Shown here piece by piece: positions 1 to 64,000 of a DNA stretch of 64,000 bases. This DNA is from Vreelandella lionensis (GTDB taxonomy: Bacteria; Pseudomonadota; Gammaproteobacteria; Pseudomonadales; Halomonadaceae), in contig NZ_MWVI01000071.1 of NCBI RefSeq assembly GCF_002087295.1, positions 29,391 through 93,390 on the forward strand, given 5' to 3'. The number at the start of each line of letters is the position of its first letter. Position 1 is the first letter of the stretch. A program made the translations under genes and the position numbers. Under the pieces are notes generated by a model that was not told the DNA's origin, searched no databases, and saw only the letters and a program-made list of their open reading frames with translations.

Positions 1-276
1 GCAACGGGCGGCGGCGGTTGGTTCATGCCCGCTATGATGGGCTATATGGTCGGTAACATGCTGGCGAATACCAGCCGAGGGCGCTCGTTTGAACGGGTGT
101 ATCAAGAGCCGGTCTATCGCAACCGCCAAAACCAGGGCAACTGGAACACCGCTACTAGCCAAGCTTCCCAGCGGGTCAACCAGCGTAACGAGGCTTGGCG
201 TAGCGGAGTGGTACAAAACCGCCAAGCCACAACGCGGCGCGGCCTGGGCACCCGCTCGGCCTCTTGGGGCTCTTAG
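1..276 (+). CDS. ygiB: YgiB/DUF1190-family protein, 3' end only
   Basis: This is the C-terminal part of a gene that begins before the window; the frame is open from base 1 and stops with TAG at 274-276. The visible 91 residues are low in complexity and rich in Gly, Met, Asn, Gln and Arg, with a Gly run before a Met-rich stretch and a Ser/Arg-rich tail. This is the composition of the C-terminus of YgiB-like (DUF1190) proteins. The assignment leans mainly on the next gene, a YgiC homologue 20 bases downstream, because ygiB and ygiC are usual neighbours in Gammaproteobacteria. The function of YgiB is not established. Confidence 0.6.
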   Translation, partial: ATGGGGWFMPAMMGYMVGNMLANTSRGRSFERVYQEPVYRNRQNQGNWNTATSQASQRVNQRNEAWRSGVVQNRQATTRRGLGTRSASWGS

Positions 277-296
277 CCACTCCCTTGGGAGCCACT

Positions 297-1462
297 ATGC
301 TGCGAATCAACGTTCCTGAACGCCCGCAATGGAAGACCCTGGCCAAAGAGCTGGGGTTTCATTTCCACACCATCGATGGCGAGCCTTACTGGAAAGAGGA
401 CGCCTACTATCAGTTTACCCTGGAGCATGTAGAGTAAGAGATCCAAGCGGACACCGAAGCCCTGCACGAGATGTGTATGGAGCTGGTCGATAAGGTCTGC
501 CACTCCAATGCTTTAATGCAGCGCCTCGCGATCCCCGAGCATATGTGGGACATCATCCACCACTCCTGGCGCAGCGGGCAGCCGCCGCTGTATGGGCGCA
601 TGGACTTTGCCTATTCAGGTAACGGCCCCGCGAAGCTTTTAGAGCTCAATTACGACACGCCCACCTCGCTCTATGAAGGGGGCTTTTTCCAGTGGGTGTG
701 GCTGGAGCAGTCCATTGAGCCAGGCATCCTGCCCCGCCATGCCGACCAGTACACTCGATTCAAGAACGCCTGCTCAATGCCATGGCGCATCTGGGCGACC
801 GCTTGGAAAACCGCACCCTTTACTTCTCCTGTGTAAAAGGCAGCGACGAGGAGCGCGCCACCGTCAGCTACTTGCAGGATATCGCCCTGCAGGCAGGCTT
901 ACAGGCGCCGTTTATTTACACCGAAGACATTGGCGTTGCGCAGGGAGCCGAGCACTTTGACGATTTGGATGACCAACCGATTACCGCGCTGTTCAAGCTC
1001 TACCCATGGGAAGAGATGGCGGTAGAAGAGTTTGGCGAGGCGGTCACGCAGCTCAACACCCACTGGTTTGAGCCGCCCTGGAAAGCCGTGCTCTCCAATA
1101 AAGGGATTCTGCCGCTGCTGTGGGAAAAGTTTGAAGGGCACCCGAATCTGCTACCGGCGTATTTTGAAAAAGATAGTCACTCGCCGCTGGAAGCAGGCTG
1201 GGTGCGCAAGCCGTTTTTCTCACGGGAAGGGAGCAATATCAGCTTGATAACGCCCAGCGGCCAGCAAGAGAGCGTCGGCGGGCCTTACACTGATAACCCG
1301 TGGAAACGCCAGGCATACCACCCGCTCCCACGCTTTGGCGACAAACACGCGTTAATTGGTAGCTGGGTAGGGGGCGATCGCGCCTGTGGCATGGGCATTC
1401 GAGAGGACGTGGGGCGTATCACTAAAGATACGTCGTGCTTTATTCCCCACGCCATTATTTAA
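297..1462 (+). CDS. ygiC: YgiC-like glutathionylspermidine synthase-family ATP-grasp protein (disrupted)
   Basis: The product resembles the C-terminal synthetase part of glutathionylspermidine synthase, an ATP-grasp enzyme family that forms amide bonds; the YgiC substrate is not known. Translation from ATG 297 gives a typical N-terminus, and the family core is visible (YGRMDFAYSG, LELNYDTPTSLYEGGF, and downstream NKGILPLLWE and WVRKPFFSREGSNI). The length of about 388 residues fits the family. Two lesions interrupt it. TAA at 435-437 lies in frame, with homology continuing directly after it and a Gln (CAA) codon being the likely original. A one-base loss near 758-765 moves the frame from 0 to 2; adding one C restores an uninterrupted helix. 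It is probably co-transcribed with ygiB. Confidence 0.8.
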
Positions 1463-1646
1463 TTGCTCGATCATTCTTTTTTTCTAGGAAACCGATTAAG
1501 CCGCGTTAGTATAAAAACTGGACACACACCCTAAAAGTCGCTGAAATCGTTGTTATCATTGCGTACTAGCGGCGGTTTAATACGCTGGTAACAAGGGGTA
1601 AGGCGTCCCTCTTTTGGTCATCGGTTCACTTGGAGCAATAGCAATA

Positions 1647-3671
1647 ATGACAGCGCACTGGAAATCCCTGCCATTGCGGCTACGGCTGTTTATATCTTTC
1701 GGCACCGTACTAGCACTTGCCATGCTGCTGGCGCTATTCCTTCAAGCACGTTCCGATAGCCAAGCAAATCTTAGTAACTTCTATGACGAGGAGCTGCCTG
1801 CCCATGTGGAGGGGCTTGCCGCACGCATTAACCTGAGCCTTAGCCAGGACCTTAGCGTTTCTGCAAGTCTGGCCAACAGTTACTTTATTGAGCAGTGGAT
1901 ACGCGACGGGCTCCCTGAAGATCGCCAGGCAGATATTACGACCTACCTATCACGCTTAATGGGCCAGTTGGATAGCGAGCTGCTGTTTATTGCCGCCCAC
2001 TACCAGGGACAGGGCCACTATTTCCAGCTGCGCGACGGCGAATTTTTACAGCGCTCTATTCAACCACCCGGTGGCGTAGATGACTGGTACTATCAATTTA
2101 TTGACCGAAACAATACGTATGAACTTAATTTAGATAGTGATACTTTCTCGCCTTCCGAGCCTTTTGTTTTCATTAACTATCGCAGCGCCGTAAACACGAG
2201 CAGTGGCCAGCCCTTAGTCGTGGCGGGGGCGGGTATCGATCTTTCCCAAATCACCACACTGATTGAGGATTTTCGCTTAGGCGACACCGGACAAGCCTAC
2301 CTGGTAAGTAGCGAAGGCGACCAGCTTGGCAACGATGGCGAAGGCATTGTGGGAACGCTGCCCGAGCCGCTATCGCAGCAACTACTGCGCGACGGCACAA
2401 CCCAAATCCATGAAATAGAGCGCGACGGCCAAATCTGGTTGGTTGGCACGCTTTGGCTGCCTAAATTGCAGCGCCACTTAGCGGTTGAGGCAAATAAGAC
2501 CGCGTACCTTACCCTGACCCGTAAACGCTTCATGGAGTCGAGCGGCATTGGCCTGCTTATCCTATTCGCCGGGCTGGTTGTGCTGTACCCACTGACCAGT
2601 AGTCTGACTCGGCCGTTGACACGCTTTCAGCATCAGCTCAAAGAGATCCCGCACAGTCTCGACCTGTCGCGGCGCATAGAAACCGACGACCAAGCCGAAC
2701 TAGGCGACCTAGCCGATCAAACCAATGAACTACTGGAACGCCTCTCCCGAGCTATCCAAGCGGTCTCCACTAACGCGGCGGCACTCACCCAGGTTGCCGA
2801 CCGGCTAGCCCAAACAGCGGGACTTTCCGGTGTCCAGGGTGGCGATATTAGCCACGAAGCCAACCAAACTATGTCGGCGGCGGTTGAATAAATGGCGTCA
2901 TCGGTTGCCGAAATCACCTCCACTATGGAGGAGCTATCCACTTCGTCTACCCAGATTGGCGACCATTCGCAGTCGGTGGTGGACGTGGCTAACCAAACGC
3001 TAGAGCGCAGCCGTAAAGGCAGCACCTCCATGCAGCTGCTGCAGGCCAAAATGCAGGATATCCGTACCGATAGCGAGCAAAGCCTGACCGAAATTATGAC
3101 GCTGGGCGCCAAATCCAAACAAATCAGCAAAGTAATGGAGCTGATCAATACATTGGCAGCGCAAACCAAGCTCATCGCCTTCAATGCCGCCCTGGAGGCC
3201 TCCAGCGCCGGGGAGTCGGGGCGTCGCTTCACCGTCGTGGCGAACGAGATCCGTCGCTTGGCCGATAGCGTAACGGATTCCACCCATGAGATCGAAGGCC
3301 ATACCGACGATATCCAGCAGGCTATCAACCGGCTCGTCGTGGCTTCTGAAAAGGGCGCGACCACCATCGAGCAAGGGGTTGAAGCCAGTAAGAGCACCGC
3401 ACAGGACCTAGAGGCCCTGTTAAAAGCCGCCAGCCAAACCAGCAGCGCCGCCCAGCAAATCTCGCTCTCTACCCAGCAGCAGAAAACGGCCAGCAACCAA
3501 GTGGTGATTGCGCTGCGCGATATCGATACCGCCAGCACCCGCAATGCCCAGTCCGTTCGCAGCATTACCGAGATTAGCGAGGATATGATCCAGATGTCGG
3601 CAGAGCTTAACGAGCTTGTCCAGGAGTTTACGCTGGCACAGCAACAAGACGGCCCGCCACGCACCACGTGA
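1647..3671 (+). CDS. WspA-like methyl-accepting chemotaxis protein (internal TAA)
   Basis: This is a membrane chemoreceptor. A transmembrane helix follows the basic N-terminus (about residues 12-33). A periplasmic sensor region runs to about residue 300, then come a second helix (GIGLLILFAGLVVLYPL), a HAMP segment and the cytoplasmic signalling domain. The hairpin tip reads AAQTKLIAFNAALEASSAGE, a variant typical of Wsp-class receptors rather than of flagellar ones. TAA at 2889-2891 is in frame; the next codon opens MASSVAEITSTMEELS without any shift, so a CAA-to-TAA change or a read error is likely. I chose ATG 1647 because GGAG precedes it; a TTG at 1614 is possible. The gene starts an operon of chemosensory genes that ends with a diguanylate cyclase and CheW proteins. 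Confidence 0.85.
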
Positions 3672-3681
3672 GGATGCTTTG

Positions 3682-4744
3682 ATGAGTGCAATTCGGGTAG
3701 TGATGGTGGATGACAGACAGCTAGCGAGGGATGTGCTGCGTGATATCCTGACCAACGATGGCGATATTGAGATCGTCGGTGAAGCCGCCAACGGCCAGGA
3801 AGCCATTGATATGGCGCGACACCTTGCACCGCAGCTCATCACGATGGATCTGAATATGCCGGTGATGGATGGCCTAAGCGCCATCGAAGAGATCATGCAT
3901 ACCAAAGGTGTGCCGATCCTTGTGATTAGCGACCGTTCAGATGCGGAAACGGCCTACCAAGCGCTGGAAGTCGGTGCGCTCGAAGTGCTGCCTAAACCAA
4001 CGCTGGATAGTGAAGATGCGGAGCGGCTCCGAGCTAGAGTGCGGCTGCTCTCCGGCGTGGCCGTCATCACCCGGCTACGCCGTCGTCCCCCCCCTTCGCC
4101 ACCGTTAACCGAGTTTCCCGTGGCAAGCCCTTGCCCAGCCGCCCACCCGCCACTACCAGCGCATTGTCGCCATTGCCTGTTCAACCGGCGGCCCACATGC
4201 GTTGGCCAGGTTACTTAGCAAGCTCCCCCAGAACTTCCCTGCTCCCATCATGATCGCACAGCATATTAGCCCTGGTTTTATCGAAGGGATGGCAACCTGG
4301 CTTGGCACTCTCTGCGCCTTACCCGTCAGCGTCGCAAAAGAGGGTGAGCGGATAGCGCCGGGGCATATCTATTTGTCGCCTTCGGAAAGCAACCTATGCG
4401 TCACCCCCCAGCACCGTTTTCGCTTGCTGCCCAGCTCCCAGGATGCCCTCTACCGGCCCAGCTGCGACGTGCTCCTGCATAGCGCCGCCAGTGTCTACGG
4501 GCCTGATACGATCGGCGTCATTTTGACGGGCATGGGGCGTGATGGGGTAAGGGGCCTGCGCGCCATCCAGCTTGCCGGCGGCACAACCCTTGCCCAGGAT
4601 GAGGCAAGCTCGGTGATTTACGGCATGAACCAAGAAGCCGTGAACGCAGGCGTCATACAAAAAGTGGTCGCGTTAAGCGACCTACCCGAACAGCTGCTGC
4701 ATGAGGTTGGCTCCCCCCATCCGTCTCGGCGGGAGCCGCAATGA
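3682..4744 (+). CDS. cheB: CheB-type methylesterase, WspF-like (frameshifted)
   Basis: The protein is a receptor glutamate methylesterase/deamidase with an N-terminal receiver domain (VVMVDDRQ, phospho-acceptor Asp in TMDLNMPVMDG, Lys in LPKP) and a C-terminal catalytic domain. The serine-hydrolase triad is visible: Ser in ACSTGGP, His in AQHISPGF and Asp in GMGRDG. It should remove methyl groups from the receptor upstream and so set the adaptation state. The frame changes from 1 to 2 in the Pro-rich linker, somewhere between about 4108 and 4150. The stop TGA (4742-4744) overlaps the ATG of the methyltransferase gene, which implies translational coupling. The start at 3682 lies 10 bases after the receptor stop, with GAGG upstream. 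Confidence 0.85.
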
Positions 4745-5585
4745 GTACGCTGGCCCCCTTTAAAGGCTGGTACACCAACGCTGCGGGCTACACCTGGAAG
4801 GACTGGCCGAGGCGCGGCTGGCCAGGGCGGTCGCCCTACTCAACGACCTTACCGGTATTTACGACTCAGAAACGCTGATCGCCCGCCTCCAGCAGGACAG
4901 CGTCCTGTTTGATAATTTCATTAGCCAATTAACGGTGAATGAAACCTACTTTTTCCGTGAGCCCGAAGCTCTGGATTGGCTAACCGACACCTATTTGCCT
5001 CGCCAACTGGTCAACAAGCAGCCACCGCTACGCCTACTGAGCGCCGGTTGCTCGTCAGGAGAAGAGCCATATAGTATCGCCATGGCGCTGCTGGAGCGTT
5101 ACGGCGAACGCGCCAAGCAGCTGTTCCAGATTACCGGCGGCGATGTGGATCATCAGGTGCTGAACAAAGCCCAAGCAGGTGTTTACGGCGGAATGGCTTT
5201 TCGCGCGCTGCCTACCGCTCTTAAAGCGCGTTACTTTTCCCCGGCTGGGCGCAGTTTTCCGTTAGTCGATGCAATAAGGCAATGGGTCACATTTCGTTCC
5301 TTTAACCTGCTGGGACCCGGCGAGCATGAGCTAGATGGCCCCTTTGATGTGATCCTGTTCCGTAACGTTTCGATCTATTTTGACGAAGCGACTCCGGCGG
5401 GCGATTCAGCAGCACTTAAAACAGCTACTGGCGCCTGGCGGTATTGTGCTATGTGGAGTCACCGAAACCCTGGGCAACGACTTGGGTGTGTTATCGCTTG
5501 TTGAAGAGCACGGGATTTCTTTATTTTCAAGCGCAGCCATCAGCGACTGTCCAGCCTGCCCATAGGTACCGCCCTACCCCTATGA
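4741..5585 (+). CDS. cheR: CheR-type receptor methyltransferase (frameshifted)
   Basis: This is the S-adenosylmethionine-dependent glutamate methyltransferase that opposes CheB. The N-terminal helical region is followed by the CheR signature NETYFFRE and the SAM-binding loop SAGCSSGEEPYSIAM; DVILFRNVSIYF and APGGIVLCGVTE complete the fold. Three small indels interrupt it: near 4788 (loss in GGCC), near 5393 and near 5525 (loss in a T run). In the corrected frame it ends at TGA 5583-5585, which overlaps ATG 5582 of the TPR gene. In WspC of Pseudomonas, CheR and TPR domains are one protein. Here either the two parts are translationally coupled or a further indel hides a fusion. Confidence 0.8.
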
Positions 5586-6178
5586 GCGTTGAACTTATTG
5601 ATGAATCAGACAGCGTCCCCTCTACGCCTTCCTTGCCTTCTACACCCAAAGAGAGCAGTGAGCTTGCGATTGAGCATAGCCCCCCGCTTCACGCCGAGCC
5701 TCCTCCTTGCAAGCCAGAGGCAACAGCCCCTCAGCCGTCCACGCACTCTTTCCATGACACGCTTCGCCATGCCCATGAGTTGCTCAACCAGAATAGCTTT
5801 AGCGACGCCGACCACCTGCTTGCCCCATTGCTAGCAGCGCAGCACTGGTGCGTGGATGCACTGCTGCTAGCAGGCTTGGTTGCCCGCTGGCAGCAGCAGC
5901 CTCAGCAGGCGTTTGACTACTTCAAACGGGCCTTGTATGTCGCCCCAGAGTGCTGGCCTGCCCATTTTTATCAAGCTGAGCTGCTGCGCCAAGGTGAACT
6001 GCCTGATAACCCGACACAGCGCCAACGGGGCTATGCGGCGGTGGTGCGCCTATTGGAAACCTCGCCTAAAGCCACCGGCGCGCTACAAGCCATTAGCCCA
6101 CCGCTACCGCCTGGGGACGCCTGTTTCCTCGCACAACGCTACTTAGATGAGCAAACCGCCATACAGGGAGTTGGTTAA
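5582..6178 (+). CDS. TPR protein, counterpart of the WspC C-terminal domain
   Basis: A 198-residue reading frame starts at ATG 5582, overlaps the end of cheR as ATGA and stops at TAA 6176-6178. The first 60 residues are Ser/Pro/Glu-rich and look like a flexible linker. From about residue 65 onward, amphipathic helices with TPR-like spacing appear (alanine- and leucine-rich pairs, then AFDYFKRALYVAPECWPAHF, a classical TPR helix pair). Such repeats usually mediate protein contacts. Context suggests it works with the methyltransferase, as the TPR half of WspC does. It may be a separate subunit or the tail of a CheR-TPR fusion split by an indel. Confidence 0.65.
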   Translation: MSVELIDESDSVPSTPSLPSTPKESSELAIEHSPPLHAEPPPCKPEATAPQPSTHSFHDTLRHAHELLNQNSFSDADHLLAPLLAAQHWCVDALLLAGLVARWQQQPQQAFDYFKRALYVAPECWPAHFYQAELLRQGELPDNPTQRQRGYAAVVRLLETSPKATGALQAISPPLPPGDACFLAQRYLDEQTAIQGVG

Positions 6179-8295
6179 TGGCGCTGGATATTCGACGTTT
6201 CATTCAGCGGTTTGTGGAAGAAGCCGCCGACCATATCCCCCGTTTGCGGGAAGGGGTAAGCACACTAGAGCAGGGAGATGCCGACAAGGAGCGCATCAAC
6301 GAGCTATTTCGTGCAGCGCATACGCTAAAAGGCTCCTCGCGGATGCTGAAGCTCGCTCCTATCACAGCCATCGCCCACAGCACCGAAGAGCTACTGAGTG
6401 CTTTGCGTGATGGTAGTCAAACGCCTTCACCGGCTGCCATCAGCCTGCTTAATCAAGCTATTGATGCTTTGTCAGATCTAGTCGACAAGCTGAATCAGGG
6501 CGCGAAGCCTGAAGAGCTTCCAGACACCAACCACGCCCTTTGCCAAGCACTGGAAGCCGCCGCGACGGGCACGCTACCTGAAAGCACTCAGCCTACTGCG
6601 ACAGCCGCCCCCACTGTAGAGACACCAGTGGCAGCTGATAGTGAGCAAACTCCTCCTGTCTCCTCTTCACTAGCCCTCACTGACACCGTGCGCGTGCGTG
6701 TAGACCGCTTGGATGACGTGATCCGATTGATGGGCGAGGTCCTTTCCGGCCACCACCATTTACATAGCTTAGTGGAGCAAGCCCAAAGGTTAGGGAAGGC
6801 ACTACCGGCAGAGCACCAAAGTACCTTTCACGCTTTCAGCCGCGAGTTAAAAAATAGCGTGCTAAGCCATGACTCACTGATGAGCGACCTACACGAGCGG
6901 GCACTGCAAATGCGCATGCTGCCGCTAAGCGTGGTCTTTGACCCACTTGCTCAAATGGCCCGAGAGCTAGCACATTCATTAGGTAAAACCGTAGACTGCC
7001 GAGTGCGAGGTAGTGAAATCGAGCTAGACCGTCAAATGATCGATCGGCTCTCCGACCCTTTGATCCACCTGCTACGCAACGCCCTGGATCACGGCTTAGA
7101 GACTCCTGAACAGCGCCAAACCGCAGGCAAACCACCACGCGGCCAGCTAACGATAGAAGCCTGGCAGGACGGTGGCTGGGTCGTGGTAGAAATGCGCGAT
7201 GACGGTGCAGGGATTAGCCTAGAGGCCGTGCGCCAAAAAGCCCTGGCAAAACAGCTACTCACCGAAGAGCAGCTGATAGCGCTGAGTGAACAGCAAACCC
7301 TGGAACTAATATTGCTACCCGGGTTCTCTACGAAAACCATGATTACCGATTTTTCTGGTCGTGGCGTCGGTATGGACGTGGTTAAACGCACCATTGCTGA
7401 CGAACTCAGCGGCGATTTACAGCTCACCAGCGAACCTGGCAAAGGAACGCGCTTTACCCTTCGCCTGCCGCTGTCGCTCGCTATGATGCGGGTACTCCTG
7501 GTCAAGGTTGGGCAAACTCCCTTAGGCGTCACAGCTCCTCACGTTGCAGAGCTTGTTGAGCGCTCACCTAGTAGCTTTATTGACGCTGCTGGTCAGCCTA
7601 CCCTCATTCTGCGCAATGAGTTTGTGCCAGTCGTCTCACTCGCGGCGTTATTATCGCTCCCGACTCCAGAACGCCTGTCAGAAAACGTATTGTTGCTGGT
7701 CGTGCATCAGCGTCAGCAGAAGCTGGCGCTGATTGTCGATGCGCTAGTCGATGAGCGCGACATGGTCATTAAGCCGCTCCCCGAACACCTCCGCTACCTG
7801 CCGCTGGTATCCGGCATGGTGTCTCAAGGGCGCAATGAGCTGGTCAGTCTATTGCACGTTCCTGCCCTTTTAGAGCAAGCCCGGCATGTTGTGCAGCGTG
7901 ATAGCAAGCCGACGACGGCGGCTCCTCAAAGGCACCGCGTCCTTATTGTGGATGACTCGCTCAACGCCCGCGAGATTGAAAAAGATGTACTCGAAGCGTG
8001 GGGCTATCAGGTGACGCTGGCAGAAAACGGCCGCGACGGTTTAAACAAAGCTCTAGCCGAATCCTTTGATGCTGTGCTCACCGATGTTGAAATGCCCGTA
8101 ATGGATGGTTTTGCTCTGACCAGTAGTCTGCGCGAAAATGACCACTACCGTCATAAGCCAATTATTATTATCACGTCACGTGAAAAAGAGGCTGACCGCC
8201 AACGCGGTATGGAGGTAGGTGCCGACGCCTACATCGTGAAAGGCAGCTTTGATCAAAATAACTTAGTGGAGACGCTAAAAGCCCTACTGGGCTAA
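6178..8295 (+). CDS. cheA: Hybrid CheA histidine kinase with C-terminal receiver (WspE-like)
   Basis: This intact 705-residue kinase has an N-terminal Hpt domain (phospho-acceptor His in AAHTLKGSSRML, about residue 44), a dimerisation and ATPase core (N box HLLRNALDHGLE, G box GRGVGMDVV), a CheW-like regulatory domain and a C-terminal receiver (VLIVDDS, Asp in LTDVEMPVMDG, Lys in IVKGS). No P2 CheY-binding domain is evident between the Hpt and kinase parts, as in WspE. It should phosphorylate its own receiver, the receiver in the next gene, CheB and the output cyclase. The start overlaps the preceding stop as TAATG. It is one of the few long genes here without a lesion. Confidence 0.92.
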   Translation: MALDIRRFIQRFVEEAADHIPRLREGVSTLEQGDADKERINELFRAAHTLKGSSRMLKLAPITAIAHSTEELLSALRDGSQTPSPAAISLLNQAIDALSDLVDKLNQGAKPEELPDTNHALCQALEAAATGTLPESTQPTATAAPTVETPVAADSEQTPPVSSSLALTDTVRVRVDRLDDVIRLMGEVLSGHHHLHSLVEQAQRLGKALPAEHQSTFHAFSRELKNSVLSHDSLMSDLHERALQMRMLPLSVVFDPLAQMARELAHSLGKTVDCRVRGSEIELDRQMIDRLSDPLIHLLRNALDHGLETPEQRQTAGKPPRGQLTIEAWQDGGWVVVEMRDDGAGISLEAVRQKALAKQLLTEEQLIALSEQQTLELILLPGFSTKTMITDFSGRGVGMDVVKRTIADELSGDLQLTSEPGKGTRFTLRLPLSLAMMRVLLVKVGQTPLGVTAPHVAELVERSPSSFIDAAGQPTLILRNEFVPVVSLAALLSLPTPERLSENVLLLVVHQRQQKLALIVDALVDERDMVIKPLPEHLRYLPLVSGMVSQGRNELVSLLHVPALLEQARHVVQRDSKPTTAAPQRHRVLIVDDSLNAREIEKDVLEAWGYQVTLAENGRDGLNKALAESFDAVLTDVEMPVMDGFALTSSLRENDHYRHKPIIIITSREKEADRQRGMEVGADAYIVKGSFDQNNLVETLKALLG

Positions 8296-8320
8296 GCCTT
8301 CTTCAAGACAGGGGATTAAC

Positions 8321-8679
8321 ATGCGTATATTGGTCGTAGACGACGACCCCCTCGCTGGGAAAATGACGGGGGCGCTACTGGAGTTTCAGGGCCACGATGT
8401 CCTGCTCGCCAACGACGCTATGGAGGCCATCAGCCAGTTGGACACGCATGACGATATCGCGCTGATCGTCAGTGACATGCACATGCCGTTAATTAATGGC
8501 ATTGAGCTACTTGAGATGCTGAGAGAACAAATGGGGTCACACTGCCCTTTATTTTGCTAACGGGCGACATGCCGAATGAACAGTTGCACCAAACGTCTGG
8601 CCTAAGCGCCTGCCTGCAAAAAGATGCCGCGCTTGAAACCACTCTTGAGCACGCGGTTGCTCAAGCGCTTGGTAGTTAA
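8321..8679 (+). CDS. Stand-alone CheY-like receiver (frameshifted)
   Basis: A single-domain response regulator starts at ATG 8321 with AGGGG upstream. The acidic pocket (VDDDP), the acceptor Asp (VSDMHMPLINGIELL), the Thr/Ser switch (LLTGDMP) and a conserved-Lys region (LQKDA) are visible, with no output domain. The frame changes near 8531-8537; the second half then reads through to TAA 8677-8679, giving about 119 residues. It sits between the hybrid kinase and the cyclase, so it could be a phosphate sink or an intermediate carrier to the Hpt domain of the next protein. Canonical Wsp operons as I know them lack this gene. Confidence 0.78.
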
Positions 8680-8733
8680 ATCCATGCAGTTATTTGGCCC
8701 GCTCACTGTTCGCCCACTTGCACAGGTAGTCTG

Positions 8734-10421
8734 ATGTCACCTCCAGCTCCTTCGCTGCACGATAAACTCAACCAACTGCGCCAACGGTTTATTGAACAGT
8801 TACCGGCTCGTCTGCAGCAAATCACTGCCCAATGGCAGCAAAGTCGCACATCCCCAGAGGCTGAAGCACGGCTTGCCCCCGAGCTGCACCGTTTCTTTCA
8901 TAGCCTGAAAGGTACTGGCCGCTCCTTAGGGTTTGAACGTATTGCCATGCTGGCGGATCAGGGTGAAACCGCTCTCAATAACCCCTCCGTCTCGGCAGAG
9001 GTAGTGGAACTTATCTTCACACAGCTGGCCCAGGAGCAGCAGCGCTTAGAATCGCTGCCGGGTCAACAGAAAGCGCTAGCTGCGCTGAACAGCGTGGAAT
9101 TTTCGCCCGCACCAGCACAAACCCGCAGTAAGCGTCAGCGTTTAATCTATCTATGCGACGATGAGCCCGACCAAGTTAGCCAGTTACTGCATCATTTACG
9201 CTGTTTCGGGCACGAGGTGGTGCACTTCGAAGATACCGATACGTTCTTTAATGCCGTTATTACTCGCCGTCCCGATGCCATTATCATGGATGTGCAGTTC
9301 CCTTTAGGGCATACCGCGGGCACCGAAACGCTCACCAGCTTAAATAAGCTAACGGGCGAGCGCTTACGCTCTAGTGTCCTCTCATCACACAATGACTTTC
9401 ACTCCCGGCTAAGCGCTGTGCGGGCAGGATGTAACGGCTATTTCACGAAACCGGTTAAACCACTAGACCTCATGTTAGCAGTGGATGAACTCACCACGCC
9501 GTTAGATGACGAACCGCTGCGCGTGATGGTAGTAGACGATGAACCGGAAGTAGCTGCCTACCATGCATTACTCTTAGAAGCAGCAGGTATGGTAGTACAG
9601 CAGGTCAATCACCCTGCAGAAGCCTTGAACGCCCTTGAGCGCTTCAGCCCCGACCTACTACTGGTCGATGTGTATATGCCTGTTTGCTCAGGTGAGGAGC
9701 TAGCCAGCATTATCCGCCAGCAGCCTGAATACGTTGGCCTGCCAATTATTTATCTTTCCAGTGAGACCGATAGCCAAAAGCAGCTCTCAGCCATGACGGC
9801 GGGCGTCGAAGCGTTTATCACCAAACCGGTGGTGCCTGAAGAGCTGGTATCGGCGGTCAAACTGCGCGCGGAGCGGCTGCGCCTGCTGCGCTCACTAATG
9901 ACCCGCGATAGCATGACTGGGCTTTACAACCATAGCTCTACCACTGATCTCATCAGTAAAGCGCTAGCTCAACGCTCCCGAGATAACACCAGCACGCGAT
10001 GGCTATGATCGATATTGACCACTTCAAGTCGGTCAATGACACTCACGGCCACCTGGCAGGTGACCAAGTGATCATCACTCTGGCCAGGCTACTCAAAACC
10101 CGCCTGCGTATGACCGATATTATCGGCCGCTATGGCGGCGAAGAGGTTGTGATACTGCTCAAGGGTGTTAGTGCTGAGCGCGCCAGCGAATTGATTGATA
10201 CCCTGCGTATTGATTTCGAGCAGGTAGAGTTCCATGCAGGCGGCGCGCGTTTTAGCTGTACTTTCAGCGCGGGGGTTAGCAGCTTTCCCACACAGCCGTC
10301 TACGGAGTCGCTGCGCCTAAGCGCCGACCAAGCGCTCTATCGCGCCAAGCACCAGGGGCGCAATCAGGTGGTCACCAGCAAGGAGCAGGACGATGACGGA
10401 TTCCCCACAGCCCACCCATGA
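8734..10421 (+). CDS. Hpt-REC-REC-GGDEF diguanylate cyclase (frameshifted)
   Basis: This is the likely output of the pathway, making c-di-GMP from GTP. Domains in order are an Hpt domain (HRFFHSLKGTGRSLGF, about residues 45-65), a receiver with acceptor Asp in IIMDVQF and FTKP (about 130-250), a second receiver (MVVDDEP, LLVDVYMP, ITKP; about 265-385) and a GGDEF domain. The catalytic loop reads YGGEEV, with Val where Phe is usual. An RxxD inhibitory site (RMTD) lies five residues before it, so product feedback is expected. The link sequence RDSMTGLYNH resembles WspR. A frameshift near 9995 separates the receivers from the catalytic part. The Hpt and the doubled receiver differ from WspR, which has one receiver. 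Confidence 0.85.
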
Positions 10422-10935
10422 GTCACAGGGTGTGACCTTTGAGCAAGCGTTCAGCGAACGCAGTGACGTCACAACGATTGTCGATGTAGACGAGCCAAGT
10501 CAGCAGGTGGTGTTGTTTCAACTATCCGGCCAGCCGTTTGCTCTGCCCGGTCATGCGGTGAGTGAAATTCTTAAGGGTGATACCCCCTTTTATTTTGTGC
10601 CAGGCTTGCCCGCCTCTAGGGAAGGGGTGATTCACTTACGTGGCAATATAGAGTCGTTGATTACGCTACAGCGCTTGGTTGTGCTACCCGATACTAACGC
10701 GGAGGGTATGCTCTTGATCGTCCATACGGGAGAGATACGCAGCGCAGTACGTATCGACCAGCTCGACGATGTTTGCGAACTGCCTGTCAGCGCCTTCAAA
10801 ACGCCTCCCGAAACACTGCCTAGCACGTTACGCCCCTACGTCAGCGCTTTGTGGCAACCTAGTGACGAGCAGCGTGCCACGGGCCTCCTGGACCCTGATG
10901 CCCTGTTTCGCGCCTATCCAAAAAGGGCTTGGTAG
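10393..10935 (+). CDS. cheW: CheW-like adaptor protein
   Basis: This is a 180-residue CheW-domain protein that should couple the receptor to the kinase. A 30-residue acidic leader precedes the CheW fold, which begins with VVLFQLSGQPFALPGHAVSEIL; HLRGNIESLITLQRLV is the typical middle strand-helix. The gene overlaps the end of the cyclase gene by 29 bases in another frame and is intact. Its place as the penultimate gene of the operon agrees with the WspB/WspD role. Confidence 0.85.
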   Translation: MTDSPQPTHESQGVTFEQAFSERSDVTTIVDVDEPSQQVVLFQLSGQPFALPGHAVSEILKGDTPFYFVPGLPASREGVIHLRGNIESLITLQRLVVLPDTNAEGMLLIVHTGEIRSAVRIDQLDDVCELPVSAFKTPPETLPSTLRPYVSALWQPSDEQRATGLLDPDALFRAYPKRAW

Positions 10936-10938
10936 GCC

Positions 10939-11322
10939 GTGAGCTATGTCGCCTGCGTATGCTTTCAAGCTAGCGGCCACCGTGTGGCCTTAGAAGCGCG
11001 CTATATTCAACGCATCGATAGTACGCCCACTCATCATCGACACATCGCTGCCGATGCGCTACTGCTTAATCAGCCTAGCCACCCAACGCGCTGGCTAACC
11101 CTACGCGATGCCGAGGGGCCATGGCAGCTAGGCATTACCGGCGACAGTGAGATGATGCGCCTGCCCACCGCCGCGATTTACCCACTACCGCCACTGCTGG
11201 CTGCCCGCTCCCGCCAACCGGCGCTGTGCGGCATCGCCCTGGAAGGGGAGCAGCTCACTCTGCTCCTAAACGGAGCTCGGCTAAGCCCACCTTCCGAGGC
11301 AAGTTCAACCCACCATCCATAA
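10939..11322 (+). CDS. Short divergent CheW-like protein
   Basis: A 127-residue frame begins with GTG three bases after the preceding CheW stop. It keeps the first CheW strands (CVCFQASGHRVALEARYIQRI) and a hydrophobic C-terminal strand (LCGIALEGEQLTLLLNG), but the central region is short. It probably is the second coupling protein, since Wsp operons carry two. The 3' end overlaps the convergent moeA by 18 bases. A role other than coupling cannot be excluded. Confidence 0.6.
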   Translation: MSYVACVCFQASGHRVALEARYIQRIDSTPTHHRHIAADALLLNQPSHPTRWLTLRDAEGPWQLGITGDSEMMRLPTAAIYPLPPLLAARSRQPALCGIALEGEQLTLLLNGARLSPPSEASSTHHP

Positions 11323-12511
11323 GCAGCGCATGTGGCTGCCCTTCTCCACCTGGCTATGCGGATCAATCACCGCCAGCGCATCGGCAGCAATGCAGGAAGA
11401 GAGCACCGCTGAGTTTTGGTCATCAAAAGCATCGGCCTCGATACCGCTAGGCGTAAAGCGCAGCGCCACCCGCATGTAGTGCTGGCGTGGGCCAGTATCG
11501 GTGGCAAAGGTCGCGGTGGCCGTTAGGCACGGAAGCTCCGCCAGCGCAGGGCAGCCCAGTAGCACCCCCATCAGCGGGCGTAGAAACAGCCACGCGCCCA
11601 CCAACCCCCGACACCGGGTTGCCCGGCAGCCCAACAATCCTCGCTTGGCTGCCATCGTCGCGGGGCAAGCGGCCTAACGCTAGCGGCTTGCCGGGACGAA
11701 TCGCCAGCTTCCACATATCGAGCTGCCTAAGCGACTCCAGCGCCGCTTTGACGTGATCCTCCTCCCCGACGCTGACACCACCGGTGCTCACCACCACATC
11801 GGCCTCGGCAGCGGCGTGGTTCAAGAGCGCCACGGTTTGGGCGTAGTCATCGGGCACGCTCACCAGCTGAACCACCTCAGCCCCGAACGTCTCCAACAGC
11901 CGCTTGAGCATGGGGCGGTTGGAGTTATACAGATGGCCCGGTTGTAACGGCGTGCCGGGGTCGACGATCTCATCACCGGTGGAGAGCAGCGCCACCCGAG
12001 GGCGACGGCATACCCTGACATGAGTGATGCCTTGCCCCGCCAAATGCCCCAACGCGGCGGCTTCCAAGCGTTCGCCAGCATTGAGCAGCACATCGCCTTG
12101 GCGCACGTCGCGGCCCTGCAGGCGAACGTTGTCTCCTTCAGGCACGTCCGCGGGGATGAGTGCCTCGCCGTTCTCCTCAGTCCCCCGCTCCTGCATTACC
12201 ACGCAGGCAGCACCGGGGGGGATCTGCCCGCCGGTAAAGATTCGTGCGCAGGTGCCCATCGCCAATGGCCGTGCCGTACTGCCCGCGGCAATCCGCTGGC
12301 TAACCGGCAGCCGCTTACCCGCATCCATAGCACGCAGCGTATAGCCATCCATTGCGCTGTTATCGAACGGCGGCACGTCCAGCGTGGCCGTTACCGATTC
12401 GACCAGAACACGGCCAGCGGCGTCATTCAACGCGATCTGCTCGGCAGAGAGCGGCGTCACGTCGGCTAATAGCGCTTTCAGCGCCGCTTCAATCGGCTGT
12501 AACTCAGCCAT
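11305..12511 (-). CDS. moeA: Molybdopterin molybdenumtransferase MoeA, copy 1 (frameshifted)
   Basis: MoeA inserts molybdate into adenylylated molybdopterin in the last step of Moco synthesis. Family landmarks are DVPPFDNSAMDGYTL near residue 50, RIFTGGQIPPGA, LLSTGDEIV, VVSTGGVSVGEEDHVK and [10 protein letters not shown]. The frame breaks just after the last motif, near 11615; the correct continuation (LVGAWLFLRPLMG) runs to 11305 and completes about 402 residues, normal for MoeA. The start overlaps the 3' end of moaB, so the two are coupled. A second, divergent moeA lies at 23668. Confidence 0.88.
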
Positions 12512-13022
12512 GCTGCCCCCGACCGGGGATCACCAGGTTGGCAAAATTACAGGGTTTGTGGCGGCTATCGAGCTGCTCGGCCAGAATGCCATCCCAGCCG
12601 GTACGGCACGCACCGGTAGAGCCTGGCAGGCAGAACACCACCGGGGCGTTAGCGAAGCCACCCAATGCGCGACTCTGAATCGTGGAGCTGCCGATCTCAT
12701 CGCCGCTGAGCTGGCGAAAGCGCTCACCAAAACCTTCGATACGTTTATCCAGCAACACCGAGATAGCTTATGGGGTAGAGTCGCGCCCGGTAAACCCTGT
12801 GCCGCCCGTGGTTAGCACCACCTGCACGCCGGTGTCGGCAATCCACTGCGCTACCACCGCACGGATCTGGTAAACGTCATCCGGTACGATGCGCTTATCC
12901 GCCAAACGGTGCCCCGCCTCGGTTAGCCGCTGCACCAGCGACTGGCCCGAGCGGTCAGTATCTTCCGTCCGCGTATCGGAGACGGTGAGCACCGCAATGT
13001 TCAGCGCTTCCATGGCATCCAT
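12504..13022 (-). CDS. moaB: Molybdenum cofactor protein MoaB (internal TAA)
   Basis: MoaB/MogA-type proteins adenylylate molybdopterin before metal insertion. The N-terminal strand LNIAVLTVSDTR, the binding loop TTGGTGFTGRD and the C-terminal block PGSTGACRTGWD are typical. A TAA (complement of 12768-12770) sits directly after TGRDSTP with no change of frame; homologues have Glu there, so a single G-to-T change in the sense strand would explain it. The gene ends inside the start of moeA and begins 5 bases after the DUF1244 stop, so the three form a tight minus-strand group. Confidence 0.85.
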
Positions 13023-13026
13023 GTCG

Positions 13027-13374
13027 CTACTCCTTGTGCTCGTTGGGGGAGGCGTTGGCCTTTTTCTTGGCTTGGCGCGCTTCAAGAGCAGCCAGCTGTT
13101 CCGGCGTTGCCTCACCCTGGTGATTGGCTTTCCACTCGCTGTAGGGCATGCCGTAGACGTACTCGCGGGCGGCGTCCAGTTCGGGCGCGGTACCGCGCTC
13201 ATCGGCGGCGGTCACCAGCCACTTCGAGAGGCAGTTACGGCAGAAATCCGCCAGAATCCTCAGGTCGATGTTCTGCACATCTTTATTGTCGTCCAGATGC
13301 TTGAGCAAGCGCCGAAAGGCGGCGGCTTCCAGCTCAGTGCGGGTGGTGGCATCCAGTTCGTCAAATGTCGCCAT
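13027..13374 (-). CDS. DUF1244 family protein
   Basis: A small intact protein of about 115 residues. The core contains LRILADFCRNCLSKW followed by YGMPYSEWKANHQ, which I associate with the DUF1244 family of small proteobacterial proteins; the two Cys and the His could bind a metal. I chose the internal ATG at 13374 because GAGG lies 7-10 bases upstream and the family core begins soon after. Its function is unknown. It lies between the formate dehydrogenase operon and moaB in the same orientation, but a hairpin terminator separates it from the former. Confidence 0.7.
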   Translation of the reverse strand: MATFDELDATTRTELEAAAFRRLLKHLDDNKDVQNIDLRILADFCRNCLSKWLVTAADERGTAPELDAAREYVYGMPYSEWKANHQGEATPEQLAALEARQAKKKANASPNEHKE

Positions 13375-13410
13375 GGTGATTCCTCTTTCAAAAGTCGTTG
13401 GAGTGCAGCA

Positions 13411-13440
13411 TAACAAAAGACACCGCCCGAAGGCGGTGTC
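13411..13440 (-). terminator. Intrinsic terminator after the formate dehydrogenase operon
   Basis: A perfect 9-bp stem, GACACCGCC at 13419-13427 with GGCGGTGTC at 13432-13440, closes a CGAA tetraloop. On the minus strand the stem is followed by TTTTGTT (complement of 13412-13418). This is a classical Rho-independent terminator placed between the FDH gamma subunit stop (13478) and the DUF1244 gene. Confidence 0.8.
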
Positions 13441-13477
13441 GAAGGGCGTTCACGTCCACTTATCTCGACGGCGTGAC

Positions 13478-14579
13478 TCAGCTTGGCTTGGCTGCTGAAG
13501 GCTCACCGCTGCCGCCCGCTTTACGCGCGGCCAGTTCCTCTTCACTAACGGTCTGATCTTTAACCGCTTCATACCACAGGTTGTGGTGTTCTTTAGCCCA
13601 GGTTTCATCCACGTAGCCGGTGGTCATGCCTTCCAGCGCGCCTTCCGTACCTAACGTGCCGATGTAGATATGGCCCAGCGAGACGGCGGTAAGGCCCAGC
13701 GCACCCACGGCGTGGATGATGTTGGCCCACTGCATGGTGTCGCGGCCCTGGTCAAAGTTGGGGAAGTCGAGCACGAAGCCACTCGCCACCACCAAAATGC
13801 CCACCGACGCTAGCAGCCAGTACCAGGCTTTTTCGCCCCCGTTGGCAAAACCAGCATCTACATGGCCTTTGCCAATCATACCGCCGCCCTTTTTAAACCA
13901 TACCCAGTCGTGCTTCTTGGGAATGTTCTCTTTGATCAGGCTAACCAGCATGATGACCAACAGTACGCCAAAAATCGGTCCCAGATAGTTGTGCAGCACT
14001 TTAGAAGCCGCAATCATCCAGGCCCATACCGCATCACCAAACAGCGTACGGAACACGAACTTGCCTAACAGTAGGTTAAGCCCCGTCAGCGCTAGGGTGA
14101 TGAACAGCGTCGCCACGGTCCAGTGAAGCGCACGCATCAGCAGCGACCAGCGCAAGAGCTTGCGGCCCGTACGCGGCTCTTCCAAGTACTTACGGCCGAC
14201 GATGAAGTAGAACAGCGCAAATCAGTGCCGCCATACCACCAATGGCAATCATGCCAAACGGCGACACCCAACGATTGCGCAAAATCCGCCACGTTTCGCC
14301 GCTGGAGTTGATCAGGTTGTAGTTACTCTCGTGACGTGAGTCACGGTAGTTCGGCCCGGTTTCACCGCTACGTACTTGGCGCCACTGATCCGCTGTAATG
14401 CCGGGGGCAGCAGTGGTCATTTCGCGATCCGGGTCGGCTTGCGCCACGGCCATGTGGGTGACCCCCAAACTCGCAACCAACAGCACCAGCATTAGGCATA
14501 GACGCCAGCCACGCTGTAGCCAGCTAGCGGTGCCGCTAGGTGCCCGTGAGGGCACCTTTGTCATGGTCAACGTTGTCAT
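13478..14579 (-). CDS. Formate dehydrogenase gamma subunit, cytochrome b556 (frameshifted)
   Basis: This is the membrane haem-b subunit that passes electrons from formate oxidation to quinone. A signal-like hydrophobic N-terminus (LCLMLVLLVASLGVTHMAVA) precedes a periplasmic stretch. The four-helix core then contains LMRALHWTVATLFITLALTGL and HAVGALGLTAVSLGHIYIGT with conserved haem-ligand His. A frameshift near 14190-14200 splits it after the first helix of the core. I chose ATG 14579 because GGAGG stands eight bases upstream. The charged C-terminal tail is longer than in E. coli FdnI. Confidence 0.85.
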
Positions 14580-14590
14580 GACACGCCTCC

Positions 14591-15206
14591 TTACCCCTTT
14601 GCGGGCAGCATCATAGGCAAGGTTGTCAGTGCTAGCCCGAGGATTGTTCGACCACGCACCATCTTTATGGCCACGGTGTACCACGCGCTGGCGGAAGATA
14701 TCGGCCACATCCTGCGCATCACCGGCCAGTAGCGCTTTGGTAGAGCACATTTCAGCACACAGCGGCAGTTTGCCTTCCGCGATGCGGTTGGAGCCGTACT
14801 TCTGGTACTCCTCTTCTTTGGTTTCCGCAGGGCCACCGGCACAGAAGGTGCACTTGTCCATCTTGCCGCGCTCGCCAAAGGCGTTCTGCTGGGGGAACTG
14901 CGGCGCGCCGAAGGGGCAGGCGTATAGGCAGTAACCACAGCCGATGCACAGGTCCTTGTCGTGCAGCACGATGCCATCGTCGGTTTTGTAGAAGCAGTCG
15001 GTAGGGCAAACCGCCATACAAGGGGCATCATCACAGTGCATACAGGCAACGGAAATGGACATTTCATCCGCTTCGCCGTCGTTCAGCGTGACCACGCGGC
15101 GGCGCTGGATGCCCCACTCGACGTCGTTGGCATTTTTACAGGCGGTGACGCAGCCGTTGCACTCGATGCAGCGCTCGGCGTCACACATAAATTTCATTTG
15201 AGCCAT
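14591..15206 (-). CDS. Formate dehydrogenase beta subunit, 4Fe-4S ferredoxin-like
   Basis: This electron-transfer subunit carries four cysteine clusters: CIECNGCVTAC, CMHCDDAPCMAVCP, CIGCGYCLYACP and a split group with CTFC and CAEMC. It links the catalytic subunit to the cytochrome. The length of about 205 residues is shorter than E. coli FdnH because it lacks the C-terminal membrane anchor. The start at 15206 has a GAGGAG Shine-Dalgarno. At the 3' end the run GGGG before TAA puts the frame through into the gamma gene; removing one G gives a stop at 14591-14593 right after DAARKG, which is the expected end. Confidence 0.87.
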
Positions 15207-15267
15207 GGTGTTCTCCTCTTGCCGGTGCGGGCGTGCCCGCACCGGCATGCTGTCAGGTCAGGTCTTA

Positions 15268-18121
15268 TTAGCTGGCGCGTTCGATACGGCAGATGGTGCA
15301 CTTGGTCTCTTGCATCAGTGTCACCGGGTCGTAGCCGTAGGTGGTGGCGGTGTTGGCCGCTTCACCAATCACATAAGGAACGGTGCCTTCCGGGTAGCGG
15401 TCGTGCAGGCTTTCGCCCTGGAACACACCGCCAAAGTGGAACGGCATAAACGCCACTTTACGATCAACGCGGGGCGTGACCAGCGCTTTCACCTTGACGC
15501 GGCCGCCCTCGGCGCCTTCGACCCAGACATCGTCACCGTCACGTACGCCGATATCGTTGGCGTCGGCAGGGTTCATCTCGACGAACATTTCCTGTTGCAG
15601 CTCCGCCAGCCACGACATGGAGCGTGTCTCTTCACCGCCACCTTCATACTCCACCAAACGGCCGGAGGTCAGAATGATCGGGTAGTCCGCGCTGTTGTCA
15701 CGGTCCTGGATGGTTTTGTACATCGTGGGCAGACGCATGATGGAGTCAAAGTCGTCCCACGTGGGGTAGCGCTCGACCAAATCACGACGGGTGGTGTAGA
15801 GCGGCTCACGGTGCTTCGGCACCGCATCCGGGAAGGTCCACACCACAGCGCGGGCTTTGGCGTTACCGTAAGGCGCCCAGCCGTGTGCAATAGCGACACG
15901 CTGGATACCGCCGGCGAAGTCGGTCTTCCAGTTCTGGCCTTCAGCCGCCACTTTCTCTTCAGCGGTCAGGTTATCCCACCAGCCCAAGTCTTTGAGCAGC
16001 TGGTCGGCGAACTCGGGGTAGCCATCGTCGATATCGCCGCTACAGGAGCGGAGCCTTCCGCCAGCAGGTTCACACCATCGCCCTCGATACCAGAGCGGGC
16101 GCGGAAGCCCATGCCGCCTTCCATGACCGGAATGCTAGTGTCGTAGAGGTTAGGCGAGCCGGGGTGCTTGAACTCAGGCGTGCCCCAGCAGGGCCACGGC
16201 AGACCGTAGTAGTCGCCATCGGCGGGGCCGCCCTCAGCACGCGATTTTTAAAGCTGAAGGTATGCCAGTTTTGCTGGTGCTCTTTCAGGCGCTCCGGGCT
16301 TTGGCCGGTGTAGCCAACGGTCCACATTCCGCTGTTGATTTCACGCAGTACGTCTTCAATGACCGGACGGTTGCCATCCATCGCGAAGTTTTTCACGAAC
16401 TCGTTGCCAAAGCCGAGCTTATTGGCAAACAGGTACATGATTTCGTGGTCAGGCTTCGATTCAAACAGCGGCTCAATGACCTGATCGCGCCACTGAATCG
16501 AGCGGTTGGTGGCAGTCACACTACCGGTGGTTTCAAACTGCGTGGCAGCGGGCAGCAGGTAAACGCCGTCGGTGCGGTCATGCATAACGGCTGCAACGGT
16601 GGGATAAGGGTCAACGATGACCATCATCTCCAGCTTCTGCATCGCCTTCTGCATTTCAACGCCGCGGGTTTGCGAGTTGACCGCGTGACCCCAGTAGAAC
16701 ATCGCTTTCAGCGCGGTGCGCTGGGAGATGTTTTCGTCCTCTTCCAGCACGCCATCTACCCAACGCGATACAGTAATACCGCTGGAGTACATGGGCTTGC
16801 CGTCGGCGTACTCGGTGTCGTCGAAGCGGCCTTTCAGCCACTCGTAGTCTACGTCCCACACTTTGGCCCAGTGCTGCCAAGCGCCTTCTGCTAAGCCGTA
16901 GTAGCCCGGCAGGGAGTCACAGCCCAGACCTAAGTCGGTGGCACCCTGTACGTTATCGTGGCCACGCAGGATGTTGGCACCGCCACCCGATTTACCGATA
17001 TTACCCAGCGCCAGCTCCAGAATGCAGTAGGCGCGGGTGTTGTTATTACCGGTGGTGTGCTGGGTACCGCCCATACACCACACTACGCAGCCAGGGCGGT
17101 TGTCGGCAAGGCGCTTGGCCACATCGAACATTTCCGCTTCTGGTACGCCAGTAATATCTTCTACAACGCTGGGCGGGAACTGAGCGACTTCTGCCCGCAC
17201 GTCGTCCATGCCGTAAACACGTTGATTAATGTACTCGCTATCTTCCCAGCCGTTTTCAAAGATGTGCCACAGCAGGCCCCAGATATAAGCAACGTCGGAG
17301 CCAGGGCGCAGACGCACATACTTGTTGGCTTTCGCAGCGGTGCGGGTAAAGCGCGGGTCAGCTACGATGATGTCGCAGTTGTTGCGCTCTTTCGCAATCA
17401 GAATGTGCTGCATAGCGACCGGGTGCGCTTCACTGGGGTTAGAACCAATGAAGAGGATCGCCTTACTGTTATGCATATCGTTGAGCGAGTTGGTCATCGC
17501 TCCGTAACCCCAGGTATTCGCAACCCCTGCCACGGTGGTGGAGTGACAAATACGCGCCTGGTGGTCGGTATTATTGGTGCCCCACATAGAGGCGAGCTTG
17601 CGCATCAGGTACGCCTGCTCGTTACTGAATTTTGCTGAACCCAGCCAGTAAACGCTGTCGGGGCCGTGGGCGTCGCGCAGCTCAATCAGCTTGTCACCAA
17701 TTTCGTTGACGGCGGTATCCCAGTCCATACGCTGCCATTCACCGGCGACCAGTTTCATCGGGTACTTCAGGCGGCGAGTGGAGTGGCCGTGCTGGCGTAG
17801 CGATGCCCCTTTGGCGCAGTGAGCGCCGCGGTTGATTGGGTGGTCGAAGGCGGGCTCTTGCTTGGTCCAGATGCCCTCTTGAACCTCGGCATACACACCG
17901 CAGCCTACCGAGCAGTGGGAGCAGATGGTGCGCTTCGTTTCTACCGGGGAATCGAGCACCGGCGTTTTATCAGCCGCTTCAGTGCGCTGCATCATCGGCG
18001 CGCCCATAAAGCCTGCCGCAGCCACCCCACCGGTGGCCACACCCGTGCGCTTTAGGAACTGACGACGGGAAATACCCAACCCAGTGGTAGCGGGGGTGTT
18101 CGTTTTGCGAGTTAGACGCAT
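15268..18121 (-). CDS. Formate dehydrogenase alpha subunit, molybdopterin enzyme (frameshifted)
   Basis: The catalytic subunit oxidises formate to CO2 at a bis-MGD molybdenum or tungsten centre in the periplasm. A twin-arginine signal (SRRQFLKR) opens it. The Fe-S motif CSHCSVGC follows, with the fourth Cys in GAHCAKGAS. The active-site residue is Cys in [11 protein letters not shown], where E. coli FdnG has selenocysteine, so no SECIS element is needed. Two frameshifts, near 16240 and 16040, split the C-terminal domain; the correct frames join through [14 protein letters not shown] and [10 protein letters not shown]. The total of about 950 residues fits the family. AGGAG lies 7 bases before the start. 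Helper genes lie upstream in the operon. Confidence 0.92.
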
Positions 18122-18145
18122 GGCAAATCTCCTGGCAGTTCGCCG

Positions 18146-18349
18146 TCAGTCACGCAGCGAGGCGTAATAAGCACGAATATGGTCGGTCTCGCGGTAGTTC
18201 ACCGCCTGCTTGTCGCGCTCAACCGGGCTTTTATCATCTGCCTGTGCCAGCGTGACGTGGCCTACCGCAACGGCTGCGCCCGCAGCGGCGGTGCCTAAAC
18301 CAACGGTTTTCATAAACCGGCGGCGCTCAGGGTTATGTGACTGGTGCAT
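18146..18349 (-). CDS. Formate dehydrogenase region Tat-target peptide
   Basis: A 67-residue protein with a twin-arginine signal (RRRFMKTVGL) followed by an Ala/Gly-rich hydrophobic stretch and a short acidic tail rich in Arg and Tyr. Small Tat-target proteins of this type are commonly found beside formate dehydrogenase genes and are annotated as 'formate dehydrogenase region TAT target'; their role is unknown. I chose the inner ATG at 18349 because GAGGAG precedes it directly. It lies 24 bases before the alpha subunit. Confidence 0.78.
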   Translation of the reverse strand: MHQSHNPERRRFMKTVGLGTAAAGAAVAVGHVTLAQADDKSPVERDKQAVNYRETDHIRAYYASLRD

Positions 18350-18427
18350 GGGGTTCTCCTCTTTCATGCCCTTTTTTATGCGTGGCCCGTAGGCCCTGTT
18401 GTTCGCTTACCGCTGCGCACGGTCACG

Positions 18428-19081
18428 TCACGGTGTGGCTTTGCGCGCTGCACCGGCGTCATAGGAAGCAGGCTCCACTATGCGCACCGGTTGATAGGCC
18501 GCTTGATCGCTCAAACGTGCCTGTTCGCTCTCCATAAAAGCACTACCCAACTGCCCCAGCGCTGAATAGAAAGCGGTGTCTACTTTTGCAAGGTCATCCC
18601 AACAGCGGCTGGCCCAAGGGGCAAGGTGCTGTTGGAAAAAGGTGAACTGTTCACTACTTTGCGCGGCGATGAGCATGGCCATCACTTCGCACATCGCCGC
18701 CAGGTGGTCTTCTGGGTCCCGGGTATGCTCGCTGCGCTCAAAGCCTAGCGCACGGAGATCTTGGCGCAGCGCGACCAGCGCGGCTTCCATCAGCTCGCCG
18801 TTGCGATACCAGGATGCATAGGGCACAACGTCGCCTTGAATGACGCCTACTAAGTGGCGGAAATGCGCACGCTTCAGGCTGTCCACATCGCTTTGGCTTG
18901 CCGCTTTTGACAGCGCGGCCCAGCATTCGGCAATGCGGCTGCCATCTTGCTCAATATCGAGACTTTCCAACCACGCCAGTAGCTCGCTGTCGGGGGCCTG
19001 ACGCAGCAGGCTAGCGAACAGCTGGTAGATATCCATTCGCAGCGCATCGGTTTCACTTAGCGTCGGCATTGCATCGCTCAT
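18428..19081 (-). CDS. TorD/DmsD-family molecular chaperone
   Basis: A 217-residue all-helical protein of the TorD family, cytoplasmic chaperones that bind Tat signal peptides and aid cofactor loading of molybdoenzymes. Family traits are the N-terminal YQLFASLLRQAPDSELLAWL, the central pattern VPYASWYRNGELM and the C-terminal block AAMCEVMAMLI...FFQQHLAPWASRCWDDL. Its place in the operon makes the alpha subunit, or the small Tat-target protein, the likely client. The gene is intact and starts 4 bases after the ferredoxin gene ends. Confidence 0.85.
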   Translation of the reverse strand: MSDAMPTLSETDALRMDIYQLFASLLRQAPDSELLAWLESLDIEQDGSRIAECWAALSKAASQSDVDSLKRAHFRHLVGVIQGDVVPYASWYRNGELMEAALVALRQDLRALGFERSEHTRDPEDHLAAMCEVMAMLIAAQSSEQFTFFQQHLAPWASRCWDDLAKVDTAFYSALGQLGSAFMESEQARLSDQAAYQPVRIVEPASYDAGAARKATP

Positions 19082-19085
19082 TGCT

Positions 19086-20798
19086 TTACACCTTTAGTTG
19101 CGCTTCAGGGTCACGAGCCATGGTTTTCCACACGTCTTTCACCCGGCAGTCTTCACACATTTCTAAGCGCGTCATGGCATCACCGGCAAAGTAAGGGTGA
19201 TTGGCCAGCTTGGCTTTAATGGTGGCAACGGTGCTGGCGGTGGCAAACGGCTTGCCGCAGCTAATACATTCGAAAGCCGCCTCTTCGTGGCAAATATGCC
19301 GCGTTTCGCGCGCAGGTGCCGCGAGGAAGCCTGGCTCCAGCGTGATGGCGTCTTCAGGGCAGGCCTGTTCGCAGAGCCCGCACTGTACACAATCGGCTTC
19401 CAGGAAGCTGAGCGCGGGGGTATTCCCACCCGATTTAAGCGCAGGCGTTGGGCAATTGCTGACACAGGCGTGGCAGAGCGTACAGGCAGCACTATCGACA
19501 TTAATGCCGCCGTAAGCCGCCCCTTGAGGCATGGTGTGGCGCTCACCGCTGGGCGCCCCCAGTTCAGCCAACCGCGCCAGCACCACGTTCAGGCGAGCAC
19601 GCTTATTAGGCTCATTAAAGCTCAATGGCGACTCGGTGAGCGGTGTTAGGCTGGGCAGCGCATCTCGCTCGCCCTCGGCATCTACCGGCAGTAGCTTAAT
19701 ACGCGCGGCGTCGTGGCCTAGCGCGTCCAGCAGACTATGAGCCTGAGTGATTTGATGCTCTAAGAATGCGCTGAGCCGGGGCGGCATGCCGTCGTGAAGC
19801 TGAATGCGCACTTCAGAAGCGCCGCTGGCGAGCGCCGTCAGCCACTGGTCGTGGCCCGCCGCGCCCAGCTCTTCCAAGGGGGCATCAATGATGTGACCCG
19901 GCGTGGTAATGCCTGCAGCACGCTCAGCTTCCAGCGAGTCATGGGTAATAAAGCGTAGCACCGGCACCTCACCACCGGCTTCCCGATAGGCGGTTAGCCA
20001 GTTGGCCAGCGTCTCCTGCTGGCGGCGGGTTTCCGGCAGGCGAAACTCGATGGCACCCGTAGGGCACGCACTGGTGCAACTGCCTACGCCTTGGCAAAGG
20101 AAAGGATCAATCTCAATGCGCGACTCAATGCGGCCTTGGATGCTAGAAATCGCATCCGCCGGGCAGACGTCGAGGCAGCGAGTGCAACCGACGTTACCAC
20201 TGGAAGAGTGGGCGCAAAGATCGGTATTGACCTGGAAATAGCGCGGTTTATCGAACTCACCGACCAGCTCCGTCACGCTCTCTAACACGTCGGCACGCTC
20301 AGCTTCCTGGCGCTCCCACGCGAGGCGCAGGTAGCCCGGCGGGGGCAGTTCCCAAGAAGCGACGTTAAGTGCTCCCTCCGAAAGGTCCAGCACTACGTCA
20401 AATACGTCCCGCTCAATCAGCGCTTGGGCAAGATTGAGAGAGTCGCCATCGTCTTGGCTCAGGGTGGCACGAAAACCACCCAAATGCCCCGCGATGTTAA
20501 GCCGTGACTGTGGATGCGCACTCAGCACTTGAGCGATCAGCGGCTCGCTGGCGACGGGAAGATCAACGGCCTCATCCGTGGTCAGCATCGTGAGGGACGC
20601 TAATCCCCGCCCCTGAAGCACTCGTGCCGCTTGAGTCACTGACGGCGCACTACCGAGCAACAGCACATGACCGCGGCTGTGGTAGGTCACGTTGGCAGGC
20701 GTTAAATTCACCGGCCATGAGATACGCCGACGCACCGCTTCACGAGCGGCGACGTTGCGCTGGTCGTCAATCGACGCCAGTTGGATTCGTTGGTTCAT
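19086..20798 (-). CDS. Multi-cluster 4Fe-4S protein of the formate dehydrogenase operon
   Basis: A large intact ferredoxin-type protein of 570 residues. Cysteine groups are CTRCLDVCP near 205, CQGVGSCTSACP near 235, CTLCHACVSNCP near 440, CVQCGLCEQACP near 470, and a C-terminal CISCGKPF with a later CEDC. The first 190 residues have no Cys groups and look alpha/beta (HVLLLGSAPSVTQAARVLQ). The clusters suggest electron transfer; the CxxC pairs at the C-terminus could bind zinc. Proteins like this accompany formate dehydrogenase genes in marine Gammaproteobacteria, but I know of no defined function. It is the first gene after the promoter at 20827-20854. Confidence 0.8.
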   Translation of the reverse strand: MNQRIQLASIDDQRNVAAREAVRRRISWPVNLTPANVTYHSRGHVLLLGSAPSVTQAARVLQGRGLASLTMLTTDEAVDLPVASEPLIAQVLSAHPQSRLNIAGHLGGFRATLSQDDGDSLNLAQALIERDVFDVVLDLSEGALNVASWELPPPGYLRLAWERQEAERADVLESVTELVGEFDKPRYFQVNTDLCAHSSSGNVGCTRCLDVCPADAISSIQGRIESRIEIDPFLCQGVGSCTSACPTGAIEFRLPETRRQQETLANWLTAYREAGGEVPVLRFITHDSLEAERAAGITTPGHIIDAPLEELGAAGHDQWLTALASGASEVRIQLHDGMPPRLSAFLEHQITQAHSLLDALGHDAARIKLLPVDAEGERDALPSLTPLTESPLSFNEPNKRARLNVVLARLAELGAPSGERHTMPQGAAYGGINVDSAACTLCHACVSNCPTPALKSGGNTPALSFLEADCVQCGLCEQACPEDAITLEPGFLAAPARETRHICHEEAAFECISCGKPFATASTVATIKAKLANHPYFAGDAMTRLEMCEDCRVKDVWKTMARDPEAQLKV

Positions 20799-20826
20799 GC
20801 ATTCTCACGGTCAAGAGGTCGTTTTT

Positions 20827-20854
20827 GTTATAATTAGAGATTATGTTTTGTCAT
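20827..20854 (-). promoter_or_regulatory. Putative sigma-70 promoter for the formate dehydrogenase operon
   Basis: On the minus strand ATGACA (complement of 20849-20854) and TATAAC (complement of 20827-20832) are separated by 16 bases. Transcription would begin about 20 bases before the start codon of the 4Fe-4S protein at 20798. The surrounding 100 bases are AT-rich compared with the genes. This is by-eye evidence only. Confidence 0.4.
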
Positions 20855-20994
20855 CTCATGGATGACTTTCGGCGTTATAACGACATAGCTTTTGTATCAG
20901 AGTATGGCGCAAACAGCTTTTTTGCCACTTCCTTTGGTCGTACCGCTGTCAACGCAAGCCCGCCATACTTACCATAACCCACTGATTCAAAAAG

Positions 20995-21609
20995 CTAACT
21001 GTCTTTTTTTCGCTCTCCTGGAGCGTGATCAGGATAATCAGACTGGTCGTCTAGTGAGGCACTTTGTACAAAACTGTCATCACTTGTGCAAGCGCTCACC
21101 TGCTCAGGCGGGCTCTCAGCCGCTACTTTTTCGCTGTGTTCAGCGTCTTTTTGTGCCGAATCTTCCAGCTTCTCTAAGGTCTCTTCCGCCTTATTGGCCC
21201 AACGCCGCAGCTTGCCCGCTAGCTCGCTGGCCATGGGCTTTAACTGTTGAGTGTAGTCGGCGTCGTAATCATCCAAACCATCGCGCACATTGTAGTTACC
21301 GGTGGCCCAGAGCCTACGCAGGGCACGGCGGCGCAGCGCAGCACTGACGCCAGGCACCATAAAGGCGCTGAAGTCACTGCCGGCAGGCAGGGTGTCTGGG
21401 TCGGGCAACGAGTGGTCCAGGCTGCCCGGCAGGGGCGGAGCTGCGGCCTCTTGCTTGTCTACCGCAGGGGGGGAGGCATCTATACCGTCAGACTCAGGCG
21501 CGTGCGCCTCTACCTCTAACTGAGGCTCTATCGGTTCCGCTGGCGGCCTGTCATCACTCTCATGTTCAATGCCGCGCTTTTTACGCGACCAGCGCTCCAA
21601 ACGGCTCAC
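20995..21609 (-). CDS. DUF3306 protein
   Basis: A 204-residue acidic protein. The N-terminus MSRLERWSRKKRG and the central block FMVPGVSAALRRRALRRLWATGNYNVRDGLDDYD are the hallmarks of DUF3306. The middle and end are low in complexity, rich in Pro, Glu, Asp and Ser. DUF3306 genes regularly sit with DUF3305 and formate dehydrogenase genes, which is the arrangement here; the function is unknown. Its start overlaps the stop of the DUF3305 gene by 4 bases. Confidence 0.8.
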   Translation of the reverse strand: MSRLERWSRKKRGIEHESDDRPPAEPIEPQLEVEAHAPESDGIDASPPAVDKQEAAAPPLPGSLDHSLPDPDTLPAGSDFSAFMVPGVSAALRRRALRRLWATGNYNVRDGLDDYDADYTQQLKPMASELAGKLRRWANKAEETLEKLEDSAQKDAEHSEKVAAESPPEQVSACTSDDSFVQSASLDDQSDYPDHAPGERKKDS

Positions 21610-22046
21610 TGTGGCTGCTCCTTGGTCGGGGTCCCTTTACCGCGCCCGGCCCCTTTGCGTTTTTTCTTGCGGGTTTCCACCGGCGCTTCACCGTGGCGCG
21701 CGAGATAGTGCTCTATCCACACCTGAATCGCCATCGGCATCGCGGCTTCTGACACTTGCTGCTCGCCATCTAGCCAGCCTGCGGCCACATCCTGGCTGGC
21801 GGTGATCGCATCGGGCTTCGGGGTTTGCCCGGTGAAACCGGCACGCACAAAGAGGCGCGGCGTCGGCGCGGTGAGGTTAAATCGGTAGGCCGCTCGCTCG
21901 GTCATATAGAGCTGCAGGTTGAGGACGCACTCCCCTTCGTCCCCCGGCACTAGCTCGGCAATGCGCCACTGGGTCAGCGTGAAACTGCGCACCTGCTTGG
22001 GCTCGGCGACTAAGGTAACGCTTAATGCGCGTAAACTATCACTCAT
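21606..22046 (-). CDS. DUF3305 protein
   Basis: A protein of 146 residues from the ATG at 22046 (an in-frame ATG at 22082 would add 12). The segment RSFTLTQWRIAELVPGDEGE...LYMTERAAYRFNL followed by PRLFVRAGFTG is characteristic of DUF3305. The C-terminus is Lys/Arg-rich. Like DUF3306 it is a companion of formate dehydrogenase operons without known activity; a role in enzyme maturation is only an inference from context. It is divergent from fdhD, with about 150 bases between. Confidence 0.8.
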   Translation of the reverse strand: MSDSLRALSVTLVAEPKQVRSFTLTQWRIAELVPGDEGECVLNLQLYMTERAAYRFNLTAPTPRLFVRAGFTGQTPKPDAITASQDVAAGWLDGEQQVSEAAMPMAIQVWIEHYLARHGEAPVETRKKKRKGAGRGKGTPTKEQPQ

Positions 22047-22197
22047 GGGTTTCACCACCTTAGACCTTGAACGGGTAGACAAGTAAGCCTTTTGAGCGCC
22101 ATCATCGTCAACTCAGACAATTTTACTCAACTATTATGATCTTGTACGCCGTGTTTGCGTCAGCCACACAGCGTTTTGGTATCAGTGAGGATTGCGG

Positions 22198-23054
22198 ATG
22201 CCCGCCCTTCAGTTAAGCCGAGCCCGCTTACCGGCCACGAACACCATTGATGTCATGAGTGCCTACGGCGACACTCGCCCGCAGGCCATTGCCGCCGAGC
22301 GTGCGCTTACGGTGTATCTTAACAAGCGTGAAATTGTCACCCTGATGACGCTGGGCGATGACCCCGAGGCACTATTGGTAGGCTACCTGCGCAACCAGGG
22401 GCTATTAAGAAGCGCCGAGGACTTAACCGCGGTTCAGGTTGACTGGGACGTCGAGGCTGCGGTGATCGTTACCCGCCACCTGCCTGATGATTTGGAAGCA
22501 CGCCTTAGCACGCGCACCGTCACGACGGGCTGCGGTCAGGGCACGGTGTTTGGTAAACTGTTGGAGCAAACTTCTCTCACAGCGCTGCCTGAGACACCGC
22601 TGGCCCAATCGGCGCTATATCAACTGTTGACCAATTTGAACACCTCTAACGACACCTACCGCAGCGCGGGCGCGGTACACGGCTGCGCGCTGTGCCACCA
22701 AGCTCAGGTGCTGGATTTCGTCGAAGATGTGGGCCGCCACAACGCCGTGGACACACTGGCGGGTCGCCCGGGGTTAACCAAACCGATAGCCGTAGCGCCG
22801 ATATTTTTTACACCACCGGCCGTTTAACGTCTGAAATGGTGCTGAAAGTCGCGCAAATGGGCATTAGCGTACTGGTATCGCGTTCAGGCGTGACACAGAA
22901 AGGCGTAGAGCTGGCCGAGCGTTTCGGCGTGATGCTGATTGCCCGTGCGAAGGGGAAAGGCTTCCAAGCCATTAACGCCGCTGGCCGCTTGACGCTGGAC
23001 GCGATTCCCCCCAAGCCGCCGAGTGCGCGCTCGTCCAAGGAGGCAGGCGTATGA
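22198..23054 (+). CDS. fdhD: Formate dehydrogenase accessory sulfurtransferase FdhD (frameshifted)
   Basis: FdhD transfers sulfur from IscS to the molybdenum cofactor, which formate dehydrogenases need for activity. Family motifs are TTGCGQGT (the conserved Cys region), GAVHGCALC, FVEDVGRHNAVDTLAG and, after the break, IFYTTGRLTSEMVLKVAQMGI. A frameshift near 22770-22800 divides it. ATG 22198 has GAGG upstream. The stop overlaps ATG 23051 of mobA. It starts the plus-strand cofactor operon, divergent from the DUF3305 gene. Confidence 0.9.
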
Positions 23055-23671
23055 TCGCCAAGCACGAACTGACTGGCATGATTCTCGCGGGCGGTGAAGG
23101 CCGCCGTATGGGCGGGCGAGATAAGGGCCTGGAGCCCTTTGCAGGCTTGCCGCTGGTAGCGCACACCGTTAAGCGCTTCGATGGCCACGTGCATTGGTTG
23201 ATGATTAACGCCAACCGCAATAGCGATGCGTATGCGCTGTTTGCCGACCGTGTGATTGAAGATGCCGAAGGCGGCTTCAAAGGCCCGCTGATGGGTATTT
23301 ACAGCGGCCTGCTTGCGGCTCAAACGCCGTGGCTGCTGGTCGCACCCTGCGACTCCCCTGCGCTGCCCCACGATTTGGTGGCGCGCATGGTCGCAGGTAT
23401 TACCCAGGCGGGTGTCGAGCACGATATCGCAGGGGCGTTCGATGGCGAGCGGCTGCACCCCGTCGTCGCGCTGCTGCGTACGTCGCTGGCTGACGATTTA
23501 GCGGCCACCCTGGCCGAAGGCGAGCGTAAAATCGATCGCTGGTACGCGCGCCACGCATGGTGCCGGGTGGATATGTCGGACTGCCCTGAAGCGTTCGCCA
23601 ACCTCAATACCGAAGAGGAGAAAGCCCGCTTGGAGCTGGCCCTGACAACGCCTTCCCAGGAGACGCCATGA
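23051..23671 (+). CDS. mobA: Molybdenum cofactor guanylyltransferase MobA
   Basis: MobA attaches GMP to Mo-molybdopterin, giving the MGD form used by formate dehydrogenase. The nucleotide-binding signature GMILAGGEGRRMGGRDKGL is at the N-terminus; LVAPCDSPALP, GAFDGERLHPVVALL and FANLNTEEE are further MobA blocks. The gene is intact at 206 residues and overlaps both neighbours by ATGA, so it is translationally coupled to fdhD and to the second moeA. Confidence 0.92.
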   Translation: MIAKHELTGMILAGGEGRRMGGRDKGLEPFAGLPLVAHTVKRFDGHVHWLMINANRNSDAYALFADRVIEDAEGGFKGPLMGIYSGLLAAQTPWLLVAPCDSPALPHDLVARMVAGITQAGVEHDIAGAFDGERLHPVVALLRTSLADDLAATLAEGERKIDRWYARHAWCRVDMSDCPEAFANLNTEEEKARLELALTTPSQETP

Positions 23672-24922
23672 GCCTGTCGTGTTTTGAACTGGGCGAGCAG
23701 ATGCTCAGCGTCGATGACGCCCGCGATGCGCTGATGACGCTGGTTGAGAAATCGGTAGCGGTAGAACAGGTGGCAATAGGCAGCGCCTACGGACGCAGGC
23801 TGGCGACTGATATCACTGCGCCTATTAACGTGCCACAGAATACCAATGCGGCGATGGATGGCGTTGCCTTGTCCTGGCCCAAAGAGCCACCCTACACCAC
23901 ACATATTCAGATTGTAGGTGATGCCTTCGCCGGGCAAGCGTTTGAGGGTGAGGTGCCCTCTGGCCAGTGCGTACGCATCACCACCGGCGCGCCGCTGCCC
24001 AGCGGCACCGATACGGTGATTATGCGTGAGCAGCTCATTGAGGTTGACGACAGCGTCACCATCGATGCGCCAGAGCGGGTCAGTTTTGGGCAGCATGTAC
24101 GCCAAGCCGGGGAAGATATTGCCAAAGGGGCCGTTGCATTGACGGCGGGCACACGGCTGGATGCTGCCAGCATGGGGCTGATTGCTTCATTAGGCCATGC
24201 CACCACCGCCGTCCATCAGCGTCCAAAGGTAGCGATCTTCTCCACTGGCAACGAAGTCACGCCGCCGGGAGAGCCGCTCCCAAGCGCCGGAATTTACGAC
24301 AACCAATCGCTTCACCCTGATCGGCATGCTTAGCGAGCAAGGGGCCGAAGTGGTGGATTTAGGTATTCTGCCCGACGACCCGCGCGCTATTGAGCAAGCG
24401 CTTGCGGAAGCAGCGGCGCAGTGTGACCTTGTGATTACCAGCGGCGGCGTGTCCGTGGGCCACGCGGACTACACCCGCGCTGCGCTGGAAAAGCTCGGAC
24501 GGCTGGCCTTTTGGCGGGTGGCGCTACGTCCTGGGCGCCGGATGGCCTGCGGCCAACTGAGCGACTCCCGCACGCCGTTTGTGGGGCTACCCGGTAATCC
24601 GGTGGCGGTGATGGTTACTTTCAGCCAGTTTGTGGTGCCGCTTTTGCAACGGCTGCAGGGGCAGCTGCCTTCTCCGCCCTTACGACTCACAGCGATTGCC
24701 CAAACACCGCTAAAAAGCCGCCTGAAGCGCACCGACTTTCTGCGTGGCATTTATACTTGTGATGAGCAGGGCGTGCTACATGTGCGCAGCACAGGTGCCC
24801 CGGGCTCGGGTAATTTGACTTCCATGGTGATGGCCAACTGTTTGATTGAACTTGGCGATGACGAGGCAGACGCACAGCCAGGCGAGGCGGTCTGCATTCA
24901 ACCGATAACGAGCTGGCAATGA
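23668..24922 (+). CDS. moeA: Molybdopterin molybdenumtransferase MoeA, copy 2 (frameshifted)
   Basis: A second MoeA-type protein. Landmarks are [57 protein letters not shown] and [12 protein letters not shown]. The frame breaks near 24303, and adding one base gives the continuous [12 protein letters not shown]. The length of about 418 residues is normal. The sequence differs clearly from the copy at 11305, so the two are not a recent duplication. Paralogous MoeA proteins in other organisms can separate Mo and W handling or serve different enzymes; here it is coupled to mobA and moaA. Confidence 0.88.
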
Positions 24923-25910
24923 CCGAACAACTGATTGACGATTTTGGCCGCCGAGTGCGCTACGTGCGCATTTCGGTGACCGACCGCTGCGACTTCCGCT
25001 GCGTGTACTGCATGAGCGAGGAGATGACATTTCTTCCCCGTGCGCAGGTGCTCACGCTGGAAGAGCTCGCCATGGTGGCGCGCGCCTTCACCGAGCTTGG
25101 CGTCGAGAAGATCCGCCTGACCGGCGGCGAACCGCTAGTGCGCAAGGGATTGAGCAACTGGTGGACGAGATTGGCGCCCTACCGGGGCTGGACGATTTCA
25201 CCATGACCACCAACGGCGCCAGCCTGCGCAAGCACGCCAAGCGGCTGTATGACGGTGGCCTACGTAGGCTCAACATTAGCCTGGACTCCCTCGACCCCGA
25301 GCGCTTTAAGCAGCTGACGCGCACCGGCGACTTAGCCAAAGTGATCGACGGTATCCACGCCGCCAAAGAGGCGGGCATCAAGCGCATCAAGCTGAACGCG
25401 GTGATCTTGAAGGGGCGCAACGAAGACGAAGTGCTCGACTTGGTGACCTTTGCCCGTCAGGAAGGCCTCGATATTAGCTTTATCGAGGAGATGCCGCTGG
25501 GCGATGTGTCGGACCACTCCCGGGCAGAGACCTTCTACTCCAGCGACGACGTTCAGGCGTTGATCGAAACACGCTACCCGCTGACACCCACTACGGAGAG
25601 CACACCGGGGCCGTCGCGCTACTTCAAAATGGCCGACAGCGACAGCCGGGTGGGCTTTATCTCGCCCCATAGCCATAACTTCTGCGATAGCTGCAACCGC
25701 GTACGGGTCACCGTGGAAGGCCGCCTGCTGCTCGGCCTGGGTAATGAGCACTCGGTAGACCTGCGCGCCGTATTGCGCCGCCATCCTGGCGATATGCAGG
25801 CGCTCAAAACCGCCATTATTAACGCCCTACCGCTTAAGCCCGAACGCCACCACTTCACCACCGATGGCGACGTGCAGGTGGTGCGCTTTATGAACATGAC
25901 CGGAGGTTAA
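24919..25910 (+). CDS. moaA: GTP 3',8-cyclase MoaA (frameshifted, one cluster ligand changed)
   Basis: This radical-SAM enzyme performs the first step of Moco synthesis. The SAM cluster motif CDFRCVYC follows [37 protein letters not shown] and the C-terminal [10 protein letters not shown] block are conserved. The third Cys of the C-terminal 4Fe-4S cluster should follow GRLLL; the codon here is GGC (Gly) rather than TGC, a single-base difference. A frameshift lies near 25149 (missing base in GGATT). The product is about 330 residues, as usual. It overlaps moeA by ATGA; its last bases contain the ribosome site of the next gene. Confidence 0.88.
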
Positions 25911-25913
25911 CCG

Positions 25914-26941
25914 TTGGCAGCCGCTTCACGCGTTCCCGTTCACATCGTCACCGGCTTTTTAGGTAGCGGCAAAACCACGCTTATCCACAGCCTGATTGAA
26001 CAAAAGCCTGTGGGTGAGAAATGGGCCATTCTGGTCAACGAATTTGGCCAGATCGGCATTGATCAGGCGATGTTTGATGCGCGCGATGATGTGGTGGTGA
26101 AAGGCTTGCCCGGCGGCTGCCTATGCTGCCAGCTAGCGTTCGTGCTTCAGGCGGCGCTGGTCAATTTATTGGCGCGCAGCAAGCCCGACCGAGTGATTAT
26201 TGAGCCCTCTGGCCTTGGCCACCCGGCAGGGTTGCTGGACCTGCTGCGCGGCGAGGCGTTTCAAGACGTGGTGGCGGTGCAGGATAACATCGCCACGCTT
26301 GACCCACGCCGATTGGATGAAGCCCGCGTGCGCGAGCACGACACGTTTCAGGATCAGCTAAATATGGCCGACGCCATCGCTATCACCATGGGCGAGCAGG
26401 CAAGCAACGCCCAGCACCAACAAGCGCAGCAGTTTATCAGCACGCTATGGCCGGCCCGTAAATGGGTGTACACCGTTGAGGAAGGGGTACTGCCGGTTTC
26501 GCTCATCTTGGACAGCGGCCAGGCGCGCCAACAAGATCAGCCTGCGATGCCTGCCGAGCATCAGGCTCTGGCACCAGCCCTAGCCTAGAGGGCGCTTTTT
26601 TCGATTTTCCGCCCCCTCCTGGCCAGCCCCAACAGCAAACCGCCACTGCCCTGGGTTACACCAGTACGGGCCTGCGCTGGCACCCTACCGAGCGATTCGA
26701 CCTTGATCATCTCGCCTATTGTTTTAGCGAGCTGCCCACTACGGCGCGGGTAAAGGGAGTATTCCACACCGCTGACGGCTGGAAACGGTTCAACCGCGCG
26801 GATGGTGCCCTAAGCGTTGCCAGCAGCGCTTGGCGGCAAGACTCGCGGCTTGAGGTGATTACCCCCGAGAGCTTTCAGCACGCCGCGCTGATCGCGGCGT
26901 TACTCATCAAGCTGCATGCCTCAAGCGTAGGACTGAGCTAG
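25914..26941 (+). CDS. COG0523 (CobW-like) metal-chaperone GTPase (frameshifted)
   Basis: A G3E-family P-loop GTPase. The Walker A motif GFLGSGKTTL, the metal-binding GGCLCC motif and the ILVNEFGQIGID region are present, followed by IEPSGLGHP. Members bind Zn, Co or Fe and are thought to deliver metal to client enzymes. The start appears to be TTG 25914, because GGAGG (25902-25906) stands at ideal spacing and no ATG is near. The frame breaks near 26580; the C-terminal CobW domain then continues (LRWHPTERFDLDHL, VKGVFHTADGW) to TAG 26939-26941. It is the last gene of the cofactor operon and overlaps the convergent EAL gene by 21 bases. Confidence 0.82.
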
Positions 26942-29900
26942 CACGGCTGCTTCAATGTCATTAACGGACACCGGCCGTCCGAACAGATAGCCCTGAAAGG
27001 CGTGACAGCCATGGGCCATCAGCCACGCCTGCTGTGCTTCCACTTCCACCCCCTCGGCAATCACATCCAGGTTTAAGCTCTTCGCCAGGGCAATGGTACT
27101 TTCCACAATCGCCGCGTTTGCTTTGCTCTCTAGCACTTGCTGCACAAAGGATTGGTCAATTTTCAGCTGGTCCAACGGCAGTTGGGCCAAGTAAGCCAGC
27201 GACGAGTAGCCGGTGCCGAAGTCGTCCAGCGAGAAACGAACGCCCAAGGCTTTTAGACTGAGCATTTTATCGCGTGCATCGTCACGCGCCTCTACAAACA
27301 GCGTTTCAGTGACTTCTAATTTCAGCTGCTCTAGCGGCGCTTGAGTGCGCTGAAATACCTGCTCGACCCGCTGCAGAAAGTTGTTCTCGCGGAATTGTAA
27401 TGGGCTGATGTTCACCGAAATCGTGAGCCTATTCAGCAGCGGCGAACCTGCCCACTGGGCTAACTGCTGGCAAGCCTCTTCCAGCACCCACTCCCCGACA
27501 TCATTAATCAGCCCTGTGCTCTCTAGCAGCGGTATAAACTCGCCCGGCGAGACTAACCCACGCCCAGGGTGCTGCCAGCGCAGTAGGGCTTCAACGCCTA
27601 TTAATCTACCCAGACGATCAACCTGAGGTTGGTAATGCAGCCGCCATTGCTGATGCTCAAGCGCTTGGCGAAGCTCCGACTCTAGTTTTACCTTAGCTAG
27701 CAGTTTTGCCTGCATGGAAGGGTCAAAAAAACGCACTGCGCGTCGGACGCTGGCTTTCGCTTGAGAAAGTGCCATATCTCCCTGTTGAAGATAGTCGTCT
27801 GCGCTGCGCTGGCTATCTGCGATGATCGTAATACCTACGCTAGCGGTGACTAACGCACTCTCTTCCCCCACGCTGATCGGCTCATCCAGCGCCGCCAGCA
27901 GCTTATACGCGATATGTTCAGCCAGTTTCCTGAGTTTGCCGTGGGCTACCATCAATCCCTTCAATCAGCACCGCAAACTCGTCGCTTCCCAACCTTGCCA
28001 AGGTGTCGGTATCTCGCAGCATTCGCCCAAAGCGCCGGGCAATACTTTGCAACAGCTGGTCGCCCGCATGGTGGCCTAGGGTATCGTTAACATGATTAAA
28101 GTTATCAATATCGATCAGGATTAACGCGCCGCAGCGCTGATGGCGGTTAAGCTCTTTTAACGCTGTACCAATACGATCAATAAACAGTCTACGGTTAGCA
28201 AAGCCGGTTAACGGGTCATAAAAGGCAAGCTGGTGGATCTCCTGCTCGGCCGCTTTACGCTCACTAATATCGCTCATGGTCGCCACGTAGTGGGTCAATT
28301 CACCGCCGTGGCCATACACAGCGCTAATGGGTCGCCACTCAGGAAACAGCTCGCCGTTTTTGCGCTGATTCCAGATCTCCCCTTCCCAGTTACCCGTAGC
28401 CATAACGCTACGCCACAGCCGACGATAAAACGCAGCGTTATGGTGGCCGGAACTAAACATACGCGGGTTTTTGCCAATCATCTCCTCATCGCTGTAACCG
28501 GTAATACGCTTAAAAGTATCATTAACCTTCAGGATATTGCCCCGCGCATCGGTCACCATAATGCCTAAATGCGCCTGGAATGCAGCAGCGGCGATTTGCA
28601 GTTCAACCTCGGCTTGCTTCGCGTCGGTAATATCGCGGGTCACAGAAAGCACTCCTTCAAAGTATTTTGTTTTGCTTGCCAAGGGGCTAACAGTGGCATG
28701 AAAGTAACGTTGCTGTTGGCCTAGCATCAGCGGGTATTCAAACGTCCACCTGACGGGTTTGCTGAACTTGATGAAAGATGGCGTCAAAGGTGTTTGCCAA
28801 CGCGGGGGGCAACACCTGCTGATAGTGCAATCCTAGCGCTTGCTGGCTACCCAAGAGTAGCTTGTCCTTTTCGATGGCATGGATAAAGCGAAACCGACCC
28901 TCACCATCAAATACCAAAAATCAGGCCTTGTAGGGAGTTAATCAGCGCATCCATCCGGATCTCACGGGCCTGCAACTGATAAGAGAGTGCGGCGGTTCAA
29001 ATAGTGGCGCACTCCCCACGCTCCCAACAGCGCAATGATCGCCATAACGCCCGTTAACACCAGTGTTCGTTGGCGCCAACATGCTAATAACCGCTGCACA
29101 TCCACGCCCACCGCCACCAGTACCGGGTAGTGACTGACTCGCTGCAAATGGAACAGGCGCTCCCGCCCATCAATGGATGAAAGCGCGGTAAATGTTTGTG
29201 ACGCTTCTTGCGTCTTGAGCCACTGTTGCGTAGCAGAATCTTCAATTTGCCTGCCCACGGTAGCGCCGTTTGTGGGCATGGGATGGCGGGCAATTAACTT
29301 GAGGTTGGCGTCTATTAAGGCCATGCTTTCGCCGTCATAGACGCGCATTTGCTGCAGCGCTTCGATCAGGGTCTGCGGCACCAGCCGAGCAACACCAAGC
29401 CGTTAAAATTACCACTTGCATCATTCAACCGCCGAGCGTGATAGAGGTAGAACTGCTGGTTCTGTGATGACCAGTAAAGCGGCGTGACCAGCTCTTGCTG
29501 CTTGCCTTGCTGGAAAGAGCGAAAAAAATCAGTCTCACTAATATCAAGACCCGCATGCCGGTTATTGCTACTACTTACCCAGACACGCCCTTGGGCATTG
29601 AGAACGCCAAGCTCATCAATTAGTGGCATATAGCCAGCCAAACTTTCTAAAGCATACTGTATGCTCGCCGTATTATTGAGGCCCGTCCCTCCGACACTCT
29701 CCACTCGCTCCGCCAAGGTAAAAAGTGCCTGCCCACTCTGCCCCAGCATACCCTTTGCCCACTCGGCCACTACATTCGAACGCGAAATGGCTCGAGACTC
29801 AGCCGAGCGTATCTCTTGCTGGTACTGCCCTTCCAATAACCAACCGAATAGCAGCAACATGACGCACAGAGCCAACGCAAATATGACGATGGCTTGCCGC

Positions 29901-29968
29901 TGCTGTCGGCGATACATCGGCACTGCTTGAGTTTTGTGGGCTAACTCATCACTGCGAGAGGAGCGCAT
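26921..29968 (-). CDS. Membrane PAS-GGDEF-EAL c-di-GMP protein (several frameshifts)
   Basis: One long gene in about six frame segments. An N-terminal helix (IVIFALALCVMLLLFGWLL) and a second near residue 325 bracket a periplasmic Cache-like sensor. Two PAS regions follow (the second with GIMVTDARGNILKVNDTFKRITGYSDEEM), then a GGDEF domain whose signature is GSDEF, and an EAL domain with EALLRWQHP, VTETLF, DDFGTGYSSL, KIDQSFV and EGVE, all consistent with an active phosphodiesterase. Breaks lie near 29385, 28985, 28925, 28750 and 27945. A GSDEF domain beside EAL often regulates rather than synthesises. It is probably transcribed alone, divergent from the LysR gene. Confidence 0.82.
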
Positions 29969-30159
29969 CAAATATTGGCCTTATTCAAGTGTCGCGCAAG
30001 CGCACCTGATACAGTGTAAAAAATAACAGTGAAAGATACACCACAGCGACTTCATGGTCGCAATGCTAGATAGTGGCGCTTCGCTTTTTTGATGTATATC
30101 AATTTTTTGTCTAACCCAATGCAGCAAAAAAGCCCCCTTTTCCTGATCAAGAGGCAGCT

Positions 30160-31062
30160 ATGGCATCACTAGGCCTGAGCGACTACGAAATACGCCTGAT
30201 CCGCATTTTTAAGACGGTCGTTGAGTGCGGCGGTTTTACCGCTGCGGAAACCACCTTGGGGATTAGTCGCTCGGCCATTAGCCAGCATATGAACGACCTG
30301 GAGGGACGGCTGGGGTTTTGCCTCTGTCAGCGAGGACGCGGCGGATTCAGCCTAACAGAAGAGGGGAAAGAGATTTATCAGGCAGGGCTAACACTGCTTA
30401 CGGCGCTGGAGACCTTTAAAAGCGACGTTAACGCGCTGCATCACACTATCAAAGGCGAATTGAATATCGGTATTACCGATAACCTCGTCACGCTACCCGC
30501 CATGGATGTGACCCATGCGCTGGCAGCACTCACCGCCCCTCATCACGAGGTAACGGTCCATATTCATATGGAGCCATCGGACGCGGTGATTCGCGGCGTG
30601 ATGGATGGTCACCTGCATGTGGGGGTGGTGCCTGCGGTGAATTTGCCCACCAGTTTACAAACACGACTGCTGTACGACGAACCCTCTTACTTATACTGCT
30701 CCGCCGAACATCCACTGTTCAGCGTGCCCGATGAGGCATTGAGCCTTGCACAAATCGCCAGCCACCCGGCGATTCGCCCGCGCTACCCACTACCTGATGC
30801 TGCACGCCAAGCCCACGAAGCACTCAACCTACAGGCTTCTGCCTCGGACCGAGAAGGGGCCGCCTTTCTGATTTTGACCGGGCGCTTTATGGGCTTTCTA
30901 CCCGAACATGTCGCCGAGCAGGGGGTGGCAGCAGGCAAGATGCGCGCGCTTCACCCCGCTACTCAGCACTACCGCATCCCGTTTGTACTGATTACCCGCC
31001 ATGACCGCCGCCCCAATCGCGTGGTGGATGCGTTTTTGGGGTTTATCAGTGGGGGAGACTAA
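30160..31062 (+). CDS. LysR-family regulator of the pyrimidine block
   Basis: An intact 300-residue LysR-type regulator. The winged-helix part reads IFKTVVECGGFTAAETTLGISRSAISQHMNDLEGRLG; the effector-binding domain follows from about residue 95. AGAGG stands five bases before ATG 30160. It is convergent with the NCS1 permease gene, with a hairpin between them. The neighbourhood makes a pyrimidine or a breakdown product the likely effector, but that is inference. Confidence 0.85.
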   Translation: MASLGLSDYEIRLIRIFKTVVECGGFTAAETTLGISRSAISQHMNDLEGRLGFCLCQRGRGGFSLTEEGKEIYQAGLTLLTALETFKSDVNALHHTIKGELNIGITDNLVTLPAMDVTHALAALTAPHHEVTVHIHMEPSDAVIRGVMDGHLHVGVVPAVNLPTSLQTRLLYDEPSYLYCSAEHPLFSVPDEALSLAQIASHPAIRPRYPLPDAARQAHEALNLQASASDREGAAFLILTGRFMGFLPEHVAEQGVAAGKMRALHPATQHYRIPFVLITRHDRRPNRVVDAFLGFISGGD

Positions 31063-31065
31063 GCC

Positions 31066-31098
31066 TGACAAAGCTCGGCTAATTGCTGAGCTTTGTCA
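31066..31098. terminator. Convergent-gene hairpin between LysR and permease
   Basis: TGACAAAGCTC at 31066-31076 pairs perfectly with GAGCTTTGTCA at 31088-31098 around an 11-base loop. It lies between the convergent LysR stop (31062) and the permease stop (31079-31081), which falls inside the loop. No clear T tract follows on either side, so it may act with Rho or by protecting 3' ends. Confidence 0.55.
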
Positions 31099-32642
31099 TA
31101 CAGCCACTATCATCGACAGCCGAACAGGATTGCTCTGTCACCTCGCTGGCCATCACTGGCGCAGGCCCCGCCTTTGGAGATGACGCCAATACCTGGCTTG
31201 CGACGTAGTAAACAATCGCCCCCAGCGCGGAGCCAGTGAACCAGCCGTAGTCATAGAACCAGTTCATCGTGCCGGTTAACAGTGACAGTAAGGTCAGTAC
31301 GACAGGAACCCCGAAAGCGATAAAACCGGCCATGTTGACCGCGGGATAGGCGTGACTATCCAGGTACAGGCTGGGCACACCCCAGGCGCTGTTTTTTAAT
31401 CAGGAAGTAGTCCACCGCCATAATGCCCGCAATGGGGCCTAACAGACTGGAGTAACCCAGCAGCCAGTTGGAGTACATTTGTTCAAGAGACACTCCAGGA
31501 GGAATGATGCCTGCCTTTTGTAACAGGTCATAGCATATCAGCAGCACTCCCACCGCACCGGTTATCAGCACGGCCACGCGTCTGGTTGATCACTTTTGGC
31601 GCTATGTTCTGAAAATCATTGGTAGGTGAGACGATATTAGAAGCGGTGTTGGTCGAAATAGTGGCAATAATGATCAATAACATCGCCATAATGACCCAGA
31701 AGGGGCTGTCGATATAACCGATTAACCTCACCGGGTCTGCAACAGTTTGCCCTACTAGCGATTCAGACGCAGCGGTTAGTACAACTCCAAGGGCAGCAAA
31801 GAACAACATCGTCAGCGGTAGACCAATAATTTGGCCTGCAATTTGATCTTTTTGGCTTTTGGCAAAGCGGCTGAAGTCAGGAATATTTAGTGAGAGAGTC
31901 GCCCAAAAACCCACCATGGCGGTCAAACCGGCAAAGAAATAACCATAAACGGAAGCCCCCTCAGGGCGCGATGGCGGTTGAGCCAGCAGCTCGGTCATCG
32001 ACATATGCGGCCACGCCCACATCATCAGGCCAACGCCTACGGCCAACAGCAGCGGTGCGGCCAACGTTTCCAGCCACTTAATCGACTCCGCTCCGCGAAT
32101 GACCACATACAGGTTCATCGCGCCGAAAACAAAAAAGCCAATCACCTCCCCCACGCCACCCAAAGCAGCCCAGGCAGGAATTAGCTCCGACAACAGCAAA
32201 TGGATAGCCAAACCACAAACATGGTTTGAATACCGAACCAGCCGCAGCCCACCAGCGCGCGTACTAGGCACGGCACATTCGAGCCCAAAATACCGAAGGA
32301 TGAGCGCAATACCGCCGGAAAAGGAATCCCGAACTTAGTGCCGGGAAAGGCATTCAGCGTCAGTGGAATCAGTACGATGACGTTGGCCAGCAGGATGGCA
32401 AAGAGCGCCTCCCCCACGCTCAAGCCGAAGTAGGCGGTTAGCACCCCACCCAGCGTATACGTGGGCACGCAGATCGACATCCCCACCCATAGTGCCGCGA
32501 TATTCCACTTACTCCAGGTACGCTCACTTGCCTGGGTAGGTGCAATATCTTTATTGAAGCGGGGACTATTGCGCACGTCCTCACCAACATTAAGTTCAAT
32601 CAACCCCTCTCTGTCTACCATCTGGGTTCTTGAGCCAGTCAT
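31079..32642 (-). CDS. NCS1-family nucleobase/hydantoin permease (frameshifted)
   Basis: A cytosine/uracil/allantoin-type symporter with about twelve hydrophobic segments. The N-terminus keeps the NCS1 pattern (WSKWNIAALWVGMSICVPTYTLGG, then FGIPFPAVLRSSFGI), and NIPDFSRFAKSQKDQIAGQIIGLP and GPIAGIMAVDYFLIKK are strong family blocks. Breaks near 32225, 31575 and 31380 split it into four pieces. I chose ATG 32642 because GAGGAG stands directly upstream; a start at 32711 would overlap the sigma-54-type element at 32701-32717. Genes for uracil reduction lie on the other side of the divergent spacer, so uracil, dihydrouracil or hydantoin is the probable substrate. Confidence 0.85.
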
Positions 32643-32700
32643 TTTATTCTCCTCAGCAGCGACATTGCCGACCGCCTGTACGGGTTCAGCTTTTGTCGCA

Positions 32701-32717
32701 GCAATAAGCATGCCTAA
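32701..32717 (-). promoter_or_regulatory. Putative sigma-54 promoter of the NCS1 permease
   Basis: On the minus strand the sequence reads TTTAGGCATGCTTATTGC, with the -24 GG (complement of 32713-32714) and the -12 GC (complement of 32701-32702) exactly ten bases apart. The -24 hexamer and the T-rich -12 approach match the RpoN consensus TGGCAC-N5-TTGC well. Transcription would begin near 32689, about 47 bases before the start codon. A near-copy precedes codA at 49251. Confidence 0.5.
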
Positions 32718-33078
32718 ACTGAAGACAGGATCGTTAACTTATTGAACAAAAAGCTGACTTTATCGACAGATATGCAGTCACCGCACTCTCAATTTTTATT
32801 GTGTTTTTGAACGCGACGTAAGACCACTAAAAACCTTAGCTGGTTAAAAAAATAACGCACCAAAAAGATACAAAAAAATAATTAAAACCACGAAGAAACT
32901 TCACAAGCTATTGATTTATAAAAATATAAAAAAATCACCAAACATATGCACGTATTCACCAAATCAGTAAAAAAAGGCTCTTTAAAAAACAAAAACATAT
33001 AAAATCAACAACTTAATATCATACTCAACGGTAGATAAAAAATCCTTGAAAAGAGACGGCATAAAGGACTATGTTCAA

Positions 33079-33102
33079 AAAGCTGTCAAACATGACAACT
33101 TT
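33079..33102. promoter_or_regulatory. 24-bp palindrome upstream of the pyrimidine operon
   Basis: AAAG-N-TGTCA, a four-base spacer, then TGACA-N-CTTT form a palindrome with a single mismatched pair, about 150 bases before the beta-ureidopropionase start. The size and symmetry suit a dimeric regulator such as the nearby LysR or the RutR-like TetR protein, but no known consensus matches exactly. Confidence 0.4.
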
Positions 33103-33151
33103 CAACATAACAATAAACGCTCGGCTTTAACGCCGTTGTCACCACCCGCCA

Positions 33152-33167
33152 AGTGACTGTCATCACT
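33152..33167. promoter_or_regulatory. 16-bp inverted repeat AGTGA-N6-TCACT
   Basis: A perfect five-base inverted repeat lies about 85 bases upstream of the beta-ureidopropionase start and 50 bases after the 24-bp palindrome. It may be a second operator. The evidence is symmetry and position only. Confidence 0.28.
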
Positions 33168-33253
33168 CTCATAACTATTACCGATTAGTGTTTTTAACTT
33201 GCCGTGATGCGCTAGCCAGTCTGGTGAGCGCGTATGACACGAGAGGGCTTTGT

Positions 33254-34120
33254 ATGCAGAAGATGAAAATCGGCCTGATTCAAATGGGCCCAAAAACCAG
33301 TACCGACCTGGAACCCGCCGCCATTCGAGACGCGATGAACGAAGCGCATCTGCCGCTGATAAAACAAGCCGCTGAACAAGGCGTGCAGGTGCTGTGCTTC
33401 CAGGAAGTGTTTAATCAACCCTACTTTTGCCCCAGCCAGGACAGCAAATGGTACGCCGCTGCCGAGCGGGTGCCGGAAGGCCCCACCTGCCAGATGATGC
33501 AGAAGCTCGCCGCCGAACACCGTATGGTGATCATCGTCCCTATCTATGAAGAAACCGAGACCGGCGTTTACTACAACACGGCAGCGGTGTTCGACGCTGA
33601 CGGTAGCTATCTGGGCAAATACCACCAAACACACATTCCCCAAGTGGCTGGCTTTTGGGAAAAATTCTTCTTTAAGCCGGGCCAATCCAACTGGCCGGTG
33701 TTCGATACCGCCTACGGCAAGATCGGCGTGTATATCTGCTACGACCGCCACTTCCCTGAAGGCTGGCGAGCACTGGCCCTTAACGGTGCCGAAGTCATCT
33801 TCAACCCCTCCGCGACTGTGGCCGGGCTATCCCAAATATTTATGGAGCTTGAACAGCCCGCCTCGGCCGCCGCTAACGGTTGCTTCATCGCTGCCATCAA
33901 CCGCGTAGGCAGCGAAGCGCCTTGGAATATCGGCGACTTTTACGGCTCCAGCTATATCGTCAACCCACGCGGCAAGATCGAAGCCCAGGCCAGCGAAACG
34001 GAAGACGAGCTGCTGGTACACGAGATCGATTTAGACATGGTGCGCGAGGTGCGCAACAACTGGCAGTTCTTCCGTGACCGCCGCCCGGAAACCTATACCC
34101 GCTTAACCGACGGCGAATAA
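33254..34120 (+). CDS. N-carbamoyl-beta-alanine amidohydrolase, nitrilase type
   Basis: An intact 288-residue member of the nitrilase superfamily. It should hydrolyse N-carbamoyl-beta-alanine to beta-alanine, CO2 and ammonia. The Glu-Lys-Cys catalytic set is visible: Glu in CFQEVFNQPYF, Lys in GKYHQTHIPQ and Cys in VYICYDRHFPEGWRA. WEKFFFKPG and INRVGSEAPWNIGDFYGSS are typical of beta-ureidopropionases. The start is the ATG at 33254; an upstream in-frame extension to 33188 lacks family residues. The dihydropyrimidinase gene follows after 31 bases. A second, unrelated M20-type carbamoyl hydrolase lies at 58782. Confidence 0.9.
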   Translation: MQKMKIGLIQMGPKTSTDLEPAAIRDAMNEAHLPLIKQAAEQGVQVLCFQEVFNQPYFCPSQDSKWYAAAERVPEGPTCQMMQKLAAEHRMVIIVPIYEETETGVYYNTAAVFDADGSYLGKYHQTHIPQVAGFWEKFFFKPGQSNWPVFDTAYGKIGVYICYDRHFPEGWRALALNGAEVIFNPSATVAGLSQIFMELEQPASAAANGCFIAAINRVGSEAPWNIGDFYGSSYIVNPRGKIEAQASETEDELLVHEIDLDMVREVRNNWQFFRDRRPETYTRLTDGE

Positions 34121-34151
34121 GCCCCTCAGTCAATTACCCCAGGAGTTAACC

Positions 34152-35593
<1,442 letters not shown>

Positions 35594-35633
35594 TCCCGGC
35601 CCTGCCGAAGAACAGAGCAATGGAGAAACGACC

Positions 35634-37014
35634 GTGACCCATTCACTTGATCACCTGCCCAGCGCAAAAGAGGTCGGCACCTACGACCCAGCGACGTTGG
35701 CACATAATTTCAGCGACCTTCACCCACCGCTGACGCCGCGCCAGGCTATCATCGAAAGCCAGCGCTGTCTCTACTGCTATGACGCGCCCTGCGTCGAGGC
35801 TTGCCCGTCGGACATTGATATCCCTAGCTTTATTCGCCAAATCAGCGAAAACAACATTAATGGCGCAGCGGAAACCATTCTGGAAGCCAATATCCTTGGC
35901 GGCAGCTGCGCCCGCGTATCCCCCACCGAAATCCTCTGCGAACGTAGCTGCGTGCGTAACCACGATGCCGAGTTTCAGCCGGAGCTGATTGGCCTACTCC
36001 AGCGACACGCTACTGACCATATGCAGTTTGATAGCCACCCCTTTAAGCGCGCCGCCAGCACTGGCCGCCACATCGCTGTGGTGGGTGCCGGGCCTGCGGG
36101 GCTCTCCTGCGCCCATCGACTGGCGATGCTCGGCCACCAAGTGACGGTTTTTGAAGCGGAGCAAAAGCCCGGCGGGCTAAACGAGTACGGCATCGCCCGC
36201 TACAAAATGACCGATGACTTTGCCCGCAAGGAAGTTGAGTTTTTACTGGAGGTCGGCGGCATTGACCTTCAGTATGGCCAGCGGCTCGGGTATAACCTCG
36301 AGCTTTCCACGCTGCATCCGCAGTATGACAGCGTGTTTCTCGGTTTAGGCCTGGGTGCCAGCCGCGCCCTGGGACTAACCGGCGAGAATGCACCGGGCCT
36401 GATGCCTGCAGTGGATTACATCAAAACCCTGCGTCAAACCGATGACCTGGGCAGCCTCACCGTGACCAAACGCTGCATTGTGATTGGTGCAGGCAATACT
36501 GCGATCGATATGGCAACGCAAATGGCTCGCCTGGGAGCCACCGAGGTGACGCTGGTCTACCGTCGCGGCGTGGAGGCGATGTCCGCCACAGACCACGAGC
36601 AGGAGATCGCCAAAGCCAACGGTGTACGCATGGGGACCGGGGCGCAGCCCGATGAAATCTTGCTGGATGACCAGGGCCCCGTCGCGGGCATGCGCTTTGC
36701 CAAGACCATTGAGCAAGCGGGCCAATTATCCCCGACGGGCGAAACGATTGAGATTGCCGCCGACGCCATCTTCAAAGCCATAGGCCAACGCTTTGATAAC
36801 ACCAGCCTCGCTGATGCCACCGCCGCCGAGTTAGCCCGGGACGGCGAGCGCATTCATGTCGATGGAATGTTCCGCACCTCGCTTCCCCAATATTTATGCC
36901 GGTGGCGACTGTGTGAAACCCGGCCAGGATCTCACCGTACAAGCCGTGCAGCACGGCAAGCTGGCGGCTCACGCCATCCATCAAGCGCTCGCCGCCCAGC
37001 AGGAGGCCGCATGA
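35634..37014 (+). CDS. preT: Dihydropyrimidine dehydrogenase subunit PreT (frameshifted near its end)
   Basis: The FAD and Fe-S subunit of NAD-dependent dihydropyrimidine dehydrogenase. The N-terminal cysteine set (CLYCYDAPCVEACP, later CARVSPTEILCERSC) is followed by the FAD loop VVGAGPAGLSCAHRLA and the NAD loop CIVIGAGNTAIDMATQ. The frame shifts near 36885; the true C-terminus (GGDCVKPGQDLTVQAVQHGKL) ends at TGA 37012-37014, overlapping ATG 37011 of preA. Because of the shift, translation of the sequence as given runs on into preA. The start codon is GTG with GGAG eight bases upstream. Confidence 0.9.
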
Positions 37015-38355
37015 ACCCCACGCATGTCAACACCCTCTCTTTTCCAGGCAAGAAAAACAGCGGCGACAGCGTGGTGAACGGCGTTGATCTGTCGGTGAAT
37101 TTTGCCGGTATCAAAGCCACTAACCCCTTCTGGCTCGCCTCTGCCCCGCCCACCGACAAAGCTTACAACGTAGTGCGCGCCTATGAAGCGGGCTGGGGTG
37201 GCGTTGTTTGGAAAACCCTCGGCGAAGAACCTCCGGCGGTGAACGTCTCCTCACGTTACTCGGCCCACTACGGCAAAAACCGTGAGGTAATCGGCTTTAA
37301 CAATATCGAGCTGATTACCGACCGCTCGCTGGAGATCAACCTTCAAGAGATCACCCAGGTGAAGAAGGACTGGCCCGACCGTGCGCTAATCGTCTCCATC
37401 ATGGTGCCCTGCAATGAAGAGGCCTGGGCCTACATTCTGCCGCTGGTGGAAGCCACCGGCGCAGACGGTATCGAGCTCAACTTAGGTTGCCCTCACGGCA
37501 TGCCAGAGCGCGGCATGGGTGCGGCAGTAGGCCCAAAACCCCGACCTGATCGAGAAAGTCACCTACTGGTGTAAGAAGCACTACTCCAAGCCAGGAAATC
37601 GTCAAACTCACGCCGAATATCACCGATATTCGCGTAGGCGCCCAGGCGGCGCTGCGAGGTGGGGCCGACGCGGTGTCGCTGATCAACACCATCAACTCGA
37701 TCACCAGCATTGACCTGGACAACATGGTCGCCAAGCCCACGGTAGGCCACCAAAGCACCCACGGCGTCTACTGCGGCAGCGCCGTGAAGCCTATTGCGAT
37801 GAATATGGTGGCGGAAATCGCCCGCGACCCGGCCACGCCAACGCTGCCCATTTCGGGCATTGGCGGTATTTCCACCTGGCGGGATGCAGCGGAATTTATC
37901 GCCCTGGGCGCAGGTAGCGTACAGGTATGCACCGCCGCCATGCTCAACGGTTTTAGGATTGTAGAGGAGATGAAAGACGGCCTCTCCCGCTGGATGGCGG
38001 AAAAAGGCTACGACTCCATTGAGGCGTTTTCCCGCAAGGCGGTGCCACACACCACCGACTGGAAGCATCTGGATATCAACTTCAAGACCATCGCCCATAT
38101 CAACCAGGATTTGTGCATCGAGTGTGGCCGCTGCTATATCGCCTGCGAAGAACCTCTCACCAGTCGATTGCCAAGCTCACCGAGCGGGACGGCCCACGCC
38201 GCTACGAGGTAATCGAAGACGAGTGCGTGGGCTGCAACCTGTGCCAAATCACCTGCCCCGTAGAGAACTGCATCACCATGGTGCCTCAGGAAACCGGCAA
38301 ACCGTTCCTAGCCTGGGATAACGACCCGCGTAACCCCTTCCGTGTCGCTTCATAA
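37011..38355 (+). CDS. preA: Dihydropyrimidine dehydrogenase subunit PreA (frameshifted)
   Basis: The FMN-containing catalytic subunit that reduces uracil and thymine to the dihydro forms. The N-terminal barrel keeps NPFWLASAPPTDKAYNV, and the active-site loop LNLGCPHGMPERGMG supplies the catalytic Cys. GIGGISTWRDAAEFIALGA binds FMN phosphate. Two C-terminal ferredoxin motifs (CIECGRCYIAC and CVGCNLCQITCP) carry 4Fe-4S clusters. Breaks lie near 37535, 37590 and 38155. The corrected length is about 448 residues. It ends the operon; a hairpin follows at 38378. Confidence 0.9.
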
Positions 38356-38373
38356 CCACCCAGGATGATCACT

Positions 38374-39320
38374 CTAACGACCGCCTCCTTTATAGGAAGC
38401 GGTCGCATTTCCACTTTCAAAACGTACTCGTAGGGAAGCAGCATGCTCTCGGACTAGTTCCAGCATGGCGGTCGCAGCTGCAGAAGGAGAGCCACGCGAG
38501 GGAGTAATAATGCCTAATGACCGCGGGACGTGGGGGGCCGTTAAAGGGCGCCAGCCAATGCCCTCCGCGGAAATCTGGCGAAAGCTGAGTGAAGGGAGCG
38601 CAGCCACCCCTAAACCTGCGGCCACCATCCGTCCGGCGGTGCCAATTTGGCTGACTTCACACATCAAATCCATTTCAAGGCTCAGCTCTTTTAAGACGCT
38701 CTCTATCGCAGCACGCGTGCTCGACAAGCGGCTCACGCCGATAATGGGGTAGCGCAGTAGCGCCTCCCAAGGCACGGTGTCCATCGCTAATAAGGGGTGC
38801 CCATCCGGACATACCGCGACAAAGTAGTCTTCTACGAGCGGCTCAAAATGGGTTGCTTCTGCGCGAAGCGGCTGTACCGATAGCCCAATATCGGCCCGGT
38901 GGTCACTCACCAAATCGCCCCCCGGGGAGCCAATACGTCGTGAACGCTGATGGCGATATTGGGAAATCGACGCCGATAGTCGGCGAGCACGGTTGGCAAA
39001 AATCCCGCCGCTAATGTCGGCAGCGCAGCGAGCGTTATTTTGCCTCTCTGTTTATTGTACAGCTCTCCCAGATCGCCCAGCGCCTCATCCCAATCGCCAA
39101 TTAGCCGTCTAGCCGTGGGCAGAAAGAATTTTCCTTCCGGAGTGAGCTGTACGCCTCGCGGCGAGCGATTAAACAGCACACCGCCAACACACTCCTCCAA
39201 TTTTCGAATAGCAATACTCAAGGCTGGCTGCGACATGTGCAGGCGCTCGGACGCTTCAACGAAGCTGCCGAACTCGGCAATCGCCACAAAGGCTTTTAGT
39301 TGTCGGATGGAAGGCTGCAT
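38374..39320 (-). CDS. LysR-family regulator divergent from the TRAP operon (frameshifted)
   Basis: The N-terminal helix-turn-helix reads FVAIAEFGSFVEASERLHMSQPALSIAIRKLEE, and the effector domain begins near residue 90. The frame breaks at a C/G run near 38920, within HDVLAPGG. The corrected protein has about 315 residues. It is divergent from the TAXI-TRAP/BKACE operon with about 130 bases between, so it most likely controls that operon. The spacer holds an AT palindrome (TATAATTATA, 39344-39353) that could be part of a LysR site or of a promoter. Confidence 0.82.
38378..38405. terminator. Bidirectional hairpin between preA and LysR
   Basis: CGACCGC at 38378-38384 pairs with GCGGTCG at 38399-38405, and the inner TCCT pairs with AGGA around TTAT, with one mismatch between the two stems. 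CATTT follows on the plus strand. It lies between convergent genes and overlaps the last codons of the LysR gene. Confidence 0.6.
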
Positions 39321-39450
39321 AAATAAAGTAAAAGTCTCGTTCGTATAATTATATTAGACAAATACTAGCAGGCTCTCTCATTCTTAATAAGTCAAATGAC
39401 ACGCATCTTCTGGAACCAACAACCCACAATACCCAGAGAGAGCAATTGCT

Positions 39451-40424
39451 ATGTACTCACTAAAAACGCCGCTCTTAACCGCCATTCTCAGCGCTGGCTT
39501 AATCGCAGGCACGGCTGCTCAAGCAGAAGAGCAGCTGTTAATTGGCTCAACCTCTACATCGTCTAGCCAATACGGCTATTTCGTCGCCGTTGGGCAAATT
39601 ATTAATCAGCATGTGGACGGTGTGCGCACCTCGGTCGTAGAAACCGGTGCCACAGTGGACAACTTGCGCCGCATTTTAAGAAACCAGGTCGACATGGGCC
39701 TCGTCACCACGAACGTGGGCTATCACGCCTATGCGGGTGAGGGAGAGTTTGAAAGCCGCCCCGTCGATAACCGCCTGCTTTGGGTCTATTCCCAAGCACC
39801 ACAAAATGTCGTGATGCGCGAAGACTCTGGCGTGACCAGCATGGCGGAATTGGACGGTGCCCGCCTCAATCCTGGCATCACCGGCTCTGCCACAGAAGCA
39901 ACGACGATTGCCGTCATGGAGACGCTGGGCCTAACCCCTGAGTATGTGCGCGGCTCTACCACGGACGTGGTTGCCGGTGTAAAAGACAATCGCATGGCGG
40001 GGTACGTCAAATCTGGCGTAGGTGAAAACTGGATGGTTCCTCCATGGATATTGCAACGTTTACGCCGATCCAAGTGCTGTCGCTTAGCGATGAACAGGCT
40101 GAAACGCTGAATGAACAGATGCCTGATATTTCCGTGGTCAATATCCCCGAGGGAGCGGCGGATGGCCAGCCCGCCTACACGACCTGGAGCTTTGGCTTAG
40201 CGATGCACGCAAGCCCCGAACTTGATGAAGAAACGGCTTACCAAATTGTTAAAGCCGTGATGGAAAATCCCGAACCGCAGGTCAGTGCGCTCGCTAATCT
40301 CGCCGATGTTGATATCGCCGAACTCACCCTCAGCAGCGGAACAGTGCCTTTTCACCCTGGTGCCGCACGCTATTTTGAAGAGCAGGGATACGATATTCCT
40401 GACCGTCTGATGTCATCAGAATAA
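39451..40424 (+). CDS. TAXI-family TRAP solute-binding protein (frameshifted)
   Basis: A periplasmic binding protein with a signal peptide (AILSAGLIAGTAAQAEE). The TAXI fold begins with LLIGSTSTSSSQYGYFVAVGQIIN; the typical block DNLRRILRNQVDMGLVTTNVGYHAYAGEG and a C-terminal PFHPGAARYFEEQGY follow. It should deliver its ligand to the DctQM-type permease in the next gene. The frame breaks near 40035-40060. TAXI proteins often bind carboxylates such as glutamate or 2-oxo acids; the ligand here is unknown. It heads the operon that continues to 45770. Confidence 0.88.
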
Positions 40425-40442
40425 GGGAAGGAGCTCGGTTCC

Positions 40443-42319
40443 ATGCGCAATAAACTGCTCATGCTGGTCGCCCTGTTTTTGGGCGGCTTCATCTTCTACA
40501 CCTCAGCGGCTGGGCCTTTTGAAAGCTTGGTTCATCGCAGTCTGTTTCTTGCGCTGGTGATCGGGCTGGGGTTACTCACCTATCCCTTGGGCGCTGGTAA
40601 AACATGGCGCCCAGTAGGGGTGGTGATTGATTGTTTATTAGCCCTGGGGGCAATTACCGCCTGCCTGTTTATTACCTTCAACGCCAATAGCATTCTGACC
40701 ACGCTACCCTGGGCCACCCCCCAGGATATGGCGCTCACGGCCATTTTAGTGGTGTCTATTTTGGAAGTGGCCCGACGGGTATTGGATGGGTATTCCCGCT
40801 ACTAGTCACCATCGGTATCGCCTATGCCCTGCTGGGTGACCGACTGTCAGGCCCGCTCAGCCATCGAGGTTTTGATGCTAGTTTCGTGACAGAAACGCTG
40901 TTTCTCGGGGATTTAGGCGTATGGGGAATGCTACTCGGCGTAGCTGCCACTACCATTGCCGCGTTTGTACTCTTTGGCAGTCTCTTGCTCCACACAGGTG
41001 GCGGCCAGACCTTTATTGATCTTTCAATGCGCATCGGTGGGCGAAGCCAAGGAGGCGCCGCCAAAATCGCGACCGTGGCTTCCAGCCTATTTGCGATGGT
41101 GAGCGGAAGCGCGGTGGCTAACGTAGCCACCACGGGCAACTTCACCATTCCTATGATGAAACGGCTCAAATACCCACCGGCCTTTGCTGGCGGCGTTGAA
41201 GCGGTTGCATCTACCGGAGGCCAGATCGCGCCGCCGATTCTAGGCGCCGCAGCGTTTATCATGGCTGAGATACTCGGTGTCAGCTATGTCACCATTGCCT
41301 TAGCCGCCGTGTTACCCGCGTTCCTTTTCTATGTAGCGGTCTTTTTTACGCTGCACTTGGTCGCTGTGCGCAAAGCCTTACCGCTGGTCCCAGAGAGCGA
41401 GCTTCCCGCTTGGCCAGATGTGCTCCAATTTAAGCGGCTGACCCCGATTGTTGCCGCATTGGGTGGCTTGTTTGGTGGCGTTCTCAATGGCTACTCCATC
41501 CAATTCGCAGCTTTCTTGGGCATTACTTTGCTGCTTGTCAGTTATCTTTTCTTTGCCTTATTGGACCGAACGCCGCCCCGTCAAATCGTACGTTCGCTAC
41601 TGACGGGCCTGGAAGATGCTGGCAAGGGCATGGTCATTATTGGGGTGTTGCTCGCCGGGGCGCAGATTCTGGTGGCCATGCTCAACTTAACGGGCATTGG
41701 CGTCACGCTGTCGACGCTAGTGGTCAGTGTCGCTGGTGAGCAGGTGTTTCTAGTCGCGCTAATTGTCGCGGTCATCTGCTTGATTATGGGCATGGGCATT
41801 CCGACTACCGCGGCCTATGTGCTGGTCGCCGCCGTACTGGCTCCTGCACTGACCCGCATCGGTATCGAACCCTTGGTCGCCCATCTGTTCGTCTTCTATT
41901 TTGCGACGATATCGGTCATCACTCCGCCTGTGTGCATCGCGGTATTTGTTGCTGCGGGGATCGCCAAGGCGGGCTGGTTACAAGTCGCGGGGCACGCTAT
42001 CCGCTTGGGAGCCACCACCTACATTATTCCCTTCTTGATTCTGGCGTACCCCGCGCTTATCGGTTTAGGCGATGCCTGGGACATTACCTTAGCCGCCGCA
42101 CGTGCCATGGCCTTTGTTTTGGCTTTCGCGGGTATATTGGGGGGCGCTCGCCTTTTCGGCAACCGATGGCTGGATAGTGCGCTGCTGGCAACCACAGGGC
42201 TATTGGCGCTGGTGCCGAATATCGCACTTGGGTTAGTCGGCATTGCGGGACTGACGGGGCTCTATCTATGGGCCTGGCAATCCTCTCGACGTGTTGCACT
42301 GCAAGGAGCGGAGCTATGA
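40443..42319 (+). CDS. TRAP transporter fused permease, DctQM type (frameshifted)
   Basis: A membrane protein of about 625 residues with a small N-terminal DctQ-like part (four helices) joined to a large DctM-like part. Conserved blocks are GGAAKIATVASSLFAMVSGSAVANVATTGNFTIPMMKR, GGVEAVASTGGQIAPPILGAAAF and MGMGIPTTAAYVLVA. It is a Na+-coupled secondary transporter that works with the TAXI protein. The frame shifts near 40785, after EVARRVL. The stop overlaps the ATG of the next gene at 42316. Confidence 0.88.
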
Positions 42320-42336
42320 GTCATCAAGGAGTGAAC

Positions 42337-43245
42337 ATGACGAATATTGCGATGATTGGCTGTGGCACCATCGGCATTAGTTGGACCGCCTACTTTCTTT
42401 CTCGCGGTTTACATGTCACGGCTTTCGACCCGGATGCCACCGCCCGCGCCCAATTTACCCAGCGCGTGGCTGAAGATATGCGTGCCCTTGGTGCCGAGGC
42501 CCGCACGCCAGTGGTCGCGCAAACGCTGGCAGAGGCCTTAGAAGGCGTAGAGCTGATCGTCGAAAATGCGCCTGAATCCGTCTCGCTCAAGCAACAGCTC
42601 TTAGCAGATATTCAACAGGCAGCGCCTTCACAAGCGTTGGTGGTGAGCAGCACCTCCTCTTTAAAGCACTCTGATATCACTAAGGGTGCACCTGCGCCTG
42701 AGCGCATTATTATCGCGCACCCCTTCAATCCGCCCCACCTAGTCCCTCTGGTCGAACTCTACGGGCCAGACACTGAGCTGGTGCAGCGATTGGTCGATTT
42801 TTATCGGCGTATCGGTAAGCAGCCGGTGATGCTACGTAAAGAGATGATTGGCCATATTGCGAATCGACTCTCTTCGGCATTGTGGCGGGAAGCGCTCTAT
42901 CTATTACAGGAAGGCGTGGCCAGCGGGGAAGACATCGACCTGGCAGTAACGGCAGGCCCAGGGTTGCGGTGGGCCATTCAAGGGCCGTTCCTGACTTATC
43001 ATCTGGGCGGCGGCCAAGGGGGCATTCGCCACTACTTGGAACACCTCGGCCCTAGCCAGGAGTATCGCTGGGCTAGCTTAGGCCAACCGACCATGAACGA
43101 TGAGCTGTATGCGCAAGTGATCCATGGGGTTGAATCTGCGACGCAAGGCCAATCACTGCCTGACCTTTTTTCTGAACGAGATCGGCAGTTGACGGCTATT
43201 CAGCAAGCGCTGGCAATTAACGTAAAACAGGAGGAGACCTTATGA
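42337..43245 (+). CDS. 3-hydroxy-acid dehydrogenase, carnitine-dehydrogenase-like
   Basis: An intact NAD-dependent dehydrogenase of the 3-hydroxyacyl-CoA dehydrogenase fold. The Rossmann loop is IGCGTIGISWTAYFLSRG; ENAPESVSLK, SSTSSLKHSDI, AHPFNPPHLVPLVEL and MIGHIANRLSSALWREALYL match L-carnitine 3-dehydrogenase and relatives. It would oxidise a 3-hydroxy carboxylate to a 3-keto acid. ATG 42337 has AAGGAG five bases upstream; ATG 42316, overlapping the permease stop, is the alternative. The next gene encodes a beta-keto acid cleavage enzyme, the expected following step. Confidence 0.82.
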   Translation: MTNIAMIGCGTIGISWTAYFLSRGLHVTAFDPDATARAQFTQRVAEDMRALGAEARTPVVAQTLAEALEGVELIVENAPESVSLKQQLLADIQQAAPSQALVVSSTSSLKHSDITKGAPAPERIIIAHPFNPPHLVPLVELYGPDTELVQRLVDFYRRIGKQPVMLRKEMIGHIANRLSSALWREALYLLQEGVASGEDIDLAVTAGPGLRWAIQGPFLTYHLGGGQGGIRHYLEHLGPSQEYRWASLGQPTMNDELYAQVIHGVESATQGQSLPDLFSERDRQLTAIQQALAINVKQEETL

Positions 43246-44089
43246 GCCTCTCACCTTGTTTGCTAATGGTAGCCCCTAATGGGGCTCGGCGCGTCTACCA
43301 CGACCATCCCGCTATTCCTCTCACCCCTGAGGACTTGCAAGAGACGCACAAGAGTGCCTGGCAGCGGGCGCCTCCGCCATGCATGTGCATGTACGTGAAG
43401 CCGACGGGCGTCATTTACTGGATGCTGGTGCCTACCGAGATGCCATTAGCGCCATTAAGGAAACCGTAGGAGATCAATTACTTCTTCAAGTCACCAGCGA
43501 AGCAGGAGGGCGGTATTCCCCCTCAGAACAACGAGATGTGATGGAGGCATTGCAGCCAGGCTACGTGTCTATCGCGATGCGTGAATGGTTCGGTGATGCT
43601 CATGAGGTTCAAGCCAGTGGCGAGCTGTGCCGTTACCTGGCCAGCCGCGGAACACACATTCAATACATCGTTTATTCGCCTGAAGACCTCATTCACTTCA
43701 ATCATTTAAGAGAGCAAGGTGCTGTGCCTAATGGTCCGGCTTTCTTACTCTTCGTACTTGGGCGCTACGTTGACCCGCCCATTGCCGACCCAAGCCGTCT
43801 ACCCGGCTTTTTACAAGCATTAATGGCTGGTGACCATTGGGCAGTCTGTGCGTTTGGGCCAACCGAAGGTGATTGTTTAGCGCTGGCGGCCCAGCAAGGT
43901 GGTCATACCCGAGTCGGCTTTGAAAATAATCTATGGCGATCGGATGGCCAACTCGCCACCAACAATGCCGAGCTAGTCGCCGCGACTAAAGCTCGTATCG
44001 AAGCGACTGGACGCCGGGTGATGAATGCCTCCGAGGCACGCCGTTTTCTCGCCCTGACTACCGCTGCTAATACGGGGGTGACCTTATGA
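43242..44089 (+). CDS. Beta-keto acid cleavage enzyme, BKACE (DUF849), frameshifted
   Basis: BKACE enzymes use Zn2+ to react a beta-keto acid with acetyl-CoA, giving acetoacetate and a new acyl-CoA. The TIM-barrel start ('APNGARR') and the zinc motif AMHVHVRE are present; QVTSEAGGRYSPSEQRDVM, FGPTEGDCLALAAQQGGHTRVGFENN and the substrate-facing AFLLFVLGRY are further family blocks. The frame breaks near 43345, before the zinc motif. It overlaps both neighbours by ATGA. The pairing with a carnitine-dehydrogenase-like enzyme recalls dehydrocarnitine cleavage in Pseudomonas, but the substrate may differ. Confidence 0.86.
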
Positions 44090-45460
44090 CGGTCGTGGCA
44101 GGTTGTGGCGCGGGCTTCTCTGTTGTGATCGCACCGATGCGGCTAGGCCGCTGGTCGATGCCCTCATGTCTTATGATGCTCCTCGTGCGCTGATGTTTGA
44201 AACACTCGGGGAACGCACGCTGGCGGCTGCCCAGTTACGCCGGATCAAAGACCCGGACAGCGGTGATGAGCGGCTGCTGGAAGGTTTTTATCGCCCGTTC
44301 TGAGTGATTGCCTGGCTAACCATATTACGATTTTGGGTAACTTTGGCGCGGCGAATCCAACTGCCGCATGCCGTCGTATTCAGCAGTTGGATCAGCGCGT
44401 AGGCAACTCTCAAGCGTGCTTGGCCACTATTCATGGCGATGATGTTAGAGACCGCCTGCATGCCCTCGACTGGCAGGCTTGGGAGGGCTAAAAGCGGTCT
44501 ATTTCCGCACTAGAGCAAGTGGTCGCCGCCAATGTCTATCTGGGTGCCGATGCCTTAATCGAGGCCATGGCCCAAGGGGCTCAAGTCGTGATTACAGGGC
44601 GAGTGGCCGACCCCTCACTCGCGCTTGCCCCACTCTGTTATTACCACAGCTGGGCAGGCGATGATTGGGACAAACTAGCCGCCGGGGCCTTAGCAGGCCA
44701 TTTGATTGAGTGTGGCACGCAAGTGACCGGCGGTTACTTTGCTGATCCGGGAGTTAAAGAGGTCCCTGGCATGGCCTCCCTAGGCTATCCCCTGGTGGAG
44801 GTTGAGCGTAACGGGCGTCTGGTAGGGACCAAACCACCGGGTACGGGCGGTTTAGTCACCGAACAAACGTTCAAAGAGCAACTGCTATATGAAATACATA
44901 ACCCCGCCGCTTATATCACTCCCGATGTCGTCATTGATCTTGAGCACGTCCGGGTCAGGCAGCTTGCTAAAGATCGTGTTGAAGCCACCGGTGTACGCGG
45001 CAAGCCAGCGCCTGATCGTTTAAAAACCACTGTGAGCTTTCTAGATGGTTACCAAGGCGAAGCCGAGATTTCCTATGCGGGCCCTAATGCCTTCGCTAGA
45101 GCAAACCTGGCCAGAGAAACCCTGCGCCAGCGGCTGGCATTGCGCTGCCCCGCCAATCTGCGTGCACGCTTTGACTTAATTGGCATTTCCAGCGTTTTCG
45201 ATGGCGACTCACAGCTCACCGCTCAAACTTTGCAGGACGCCGCCAACGATATTCGCCTTCGCCTTGCCGTAGAGCATGCAGACAAAAGCGTGGTTGAGCT
45301 GGCAACACAGGAGTTATTGGCGCTCTATTGCTGTGGGCCAGCGGGAGGTGGCGGCGTACGACGCCACCATACACAACGCTTAAAAACAGCCTCGTATTTG
45401 GTACCCAGGCAACAAGTGGCCCCCGCCGTTACACTGCATGGAGGAGAGGGTAATGAGTGA
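44086..45460 (+). CDS. AtuA-like DUF1446 protein (several lesions)
   Basis: AtuA of Pseudomonas is needed for growth on acyclic terpenes; its reaction is unknown. The N-terminal GCGAGFSGDR pattern is recovered across the first break (near 44125). ILGNFGAANPTAACRRI, VYLGADALIEAMAQGAQVVITGRVADPSLALAP, GHLIECGTQVTGGYFADPG and GTGGLVTEQTFKEQLLYEIHNPAAYITPDVV are strong family blocks. A second break lies near 44300, and TAA at 44489-44491 appears to be in frame with the downstream part. The corrected length is about 455 residues. It overlaps BKACE at the start and the small protein at the end. Confidence 0.8.
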
Positions 45461-45770
45461 ACTATTGCACCGCTATGCCCATGCCCGGGCCGGCGATAAA
45501 GGCGACCGACTCAGCCTAGGGGTATTTGTGTATCAGGAGGATCACTACGCTTGGCTGGTTGAGCAACTTTCAGAGCCAAACGTTGCAGCGCTATTTGAGC
45601 ATCGGGGTGTGAGTCAGGTCACCCGCTATTTATTGCCTCATCTAAAAGGGGTGAACTTAGTGCTTGATGACGCGCTACAAGGTGGCGTCAATGGCGCTCT
45701 AAACTTGGATGGGCATGGTAAAACGCTATCGGCCTTATTGTTATCTATGCAGGTGACTCCTCCTGCTTAA
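45453..45770 (+). CDS. AtuA-associated ferredoxin-fold small protein
   Basis: A 105-residue protein starting at ATG 45453, with GGAGGAGAG upstream and overlapping the AtuA stop. It opens with YAHARAGDKGDRLSLGVF, the signature of the domain often fused to the C-terminus of AtuA/DUF1446 proteins, and also contains RYLLPHLKGVNLVLDDALQGG. Here the two domains are separate genes, as in many bacteria. The function is unknown; it probably forms a complex with AtuA. It is the last gene of the operon. Confidence 0.75.
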   Translation: MSELLHRYAHARAGDKGDRLSLGVFVYQEDHYAWLVEQLSEPNVAALFEHRGVSQVTRYLLPHLKGVNLVLDDALQGGVNGALNLDGHGKTLSALLLSMQVTPPA

Positions 45771-45772
45771 AT

Positions 45773-45822
45773 ACGCCAAGCCGCCCTTTGAACGGCTCCC
45801 ATCAACGTGGGCGGCTTGGCGT
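45773..45822. terminator. 14-bp perfect hairpin after the TRAP/BKACE operon
   Basis: ACGCCAAGCCGCCC at 45773-45786 and GGGCGGCTTGGCGT at 45809-45822 form a perfect 14-bp stem with a 22-base loop, three bases after the operon stop. No T run follows. It lies between convergent genes and probably terminates both. Confidence 0.65.
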
Positions 45823-45879
45823 CGTTCATAGCGCTACGGGTTCATAAAATGCTGTGCTAGCGTCTCGCTAATAGGCACG

Positions 45880-46716
45880 TTAAGAGTTATGCCCTTGCCG
45901 GGTACCGGCTGAAGAAACCCATCTTTCATACACCCCCAATATGTCTCCCCGCTGATAAATCTCGCGCAGCGCCTGGTTGACCTGCTCCACGAGCGCTTGG
46001 TCCCCTTGGCGCATCAGTAAGCCCAGCGGCTCTTGGGCGGTAACCGCCTCTTCTGAAAGCGAATAGGCTGAGGGATCTTCCGATTCAGCGATCATCGTGC
46101 TGAGCAGGATATCGTCCATGGCAAAGGCGGCGACACGACCTTCCGTGACTAGATCAAAGGCTTCTTGCAGCGTTTCCACCGGCACGACAGAAAGGTTGAG
46201 CTGCTGTTCGCGGTTGGCTTGGTTAATTTGTCCTACATTGACGGTTCCCCGGGCCACACTCACGCTCCTCCCGGCGAGGTCCTGCAGAGTGAAAAACTGG
46301 TTCTCTTTAAGTGCCACAAAGCGTACAGAGACAAAAAAGTGGCTAAGCGAAAAATCAGCGGTGCGCCTTCGCTCCGCATTATTGGTGCTGGCGTTGCACT
46401 CAATATCGATTTCGCCGCTGTTTAACAGCTGAACCCGATTACCGGGGGTGCGGAAAACGTACTCAATATCAAGCTTGGGCAGGTTAAGCTGCTGCTGTAA
46501 CTGCGCCGCCACCCGCTGGCATAACTCAATGGAGTAGCCCAGCACATTGCCCTCTTCATCTTGGTAAGAAAAGGGAGCGGTATCGCCATAACCCACGCGA
46601 AGTGTGCCGGTTTCACTCAGCCGCTGTAGCGTATCGATCTCTGATGCCGCTGCCGAGGAGATCGCCCAAACAGCCATTAACAGCCCCACCCACCACCGCG
46701 CGTGCACTCGTTGCAT
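45880..46716 (-). CDS. Orphan amino-acid-type periplasmic binding protein 1
   Basis: An intact 278-residue protein with a signal peptide (WWVGLLMAVWAISSAAAS). The SBP family 3 fold shows LRVGYGDTAPFSYQDEEGNVLGYSIELC and GEIDIECNASTNNAERR; the latter is typical of GltI-like glutamate/aspartate binders. VSVARGTVNVGQIN and VAAFAMDDILLS follow. No ABC permease or ATPase is nearby. It stands 11 bases after a paralogous binding protein, which itself overlaps a diguanylate cyclase gene, so the two may present ligands to the cyclase sensor. That role is inference. Confidence 0.83.
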   Translation of the reverse strand: MQRVHARWWVGLLMAVWAISSAAASEIDTLQRLSETGTLRVGYGDTAPFSYQDEEGNVLGYSIELCQRVAAQLQQQLNLPKLDIEYVFRTPGNRVQLLNSGEIDIECNASTNNAERRRTADFSLSHFFVSVRFVALKENQFFTLQDLAGRSVSVARGTVNVGQINQANREQQLNLSVVPVETLQEAFDLVTEGRVAAFAMDDILLSTMIAESEDPSAYSLSEEAVTAQEPLGLLMRQGDQALVEQVNQALREIYQRGDILGVYERWVSSAGTRQGHNS

Positions 46717-46727
46717 ATCTTACCTCC

Positions 46728-47626
46728 TTAGTCAGCGTAATCATCTGGGCGCTCAAATATGGCGGCCAGCTCTGAGCTTATCGGCAAGCCAATCACTCGG
46801 TTTACTGGCGGTATGGGCTGTAAAAACCATTTATCGTACAGCGCCTGAATAGCGCCGCTTTGATAGCGCTCATACAGCGCTTCGTTAACCACCTCAGCAA
46901 ATACCGCATCCTCCAGTGACATCATCAAGCCATAGGGCTTAGGCTCACTAATCGCCTCTTGAGAGATATGGAAACTCTGAGGCGAGTCCGCCGCCGACAC
47001 AGGCTGGCGAGTAAAATATCGTCCATCACGAACGCCGCCGCTTGTTCGTTGGCGACCATAGAGAACGCTTCCTCATGGCTGCGGCTTAACATCACCGCGA
47101 TATTCAGCCCTTGGGTACGATTGAGCTCATTTAACTGCTCAACGTTAATCGTGCCCGTTGTCGAGACAACGCTGCGGCCAGCCAAGTCCGCGATCGTGTG
47201 CATGTCATTTTCTGCCAGTGCGACATAGCGCGTGGCGGTGAGAAAATGAGGATAGGAAAACGCGGCCTGCTGGCGGCGCTCAGAAGTGCTGGTGGTGACG
47301 CCACACTCTAAGTCAATCTCACCATTACGCAGCAGAATAAAACGATTCACCGGAGTCACCGGCACAAAGTGAACATCGAGAGGAGGGCCACCGATCTGTT
47401 CACTAATGCTCTCTACCACCGCCATGCATAAATCAATGGAATACCCGACGGGCTTCCCATCTACCAAGTAAGAAAAAGGCACTTCATCGTCGCGATGACC
47501 AATCGCAATGGCCTGGTTGTTAGCAATACGTTTAAGCGTTGGGGAGGCATCCGCCGCGATAGGTTCAGCGTTGGCGTGCAAGCTGATTAAAGGAGCGGCT
47601 AGCCAGGGCATTGCTTTAGGTATCAT
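46728..47626 (-). CDS. Orphan amino-acid-type periplasmic binding protein 2 (frameshifted)
   Basis: A paralogue of the downstream protein, with a weak signal peptide ending near LHANA. IAIGHRDDEVPFSYLVDGKPVGYSIDLC and NGEIDLECGVTTSTSERRQQAAFSYP mark SBP family 3, and VVSTTGTINVEQLNELN and AAAFVMDDILLAS align with the neighbour. A frameshift near 47000-47010 separates the last quarter. The start overlaps the end of the diguanylate cyclase gene by 11 bases, so translation is coupled. The ligand is probably an amino acid; a different specificity from paralogue 1 is likely given the divergence. Confidence 0.8.
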
Positions 47627-49063
47627 GATGTTTCGCTCCCATGTTCATCCCCGGGCTAAACACTGCGTAGCGCCCCCGCGCCATCTCCGTAGCGGTATAA
47701 AGCGCCACATCGCCACTGCGTAACAGCGTATGGCTGCTGGTGCCATCTCGGGGAGCTAGCGCGATACCCACGCTCACGCCAATGCGCACCTCGTGGCCAT
47801 CAATAGCGAAGGGTTCTTGCAGCACCTCTACCAACCGGCGGGCCAGCTGGTTGGCTTCGGACAAGGCATCGCGGTTGGCATGCTGGATGATCGAGAATTC
47901 GTCTCCTCCTAACCGTGCGACTAGGTCACTCTCCTCCAGCAACCCTTGTACCCGTTGGCTGGCTTCTACCAGCAACGCATCGCCCGCCGCATGGCCGAGG
48001 GAATCGTTCAACGTTTTAAAGCGGTCCAGATCAAAAATCATCACATTAAAGGGAGTGCCATCAGGCACTTGCATGACGGCTTCTTGTAGCGCGTCGTTGA
48101 ACTGCACCCGGTTCGGTAATTTGGTTAAGGCATCGTGATGCGCTAAATGCTGATAGCGCAGCGCTTGCTCTTTCACTTCCAACAGATGCTCACGCTCTGC
48201 TACTTTTTTACGCAGCGCTTCAATGGCCTGTGCCATACAGCCAATCTCATCGCTGCGCTGAGTATAGGGCGTGGCATGCTCGGTTTGATTATGGGCAATA
48301 TGCGTCAGAGCACGTGTTAAGCGAGGAACAGGTTTAAACAGCCGCTTCATCAGCATGCTAACCAGCAAAGCTGTAGCTAACAGCAACCAAAACTAACGAT
48401 GCCACTACTTTCAGTATCAGGTCACGGTGCACCTTATAAAGCTCACTTTTTCAACCAATACTTGAGACAACAATCCCGTGTAAATTGCCTTGGGGCGTCA
48501 TAATCGGCAGAGAGCTGACGGAGTGCTCCTCTTTACCAATACGCGCAAACCCCACATAAAACTCGTTTGCTGACAGGCTTTTGGGCAATTCAGAGATATC
48601 TAGAAAGACGATATCCCCAACGGCGCTGTTAAAGGCATCTGCCACCGGAGTCAACGTGCCGCTAGCACTTTGTGCAAAGAGCCAGACGTTATGTCGGGTC
48701 TGGGCGCTAGCCAGTGCCAGCACATCGATAGGGCTGAAACCGGTGCTGAGCACCGAGTATTCATCGCCAATGGGTCGTGCGGAAACCAGTTGGTTCACCT
48801 GGCCAGTTGGAATCGGTACGTACAGCAACTGAGGTATAAATACGGCGGATGGTAGCACTCACAATCTGTGCATTGACCTGTGCTTCTCGCCCCCACTGAT
48901 CCCGGGCGCTGCGCTCGACCATCGTAAAGCCCAGCATAGCCCCAATGAGATAGGCAAAAATAACGCCCAGCAGCATAAAGATGGCGACTTTGCCCACCAA
49001 CGTGCGATGCCACGGGAGCTTTACCTTTGAAACAGGCGCATTATCAGCACTTACCTCTTGCAT
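47616..49063 (-). CDS. Membrane Cache-HAMP-GGDEF diguanylate cyclase (disrupted)
   Basis: An N-terminal helix (VAIFMLLGVIFAYLIGAMLGF) precedes a periplasmic single-Cache-like sensor (FSPIDVLALASAQTRHNVWLF, ending PQGNLHGIVVSSIG). A second helix, a HAMP-like segment (RLFKPVPRLTRALTHI) and a GGDEF domain follow. The catalytic site is intact: FDLDRFKTLNDSLGHAAGD and ARLGGDEFSII. It lacks an RxxD inhibitory site at the usual place, where ESDLVARL stands instead. Breaks occur near 48770 and 48395, with an in-frame TGA at 48451-48453. Two binding proteins are co-transcribed downstream, so sensing through them is plausible. Confidence 0.8.
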
Positions 49064-49312
49064 GCAGTACGTGTCCTTTAATCTGCATTATGGCCATCCG
49101 CACAGATGCTATAAGCGACCAAAATCTTGGAGTAACGGTATCGACCTCTCAGCAATAGCTGTAGGCTCATGATTAATTAACAAACTATCACTAAATGAAA
49201 CATTCATAAGTACACCATTTAAACGCTACGCCTCTGAATTGAGCGGCTTATTTGGCATGCCTTTTGCTGAAACTTAATGGTTTTAATCTTCAGTGCGAAA
49301 AGGAGTACTCCT
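49064..49312. other. Divergent spacer between the cyclase and codA
   Basis: About 250 bases, AT-richer than the genes. It contains the sigma-54-type element before codA (49251-49268). No further gene is visible. Upstream activator sites for NtrC would be expected 80-150 bases before that promoter; I could not recognise a clear one by eye. Confidence 0.5.
49251..49268 (+). promoter_or_regulatory. Putative sigma-54 promoter of codA
   Basis: TTTGGCATGCCTTTTGCT has GG at 49254-49255 and GC at 49266-49267 with ten bases between, and matches the RpoN consensus TGGCAC-N5-TTGC except for one base. Transcription would start near 49279, about 34 bases before the codA start. A similar element precedes the NCS1 permease. 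Confidence 0.58.
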
Positions 49313-50559
49313 ATGCAAGTGATTAACGCACGCCTGCGCCAACGCCCTGAGCTTTACCGAATCGAGATAAGCAACGGCCTATTCACAGATATCACGGCAC
49401 AAGATGCGCCACAAACAGCAACCGCTGAACAACTGGATGCCGGCGGAAACCTCATCTATGCGCCGTTTATCGAGCCTCATATCCACTTGGATGCCGCCCT
49501 AACGGCGGGGAAACAAACTGGAACCAAAGCGGAACGCTGTTTGAAGGGATTGAGCGCTGGGGCGAGCGCAAACCGTTGCTTAGCGAGGCCGACATTCGCG
49601 AACGCGTGTTGAAAACCTTAAACCAACTCATCGGGTAACGGCGTTCAGTTTGTGCGCACCCACGCCGATACCAGCGACCCAAGCCTTGTGGGGCTAAAAA
49701 CGCTCTGCGCCTTGCGTGATGAGCTGAAGGATAAGATCGACATCCAGGTAGTGGCCTTCCCTCAGGATTGCTTGCTCTCTTACCCCGGTGGCGACAAGCT
49801 GATGGAAGAGGCGCTGGAGATCGGCGCTGACGTGGTGGGTGGCATTCCCCACTTTGAATACACCCGCGAGCTAGGCGTGGCCTCCATGAAGCGGGTGATT
49901 GAGCTGGCGATGAAGTATGACCGCTTGGTGGATGTGCACTGCGATGAGATCGACGATCCCACTCGCGCTTTATTGAAGTACTGGCCTGCGAGGCTCTGTT
50001 CAATGAGTTAGGCAGCCGTGTGACCGCCAGCCACACTACCGCGATGCACTCTTACGACAACGCCTACTGCTCTAAGCTCTTTCTGTTGCTCAAGCGCTCG
50101 GGCATCAACTTTATTTCCTGCCCAACGGAGAGTATTCACCTCCAAGGGCGCTTTGATACCTACCCAAAACGGCGAGGTGTCACCCGCGTGAAAGAGCTTA
50201 ACGAAGCAGGTATCAACGTCTGCTTTGCAGAAGATTCTATCTTCGACCCCTGGTACTCGTTAGGTAACGGCAAGCTGCTACGCACGCTCGATTTTGGCCT
50301 GCATATTTGCCAGATGATGGGTTACCAAGATTTTAGCAACGCGCTTTCCCTGATTACCGATAACAGCGCCCGCACTATGAATATCGAATCGCGCTACGGC
50401 ATAGAAGTGGGCAAACCGGCCAGCTTCAATCTACTAGAGGGCGAAGATGACTACAGCGTGCTGCGCAACCAGGGTGATGTACTACTTTCCGTGCGGCAAG
50501 GTGAGATCATCATGCAGCGGGAGCCATCACGTATCGTCACGCCTCCATGGATTGGCTAA
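49313..50559 (+). CDS. codA: Cytosine deaminase CodA (frameshifted)
   Basis: A metal-dependent amidohydrolase that converts cytosine to uracil and ammonia, feeding the reductive pathway encoded at 33254-38355. [12 protein letters not shown] supplies the first metal His pair; [25 protein letters not shown] (catalytic Glu), [14 protein letters not shown] and [17 protein letters not shown] (catalytic Asp) are all CodA features. Breaks lie near 49510, 49635 and 49985. ATG 49313 follows AAAGGAG. The corrected length of about 415 residues agrees with E. coli CodA, and a sigma-54-type promoter precedes it. Confidence 0.88.
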
Positions 50560-50610
50560 CCACGCGCTGGCAAGTTAGATTAGCGACTCTACTTGTCCAA
50601 GGAGCACACC

Positions 50611-51087
50611 ATGAGCATCGAGACCGTTCGCCAGTTTTTTGCCGAGCACGCGCCAGAGGTGGCCATTGAAGAGCTGGAAACAAGCACGGCGACCGTACAG
50701 CTCGCCGCCGAGGCTCACGGTGTCGCCCCTGGGCAGATTGCTAAAACATTGGCGTTTAAAGTGGGTGAGAAACCGCTGCTGATTGTGGCCAGTGGCGATG
50801 CACGGATCGATAACCGCAAAATTCGCGATACCTTCGGTGGCAAAGCCAAAATGCTCGATGCTGACACCGTGATGGAACTGACCAGCCATCCGGTGGGCGG
50901 AGTATGCCCGTTTGGGCTGGCGACGGATCTCCCCGTCTATTGCGACGAATCCCTACACGCGTTCGATGAAGTGCTGCCCGCTGCGGGCTCACCCAACAGC
51001 GCGGTGCGTTTAAGCCCCAATCATTTGGCCGAGCTGGCCGGTGCTCAGTGGGTGGATGTGTGTAAGTTGCCGGAAAGCACCCACTAA
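50611..51087 (+). CDS. YbaK/EbsC-family aminoacyl-tRNA deacylase
   Basis: An intact protein of 158 residues of the YbaK/ProX editing family, which hydrolyses mischarged tRNAs such as Cys-tRNA(Pro). The family core is seen in GVAPGQIAKTLAFKVGEKPLLIVASGDARIDNRK, with the Lys of AKTL typical, and in LTSHPVGGVCPFGL. AAGGAG stands six bases before ATG 50611. It is convergent with the GNAT gene. It is not evidently linked to pyrimidine metabolism. Confidence 0.85.
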   Translation: MSIETVRQFFAEHAPEVAIEELETSTATVQLAAEAHGVAPGQIAKTLAFKVGEKPLLIVASGDARIDNRKIRDTFGGKAKMLDADTVMELTSHPVGGVCPFGLATDLPVYCDESLHAFDEVLPAAGSPNSAVRLSPNHLAELAGAQWVDVCKLPESTH

Positions 51088-51103
51088 GCGACGATGTAGC
51101 GAC

Positions 51104-51554
51104 TTACTTCACATCGAGTAAATAGCCATAAAACGCCGTATTGCGCTGCCAGCCCAGCGATTCGTACAAACGCTGGGCGCGCTCATTCTCTACCTGCGTC
51201 ATCAATATCAAACGCGCAACGCCATGTTCACGGGCAAGCTGGGTGGCGGCTTCCATGAGCGCCCTGCCTGTACCTTTCTCTCGACACTCGGGCAGAACAA
51301 AAAGGTCGTTCAGCGTCCAGCGCGCATTCAAGCCGACGGTGGAGACACCGGGGTAGAGCTGCACAAACCCTGTGAGTGCACCTTCTCTGTTTTCACTCAC
51401 CAAAATGCGGGAATCCGCTTGCCCAAAGCGCTGGAGCAAAAAGTCACGCGCTGCTTGAATATCCCTTGGCTGTTGATAAAACTGCCGATAACCGTCTAGT
51501 AGCTCGGTTTAAAGCGTCGAGATCATGAATCGTGGCAGGGCGAACATGGGTCAT
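51104..51554 (-). CDS. GNAT-family N-acetyltransferase (frameshifted)
   Basis: The acetyl-CoA-binding core is visible as NDLFVLPECREKGTGRALMEAATQLAREHGVARL (motif A) and ENERAQRLYESLGWQRN (motif B). The N-terminus starts at ATG 51554 (MTHVRPATIHDLDAL), and the frame breaks near 51510 before ELLDGYRQFYQQ. The corrected length is about 150 residues. The substrate is unknown. Confidence 0.8.
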
Positions 51555-51724
51555 GCGCTATCTCCCTAGTGGGTGCATTAACTCACCGTGGCAATGGAGT
51601 GAAGAGGCACTCAGCGGATACGCCGCGTATTTCCTGACGGCTTTCTTATAGTAGTGTATCGTCTTTTGAACGTTTATTAATCAATCTAACAGCAAGGGGA
51701 CGACGCGTTCCCATTGGGGTTACC

Positions 51725-52465
51725 GTGGTCCAATCACTCTCTACTCAAACTGAATCCCGAGCACCGATTTACAAAGCTTGGAGTGTCCATGTCTTCACCG
51801 CCAGCGGCGTGCTGCTTGGCACGATGGCGCTGCTAGCGCTGGTTGATAACAACCCGGTGGCCTGCCTGCTCTGGCTGGGGGCGGCGATGATGATCGACGG
51901 TATCGATGGCACCCTGGCACGTAAATATGAGGTGAAGTCCGTACTGCCCCACTTCGATGGTTCCACGCTGGATATGGTGATTGATTACCTCACCTGGGCC
52001 TTTATCCCCGCGCTGTTCATTTACTACTTCATTGAATTGCCGCCCTATTTAGGGCTGATCTCGGTCTTTATCATTTTGCTGTCGTCGATGTTCTGTTTCT
52101 GCAACGTCGATATGAAAAGCCAGGATAATTACTTCGTGGGGTTTCCCGCGGCCTGGAACATTGCGGCCGCCTATTTTTACATTCTTGATTTACCGCCACT
52201 GCTGACATTTGGCGCGATACTCGTCCTGGCGGTGCTGACCGTGACGAAAATGAAGTTTCTGCATCCGTTTCGCGTACGTCTGTTTATGCCGCTCAATATC
52301 GCTGTGACGCTGCTTTGGTGCGTGTGCGCAACCTCGTTAATACTCTCAAACCCTGATCATGCCGCCTGGGCTCTGTGGGGCTTAGGCTTGACCTCATTTT
52401 ACTTCGCGGGCATGTGCTTTTGGCGCACGGCTCAAGAGTGGTTCGGCGGGCAGATGGCACGCTAA
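51725..52465 (+). CDS. pcs: Phosphatidylcholine synthase Pcs
   Basis: An intact 246-residue membrane protein of the CDP-alcohol phosphatidyltransferase family, which condenses CDP-diacylglycerol with choline. The catalytic signature runs from DGIDGTLAR to the downstream FDGSTLDMVIDY, with the expected Asp residues. About eight hydrophobic segments follow. The length and the N-terminus (AWSVHVFTASGVLLG) match bacterial Pcs rather than phosphatidylserine or phosphatidylglycerol-phosphate synthases. The start is GTG. The stop is followed directly by the ATG of the glycosylase gene. Confidence 0.85.
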   Translation: MVQSLSTQTESRAPIYKAWSVHVFTASGVLLGTMALLALVDNNPVACLLWLGAAMMIDGIDGTLARKYEVKSVLPHFDGSTLDMVIDYLTWAFIPALFIYYFIELPPYLGLISVFIILLSSMFCFCNVDMKSQDNYFVGFPAAWNIAAAYFYILDLPPLLTFGAILVLAVLTVTKMKFLHPFRVRLFMPLNIAVTLLWCVCATSLILSNPDHAAWALWGLGLTSFYFAGMCFWRTAQEWFGGQMAR

Positions 52466-53075
52466 ATGACCTCCGACTTTATCGCCCCCGATGGCCACCC
52501 GCGCTGCCAGTGGTGTGGCGGAGCAGCGGAGTTTCTGCCCTACCACGACCACGAGTGGGGCTTTCCCGTTGCCGATGACCAGCGGCTATTTGAAAAGCTC
52601 TGCTTGGAGAGTTTTCAATCAGGCTTGAGCTGGCGAACGATTTTGAACAAGCGCGAGAATTTCCGCGCGGCTTTCCACCACTTCGATTTCCATAAAGTCG
52701 CCGGTTTTGACGAAGAGGATGTGCAGCGCTTACTGCAAGACGCAGGCATTATTCGTCATCGCGGTAAGATCGAAGCCACCATCAATAACGCGCGCTGTGC
52801 GCAGGAAATGGTGGTTCAAGAAGGCTCTTTAGCGGCGTTTTTCTGGCGCTATGAACCGGACAGCGCTTCTCTGCCTGCCCCACAAACCCAAACCACATCG
52901 CCAGAATCTATCGCGCTAGCAAAAGATCTTAAAAAGCGCGGATGGAAGTTTTTTTGGCCCGACAACCGCGTTTGCGTTTATGCAGGCCATGTGGCTGATC
53001 ACTGATCACTCGTTAAATTGCATTACTCGCGAACGCGTTGAACAGGCGCGCGCAGCGTTTCAGCGGCCTTCTTGA
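52466..53075 (+). CDS. tag: DNA-3-methyladenine glycosylase I (frameshifted near its end)
   Basis: Tag removes 3-methyladenine from alkylated DNA. The zinc-binding N-terminal Cys pair (RCQWCGG), YHDHEWGFPV, LCLESFQSGLSWRTILNKRENFR and the C-terminal GWKFFGPTTAFAFMQAMWL are all characteristic. A run of seven T near 52955 carries one T too many, which replaces the GPTTAF block and would stop translation at 53005; the corrected frame ends at TGA 53073-53075. The gene directly abuts pcs. Confidence 0.9.
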
Positions 53076-53093
53076 ATGAACACCTCGTTGCTC

Positions 53094-54565
53094 TTACTTC
53101 ATCGCCAGTGAGGACTCGCGTACCTCGCTGAGCATCTCACTCGCTAACTCGCCTACCGTGCGCACCGCTTTTTCCATCGCAGGCGTTAAGGTAAACGCGT
53201 AGTTCAACCGCAAGCACTGGCGAAATTTACCCGAGGCCGAGAACAGCGCCCCCGGCGCCACATGGATGGCGTGCTGCGCTAAGCGCTCGTTAAGGCGCAC
53301 GCAATCGACATCCGCAGGTAGCTCTACCCAGAGCAAAAAGCCCCCTTGCGGATAGCTAATGCCCGACCCTTTCGGAAAGTAGCGCTGCACCCAACTAATC
53401 ATCACATCCCGCTGGCGTTGATACTGGCGGGAAACAGCGCGTAGATGACGCTCAAAATGGCCCTTGGCGACAAACTCCGCCACGGCCAATGCGGCAACGT
53501 GGCAGAAGCGCCGGTGGAGACGTACTTCATATGCAGCGCCTTTTCCCGGTAGCAGCCAGGGGCCAGCCAGCCCACGCGCAGGCCCGGCCCTAAGGTTTTC
53601 GAGAAACCGCTACACAGCAGCACGCGCCCATCCGTATCAAAGGATTTAATCGTTAGCGGCCTGGGTTGGGTGTATGCCAAATCCCCATAAATATCATCTT
53701 CAATAATGGCCACATCAAACCGTTGGGCAAGCTGATAAAGCGCCCGCTTACGCGCTTCCGGCATGGTGTAGCCCAACGGGTTGTTATAGGTGGGCGTGAC
53801 CTGAATAGCGCGAATAGGCCACTGCTCTAGCGCCAGCTCTAACGCTTCCAGGCTGATGCCGGTTTGCGGGTCGGTGGGAATCTCCAGCGCCTTTAAACCG
53901 TTGGCTTTCAGAATCTGCATGGTGCCATAGAAGCTGGGCGAATCCACCGCCACCACATCGCCAGGCTGGGTGAGCGTACGCAGCGCAATGGAGAGTGCCT
54001 CCTGGCAGCCGGTGGTAATCAACACATCATCCGGATGCAGCAGGCAGCCAGACGCCACCGCCAAGCGCGCCACCTGTTGGCGCAGTTCAGGGCTGCCGCT
54101 GAGTTTGTCGTAATTAAAGCCGTGAAGATCGTTACTACGGTGCAGCCCGGCGAGGATTTTCGACAATGGCTTTAACGACGCCACCTCAAGATTGGGCACA
54201 CCGCGCCCAAGCAGCAGCCGTTTGTCGTCTCGCTGGGTAGCTACCAGCTCTAGCACTTGGTCCCACTGGGAGACATCCAGCGGGCACTGAGCAGGCCGCG
54301 AGACAGAAGGCAGCACAGAGGGAATACGGCAAGGCAGCACGAAGTAACCCGACTTTGGCCGCGACTCAATCAGCGCGGCGTCCATCAATTGGCGATACGC
54401 TTCTTGCGCCGTTGAGATACTGACGTTCAGCTCTTGGCAGACCGTGCGAATGGAAGGTAGCCGGTCGCCCACGCGATAAATCCCATGCTCGATCCGCTCC
54501 CGCAACGTTGCCGCCACCTCTTCATAACGCGTCATCACGCCCACCCCGCTCGGTTCATCTGCCAT
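53094..54565 (-). CDS. MocR-type GntR/aminotransferase regulator (frameshifted)
   Basis: An N-terminal GntR winged helix (YEEVAATLRERIEHGIYRVGDRLPSIRTVCQEL) is joined to a fold type I aminotransferase-like domain. PLP-site residues appear in DDVLITTGCQEALSIALRTL, TPTYNNPLGYTM, AIIEDDIYGDLAY and the Schiff-base Lys of GFSKTLGPGLRVGW. The frame breaks near 53500. Such regulators use PLP or a PLP adduct as effector. The ATG at 54565 lies inside a repeated hexamer, so the in-frame ATG at 54535 may be the real start. The gene is divergent from the DUF1127 gene and not clearly linked to the pyrimidine genes. Confidence 0.85.
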
Positions 54566-54646
54566 ACAGAAGGCCTACCGCTTCGCCATACAGAGGTATA
54601 ACACGCCCCGTCTGTATCGTAAAAATAAAAAAACCTATATCTGTAT
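54564..54646. promoter_or_regulatory. Four-copy hexamer array, probable MocR operator
   Basis: ATACAG occurs at 54564-54569 and 54588-54593 and its complement CTGTAT at 54612-54617 and 54641-54646. The first three starts are exactly 24 bases apart, and the first two copies share the longer context GCCATACAGA. MocR regulators commonly bind direct and inverted repeats of this kind in the divergent spacer beside their own gene. An A-rich stretch (54620-54633) lies between copies three and four. Confidence 0.55.
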
Positions 54647-54701
54647 TGCCACCAGCAGGCTGCGTAACCTAAACAGGCACCCCACCGTTCGGAGAGCCGC
54701 C

Positions 54702-54911
54702 ATGCCACGCTTCAGCCTCACTCAGCTTCGTTACCAGCTAAGCCACTACCAGCAGCGCCGCCGCAGCCGTCGGCAACTGCTCACGCTAGATGACCACTTA
54801 CTGAAAGATATTGGCCTCACCCGTGAACAGGCCTACCAGGAGGGAAAACAAACGTTTTGGAAACCAAAGCACCAAGATAAGAGAGCATTAACAACGCAGC
54901 GCCGCGATTAA
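54702..54911 (+). CDS. DUF1127 small basic protein
   Basis: An intact 69-residue basic protein. The family hallmark is the C-terminal helix LTLDDHLLKDIGLTREQAYQEG, preceded by an Arg-rich stretch (QQRRRSRRQLL). Some DUF1127 proteins affect RNA turnover or phosphate and carbon storage, but no general function is known. GGAG stands upstream of ATG 54702. It is divergent from the MocR gene, whose operator array lies between, so it may be the regulated target. Confidence 0.82.
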   Translation: MPRFSLTQLRYQLSHYQQRRRSRRQLLTLDDHLLKDIGLTREQAYQEGKQTFWKPKHQDKRALTTQRRD

Positions 54912-54933
54912 ATGCTTAGGACACTAGTGCCTA

Positions 54934-55572
54934 CTAAGCCGTCAGCCCAATGCCTCTTAAAATCACTGAAGTCACCGACTGCACGGCTTTTTCAAACTGT
55001 AAGTCGTCCAGCGGTTTGTCGTCGTTGAGCAGGTAGATTTGGTAGTCGAAGTCGGCGTAGTGCTGGGTGGAGGCCCAGATCATATAGAGCAGGTAGGAAG
55101 GTTCGACGGGGTTGATTTGGCCGGAATCGACCCATTCGCGGATTTTCGACTCTTTCAGTTTGGCCCATTCATAGAGGTTATCGCGCAGGCGCTCTTTGAG
55201 CATCGGGGCACCCTGCATCACTTCAGCGGCCCACACTTTGGAGCCGTGGGCGCGGTTGCGGGAGTGGTTCATCTTGGCGCGTATGTAGGCGGAGAGCACC
55301 ACTCGGGGGTCGTCGTATAGCTCAAAGCAGAGCGCGTCCTGCTTCCATAGCTCTAATAGCGCCAGCAATACCTCTTGATAGAGTACTTTCTTAGTGGCGA
55401 AATAGTAGTGCACGTTGGACTTTGGCAGGTCGGCTAACTGGGCAATGTCGCCCATAGAGGCACCGGCGTAGCCTTTTTCGGCAAACAGCTGCTCCGCCGC
55501 CTGAAGGATCTTTTTGACGTTCGTTTGCCGAATTTCGTCCTGTGTTCTCGCCACGCTGGTATCCCTTTGCAA
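54934..55572 (-). CDS. RutR-like TetR-family regulator
   Basis: An intact 212-residue repressor. The helix-turn-helix part reads ILQAAEQLFAEKGYAGASMGDIAQLADLPKSNVHYYFATK. The C-terminal ligand domain resembles RutR of E. coli, notably in YLLYMIWASTQHYADF, which is a close match to the RutR block. RutR senses uracil and thymine. The genes next to it encode the last steps of uracil breakdown, so control of 55668-60046 and perhaps of the block at 33254 is likely. A terminator separates it from mmsA. Confidence 0.82.
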   Translation of the reverse strand: MQRDTSVARTQDEIRQTNVKKILQAAEQLFAEKGYAGASMGDIAQLADLPKSNVHYYFATKKVLYQEVLLALLELWKQDALCFELYDDPRVVLSAYIRAKMNHSRNRAHGSKVWAAEVMQGAPMLKERLRDNLYEWAKLKESKIREWVDSGQINPVEPSYLLYMIWASTQHYADFDYQIYLLNDDKPLDDLQFEKAVQSVTSVILRGIGLTA

Positions 55573-55593
55573 CCCTGACCGCTAATAATACGC

Positions 55594-55637
55594 ACCAAAA
55601 AATACACCACCGCCCAACAATGATGCAGGCGGTGGTG
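55594..55637 (-). terminator. Intrinsic terminator after mmsA
   Basis: GGCGGTGGTG (55628-55637) and CACCACCGCC (55605-55614) form a 10-bp perfect stem with a 13-base loop. On the minus strand the stem is followed by TATTTTTT. This ends the transaminase-mmsA transcript before the TetR gene. Confidence 0.8.
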
Positions 55638-55667
55638 CAGTGAAGATGGCGCAGTTAGCGCATCGCG

Positions 55668-57166
55668 TCAACGCTGGTTAGTAGGAAACGAGAACTCCGC
55701 CCGGGTGGCTTCGCTGACGGAAGGCCAGCGCTGGGAGACCGCTTTGCGACGGGTATAAAAACGCACCGCGTCTGGTCCGTAGGCGTGAAGGTCGCCAAAC
55801 AGCGAGCGCTTCCAGCCGCCAAAGCTGTGGTAGGCCACCGGCACGGGCAGCGGTACGTTCACCCCCACCATGCCAACCTCGATACCGTCGGTGAACCGGC
55901 GGGCGGCTTCGCCATCGCGGGTAAACAGGCAGGTGCCATTGCCGTATTCGTGGTCGTTGATCAGGTGCATCGCATCGTCCAGGCTGCCGACCCGCACTAC
56001 GCAGAGCACTGGCCCCAAGATCTCTTCCTGGGAAATGCGCATGTCAGCGGTGACGTTATCGAACAGGCAGCCACCCACAAAGTAGCCCTCCTCATGGCCA
56101 GCCACGGTCAGGCCACGGCCATCCGCTACCAGCGAAGCGCCAGCATTCACACCGTCTTCAATAAACCCAAGCACTTTATCGCGATGCTCTGCAGTGACCA
56201 GCGGGCCCATATCCAGGCCTTTATCGGTACCCGGCCCCACCTTCAGCTTAGCTATTTTGGGCAGCATGGTTTCCACTAATCGGTCGGCGGTTTCATCACC
56301 TACGCATACCGCTACTGAGATCGCCATGCAGCGCTCGCCGCAGCTGCCGTAGGCGGCACCCATCAGGGTGTTGGCGGCGTTTTCCAGGTCGGCATCCGGA
56401 GAATCACCGCGTGGTTCTTCGCCCCGCCCAGGGCCTGAACGCGCTTGCCCGCCGCCGAGCCACGAGAATAAATCGCTTCCGCCACGGGTGTGGAACCCAC
56501 AAACGAAATGGCTTTGACGGCTTTGGCATCTAAGAGTGTTTCCACCGCTTCGCGACCGCCGTGAATCACGTTCATCACGCCTTTGGGCAGCCCCGCTTCT
56601 TGCAGCAGTTCAGCCACGGCCATGGCCGCTGATGGGTCTTTCTCAGATGGTTTGAGAATAAAGGTGTTACCGCAGGCAATCGCCATCGGGTACATCCACA
56701 GCGGCACCATGGCGGGGAAGTTAAACGGGGTAATGCCCGCTACCACGCCCAGCGGCTGGAAGTTAGACCAGGCATCAATGCCTGGCCCCACGTTGTGGGA
56801 GTACTCGCCTTTTAACAGCTCTGGCACGCCACAGGCGTACTCGACATTCTCAATGCCGCGCTTCAGCTCGCCCATGGCGTCTTCGACCGTTTTGCCATGC
56901 TCTTCGCTGACCAGTCGCACGAGGCGTTCCGCGTGCTCTTCCAGCAGCTGCTTAAAGCGGTACATCACCTGGGCGCGCTTGGCGGGCGGCGTATCGCGCC
57001 AGGCAGGAAAAGCGGCCTGGGCTGCGGCAATGGCACGCTCCACATCCGCCGCGCTGGCATCCGCCACGTGGCGAATCACTTTTCCTGTAGAAGGGTTGGT
57101 GACGTCCAGCGTGCGCTGGCTTTCTAATAGCTCACCGTTAATCAGGTGGGAAACAACACTCATCAT
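55668..57166 (-). CDS. mmsA: (Methyl)malonate-semialdehyde dehydrogenase, CoA-acylating (frameshifted)
   Basis: An aldehyde dehydrogenase that turns malonate semialdehyde or methylmalonate semialdehyde into acetyl-CoA or propionyl-CoA, releasing CO2. The N-terminal INGELLESQRTLDVTNPSTG, GVVAGITPFNFPAMVPLWM and GSTPVAEAIYSRGSA are MmsA features; the catalytic Cys lies in YGSCGERCMAIS. The frame breaks near 56395, at a G/C run after GGAKNHAV. The corrected length of about 500 residues is normal. It lies 27 bases after the beta-alanine transaminase gene, which supplies its substrate. Confidence 0.9.
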
Positions 57167-57193
57167 GAAACTCCAAAACAGGGTTGGCCAGGG

Positions 57194-58587
57194 CTACGCC
57201 AGTGAATCCAGGGTGGTCGCAACGGCATCGAACAAACGCTCAAGCTCGGCTTCCGTGGTGCCAAAGGGAGGGCCGAACTGCAGGGTGTCGCCGCCGTAGC
57301 GCACGTAAAAGCCCGCTTCCCACAGCGCCATATGGGCATCGCGGGGGCGAATGGTGGGGTCGCCGTTGCGCGGCGCTAGCTGAAGGGCACCAGCCAAGCC
57401 GTAGTTACGAATATCGACAATGTGGTTGTGGCCTTTTAGGGCGTGCAGCTTCTGCTCGAATATGGGGGCGATAGCATTCACCTGAGCGGGGAAGTTTTCG
57501 CGCTCCATCATCTCCAGCGCTGCCAGCCCCGCCGCGCAGGCCACGGGGTGGGCGCTGTAGGTGTAGCCGTGGGGGAATTCAATGGCGTGCTGGGCACCGC
57601 CTGCGTGCATAAAGGTGTCGAAAATCTCACCAGAGGCGATCACTGCGCCCATCGGCACCGCGCCATTGGTGATCTGTTTAGCCACGTTCATGATATCCGG
57701 CGTGACGCCAAACGCTTCGGCCCCGGTGGTCGCCCCACTGCGGCCAAAGGCGGTAATCACCTCATCAAAAATCAGCAGAATATCGTGGGCGGTGCAGATC
57801 TCCCGCAGCCGATCCAGGTAACCTTTTGGCGGAACAATCACACCCGCCGAGCCCGACATCGGCTCCACAATACCGCCGCAATGGTAGAGGCATCGTGCAG
57901 GGCGATTTGATCCAGCAGCGCGTCGGCAAGCTCAGCGCCGGTTTCCGCTTGGCCACGGGTGTACGCATGGCCAGCCTGCAGGGTGTGGGGCAGGTGCGTC
58001 ACGTCCATCAACTGGCCGTAGTGCTTACGGTTGCCGCCAATACCTCCCAGGCTGGTGCCGCCAATATTTACCCCGTGGTAGCCCTTGGCGCGGCCGATCA
58101 TGCGGGTTTTTTCCGGCTTACCTTTTAAACGCCAGTAGGCCTTGGCCATCTTGACCGAGGTATCGGCGGCTTCTGAACCGGAGTTGGTGAAAAACACGTG
58201 ATCCAGCCCGGCAGGCGTTAAGCTCGCGACCTTTTCCGCCAGTTTGAATGCCAACGGGTGGGCAATCTGAAAGCCAGGGGCAAAATCCAGCGTGCCCAGC
58301 TGCGCCGCCACGGCTTTTTGGATCTCTTCACGGTTATGGCCTGCCCCGCAGGTCCATAGGCCAGAGAGCGAATCAAACAGCTTGCGCCCCTGGTCATCAA
58401 TGTAATAACGCCCTTCCGCCCCCGCAATCATGCGCGGGTTGGCGCGGAAATCGCGGTTCGCGCTGAACGGCATCCAGAAATGCTGGTTGAGGGCGGTGCC
58501 CTGCTCATCGGCTGGGTGCGTGTGGGTAGTGGTGCGGTTTTTTAATCCGCTTTTTAGTCCGCTTTTTAATCCAAACATAGTGGCCAA
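57194..58587 (-). CDS. Beta-alanine--pyruvate transaminase, class III (frameshifted)
   Basis: A PLP-dependent omega-aminotransferase that moves the amino group of beta-alanine to pyruvate, giving malonate semialdehyde and alanine. HFWMPFSANRDF at the N-terminus, FFTNSGSEAADTSVKMAKAYW, GYHGVNIGGTSLGG, LLIFDEVITAFGRSG (PLP Asp) and VAKQITNGAVPMGAV (Schiff-base Lys) fit this subgroup. The frame breaks near 57875. The first residues repeat GLKS three times, encoded by imperfect 12-base repeats at 58537-58572, which homologues I know lack. The gene is divergent from the M20 hydrolase gene. Confidence 0.9.
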
Positions 58588-58706
58588 GCTCCATCGCTAA
58601 CAGGCATAGCCACAGCATGCGCCACCCACCACGTTTATAAAATTAACCTTTTCTTTTGTTCACGTTAGAGAATTTAGACGTAATTGGGCGGCATTTATCT
58701 CTACGC

Positions 58707-58719
58707 TGGCTAGTAGCCA
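58707..58719. promoter_or_regulatory. Palindrome TGGCTA-G-TAGCCA in the divergent spacer
   Basis: A perfect six-base inverted repeat with a single central base lies between the divergent transaminase and hydrolase starts. The spacer (58588-58781) is the obvious site for control of both, and the RutR-like protein encoded nearby is a candidate binder. The site does not match the E. coli RutR consensus. Confidence 0.3.
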
Positions 58720-58781
58720 ATAACAACTAACAGGACGCCGCCAGCATTACCTGTGCCACTTTGAAAAGGACGACATAACGT

Positions 58782-60046
58782 ATGAACTCGCTTGTTGACC
58801 CCACCACAACACTCGATCATTTACGCACCGACAGCGACCGCCTTTGGGCGGCACTGATGGAGATGGCCACGCTGGGCGCTACCGCGAAAGGCGGCGTCAA
58901 TCGCCAAGCATTGACCGAGCTAGACCGCCAAGGCCGCGACCTGTTTATTCAGTGGTGCCGCGCCGAAGGCTGCACCATTCGCATCGATAATATCGGCAAT
59001 ATTTTTGCCCGCCGAGAAGGCAGCGACACCAACGCCAAAACGGTGATGGCAGGCAGCCATTTGGATAGCCAGCCCACGGGCGGTAAGTACGACGGCTGCT
59101 TTGGCGTGCTGGCAGGGCTGGAAGTCATCCGCACCTTAAACGAACACCGCATTACCACTAAAGCGCCGATTGAAGTGGTCGCGTGGACCAACGAAGAGGG
59201 CTGCCGATTCCCGCCCTGCATGATGGGCTCCGGCGTGTTTACCGGCGAGCTGGAATTCGATGCCATGATGGCGCGTAAAGACGCCGATGGCGTGTCGGTC
59301 AGCGATGCCCTAGACGCTATTCACTACCGAGGCAGCGACGAGGTATCGCCCAGCGAGATTAAGGCCTACTTTGAGCCGCATATCGAGCAGGGCCCTATCT
59401 TAGAAGACACCGACACCACCATTGGCGTGGTGATTGGCGCGCTGGGCCAGAAATGGTTTGACCTCACTCTTACCGGCCTAGAGGCCCATGCAGGCCCCAC
59501 GCCCATGCACCTGCGCCGGGACGCCATGATGGGCGCAGCGGAAGTGACTCAAGCGCTTAACCGGATTGCCAACGAACACCAGCCCCACGGGCGCGGCACC
59601 GTCGGGTATATGGCGCTGCACCCCGGCTCGCGCAACGTGATTCCTGGGCAGGTCAAGATGACGCTGGATATGCGCCACTGGGAGCCAGATGCATTAACGG
59701 CTATGGGCGACGCGGTGGCCGCAGCGATTGAGGAGATTTGCCAGCGCCACGGGTTAACCTATGAACTAACGCCCACGGCGGATTTTGCCCCCGAGTATTT
59801 CAATAAAGCGTGTGTCGAGGCCGTGCGCCAAGGGGCTGAAAAGCTAGAGTTATCTCATATGGATATCATCAGCGGGGCGGGGCACGATGCGATTTTCATT
59901 GGCCGAGTGGCCCCAGCGGCGATGATCTTTATTCCCTGCAAAGACGGCATCAGCCACAACGAAGCGGAAAGCGGACGCCAGGCGATGTTCATGCAGGGTG
60001 TAACGTGCTGCTGCACGCCATGTTAGAAGCAGCAGGCACCGCCTGA
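58782..60046 (+). CDS. M20-family N-carbamoyl-amino-acid hydrolase / beta-ureidopropionase (frameshifted at its end)
   Basis: A zinc-dependent hydrolase of the AmaB/HyuC/allantoate amidohydrolase family. Metal and substrate motifs are visible: GSHLDSQPTGGKYDGCFGVLAGLEV, WTNEEGCRFPPCMMGSGVF, PHIEQGPILE, GLEAHAGPTPM, GAGHDAIFIGRVAP and a C-terminal GISHNEAE. It would hydrolyse N-carbamoyl-beta-alanine or N-carbamoyl-amino acids. One extra base near 60000 diverts the last residues; the corrected end (NVLLHAMLEAAGTA) is TGA 60044-60046. The product is about 420 residues. It is the second, non-homologous carbamoyl hydrolase of the window. Confidence 0.88.
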
Positions 60047-60088
60047 GAGTATCGCTACCGCACCCAGGTGCGGTAGCCATTTCCTGCC

Positions 60089-60391
60089 TTACAACACCAC
60101 CTCAAACCCCTCAAACTTAGGCGGGCCAAGGTAGATGCCTTCTGGCGCTTTGGCGTTGGCGTGGGCTTTGCGGAAGGCATCTGACTTCGTCCAGGCGCGG
60201 AAGGCCTCTTCGGATTCCCATACGCTGTGGGAGATAAATACGGTGTGGTCTTCCTGGCTTTCGCCCTGCAGCATTTGGAACTGCTTGAAGCCCGGCACTT
60301 CGTCCAAGTGGGAATCGCGGTTGCGCCATACCTCTAGAAAATCCTCTTCGCGGCCTGGGGCAATCCGAAAACGGTTCATTGCGATATACAT
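60089..60391 (-). CDS. Antibiotic biosynthesis monooxygenase (ABM) domain protein
   Basis: An intact 100-residue ferredoxin-like protein. MNRFRIAPGREEDFLEVWRNR, VPGFKQFQML and SHSVWESEEAFRAWTKSDAFRKAH are typical of the ABM/HugZ-like family, some members of which cleave haem while others act as small monooxygenases. The length and the FxxWxxS pattern recall the IsdG-like branch, but I cannot assign a substrate. It stands alone, convergent with the M20 hydrolase gene. Confidence 0.8.
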   Translation of the reverse strand: MYIAMNRFRIAPGREEDFLEVWRNRDSHLDEVPGFKQFQMLQGESQEDHTVFISHSVWESEEAFRAWTKSDAFRKAHANAKAPEGIYLGPPKFEGFEVVL

Positions 60392-60502
60392 AGTGGTTCT
60401 CCTGTGAGCGGGTGTGACTCAGTTGGTTACGCAAACAATCGCTTGATGGTAACGTCATCACTGCATCACGAATAGATAAGTGACGAACAGGCGTTACGGC
60501 TA

Positions 60503-62084
60503 ATGGCTCAGGCACCCCTTCAGGTCGTTTGGTTCAAACGCGATTTACGTATTCACGATCACGCACCGCTGGCCAACGCCGCAGCGGCGGGCCCTGTGCT
60601 GCCGCTATTTGCTATTGAGCCCGCACAGTGGCAAGCGCCCGACAGCGCCCTGCGCCACTGGCAGTTTGCCGCCGATTCACTGGTTGATCTTGCCCAAGCG
60701 CTCAACACGCTGGGCTTGCCGCTCTGCCTGTGGCAGGGCGATATAGTGGAGTGCCTAACCGCGCTAAAAGCCCACTACGGCGAACTGGTGCTGCACTCCC
60801 ACCAAGAGACCGGCAACGCTTGGAGTTTTGAGCGCGACCAACGTGTTCAGGCGTGGTGCCACGCCCACCAAGTGCCCTGGCAGGAAGCCCGCCAGCAGGG
60901 CGTGATTCGCGGGCTGAGTAGCCGCACCGGGCATCAATCCCGCTGGGAAAGCCACTGGGAAGCGCTGATGGCCGCCCCCACCTACCCCGCCCCGCCAACA
61001 GCGGTGGCAGCTCCCGGTTGGGAAGCATTTCATCACGTAGACGTAGCGCAACTGCCCTCGCTCACTTTGGGGTTTGATACCACGCCCTGCCCCCAACGCC
61101 AGCGCGGCGGGCGCAGTGAAGGGCGCGCGCTGTGGCTGAGCTTTATTACCCAGCGCGGGCGGCGCTATCGCGGCTCGCTCTCTAAACCGTTACTGGCCTG
61201 GGAGTTTGGATCGCGGCTCTCGCCGCACTTTGGCCTGGGGCACGCTCTCCATGCGGGAAGTGGTGCAATCCCTGCGCCGCCAGCGGCAAAAGCACGCCGA
61301 CGACACCGCCTGGGCCCGCTCGCTGCGCGCCTTTACCTCGCGGCTCTATTGGCACTGCCACTTTATTCAGAAGTTGGAGAGCGAACCCAGCATCGAGCAT
61401 CAAACCCTCCACCCGGCGCTGCGCGGCCTGCGGGAGCGCGACCCGGAACATCCCCACCTGATTGCCTGGAAGCGCGGCCAAACCGGCGTGCCGCTGGTAG
61501 ATGCCTGCATGCGCAGCCTGACCGCCACCGGCTGGATCAACTTTCGCATGCGCGCCATGCTGCTCTCCCACGCCACTTTTGGTCTGGGGCTGCACTGGTA
61601 TGAACCAGCATTGCACCTAGCGCGGCTGTTTACTGATTTTGAGCCCGGCATTCACTACCCCCAAGTGCAAATGCAGGCAGGCGCCACCGGCACCAACGCC
61701 ATGCGGGTCTACAACCCGATCAAGCAGGCAGAAGATAACGACCCCACCGGCGAGTTCATCGCCCGCTGGGTGCCAGAGCTTTCGCCCCTGCCTCAGGAAT
61801 GGCGCGCCAAGCCCTGGGCGCTGCCGGAAAGCCTGCAAAAACGCTTCGGCTTTCAGCCGGGCGTCGATTACCCCATTCCCAACGATTTTGAAGCCGAAGC
61901 GCGCCACTGGAAGAAGCTGCTCTATGAACTGCGCCGCACTCCGGAGGCTAGAGATGCCAGCCAAGCGATTGTGGAGAAGCTGGCGAGTCAGCGGCGGCCT
62001 TCTGCTCGGCGTGGTAAAAAAGTGGAGGCTGATAATCGGCAGCAGCTTTTGTTGTTTGGTGAGAGTGGGATGGGGAATGGATAG
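60503..62084 (+). CDS. Photolyase/cryptochrome-family FAD protein (frameshifted)
   Basis: The N-terminal antenna domain begins with VVWFKRDLRIHDHAPLA; the C-terminal FAD domain contains RRYRGSLSKPLLAWEFGSRLSPHF, RSLRAFTSRLYWHCHFIQKLE, MRSLTATGWINFRMRAMLLSHATF and NPIKQAEDNDPTGEFI. The protein should repair UV lesions with light, or act as a light sensor. A frameshift near 61235 separates the two halves. The corrected length is about 527 residues. The Arg-rich, low-complexity C-terminus is unusual but family tails vary. It resembles the bacterial photolyase-like branch often annotated as a deoxyribodipyrimidine photolyase; I cannot decide the lesion type. Confidence 0.85.
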
Positions 62085-62481
62085 CTGTATAATACGTCCG
62101 TTGAGCCATTCGGTACCAGTCGTACTCTATTTGGCGATGCCAACACAGGCTAAAGCCGCATCGAGGAAAACCACGGCATAAGCGAAACGGTTTTGCTGAC
62201 TAGCCCATCGTCTTAATATTTCTAAATCTAAATTCAGGTATCCAGCCTTGCCATTGGCATGGTATCTGCAATATGAGAAGACTCTTACTGTTAGCTAGGT
62301 TGCTATTACCGAACCACTTCAGTAATTCCGTCAGGTGCCAACCATCCTGAGCCTCATGCAAGGAGTGGCTGACATGGGGAAAATTAGTTGACAGAAACGT
62401 GTTTAACGCAATGCTTTTCGGCAATTTTGGAGACGCGAAGAAGTGGAAATACTGTCCGTTAACAGTGACTTATTAGAAGTT
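62085..62481. other. Gene-poor junction after the photolyase
   Basis: About 400 bases without a gene I can identify. A TATAAT hexamer at 62088-62093 lies just after the photolyase stop but has no good -35 partner. The minus strand has one 75-codon frame (62200-62424, TTG start) that is AT-richer than the genes to the left, has no recognisable family and no clear ribosome site. It may be the remnant of a larger gene. The visible drop in GC begins here. Confidence 0.4.
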
Positions 62482-63388
62482 TTACCCAACGGATTCTTTA
62501 ATTTCAATTAGGTAAGCTAGATCGTGAGTTTTCTCAAACTCCCGTATTGCATAACGTTTCCTAGAAAACTCGAGTGCCACACCTCCAAGTTCTACCAAAA
62601 CCGCCGTGCCCAGCGAAGCAATAGGACCTCCGAAAAATGCAGCTGCAATACTTGTCGCAGCAGCAGCCTGGAGACTCTTCGCATCAAGAAGAGATGAAAT
62701 GCAGCCATTAGTAGACTCAAACCCGAGCCGCTTCCTTGTTGCACTGTATTCATCAAGGCGACGCCCCAAATCGTCGATGACAAATGACGTAGGCATCCCT
62801 TGATAATTGTTGTGGAAGAAAAGGCGCAGATTGCGCAACTTTGATCTTGCTTCGGGATCTTTGCGAAGCTCAAGTATCTGCTCCCACGAAGCCTTGGAAG
62901 CGTCTACAAGCGGGACCCCGGACAGCCCTAACGCTGCATATGGAGTAGTTCCGGGAAGCGGTTCTTCGCTCGGCAATATCACCGTTGTATATGATTTCCC
63001 AAGAGCTTTAGCCAGCTTACTAAACTCATCTCTTACCGAATACTGATTTCCGAGCGACACGTCGTTAAGGTAGATTTCCTTGACATCATCGTAGTTATTT
63101 GAAAGGCTTTTTCTTACTGGCTGTATTGCCTTTATGAATGCATCCCAAGAGTCGATGTATTTTCCCAAGTAGGTTCCATTTCTCGGGCGAGCTAGTTGGC
63201 GAAACACCAAAGAGAATGTGCACAAGCACTTCGCCTGGAATATCTTCAGGAAGTTTAAACAAGACATCACGCCCCTCACCTTGTCCGTGCATAGACGAAA
63301 AAGAAATCGGGATTACACTATCGAAATATAGTGCAGCAGTTTTGAGATCTTCAAAACAAACTGCGTTCTGGCTGAATGTATATGTCAT
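62482..63388 (-). CDS. Unrecognised protein with a hydrophobic C-terminal segment (frameshifted)
   Basis: Two overlapping frames join near 63180 to give a protein of about 302 residues that I do not recognise. It opens with TYTFSQNAVCFEDLKTAALYFDSVIPISF, a strand-helix pattern. A helical middle contains YSVRDEFSKLAKALGKSY. Near the C-terminus lies a hydrophobic, Ala/Gly-rich segment (ATSIAAAFFGGPIASLG), then basic helices. Codon use is AT-richer than in the left neighbours. Together with the following small gene it may belong to a recently acquired segment; a role in defence is possible but unproven. Confidence 0.6.
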
Positions 63389-63441
63389 ATCAAAAGCTCT
63401 AACTCTTGCAGTTTATTCAGGCACAAAACTTAGCTCAGTGG

Positions 63442-63457
63442 GCGTCAGACATGACGC
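63442..63457. repeat. Inverted repeat GCGTCA-GACA-TGACGC
   Basis: A perfect six-base inverted repeat with a four-base spacer lies 54 bases upstream of the unrecognised gene that starts at 63388. It could be an operator for that gene. In the other direction it is not followed by T residues, so a terminator is less likely. Confidence 0.4.
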
Positions 63458-63621
63458 TCTTCTTAGAGCTCATTTATCAAGCCCATACTCGACAAGACTC
63501 CTTTCACTCTATCTTCTCTGCAATTATGTCATAATATATCTTTAGTGAAGCGCCAAAAAATCTAGCCATTATCGTTTAGGAGTTACCAACAACCCCTCTT
63601 CCCTAGAGTGACAAAGCACTT

Positions 63622-63978
63622 TCAGCCGCTCCCACTATCGAGGATATAAAAATTATAAAAACTTTCAATCTCACCATTTACTCGCTGTAGTCTTTTTCTG
63701 ACGTCTTCGTGCTCTGCATGCAAGTTTTTCCCAGCATCAAAATATGTTTCGGGGGTTGTCAACCCATCCGCAAGCTCTTTAATTTCCGGAAGTAATTTTT
63801 CGTAATGGTTTTTTAGCACAATGAGAGCATTGATTCTATTTTGATTTGAAGCTTCTAAAATTGATTTTTGTGCTTGCTCAGAACTCCTCTTCGCTTGTCT
63901 AACTTGCAAATGAGCATGAGCGGCTGAAACAATCGCAGCCAGTGCGCTGAGCATGCTTACCACTGTAGTTGTATCCAT
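63622..63978 (-). CDS. Small membrane-anchored coiled-coil protein, unrecognised
   Basis: A 118-residue protein. The N-terminus forms one hydrophobic helix (TVVSMLSALAAIVSAAHAHL); the rest is predicted helical, with heptad-like spacing in RQAKRSSEQAQKSILEA and HEDVRKRLQRVNGEIESFYNF. The architecture is of a single-pass anchor with a cytoplasmic or periplasmic coiled coil. I do not recognise a family. Base composition is AT-rich like the gene to its left. The start codon lies 22 bases from the window edge, so a longer upstream operon cannot be excluded. Confidence 0.6.
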   Translation of the reverse strand: MDTTTVVSMLSALAAIVSAAHAHLQVRQAKRSSEQAQKSILEASNQNRINALIVLKNHYEKLLPEIKELADGLTTPETYFDAGKNLHAEHEDVRKRLQRVNGEIESFYNFYILDSGSG

Positions 63979-64000
63979 AGTAATGCTGTCCTTTATCAGT

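Follow-up and report, generated by a model that had tools for sequence, protein, structure and literature searches.

The window that we analysed is a stretch of 64,000 nucleotides from Vreelandella lionensis, and it contains a seven-gene operon that is real and conserved. In profile searches the genes followed the order TAXI binding protein, fused TRAP permease, HAD (here a 3-hydroxyacid-type dehydrogenase), BKACE, AtuA and AtuF (the small AtuA partner), with a divergent LysR gene. The family profiles bore out the gene content, order and divergent regulator described in an earlier note on this DNA. The genes are as follows.

38374..39320, minus strand: LysR-family regulator, divergent, frame broken, two ORFs (PF00126/PF03466)
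39451..40424, plus strand: TAXI-family TRAP solute-binding protein, frame broken, two ORFs (PF16868 above cut-off on both ORFs, TIGR02122)
40443..42319, plus strand: fused DctQM-type TRAP permease, frame broken, two ORFs (TIGR02123 TRAP_fused, PF06808; larger ORF)
42316..43245, plus strand: HAD, an NAD dehydrogenase of the 3-hydroxyacyl-CoA-dehydrogenase superfamily, intact (PF02737/PF00725)
43242..44089, plus strand: DUF849 protein of the BKACE family, non-canonical subgroup, frameshifted close to the N-terminus (PF05853, active-site signature)
44086..45460, plus strand: AtuA-family protein resembling citramalate lyase A, with broken frames in its N-terminal third (PF07287)
45453..45770, plus strand: AtuF, AtuA_ferredoxin, citramalate-lyase-B-like, intact (PF23544)

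Read from the sequence, ATGA is common to the permease/HAD, HAD/BKACE and BKACE/AtuA junctions, and AtuA and AtuF overlap by 8 bases, so that the four overlapping junctions noted earlier are real. The HAD ORF opens at 42268; its start was set at the ATGA overlap.

Alignment with V. neptunia (L016), to which the operon is 88% identical at the DNA level over 7.3 kb, revealed small indels that break the LysR, TAXI, permease, BKACE and AtuA genes in the window, and HAD and AtuF are the only intact frames of the seven. These frameshifts are absent from the earlier note. With five of seven genes frameshifted, the operon might be decaying in its source organism and have no function there. However, long-ORF coverage was low across the whole window (0.26–0.50 in its four quarters) as well as on a second contig from this assembly (0.37), compared to 0.68–0.82 at nine loci taken from eight related genomes. 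Because the low coverage extends beyond the operon in this way, the frameshifts look like an apparently assembly-wide error and not decay of the operon. The intact copies in relatives, together with the intact HAD and AtuF of the source genome, also make decay very improbable, and decay of the operon alone was rejected since frames are short throughout the assembly. Our inferences on the proteins rest on the intact copies in relatives; in L016 these include the TAXI protein (324 aa, L016:6070-7044), the permease (625 aa) and the BKACE (282 aa, L016:9863-10711).

The same gene order was present in 11 of 11 Halomonadaceae genomes (source included) with a 62–100% identical BKACE, as far as the contigs reach; the L019 contig stops inside AtuA and that of L020 starts inside LysR. 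The order is kept far beyond chance, which settles the earlier concern that it might not be conserved in any relative. A LysR gene lay at the corresponding position in each of ten relatives (L016-L021, L085-L088), the nine proteins besides that of L016 being 76–91% identical to it. The operon genes are also present in Azospirillum but are rearranged there.

A sister (core) operon, commoner than the full operon and missed by the earlier note, consisted of LysR, TAXI-TRAP, AtuA and AtuF only in all 23 loci read. As it has no HAD or BKACE gene, the HAD-BKACE pair is best read as a cassette added to a TRAP plus AtuA/AtuF module, with a matching change of the binding protein. Positions that perfectly separate full (n = 9) from core (n = 23) operons numbered 7 of 457 in AtuA, 7 in LysR, 15 in the permease and 0 in AtuF. 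Azospirillum carried the full-operon residue at 0 of the 7 AtuA positions, which hence give no hint of substrate.

Genes of the operon were also sought elsewhere, and the locus counts are based on tblastn placement because simple ORF calling is unreliable in GC-rich loci. At E ≤ 1e-70, a phylum search with HAD matched 62 of the 398 genomes. Among the 20 stretches examined around such matches in other genomes (L122-L141), the BKACE subgroup was found in three (L122, L126, L127) and AtuA or AtuF in none. At E ≤ 1e-80, a class search with AtuA matched 14 of the 369 genomes; the 11 resulting stretches held one core operon (L163) and neither HAD nor BKACE. AtuA was near only 2 of 63 BKACE loci outside Halomonadaceae, and HAD-BKACE stood without AtuA in four loci (L065, L122, L126, L127). 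Since AtuA is mostly absent near HAD or BKACE elsewhere, a joint HAD-BKACE and AtuA pathway is not general. One relative, L174, has lost BKACE and kept HAD, AtuA, AtuF and the rest; either the operon persists there without BKACE or it is decaying.

The assignment of the transporter genes to TAXI-TRAP was upheld by TIGR02122, which gave the two ORFs of the frameshifted TAXI gene 94.4 and 61.6 bits (cut-off 84.35) and the intact protein of L174 153.8 bits, and by TIGR02123, which scored 419.8 bits on the larger permease ORF (cut-off 320.65). A TAXI binding protein thus stands with a fused TRAP permease. PMC11574862 names Tyr45 and Gln93 as the key ligand residues of VcGluP. In all 35 proteins compared, the Tyr45 position was Gln (Gln40, full operon) or His (His40, core operon) and the Gln93 position was Thr. 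The operon proteins share the TAXI family with the glutamate-type VcGluP and TtGluBP but have both key ligand residues replaced, and a glutamate transporter was rejected on this ground.

Carnitine catabolism combines a carnitine dehydrogenase with a BKACE, and the operon resembles it in that a dehydrogenase gene adjoins a BKACE-family gene. The best NCBIfam matches of HAD are in fact carnitine dehydrogenases, which would suit a variant carnitine pathway acting on carnitine or another cationic 3-hydroxy acid. HAD nevertheless scored far below their cut-offs (229 bits vs 414 for NF005471; 235 vs 592 for NF005716) and below every other NCBIfam cut-off listed, whereas of the HADs beside canonical BKACEs, those of L137 (439) and L141 (650) pass 414 and that of L139 (368) does not. 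What had been called a carnitine-dehydrogenase-like enzyme is accordingly a related but distinct dehydrogenase. In a 39-row tree, composed of BKACEs other than those with proven dehydrocarnitine activity, the operon BKACE fell outside the clade of BKACEs beside carnitine-dehydrogenase-type HADs with a support of 100/100. Judged against these neighbours, the grouping with the dehydrocarnitine type that the earlier note gave as a refutation did not appear. The operon BKACE also has Arg at the position of KCE Glu14, which we take to bind the ammonium group, and the operon has AtuA/AtuF and TAXI-TRAP in addition. We believe that a carnitine variant has hardly any likelihood, and we rejected it on the curated cut-offs and the tree.

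The BKACE itself belongs to a subgroup of DUF849 that departs from canonical enzymes (KCE, 2y7d; Paracoccus BKACE15, 8rio/8rip) at the active site. The Zn ligands His46, His48 and Glu230, as well as Arg226 and Tyr145, were kept in 76 of 76 subgroup sequences. However, the position of the proven catalytic Glu (E171 of BKACE15, Glu143 of KCE) was Ile in 76/76 and Glu in 12/12 other BKACEs, and the Asp231 position was Asn in 76/76 and Asp in 12/12, although the division into 76 and 12 was itself made on the residue at this latter position. The subgroup further differs by Glu141 to Gln, by Arg at the KCE Glu14 position (74 of 76), and by new Glu84 and Glu111. The E171L variant of BKACE15 is inactive (PMC11961710). 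In other taxa, members of the subgroup adjoin class III aminotransferases or HAD. On account of the altered residues, and because HAD and AtuA/AtuF persist in L174 after the loss of BKACE, the acetyl-CoA-dependent cleavage previously ascribed to this protein cannot be assumed. Judged from its residues, it represents a separate subgroup that lacks the proven base and may do something else.

The predicted structures of AtuA and AtuF, searched separately, had as best matches chain A and chain B of PDB 9evf, entitled 'Citramalate lyase - ADP - pyruvate complex'. The large protein has the predicted fold of CmlA and the small one that of chain B, at sequence identities of 16% (AtuA to 9evf_A) and 20–21% (AtuF to chain B). 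VIA-align added no other close match to the two models, and at the sequence level AtuF had no credible match in the PDB. As in citramalate lyase (9erq/9evf), one large protein is accompanied by one small protein (~105 residues), and a profile alignment showed Gly-Arg-x-x-Asp-Pro and Tyr-Glu-x-x-Asp-Pro stretches common to both systems. The operon differs in adding TRAP genes, HAD and BKACE, and in that glutamate-mutase and methylaspartate ammonia-lyase genes are not among its seven; DUF1446 sits downstream of methylaspartate ammonia-lyase in the case described in PMC4682846. The earlier statement that no reaction is known for AtuA and its partner is therefore out of date, both models matching solved citramalate lyase subunits. 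As predicted from the models, AtuA-AtuF is likely a C-C lyase built of two subunits like citramalate lyase, where the lyase label comes from the PDB entry and the shared fold fixes neither substrate nor activity. The AtuA (DUF1446) family is very large (at least 7,998 sequences with E ≤ 1e-20). Among the matches listed, its members carried the source names 'acyclic terpene utilization AtuA family', 'DUF1446' or 'hypothetical', and a literature search on citramalate lyase gave no paper on an AtuA-type lyase among the matches listed.

The family name points to acyclic terpene (atu-type) catabolism, in which AtuA would act on terpene-derived CoA esters, and the operon shares the AtuA and AtuA_ferredoxin domains with atu clusters. 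Such a setting was seen in L166, L168, L169 and L172, where a fused AtuA-AtuF lies among apparent acyl-CoA dehydrogenase, enoyl-CoA hydratase, biotin carboxylase and carboxyltransferase genes (neighbours judged by sequence starts, four of them Pfam-confirmed in L168 and L169). In contrast, none of the seven operon genes encodes a carboxylase, an acyl-CoA dehydrogenase or a hydratase, AtuA and AtuF are encoded separately, and the fused-type AtuAs are just 31–35% identical. A terpene role is thus highly unlikely, and an atu terpene cluster was rejected because of what the seven genes encode.

We give slightly less than an even chance to a scheme in which TAXI-TRAP would import a small hydroxylated carboxylate for two enzymatic routes. 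AtuA-AtuF would cleave R-C(OH)(R')-CH2-COO- to acetate plus either a ketone or a keto acid, the products from citramalate being pyruvate and acetate; as this step would need no prior oxidation, it would suit tertiary alcohols. HAD would convert a secondary 3-hydroxy acid to a 3-keto acid, and the remodelled active site of the BKACE-family protein would then cleave this product. With Arg in place of KCE Glu14, the BKACE substrate may well have an anionic distal group, as in 3-oxoglutarate; Glu14 occurred in 0 of 12 other BKACEs and is not general to them, so this charge argument leans on KCE alone. A 3-hydroxy dicarboxylate is our best guess for the operon substrate. We prefer two branches working in parallel on related compounds over one compound processed in turn. 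A rival along the lines of the earlier note is a linear path of TRAP import, HAD oxidation and acetyl-CoA-dependent cleavage by BKACE, with AtuA-AtuF acting on a side product. The retained Zn ligands, Arg226 and Tyr145 agree with such a path, the class III aminotransferases or HAD adjoining the subgroup in other taxa would likewise yield 3-keto acids, and deoxyribonate catabolism has the same dehydrogenase-BKACE logic (PMC6365646). Yet the base required in BKACE15 and Asp231 are both replaced throughout the subgroup, and L174 dispenses with BKACE only; we therefore consider the linear path unlikely, if plausible. Of the interpretation put forward earlier, the conserved, catabolic-looking operon, TAXI-TRAP and the distinct dehydrogenase were supported; acetyl-CoA-dependent cleavage by BKACE and an AtuA without a reaction were not supported.

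The parallel scheme can be drawn more sharply, in a form that we regard as possible but doubtful: one transporter would feed two 3-hydroxy-acid routes, the AtuA-AtuF lyase for tertiary alcohols and HAD with a new DUF849 class for secondary ones, this class having discarded the canonical base in favour of a new, invariant catalytic Glu at KCE position 84, having an Arg pocket for dianionic 3-keto acids, and being fed by class III aminotransferases and TAXI-TRAP in Alphaproteobacteria. If true, the DUF849 class would provide an undescribed and widespread way of using dicarboxylates of the beta-amino and beta-hydroxy kinds. The subgroup scores as BKACE in Pfam yet is without the proven base, and transferring the canonical reaction to it may mislead. 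Tying AtuA and its partner to a solved two-subunit lyase offers testable chemistry for the family, and the small size of the operon, which includes transporter genes, allows the role of the AtuA family to be tested directly.

The other HAD-BKACE pair of the source genome (L090) belongs to a different system, in which BKACE exceeds the cut-off for 3,5-dioxohexanoate:acetyl-CoA acetone transferase (551.7 vs 430) and HAD exceeds that of PRK06129 (428.3 vs 347).

The six forward genes and the divergent LysR gene listed in the earlier note were all confirmed in the window. Three of the operon junctions there share an ATGA, and the final junction is an eight-base overlap. The assembly holding the window comprises 100 contigs (3.6 Mb, 80% complete), and the nearest named relative from the scan is Vreelandella neptunia (BKACE identity 92%), so the source very probably belongs to the Halomonadaceae. 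Across 7.3 kb, the operon is 88.2% identical to that of V. neptunia; relative to this copy, the LysR, TAXI, permease, BKACE and AtuA genes are broken by small indels, while the 3-hydroxyacyl-CoA-dehydrogenase-type dehydrogenase (HAD) and the small AtuA partner AtuF are unbroken. When the window is divided into quarters, coverage by ORFs of at least 250 residues is 0.26–0.50; on a different contig of the same assembly it is 0.37, compared to 0.68–0.82 at nine loci in eight genomes of relatives. Because coverage is low throughout the assembly compared to relatives, we read the gene breaks as assembly error. Findings in the window that rest on gene breaks are thus suspect, and our inferences were drawn from the intact copies of relatives. 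ORFs are short throughout the window (1–64000), as indel errors across the assembly would give.

At E ≤ 1e-30, the window BKACE has 12 matches among the 275 Halomonadaceae genomes searched. Eleven of these, the window counted, are BKACEs of 62–100% identity, and within contig limits all eleven show the order LysR, TAXI, permease, HAD, BKACE, AtuA and then AtuF. The operon is absent at the locus of the twelfth (L089 of genome G192, BKACE 37%). A BKACE scan of genome contigs yielded 69 loci. One of these, in Azospirillum oleiclasticum (L083), carries all seven genes in an order differing from that of Halomonadaceae: divergent LysR, then AtuA, AtuF, TAXI, permease, HAD and BKACE. HAD and BKACE occur without AtuA in Methylobacterium sp. 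WSM2598 (L065) and at L122. Among 20 HAD-match stretches from a phylum search of 398 genomes, the BKACE subgroup was present in three (L122, L126, L127), and AtuA or AtuF in none.

With AtuA as the query (E ≤ 1e-60), 98 matches were obtained in 97 of the 275 genomes and sorted into types by hand count: 12 of the window type, of which nine are full-length with scores above 830 bits and three are partial or broken (G000, G250, G083), 67 of a second type (675–715 bits), and 19 of other types or partial. Of the second type, we examined 22 Halomonadaceae loci (L156–L158, L175–L193) and one from another family (L163). All 23 have divergent LysR, TAXI, permease, AtuA and AtuF, and neither HAD nor BKACE was found within any of these stretches. 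V. neptunia (G220) has both operon types. Genome G060, absent from the BKACE matches (E ≤ 1e-30, 275 Halomonadaceae genomes), carries LysR, TAXI, permease, HAD, AtuA and AtuF (L174), the sole remnant between HAD and AtuA being a 31-codon piece resembling a BKACE start. Since HAD–BKACE is lacking from all 23 core loci and BKACE from L174, TRAP with AtuA–AtuF is the common core, HAD–BKACE looks like an added part, and BKACE looks like the part most easily lost.

We aligned 88 BKACE-family stretches from the loci to the canonical enzyme KCE (2y7d), leaving out the window's broken gene, and divided them by residue 231, which is Asn in 76 (the window's relatives) and Asp in 12. The residues readable in the window BKACE ORF agree with the 76. 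All 76 have Ile143, Gln141, Glu84 and Glu111, with Arg14 in 74 and Arg110 in 71; all 12 Asp231 stretches have Glu143, Glu141 and Gly84. Tyr145 is found in 76/76 of the Asn231 set and only 3/12 of the Asp231 set. His46 and His48 occur in every Asn231 stretch and in 10/12 and 12/12, respectively, of the Asp231 set, and Glu230 and Arg226 in 88/88. The Asn231-set residues are a subgroup signature, the columns of which are not independent because the sets were divided on residue 231. The two sets lie on separate branches with 100/100 support in a 39-row tree built from KCE and 38 of these stretches. KCE Glu14, which binds the substrate ammonium group, is a mark of KCE and not of BKACEs generally, because none of the 12 Asp231 BKACEs has Glu at this position, where Ile, Leu, Gly, Met or an alignment gap is found instead. 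In Paracoccus BKACE15, E171 is reported as the catalytic base, E171L being inactive (PMC11961710). This residue corresponds to KCE position 143, where the Asn231 subgroup has Ile; the correspondence was set via Tyr173/Tyr145, named in PMC12871164.

The window HAD scored 235 and 229 bits against two carnitine dehydrogenase models, the cut-offs of which are 592 and 414. Of three HADs beside canonical BKACEs, those at L141 and L137 pass 414, and that at L139 does not. In the glutamate-type TAXI protein VcGluP, Tyr45 and Gln93 are key residues according to PMC11574862. The Tyr45 position is Gln in 12/12 full-operon TAXI proteins (Azospirillum and L174 counted) and His in 23/23 from core operons, and all 35 have Thr at the Gln93 position. 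The mapping was checked with TtGluBP, whose Gln78 lands on the aligned column. Only three of the positions from 25 on that every TAXI protein covers separate full- from core-operon proteins perfectly, and residue 40 is among them.

What the analysis shows is the set of genes and its conservation, their modular arrangement, the fold matches of the models and the changed residues. We propose that a small hydroxylated carboxylate would be taken up, that AtuA–AtuF would carry out a cleavage with release of acetate, that HAD would oxidize a secondary 3-hydroxy acid, and that the BKACE-family enzyme, with its rebuilt site, would cleave the keto acid. We put this overall reading forward tentatively, as nearly as likely to be right as wrong, and hold any single named substrate far lower. 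Arg at KCE position 14 suggests an anionic distal group on the substrate, making 3-hydroxyglutarate-like dicarboxylates the first candidates. None of the protein families is new. The combination of genes was not found among the papers listed; since several of these listings were incomplete, this falls short of showing that it is undescribed. The BKACE subgroup and the AtuA–AtuF link are both testable and generally useful.

AtuA–AtuF also occurs in other settings. At L159 and L160, divergent LysR, AtuA and AtuF are paired with a CitMHS-type carrier in place of TAXI-TRAP, and the opposite strand of L160 holds a thiolase and a CoA-transferase subunit. At L164:2438-7619, an IlvD/Edd dehydratase and two RraA-like proteins are encoded next to AtuA–AtuF and divergently from it, perhaps a further branched hydroxy-acid pathway. 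These contexts suggest hydroxy-acid breakdown, with no single substrate fixed.

Within 6 kb of BKACE at 63 non-Halomonadaceae loci, we counted a class III aminotransferase in at least 38, TAXI in at least 30, both in at least 28 (among L022–L084, e.g. L077), HAD in at least two and AtuA in at least two, these being lower bounds since 14 of the full 69 loci span less than 12 kb. Non-canonical BKACE with class III aminotransferase and TAXI-TRAP forms a separate operon type, mostly without HAD or AtuA, of which no description was found in the literature. At L126 and L127 (neighbors assigned by clustering and by family scan, respectively), HAD and a non-canonical BKACE adjoin a class III aminotransferase, a pair of PF00144 (beta-lactamase family) proteins, a MOSC/flavin/ferredoxin protein and a binding protein that matches PotD best in NCBIfam, at a score below the cut-off. 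Two further HAD+BKACE pairs were located:

L090:8113-10010, window's genome, contig C12: second HAD+BKACE pair, canonical
about L016:14433-16307, V. neptunia: HAD+BKACE pair directly downstream of the operon

The L090 BKACE scores above the cut-off for 3,5-dioxohexanoate:acetyl-CoA acetone transferase, and in the tree the BKACE of the V. neptunia downstream pair groups with it.
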